The position numbers were made by a program, and so were the translations under genes. A DNA stretch of 7,074 bases from Pseudomonadota bacterium (GTDB lineage Bacteria; Pseudomonadota; Gammaproteobacteria; Steroidobacterales; Steroidobacteraceae), in contig JAJZLX010000641.1 of NCBI GenBank assembly GCA_021850555.1, forward strand, positions 1 through 7,074, written 5' to 3'. Each line of letters opens with the position of its first letter. Within the stretch, counting starts at the first letter, position 1. This document shows, piece after piece, positions 1 to 7,074 of this stretch. Under the pieces are notes generated by a model. That model had not been told where the DNA came from. It was given only the letters and a program-made list of their open reading frames with translations, and did not search any database.

Positions 1-1
1 G

Positions 2-14
2 CATGGTCTACCTC
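2..14 (-). promoter_or_regulatory. possible ribosome-binding site and ATG of a gene leaving the left edge
   Basis: On the minus strand the sequence GAGGTAGACCATG reads across these bases: a GAGGT Shine-Dalgarno core (10-14) followed by ATG at 4-2 with a good spacing. Only the start codon lies in the window, so nothing can be said about the product. It would be the gene downstream of the broken small gene at 88-331, in the same direction. Confidence 0.3.
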
Positions 15-87
15 GATTGAGGATTTTGCGGCACCACTGACGCTTGGGGCAACCTGGGACGCATCGCGGAGCGCGCCACGATGCGGA

Positions 88-331
88 TCAATGCCCGCTG
101 GGCCGGCGCAAGTGGCTCGGGCCGCCCCACCCCATCGCGCCCGGCAGCGTCACGCGCGTTCGTAACCGCGCCCCTTCGATCTTGCACACCTCCTGCTCGG
201 TCACGGCGATCTGAGTCCCGCTCGGCGGCGATCGACTCCAGCGCCTCGTCCTCGTCCATGTGTTCGCAAAGCGCAGCGTACTGCTCGCGCTCGGCGGCCG
301 TAAAGTCCGAAATTCGTAGCAGAGAGGTCAT
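88..331 (-). pseudogene. small hypothetical protein, apparently frameshifted
   Basis: I do not recognise a named family. The ATG at 331 has a strong upstream Shine-Dalgarno region (GGAGAAGGATT). The first 39 codons (331-215) give a charged helical segment that begins MTSLLRISDFTAAEREQYAA and ends at ESIAAERD. The same frame then becomes an Arg/Gly-rich string with poor third-position GC. If the single base at 214 is skipped, reading resumes as QIAVTEQEVCKIEGARLRT..., with about 90% G or C at third positions for 40 codons, to a TGA at 88-90. The coherent product would be about 80 aa. This suggests a one-base insertion (or two-base deletion) near 214, or a sequencing error. Without a shift the reading frame stays open to a TAG at 8, giving 107 aa, and that stop overlaps the next possible ribosome-binding site, so an intact longer protein is not excluded. 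Confidence 0.45.
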
Positions 332-755
332 AATCCTTCTCCGCGACGTGGGCCCCGTGAAGTCGCGCACGACCTCTATCTGCGCGCTGTCGCACCTCAT
401 CAGCGCGGAAGTCCGAACCTACCTATTTTTGACGAGCATCAAGAGTCGGCGCTCCGCGCTTCTCCCCCGGACCGAGCGACTCCACTGCAGCGTCGCTCTG
501 ATGTCCCCGCGCACTGTCCTTTATCGCACCGCCGAAGCGCTGTGGCTGCCGCATGCCGCCGTCCTACACAGCGGCAACGCCACCCTACTCTTGCTCTTCA
601 AAAGTCGTATGCCGCAACATCCCGCGCCGTCTACTGCCGCGCGGATCAACCGGCCGAAGCAGAACACTTCACTAGAAAGCCCGAGCCCTTGCACTCTAAT
701 TTCCGTCAACCAGGTATCTCAAAGTGATTGACAGGCTCCGTTCTGGCCAAACGCC
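332..755. other. intergenic stretch, no supported gene
   Basis: This stretch lies between the stop of the HNH gene and the start of the small minus-strand gene. It holds copy 1 of the 64-bp repeat (384-447), which probably serves as promoter or operator for the small gene. In 448-755 open frames exist on both strands but lack a convincing ribosome-binding site, consistent codon bias or any recognisable motif. I see no clear terminator for the HNH gene here. Confidence 0.5.
384..447 (-). repeat. 64-bp diverged repeat, copy 1
   Basis: It aligns without gaps to 1829-1892, with about 15 mismatches in 64. The best conserved parts, read on the minus strand, are TTGATGC, TCAAAAAT, TAGGT, TTCCGCGC and GAGGTGCG-CAGCGC. 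It ends 53 bp upstream of the ATG at 331. TTGA-N6-TCAA inside it is a dyad (428-441). The shared position ahead of two minus-strand genes points to a common promoter or operator rather than a random duplicate. Confidence 0.6.
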
Positions 756-1763
756 CTACCTTCGCCGATCACTGCACAAGTCACCAATGGCCGCAGCGAG
801 TGTGGACTCGCTCACCGTGCGAGAGACCGGTTCGAGCTTCACGAAACTCCCCATATAACCCCTCTCAATTAAGTGACTGTACCGGGCCGGTTCTTCCGAG
901 ACTCCTACTACCGCTGAGAGCATGTGAAAGACTCGCACTGCGACGCCAACGTGCTTCTGGAGGCAGTTCATCATCGCGAAATGCACGTTGGGGATGTGAT
1001 TCCAGAGCACGAGCGCCGGCAACACTTCACCAACAGATACGCTCCCGGGGATCTTCGGCAGCTTTGGGTCGTCGAGCGGCCCGTCGCTGAGTATCACCTG
1101 CCGAAGCTGTTGCGCACCCTCGTCGTCGAGGTAGTCGTCTCCGAGCCAATACCATGCTAGCTCGTATGCGATCTTCAGCATCCCGCGATTCGGGTCAGTG
1201 AACCTGAAGCTCGGCTGATGGCAGACTACCGGATGCCTGACTTCGGTGAGACCGCGCGCGAGGATCCGCGAGACCGCCAGATCCAACGCGCTGCCGCTGA
1301 GCTCCGTGAGGCCCGCGCGTTTCCGCTCCCGCTGAATTATGAGCGGGATCTGGTCGGCGTCCCGAGAGTCGATCTTGATTTCGACATCCTTCGTACCGTC
1401 CGGCCGCCTCTTTTCGGTCCTGTGTCGAATGAGCTTCAGAGTAACTGTATTAGTGAGGGGATCCCGCCTCGCGATCACCTCTTGCCTTGGTTCATCGCCG
1501 ACGATAGTACCCTTCCCAAAAATGTCGGCGAACGGATCGAGAGTATTTCCTCGCCTGTCCGGTATCTTGAGCTGCGCGCGGACCATCCTCACCAGCGGGT
1601 GCTGAATGACGCCGCGGTCTGCCCGTTCGTTGAGCAGCTCATTGCACGTCTTGCACACTCGGTCGATCGTCAGGGCCCCACCGATCGCGTCGGGGAAGAC
1701 GTGTTCTTCCGAGGGGGGTGCCTCTTTGAGGCAAAAAATACAGAGCACCGCTCCGCCAACCAT
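756..1763 (-). CDS. HNH endonuclease, HNH_5-like N-terminal domain
   Basis: The 335-aa product starts with a zinc-ribbon HNH domain in its first 60 residues: C8-x2-C11, then E20-H21 in SEEHVFPDAIGG, then C37-x2-C40-N41 in CKTCNELLNERAD. This order (Cys pair, E-H-x-x-P with Gly-Gly, Cys pair followed by Asn) is that of the HNH_5 group of beta-beta-alpha-metal nucleases, with H21 and N41 as the expected metal and catalytic positions. The remaining 270 residues match nothing I can name and may bind DNA or a partner. No signal peptide or membrane segment is seen, so the protein should be cytoplasmic. The ATG at 1763 has no good Shine-Dalgarno; a GTG at 1748, just after GGCGGAG, is an alternative that still keeps C8. 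It is divergent from the AAA/phosphoesterase operon. The substrate is unknown; such proteins occur in restriction, anti-phage and mobile-element contexts. Confidence 0.85.
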   Translation of the reverse strand: MVGGAVLCIFCLKEAPPSEEHVFPDAIGGALTIDRVCKTCNELLNERADRGVIQHPLVRMVRAQLKIPDRRGNTLDPFADIFGKGTIVGDEPRQEVIARRDPLTNTVTLKLIRHRTEKRRPDGTKDVEIKIDSRDADQIPLIIQRERKRAGLTELSGSALDLAVSRILARGLTEVRHPVVCHQPSFRFTDPNRGMLKIAYELAWYWLGDDYLDDEGAQQLRQVILSDGPLDDPKLPKIPGSVSVGEVLPALVLWNHIPNVHFAMMNCLQKHVGVAVRVFHMLSAVVGVSEEPARYSHLIERGYMGSFVKLEPVSRTVSESTLAAAIGDLCSDRRR

Positions 1764-1828
1764 ATTCAGTCGCAGGCGCCGATGCTAGGCGTGCGCGAAT
1801 CAAAACTCAATCTAGTGCTTCCGTCCGC

Positions 1829-1892
1829 GCGCTGGCGCACCTCGTCGGCGCGGAAATACACACCTAGGCATTTTTGATTGGCATCAAAAGCC
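1829..1892 (-). repeat. 64-bp diverged repeat, copy 2
   Basis: This is the partner of 384-447, ungapped and about 77% identical. Here the dyad is longer, TTTTGAT-GCCA-ATCAAAA on the minus strand (about 1871-1889). It ends 66 bp upstream of the HNH ATG, much like copy 1 relative to its gene. A further half-site-like string, AATCAAAACT, lies at about 1798-1807. Confidence 0.6.
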
Positions 1893-1958
1893 AGCTCACC
1901 GCTACCTCTCTCCATGACCGAACGCCGCGCCTTTCACCGCCGCGAATGAATATGACAT

Positions 1959-1975
1959 AAGAGTAAGGCACTCTT
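1959..1975. promoter_or_regulatory. inverted repeat overlapping a weak -35-like box
   Basis: AAGAGT-AAGGC-ACTCTT is a 6-bp dyad with a 5-base centre. Its right arm overlaps TTTACA at 1974-1979, a possible plus-strand -35 box, with only a poor -10 (GATACG, 1996-2001) 16 bases on. It could be an operator of the AAA operon. The promoter part is weak. Confidence 0.25.
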
Positions 1976-2077
1976 TACACCCACTCGCAAATTGAGATAC
2001 GCTGCAGGCGCTGAAATGGAATTCGGCTATGCGCCCTTTCTAATTGCGCCGACTAGGAACAAACACTGAATTTGCGA

Positions 2078-2095
2078 CACGACCTCACGGTCGTG
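2078..2095. repeat. perfect inverted repeat in the leader of the AAA operon
   Basis: CACGACC-TCAC-GGTCGTG forms a perfect 7-bp stem with a 4-base loop, about 200 bp before the AAA start. No T-run follows, so it is not a classical terminator. It could be an operator or an RNA hairpin in a long 5' leader. Confidence 0.4.
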
Positions 2096-2296
2096 GACGA
2101 GCGTGTTTACCTGGTCGGCCCGACACTCGGAAATACCGGGGGCGCTCCGCAAAGCGCAGTTGACGGCCGACCGCTTGTACTAGCGGAGGCCGCGCGTGAC
2201 GCCCAAACTTGATCGACTATCTCCCCGCGAAGCCGCGGTACACCCCCTTTCTCTCGCCGCCATCCGCGCCCCCGGTCGCTTGCGCGAGGCGCGGTC

Positions 2297-3493
2297 ATGA
2301 GCCGTCGATCGACTCCACCGCCTCGCCTCATTCTGGAGCGCGAGCGGCGGCGCTGCATGGATCCGATGGAACGGTATGCGGAACGGCACCAACATCTCGA
2401 GCTTGGAAACCTCAGTGTCTGTGCATCCGAAGCGCCGGTTCCACCAACCGCCGCCGAACCCGAACCGATCTCCGCGCCTGAGTTGCCCGCGACGGACCGC
2501 ACGCAGCACATGGCGCGCGTGTTCACTCCCGAGGCGATCGCCGAGGCTCGAGAAGTGCTCGGACCCAAGCCAACAAACTCGCGGGACGTTACCACGTACG
2601 TTCGCAGTGTCGCCTGCCTGGATCGCGCGCAACGTGACGACGGCTGGCGCTCGGTGCCGTGGGCCGGCTCAATGGAGATCGCCGACCCCTTCTCCGGCAT
2701 GGGTCCTGAGTTCGCGAATTTTTCCGAAGTGATCGCACACGTGCGCGAGCAGTGGACGCTCGCGCGCCACGCGCGGTGCGCCGGCGAAGCGCGGATCGAA
2801 CCGATTTTGGTTGTTGGTGCGCCAGGCATCGGAAAATCGCTCTTTGCAACGGCGATTGCCCATCGGATCGGAGAGCGACTGTCTATATTTTCTGCCGGCG
2901 GCGCCCAGGATGCGATGCAACTGTGTGGCACCGACGCGAGATGGGGCAACGCACGCACCGGCATGGTGTTTGATTTGCTGTCTACCGGCGACAGCGCATC
3001 TCCGGTGCTCGTCATCGACGAAGTAGACAAAATCGCACAGGAATCCACAGGCAGTCGCGACACGCCAGTCAACACCCTGCTCGACCTGCTTGAGGAGGAC
3101 TCTGCCCGCCGCTACCGGGACATGTCGCTGCAGCTCGAAATGGATGCGAGTCGCATCATCGTAGTGTGCACGGCGAATGAGCGCGAGCGCATCTTGCCCC
3201 CACTGCTATCTCGCCTGACCGAGTTCCACATCACGTCGCCGACAGCGGAGCAACGCCGCGCGATCCTGCAGCGCCACCTCCTCCGGCTCATCGAGCGACA
3301 CCGATGTCCGACCGGCATCACGTTCGATGAGATGAGCGCCGAAGCGGTACTCGCCACTCCCGACCTCGATGTGCGGGTGCTGCTACGCATGGTGCGCGCC
3401 GGATTCGCTTCTGCGCTCGCGACTGAATCCGGCAAGGTGATCCTCGCTCCGCCGCGGCGACGCGTAGCAAAGCGGCGGATTGGCTTCATCTGA
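2297..3493 (+). CDS. Lon-like AAA+ ATPase without protease domain
   Basis: The 398-aa product has a full AAA+ core: Walker A GAPGIGKS at residues 174-181 (K180), an L-C-G-T-D-A-R-W-G-N pore-loop-like segment near 209-218, Walker B VLVIDEVDK (D241, E242), sensor 1 T-A-N (292-294), an arginine-finger candidate in LLSRL (R306), and a sensor-2 candidate R360 in DLDVRVLLR. The order and the W-x-N-A-R-T-G element resemble Lon ATPase modules, but no Ser-Lys protease domain follows; the protein ends in a basic tail. About 165 N-terminal residues precede the ATPase; part of this is Pro/Glu-rich and I cannot assign it. The ATG at 2297 is supported by GAGG at 2286-2289. The stop lies 10 bp before the phosphoesterase start, so the two are almost certainly co-transcribed. 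It probably remodels or unfolds a protein or nucleoprotein partner. Family assignment is secure; biological role unknown. Confidence 0.9.
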   Translation: MSRRSTPPPRLILERERRRCMDPMERYAERHQHLELGNLSVCASEAPVPPTAAEPEPISAPELPATDRTQHMARVFTPEAIAEAREVLGPKPTNSRDVTTYVRSVACLDRAQRDDGWRSVPWAGSMEIADPFSGMGPEFANFSEVIAHVREQWTLARHARCAGEARIEPILVVGAPGIGKSLFATAIAHRIGERLSIFSAGGAQDAMQLCGTDARWGNARTGMVFDLLSTGDSASPVLVIDEVDKIAQESTGSRDTPVNTLLDLLEEDSARRYRDMSLQLEMDASRIIVVCTANERERILPPLLSRLTEFHITSPTAEQRRAILQRHLLRLIERHRCPTGITFDEMSAEAVLATPDLDVRVLLRMVRAGFASALATESGKVILAPPRRRVAKRRIGFI

Positions 3494-3503
3494 GGTAACG
3501 CAT

Positions 3504-4280
3504 GTGAAGATCCGCGTCCTGTCAGACCTGCATCTCGAGTTCTCGAACTGGAGCCCGCCGCCGTGCGATGAGGATGTCGTCGTCTTGGCGGGGGACGTCC
3601 ACGAGGGACGTGCGGGCATTGCCTGGGCGCGCAAATATTTTCGCGACAAGCCCGTACTCTACATCCCGGGCAACCATGAATACTACGGACGGGACCTCGA
3701 CAAGCTACGCGAAGGCTTGCGCGCGAGCGGGCGCGCGCACGATGTACATGTGCTCGATGGGGACGAGGTGATCGTCGACGGCGTCCGCTTTCTCGGCGCG
3801 ACGCTTTGGACGGATTTTGAGATCGGTGGCTGCGAACCGAAGACAGTAGAAGCTGCGATGCGGCGCTGTCAGGAAGGCATGGCGGATTTCCAAATCATCC
3901 GCCGGTGGGGTTCGTCTCTGCGACCCGAGGACACTCGGGAAATTCACCAAGCGCAACGGGATTGGCTGCGGCGGGCGCTGATGGGCTACACCGCTCTCGG
4001 TGAAGGATTTACTGGTCCGACCGTCGTCGCGACTCACCACGCTCCCTGCGCGCGCAGCATCGCACCGCGGTTCGCGGGCGACCCCCTAAATCCCGCCTTC
4101 TGCAGCGACCTCACCGATTTGATCGGACCCCAAATTGCGCTGTGGATCCATGGCCACATGCATCAGTCCCACGACTACATCGAGTGCGGCACGAGGGTGG
4201 TCTGCAATCCGCGGGGGTATCTGCCGCTCGAGCCGAATCCGGACTTTGATCCGAAGCTGATCATCGAGGTACCGACATGA
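3504..4280 (+). CDS. calcineurin-like metallophosphoesterase
   Basis: All motifs of the dinuclear metal site are present in the 258-aa product: D8-x-H10 in SDLHLEF, G30-D31-V-H33, G56-N57-H58-E59, H178-H179, and H216-G-H218-M-H220. It should be an active phosphoesterase; substrates in this superfamily range from cyclic nucleotides and protein phosphates to DNA ends, and nothing here decides which. The length fits single-domain bacterial members. I choose the GTG at 3504 because GAGGTAA (3491-3497), which overlaps the ATPase stop, sits at a proper distance and translation then begins VKIRVLSDLH, typical of the family. An upstream TTG at 3480 would add eight residues and overlap the ATPase gene. 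There is no signal peptide, so it is cytoplasmic. The tight coupling to the AAA+ gene suggests a joint function. Confidence 0.9.
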   Translation: MKIRVLSDLHLEFSNWSPPPCDEDVVVLAGDVHEGRAGIAWARKYFRDKPVLYIPGNHEYYGRDLDKLREGLRASGRAHDVHVLDGDEVIVDGVRFLGATLWTDFEIGGCEPKTVEAAMRRCQEGMADFQIIRRWGSSLRPEDTREIHQAQRDWLRRALMGYTALGEGFTGPTVVATHHAPCARSIAPRFAGDPLNPAFCSDLTDLIGPQIALWIHGHMHQSHDYIECGTRVVCNPRGYLPLEPNPDFDPKLIIEVPT

Positions 4281-4375
4281 CCCGGATGTTCAACGAAGTG
4301 GTCAGCGGCCCTGTTCAAACCGCATTAGGCGACGCAGGCTCGGCGCACCGACCTGGGCTTGCACTGAGAGGCCAC

Positions 4376-4433
4376 GGGCGCTCCGCGCCCTGCGCGCCAT
4401 CCCTGCGCCCGGAGGGCGGGCGTCCGTCCCGCC
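4376..4433. terminator. GC-rich hairpin cluster between convergent genes
   Basis: Three adjacent potential hairpins lie here: GGGCGC-TCC-GCGCCC (4376-4390), CGCCC-GGA-GGGCG (4406-4418) and GGCGGG-N7-CCCGCC (4415-4433). The last two compete for the same bases. The rightmost one abuts the stop codon of the minus-strand RHH gene; the phosphoesterase ends about 95 bp to the left. There is no T-run, so termination would be of the GC-stem or Rho-assisted kind. It is a plausible bidirectional terminator. Confidence 0.4.
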
Positions 4434-4615
4434 TACTTGCGGCCCGGGGGGCGGAGGACATGGGCGTACTTCGCGAGCAGATCGTCCAGCGCCTCACGAA
4501 GGTATGCGGATTGGGGAACCCTCGTCAGATCAGACAGCTTTCGAAGTTGAGCGACTGCCTCCGGCGCGAAGTAACCCGCCAACTGTGTTTGGTTGCCTTT
4601 CGATTTTGAGACCAA
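4433..4615 (-). CDS. ribbon-helix-helix transcriptional regulator
   Basis: The predicted 60-aa product has the layout of an RHH (MetJ/Arc-type) dimer subunit: a short strand NQTQLAGYF (8-16), helix A APEAVAQLRKLSDLTR (17-32), the turn V-P-Q-S, and helix B AYLREALDDLLAKYAHVL (37-54), followed by a basic tail. Strand residues Q9, Q11 and nearby K4/K6 would contact the DNA major groove. I choose a TTG start at 4615 because AGGAG (4625-4629) is nine bases upstream; a GTG at 4621 is only three bases from it. An ATG at 4687 would extend the protein through the promoter of the opposite gene and looks wrong. The gene is divergent from the lipoprotein operon and lies next to a palindrome in that operon's promoter, so it is probably the repressor of that operon and of itself. 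Partner antitoxin roles are possible, but no toxin is adjacent on this strand. Confidence 0.75.
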   Translation of the reverse strand: MVSKSKGNQTQLAGYFAPEAVAQLRKLSDLTRVPQSAYLREALDDLLAKYAHVLRPPGRK

Positions 4616-4631
4616 AGTCACACACTCCTGA

Positions 4632-4659
4632 TTGCAATGACCTACGTGTAGGTTATACT
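4632..4659 (+). promoter_or_regulatory. sigma-70-like promoter of the lipoprotein/ART-like operon
   Basis: TTGCAA (4632-4637) and TATACT (4654-4659) are separated by 16 bases. The start of transcription would be near 4666, leaving a leader of about 42 bases before the ATG at 4708. On the opposite strand TATAAC (4657-4652) overlaps the same -10 and may serve the divergent RHH gene, although its -35 is poor. It is the best promoter in the window. Confidence 0.65.
4640..4653. promoter_or_regulatory. palindromic operator candidate inside the promoter spacer
   Basis: ACCTAC-GT-GTAGGT is a 6-bp-arm dyad that lies wholly between the -35 and -10 boxes and touches the -10. A protein bound here would block RNA polymerase on both strands. 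The neighbouring RHH regulator is the natural candidate. Confidence 0.55.
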
Positions 4660-4683
4660 GACTGCACCTTGATGTGCATATTA

Positions 4684-4691
4684 GCACGTAG
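4684..4691. promoter_or_regulatory. second operator-like half site in the leader
   Basis: The core CACGTAG (4685-4691) is the exact reverse complement of CTACGTG (4642-4648) in the promoter palindrome, 36 bases away. It lies downstream of the predicted transcription start. Two such sites would allow cooperative binding. GTGC at 4674-4677 also pairs with GCAC at 4684-4687, so an RNA hairpin is the alternative reading. Confidence 0.35.
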
Positions 4692-4707
4692 TTGAGACGA
4701 CACCACT

Positions 4708-5094
4708 ATGATCCAGTCCCGTATCGCAATCCTTACCCTCACCGCCCTCGCGGTCTTTTCCCTCTCTGCGTGCTCGCGATCCGGCAGTGCATATGTGGGC
4801 ACATGGGTGGGTCCTCACCATGACGTGGAAACCATTACCCGCCATGGCGGCATTTTTGCGATCCAGCAGGAAGGCCACGCCTCCACCAACTACTACCACC
4901 TGGACTCCCAGGGCGATCTAACCGACGGGGTGGTCATCGCGTCAATCGACCGGACGGGCGACCTGATTCTGCACAGTCCCTTCGGAAGTGAACGAATGCA
5001 CCGCGGCCATCGTCTCTCGCCGGCCGCCCTGCGCGCGCTCGCCGCACGCCAGGAAGCGCGGCAGGCAAAAGCTGCCCCTATGCCTCCGCTTTGA
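4708..5094 (+). CDS. small predicted lipoprotein
   Basis: This 128-aa protein begins with a basic n-region (MIQSR), a hydrophobic stretch (6-18) and the lipobox L19-S-A-C22, so signal peptidase II should cleave before C22. S23 at position +2 (and R24 next) favours sorting to the outer membrane. The mature part (about 100 aa) starts with SAYVGTWVGP and alternates short strands with glycine turns, which suggests a small beta-barrel or lipocalin-like fold. The last 30 residues are Ala/Arg/Gln-rich and end in a Pro-rich tip. I do not recognise a family. The Shine-Dalgarno is weak (GAGACGA near 4695). It is the first gene after the operator-controlled promoter, and the ART-like gene follows 28 bp later. 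Confidence 0.75.
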   Translation: MIQSRIAILTLTALAVFSLSACSRSGSAYVGTWVGPHHDVETITRHGGIFAIQQEGHASTNYYHLDSQGDLTDGVVIASIDRTGDLILHSPFGSERMHRGHRLSPAALRALAARQEARQAKAAPMPPL

Positions 5095-5106
5095 CTCTCT
5101 CACCTA

Positions 5107-5119
5107 CTCACCGGAGATC
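5107..5119 (+). promoter_or_regulatory. ribosome-binding leader shared with 5714-5727
   Basis: CTCACCGGAGATC stands just before the ATG at 5123, with GGAGAT as Shine-Dalgarno four bases from the ATG. An almost identical string precedes the gene at 5733. It decides the start of the ART-like gene in favour of 5123 rather than the upstream in-frame ATG at 4988. Confidence 0.55.
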
Positions 5120-5122
5120 TGC

Positions 5123-5680
5123 ATGCTCACCCCGTCCATCCCTGCCGCGGCTACCGCTGTGCCCGCCCCCGCCACCATAGAGACTCTCTACGCAGAAGCG
5201 CAGCGGGCAGCGTGCTTCGCGGGAAGCTACTCGCGGATGGAGGTGATCGCCTCCTACTTCCCGCGGCTGCCCCGTCTCGAGTGGTACCGCCTCCTCGGCG
5301 AGCAGGGGAGCGTGTGCGATGACATTTCTGCCTGGAAGGTGTTTCTCATCCCCCTACTGGGTCGCGCCCAGCGAGAAGAGCTCAACGCCATGATGGATGC
5401 GCGGGAGCGCGAAGCGCTGGCCGCGCTGCCGACGAAGTTCACGGTCTACCGCGGCTGCTACGCATGCAATCGTCGCGGCCTGTCTTGGTCCACAAATCGC
5501 GCCATCGCCGAGACATTCCCGTCGCTTAACCGGTATCGCCGACGTGGCGACCAGCCTCTGCTCATCACAGGCAGCATCGCGAAACGGCAGGCAGTGCTGA
5601 AACTCGATCGCGATGAGTCGGAAATCATCGCCGCCAAAGTGCGGGTCCTCCGTGAGGAACCGCTGCCTCCTATCGCCTGA
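5123..5680 (+). CDS. ADP-ribosyltransferase-like protein (putative)
   Basis: This 185-aa protein has an Ala/Pro-rich start, a helical N-terminal part (about 20-100, with LEWYRLLGEQ and an Arg/Glu-rich helix 83-98), and a C-terminal half with the sequence order of the R-S-E class of ADP-ribosyltransferases. R110 stands in the strand TVYRG, S121-W-S123-T124 follows as the S-x-S/T motif in GLSWST, and E165-S-E167 in RDESEII fits the E-x-E loop of arginine-modifying members. NAD-dependent modification of a protein or nucleic acid is therefore possible, but rests on motif reading only. C112 and C115 form a CxxC pair next to R110, which is unusual for the fold. No signal peptide is present, so it should act in the cytoplasm unless exported by another route. 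It sits 28 bp after a lipoprotein gene and 52 bp before a small helical gene, in one operon. If the motif match is chance, it is simply a hypothetical protein. Confidence 0.8.
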   Translation: MLTPSIPAAATAVPAPATIETLYAEAQRAACFAGSYSRMEVIASYFPRLPRLEWYRLLGEQGSVCDDISAWKVFLIPLLGRAQREELNAMMDAREREALAALPTKFTVYRGCYACNRRGLSWSTNRAIAETFPSLNRYRRRGDQPLLITGSIAKRQAVLKLDRDESEIIAAKVRVLREEPLPPIA

Positions 5681-5713
5681 CCTTCTCACTCACCACCCAC
5701 ACCACTGATCACT

Positions 5714-5727
5714 CTCACCCGGAGATC
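5714..5727 (+). promoter_or_regulatory. ribosome-binding leader shared with 5107-5119
   Basis: CTCACCCGGAGATC, with GGAGAT six bases before the ATG at 5733, repeats the leader of the preceding gene with one extra C. Both leaders also follow a TGAC-(TC-rich) string that starts at the stop codon of the upstream gene. Confidence 0.55.
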
Positions 5728-5732
5728 CCCAC

Positions 5733-5978
5733 ATGCGTAACAACGTCACCCGTATCCGCGCCCGATCCACCACGACCGCTGCTGCCGCCGCATCGACCCC
5801 CGCTCCGCTCTGCGAGGTGATCGACGCGCTCCAGGATGCTGAAGCACTCGTCGTCACTGCCATGAACTCTTCTTGCGCCGAGGGCGACACCCCCGAGGCA
5901 ATCACGCTCGGCTTTGCCCTCGAGCGACTCCGCACTGCCTTGGCGGCCGTCGGCGGGATGCCGGCAACCCAGGACTAG
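5733..5978 (+). CDS. 81-aa hypothetical helical protein
   Basis: I do not recognise a family. The first 25 residues are basic and then Thr/Ala-rich and probably disordered (MRNNVTRIRARSTTTAAAAA). The rest predicts two or three helices: CEVIDALQDAEALVVTAMNS (27-46) and PEAITLGFALERLRTALAAV (54-73), joined by an acidic loop. A signal peptide is unlikely, because the early hydrophobic run is too short and lacks Leu/Val. The strong ribosome-binding site and the operon position between the ART-like gene and the large lipoprotein gene support a real gene. Its small size, its helices and its place straight after the ART-like gene would suit a binding partner or immunity protein, but that is a guess. 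The stop codon lies inside the first of three CCAGGAC repeats. Confidence 0.7.
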   Translation: MRNNVTRIRARSTTTAAAAASTPAPLCEVIDALQDAEALVVTAMNSSCAEGDTPEAITLGFALERLRTALAAVGGMPATQD

Positions 5979-6011
5979 CCACGGAACCCAGGACTGATCT
6001 GAATCCAGGAC
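5966..6011 (+). repeat. three CCAGGAC repeats over a gene junction
   Basis: AACCCAGGACT occurs at 5966-5976 and again at 5985-5995; a shorter copy, TCCAGGAC, ends at 6011. Spacing is 19 and 17 bases. The first copy contains the stop of the 81-aa gene and the third supplies AGGA (6007-6010) as Shine-Dalgarno for the ATG at 6019. It may have arisen by local duplication. Confidence 0.5.
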
Positions 6012-6018
6012 GACAGCC

Positions 6019-7074
6019 ATGCCCACGATCAAATCTCGCACCCTCAGCATCCTCCTCGCCGCGCTCGCAACCGTCTCCCTGGCCGCTTGTGGCGGCGGGG
6101 GCGGGGGCGGAACCACTGCATCCAGCCCCGGCGGCGGGGCGACCGCGCCGAACGCAAAGCTCGCAAGCTGCACCGACCCGAACTACGACACATCGACCTA
6201 CGCGGGCATCGCGCCCTGCATGACGGTGACCGGCCTCGCCTCCGGACAGTCCGTCACAGTGTCCGACGGCCAGAGCACGCTCACCGAGAGCAGCAACGGG
6301 ACGTACACCTTCCCTGGCATCAGCAATGGCACCGAGGCCGGCGCGGCCGTGAACCCGACGGTGACTTTCAGCGTCACTGCCGCCACCGGCGGAGCCACGT
6401 GTTCGCTCAGCGGCGGGGGAGCCACCGCAGGCCAAGCGGCGTCGGCTACCGCGTATGCGTTAAGCGTGCTCTGCGCTCCATATCCGGCCGTGAAGCCGCA
6501 GATCCCGAAGATCACGACGATGCCTGGGGCGAGCGGCACTGCCCAGGTGATCGCATCACCTACGATCGTGCCGGTATACATCAGCACCGGCTCGCTCGCG
6601 ACGGGTAACGAGTCGAACGATGCGACGTTCCTTAGCCAACTGGCGAACTCGCAGGAGTGGGGGCTGCTCTCGCAGTACGGCGTGGGGGCTGCCACGATCG
6701 ACGCGGCCGTGACCGTCGACCCGGGCGCGTGGAGTCAGTACTACACGGTGAAGCCCTCGGACCTCAGCACCATCGCCCAGGATGTCGAGTCTCAAGGCGA
6801 TACACTGTCGGCCAGCACTGTCCTCGTGATTTACTTGCCGCCCACGGTCGGCGCCGATCCCGCAGGAACGTACGGGACGGGCTACACCGGTACGGTGGCC
6901 TCTGGTAGCACGAATGTCCCCTTCGCGCTGGTGACCGACAATTCGAACAACGGGCAGTACATCGCGGCGGACAGCGTGTATTGGATGGCGGAAGCGGAAC
7001 TGGTCAACGACGTGACCGGTGGAAATGGCCAGGGCTATGCCTGGATGTCCTCGAACCCGGACCTCTGGCTCGGT
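6019..7074 (+). CDS. large predicted lipoprotein with Ig-like domain, runs off the right edge
   Basis: The frame is open for 352 codons to the window end with no stop. The ATG at 6019 has AGGA eight bases upstream. The protein starts with a basic n-region (MPTIKSR), a hydrophobic core and the lipobox L21-A-A-C24, followed by a seven-glycine linker (25-31), as in many beta/gammaproteobacterial outer-membrane lipoproteins. Residues about 68-154 (VTGLASGQSVTV ... SNGTYTFPGI ... TFSVTAATGGATCSLSGGG ... LSVLC) follow the pattern of the Ig-like beta-sandwich repeat common in such proteins, with C128 and C152 near the strands. From about 160 the protein resembles secreted proteins with the elements W-x-x-x-x-Q/E-Y-G-V-G (here WGLLSQYGVGAATI, 214-227) and a strand V-L-V-I-Y-L-P (268-274). 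In relatives I remember, an S-H-E-x-x-E-A-x-T-D-P motif follows; here the matching place reads AEAELVNDVTGG (324-335), so the catalytic histidine would be missing. Function unknown; a surface location is likely. Confidence 0.8.
   Translation, partial: MPTIKSRTLSILLAALATVSLAACGGGGGGGTTASSPGGGATAPNAKLASCTDPNYDTSTYAGIAPCMTVTGLASGQSVTVSDGQSTLTESSNGTYTFPGISNGTEAGAAVNPTVTFSVTAATGGATCSLSGGGATAGQAASATAYALSVLCAPYPAVKPQIPKITTMPGASGTAQVIASPTIVPVYISTGSLATGNESNDATFLSQLANSQEWGLLSQYGVGAATIDAAVTVDPGAWSQYYTVKPSDLSTIAQDVESQGDTLSASTVLVIYLPPTVGADPAGTYGTGYTGTVASGSTNVPFALVTDNSNNGQYIAADSVYWMAEAELVNDVTGGNGQGYAWMSSNPDLWLG

Follow-up and report, generated by a model that had tools for sequence, protein, structure and literature searches.

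We find that the gene at positions 5123..5680 of the window, by which we mean the whole 7,074-nucleotide stretch of DNA analysed here, probably encodes a stand-alone cytosolic mono-ADP-ribosyltransferase (ART) of the R-S-E type that travels as cargo of phages and integrative elements. This reading has its bases in the family to which the protein belongs, the conservation of its residues, its predicted fold, the insertion of its gene as a single unit and its mobile-element setting. Conservation was counted in a 127-row alignment made up of the window protein, 7 loci and 119 proteins, from which the near-identical protein P0001 was dropped. The gene and its parts are:

5123..5680, + strand: ART gene, 185 amino acids from ATG; member of phrog_4776 (E 1.7e-15), with an AF2 model and fold matches
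5177..5434, + strand: predicted helical N-terminal half, residues 19-104 of the AF2 model; R38 in 127/127 rows, M91 in 126/127
5306..5308, + strand: codon of G62; W in 122/127 rows and in P0001
5435..5662, + strand: predicted ART core, residues 105-180, with six predicted strands in the AF2 model and matches to solved ARTs
5450..5452, + strand: codon of R110, the candidate catalytic arginine; R in 123/127 rows
5483..5491, + strand: codons of S121-W122-S123, an STS-like motif; S at 121 in 125/127 rows
5615..5623, + strand: codons of E165-S-E167, an ExE motif; each glutamate kept in 127/127 rows

An earlier note on this DNA had picked out R110, SWST at 121-124 and E165-S-E167 as an R-S-E pattern, and the counts given above for R110, S121, E165 and E167 show that the pattern is real and above chance. 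Of the catalytic triad that it proposed, R110 and E167 are conserved, but S123 is not the conserved serine: that place belongs to S121, position 123 being T in 109/127 rows and S in 18/127. Residues around the motifs are also kept, namely G111 (127/127), W122 (109/127) and R163 (126/127). The AF2 model places R110 within a predicted strand (105-112); S121-W-S-T124 begins in strand 121-123 and continues past it, and E165-S-E167 stands where strand 167-169 begins. Over the 127 rows we found the residues of the R-S-E clade: an R on the first strand of the core, the S of a motif like STS, and the E of (E/Q)xE. The helical N-terminal half that had been described as an addition to the core is likewise seen in the model, where residues 19-100 are predicted to be mostly helical, and the conservation of R38, W62 and M91 shows this half to be a feature common to the family. 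The window protein itself has G at residue 62, where P0001, at 98% identity, has W; G62 may be natural variation or an assembly error, and may make the window copy atypical. Read by eye, the N-terminus agreed with the claim that the protein has no signal peptide.

Structure prediction combined with a fold search gave, as had been anticipated, a predicted ART fold with the helical N-terminal half added, and the predicted structure has the split beta-sheet of the R-S-E clade. Fold matches to solved ARTs cover residues ~91-185 of the AF2 model; the Foldseek search of the PDB is unconvincing taken alone, and the fold match to Tpt1 took in only the ART half of that protein. By sequence, neither a single-sequence nor a profile search of the PDB gave a credible match up to E 10.

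Homologue searches placed the protein in a family known from phages. The phrog_4776 profile (PHROGs v4) matched residues 81-175 of the window ART with an E value of 1.7e-15, and was matched by 104/104 members of alignment A4. Our first protein search with the window ART yielded five matches, P0001 included, and a profile search yielded 181 relatives at E <= 0.001 among 8000 candidates scored; the best 120 of these 181 were examined, and none of those listed had a precomputed Pfam domain. The window ART itself had no match in Pfam, NCBIfam or PADLOC at E <= 1 (0 families among the defence systems of PADLOC-DB 2.0.0) and none in the plasmid collection at E <= 1e-5. Profile scans of genome contigs gave 10 stretches with a pattern match but no relative among them (alignment A1), and 6 stretches (alignment A5). 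Gp121 of the Mycobacterium phage JoeDirt is 27.5% identical to the window ART over residues 38-169. A 53-row tree separated, with support of 100/100, a short subfamily that holds the window protein (15 rows, seven with known context) from a longer phage branch, whose ~50 additional N-terminal residues the short subfamily lacks. In the wider family we counted five Mycobacterium phage records and six IMG/VR loci; ten neighbours chosen from three of these contigs included SSB genes in L007 and L008, accompanied by WhiB in L007 and by a helicase in L008, and an HNH endonuclease gene in L003, with no head gene among the ten. pN was lower than pS in 10/10 pairs of five genes, with dS large or saturated in most pairs. 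Literature searches for phrog_4776 and for JoeDirt together with ADP-ribosyl found no paper, and the family may figure in the supplementary tables of PMC9503650. The family is large and uncharacterised, and its carriers are phages and integrating DNA elements.

From the conserved residues we infer that NAD+ would be bound in the C-terminal ART core through R110, S121 and E167, and that ADP-ribose would then be moved to a macromolecule selected with the aid of the helical N-terminal half. The ExE motif correlates with arginine as the acceptor, and since E165-x-E167 is invariant, an arginine in a protein is suggested as the target. The main rival to such a transferase is an enzyme that would use up NAD+, whether as NAD+ glycohydrolase or as NAD+ phosphorylase, in the manner of an abortive-infection-like defence or a RES-like toxin; we consider it unlikely, as both E165 and E167 are kept in 127/127 rows and an invariant E-x-E pair fits transferases. 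A RES-like toxin is further opposed by the lack of a RES match in Pfam at E <= 1 and by the retention of S121 and E167 in the window protein, both the S and the E having been lost in RES according to the part of section 3.7.4 of PMC9503650 that treats it. No HTH antitoxin gene recurs beside the ART in the eight close-subfamily loci, and the absence of a PADLOC match at E <= 1 argues against an abortive-infection-like defence. An ART-like fold that serves some other NAD+- or nucleotide-using enzyme, for example a KptA-like RNA 2'-phosphotransferase, is improbable, given that the family carries the R-S-ExE motif and that only the ART half of Tpt1 was matched; KptA belongs to the H-H-h clade. That clade takes its name from its residues (PMC9503650, section 3.7.1). 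The KptA family was found in 0/40 genomes.

Returning to an R-S-E transferase as mobile-element cargo, we examined what surrounds the gene. At its left end the window reaches into a recombinase gene:

1..4, - strand: start of a serine recombinase gene, with the start codon at window 4-2 and the remainder beyond the window in contig C223

Contig C223, of the window's own genome, is 99.95% identical to the window over positions 1-3911; upstream of the window it carries the serine recombinase (PF00239, PF07508), which at its far end runs into a tRNA-Met. Since C223 stops at window 3911, the ART part of the window depends on the window itself, P0001 and synteny with G022, a genome of the same genus; the estimated contamination of the window's genome is 5.53. 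In a set of 60 genomes, comprising the window's own assembly and 59 relatives (36 of the 60 being other genomes of the same genus), an ART match was found in one only, G020. There, on the contig of locus L017, the gene immediately downstream of the ART is a serine recombinase ending in tRNA-Met, 31% identical over 549 positions to that of C223. In G022 the place of the serine recombinase at tRNA-Met is taken by a tyrosine integrase and, with it, a DUF4224 gene next to tRNA-Arg, and the block therefore seems to have swapped one integration module for another. The island backbone is shared, with the tyrosine integrase at tRNA-Arg in G022 (L042, 4968-6178) and the serine recombinase at tRNA-Met in the window's genome (L025, 9-1502).

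The close-subfamily loci L017-L024, drawn from genome and viral contigs, showed a recombinase or integrase within 5 kb of the ART in seven of eight cases (L017, L018, L019, L020, L021, L023, L024), a raw count over these eight loci, in which the L017 recombinase was counted only by its similarity to that of L025. In the eighth, L022, whose contig starts 326 bases before the ART match, no recombinase was recognised. A terminase is also encoded in L023, and a tape-measure protein in L024. The immediate neighbours of the ART differ across the eight loci; by blastp, what came back from locus to locus was integrases, together with a single pair of primases and two pairs of phage genes. The distribution of the ART is sparse: the order sample gave a match in 1/396, again G020, and the phylum sample two weak matches in 398 (G246, E 2.2e-9; G329, E 5.2e-4).

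The genes around the ART in the window belong to a block that is older than the ART's arrival in it. Its features are:

4433..4687, - strand: RHH gene of the host block (PF12651, E 1.4e-11), with a likely start near 4624 by eye
4708..5094, + strand: 128-aa lipoprotein-like gene of the host block, with an LSAC lipobox by eye; present in G022 and G025 without the ART
5111..5119, + strand: left copy of CCGGAGATC, in the ART leader
5113..5717, + strand: insertion relative to the G022 block; flanks 1938-5112 and 5718-5791 align to G022 5 bases apart
5719..5727, + strand: right copy of CCGGAGATC, in the leader of the 81-aa gene
5733..5978, + strand: 81-aa gene of the host block; present in G022 and G025 without the ART
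6019..7074, + strand: long lipoprotein-like ORF that runs out of the window

The ART gene does lie, as had been described, between two lipoprotein-like ORFs and beside the 81-aa ORF and the RHH gene. That it forms part of a lipoprotein operon, with the 81-aa protein as its partner and the RHH protein as its own regulator, did not hold, since G022 and G025, both of the window's genus, have the RHH, 128-aa, 81-aa and long lipoprotein genes in order without the ART. Window 1938-5112 aligned to G022 as one gapped alignment at 80% identity and 5718-5791 resumed 5 bases on; the ~605 bases absent from G022 contain the ART gene alone. G025 presents the same empty site, with identities of 65% for RHH, 76% for the 128-aa lipoprotein, 52% for the 81-aa protein and 85% for the long lipoprotein; the phosphoesterase gene was not found in this G025 stretch. 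The RHH gene is conserved in both genomes from residue 25. The long lipoprotein, of 593-604 aa as called in G022, had matches in 10/60 genomes, the window's own included, and no match in Pfam; it is present in multiple copies per genome in the genus (G003, G025, G028). The 81-aa gene had 8 matches in the 60 genomes, seven of them directly upstream of a long-lipoprotein match, and the ART-bearing contig of G020 lacks these genes. Because the block genes occur without the ART and the 81-aa gene pairs with the long lipoprotein, we conclude that the 81-aa and RHH proteins are not partners of the ART, which is a single gene inserted into a pre-existing lipoprotein gene cluster. The copies of CCGGAGATC at both ends may be a duplication from the insertion or a shared leader sequence.

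Compared with G022 the window has another insertion, of ~1.5 kb at window 443-1937: its flanks (294-442 and 1938 onward) align to G022 sequence 42 bases apart, and an HNH_5 endonuclease gene (756-1763, - strand) lies within it. The block has the look of a hotspot where single genes are inserted as cargo. Satellite hotspots are treated in PMC9122126, in the available passages of which the term ADP-ribosyl is absent. The window also holds an AAA ATPase and calcineurin-like phosphoesterase gene pair (2297-4280), whose two members also go together in other genomes of the genus (L055, L058), and the phosphoesterase matches the PADLOC candidate PDC-S10 (E 2e-9). An RHH operator between the RHH and lipoprotein genes was considered at the promoter-like site TTGCAA-16-TATACT (4632-4659), which has an imperfect palindrome in its spacer (4640-4653, by eye) and was found once against 0.5 expected in shuffles; neither G022 nor G025 conserves this sequence, and the idea was therefore set aside.

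These comparisons also bear on a type II toxin-antitoxin pair with the 81-aa or RHH protein as antitoxin, which we regard as very improbable and largely refuted. The adjoining gene does have RHH_3 and Antitox_RHH domains, a small gene lies downstream, and in 5/8 loci (L017, L018, L019, L023, L024) an ORF of 85-204 aa, called mechanically, extends over the start of the ART. Yet G022 and G025 have both the RHH gene and the 81-aa gene and lack the ART beside them, neither protein is matched by any ORF of the ART contig of G020, the overlapping upstream ORFs have no mutual blastp match at E 1e-4 and no Pfam match, and no immediate neighbour is common to the eight close-subfamily loci. An envelope-linked modification system acting with the lipoproteins is scarcely credible despite the position of the ART between two lipoprotein genes and a lipoprotein-like ORF just upstream (by eye) in the relative L021, since the block exists without the ART and other close relatives sit among integrase and phage genes.

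Standing alone on mobile elements, lacking a recurring partner and having the conserved R-S-ExE motif, the gene is similar in its use to T4 ModA/ModB and AcrIF11 (PMC12421852; PMC9503650, sections 3.3.1, 3.7.1 and 3.7.4). We therefore favour an intracellular mono-ADP-ribosyltransferase that would act on a host or competitor target. The element might gain by host reprogramming, by disabling a defence or by excluding rivals.

In some phage relatives one polypeptide joins the ART to an HD-type phosphohydrolase, with either domain first (P0064, P0065, P0081, P0114; L061-L070). The fold search with an HD-fused model was taken up by HD hydrolases and hence is uninformative about the ART part. The consulted passages of PMC7824862 contain nothing on such a fusion, and a search for phosphoribosyl ubiquitination found no paper. 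A speculative reading, which we hold to be rather doubtful, is that phrog_4776 is an undescribed ART family borne by phages and integrative elements, that its N-terminal helical half, with its invariant residues, is a substrate-recognition module, that in some phages the fusion adds and then trims or removes ADP-ribose, and that the window protein represents the stand-alone transferase branch, a one-gene cassette in an existing operon. The ART and phosphodiesterase logic of the SidE-family PDE-mART enzymes is like that proposed for these fusions, which make the two-step chemistry testable.

Should the activity prove real, this PHROG and its 181 relatives, so far without a function, would become an assignable enzyme family in phage-host conflict, its reaction easily assayed and E167 providing a clear inactive control. 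ARTs on mobile elements elsewhere are tools of anti-defence or host takeover (AcrIF11, T4 ModA/ModB), and the target of the window ART could accordingly reveal a new vulnerable component of the host or of a defence. For a one-gene cargo insertion of this kind, the neighbours would mislead operon-based annotation.

Among known systems, phrog_4776 (e.g. JoeDirt gp121) is the same family as the window ART and has no assigned function; the window protein sits in its separate, shorter subfamily. The Tpt1/KptA RNA 2'-phosphotransferases were matched over only one half of Tpt1, and their catalytic motif differs from R-S-ExE. T4 ModA/ModB, phage-encoded intracellular ARTs of the R-S-E type, have the same motif order, RG ... 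SxS/T ... ExE, and a profile similarity that is not significant (hhalign probability 1.3, P 0.04): the C-half score against Mod was 20.7, with a maximum of 21.1 and a mean of 11.6 in 60 column shuffles, and when ModA and ModB singly and an 8-row Mod alignment were compared by hhalign, an S...A..F stretch was aligned in 3/4 alignments, with shuffled controls as high. AcrIF11, an anti-CRISPR ART of phages and plasmids that is not among the VIA rows listed, is set apart by description, the residues tested in the passages at hand of PMC12421852 (H20/Y46, D146/E147) not being the R-S-E set, but according to the same passages it too is a small, mobile-element-borne, intracellular ART.
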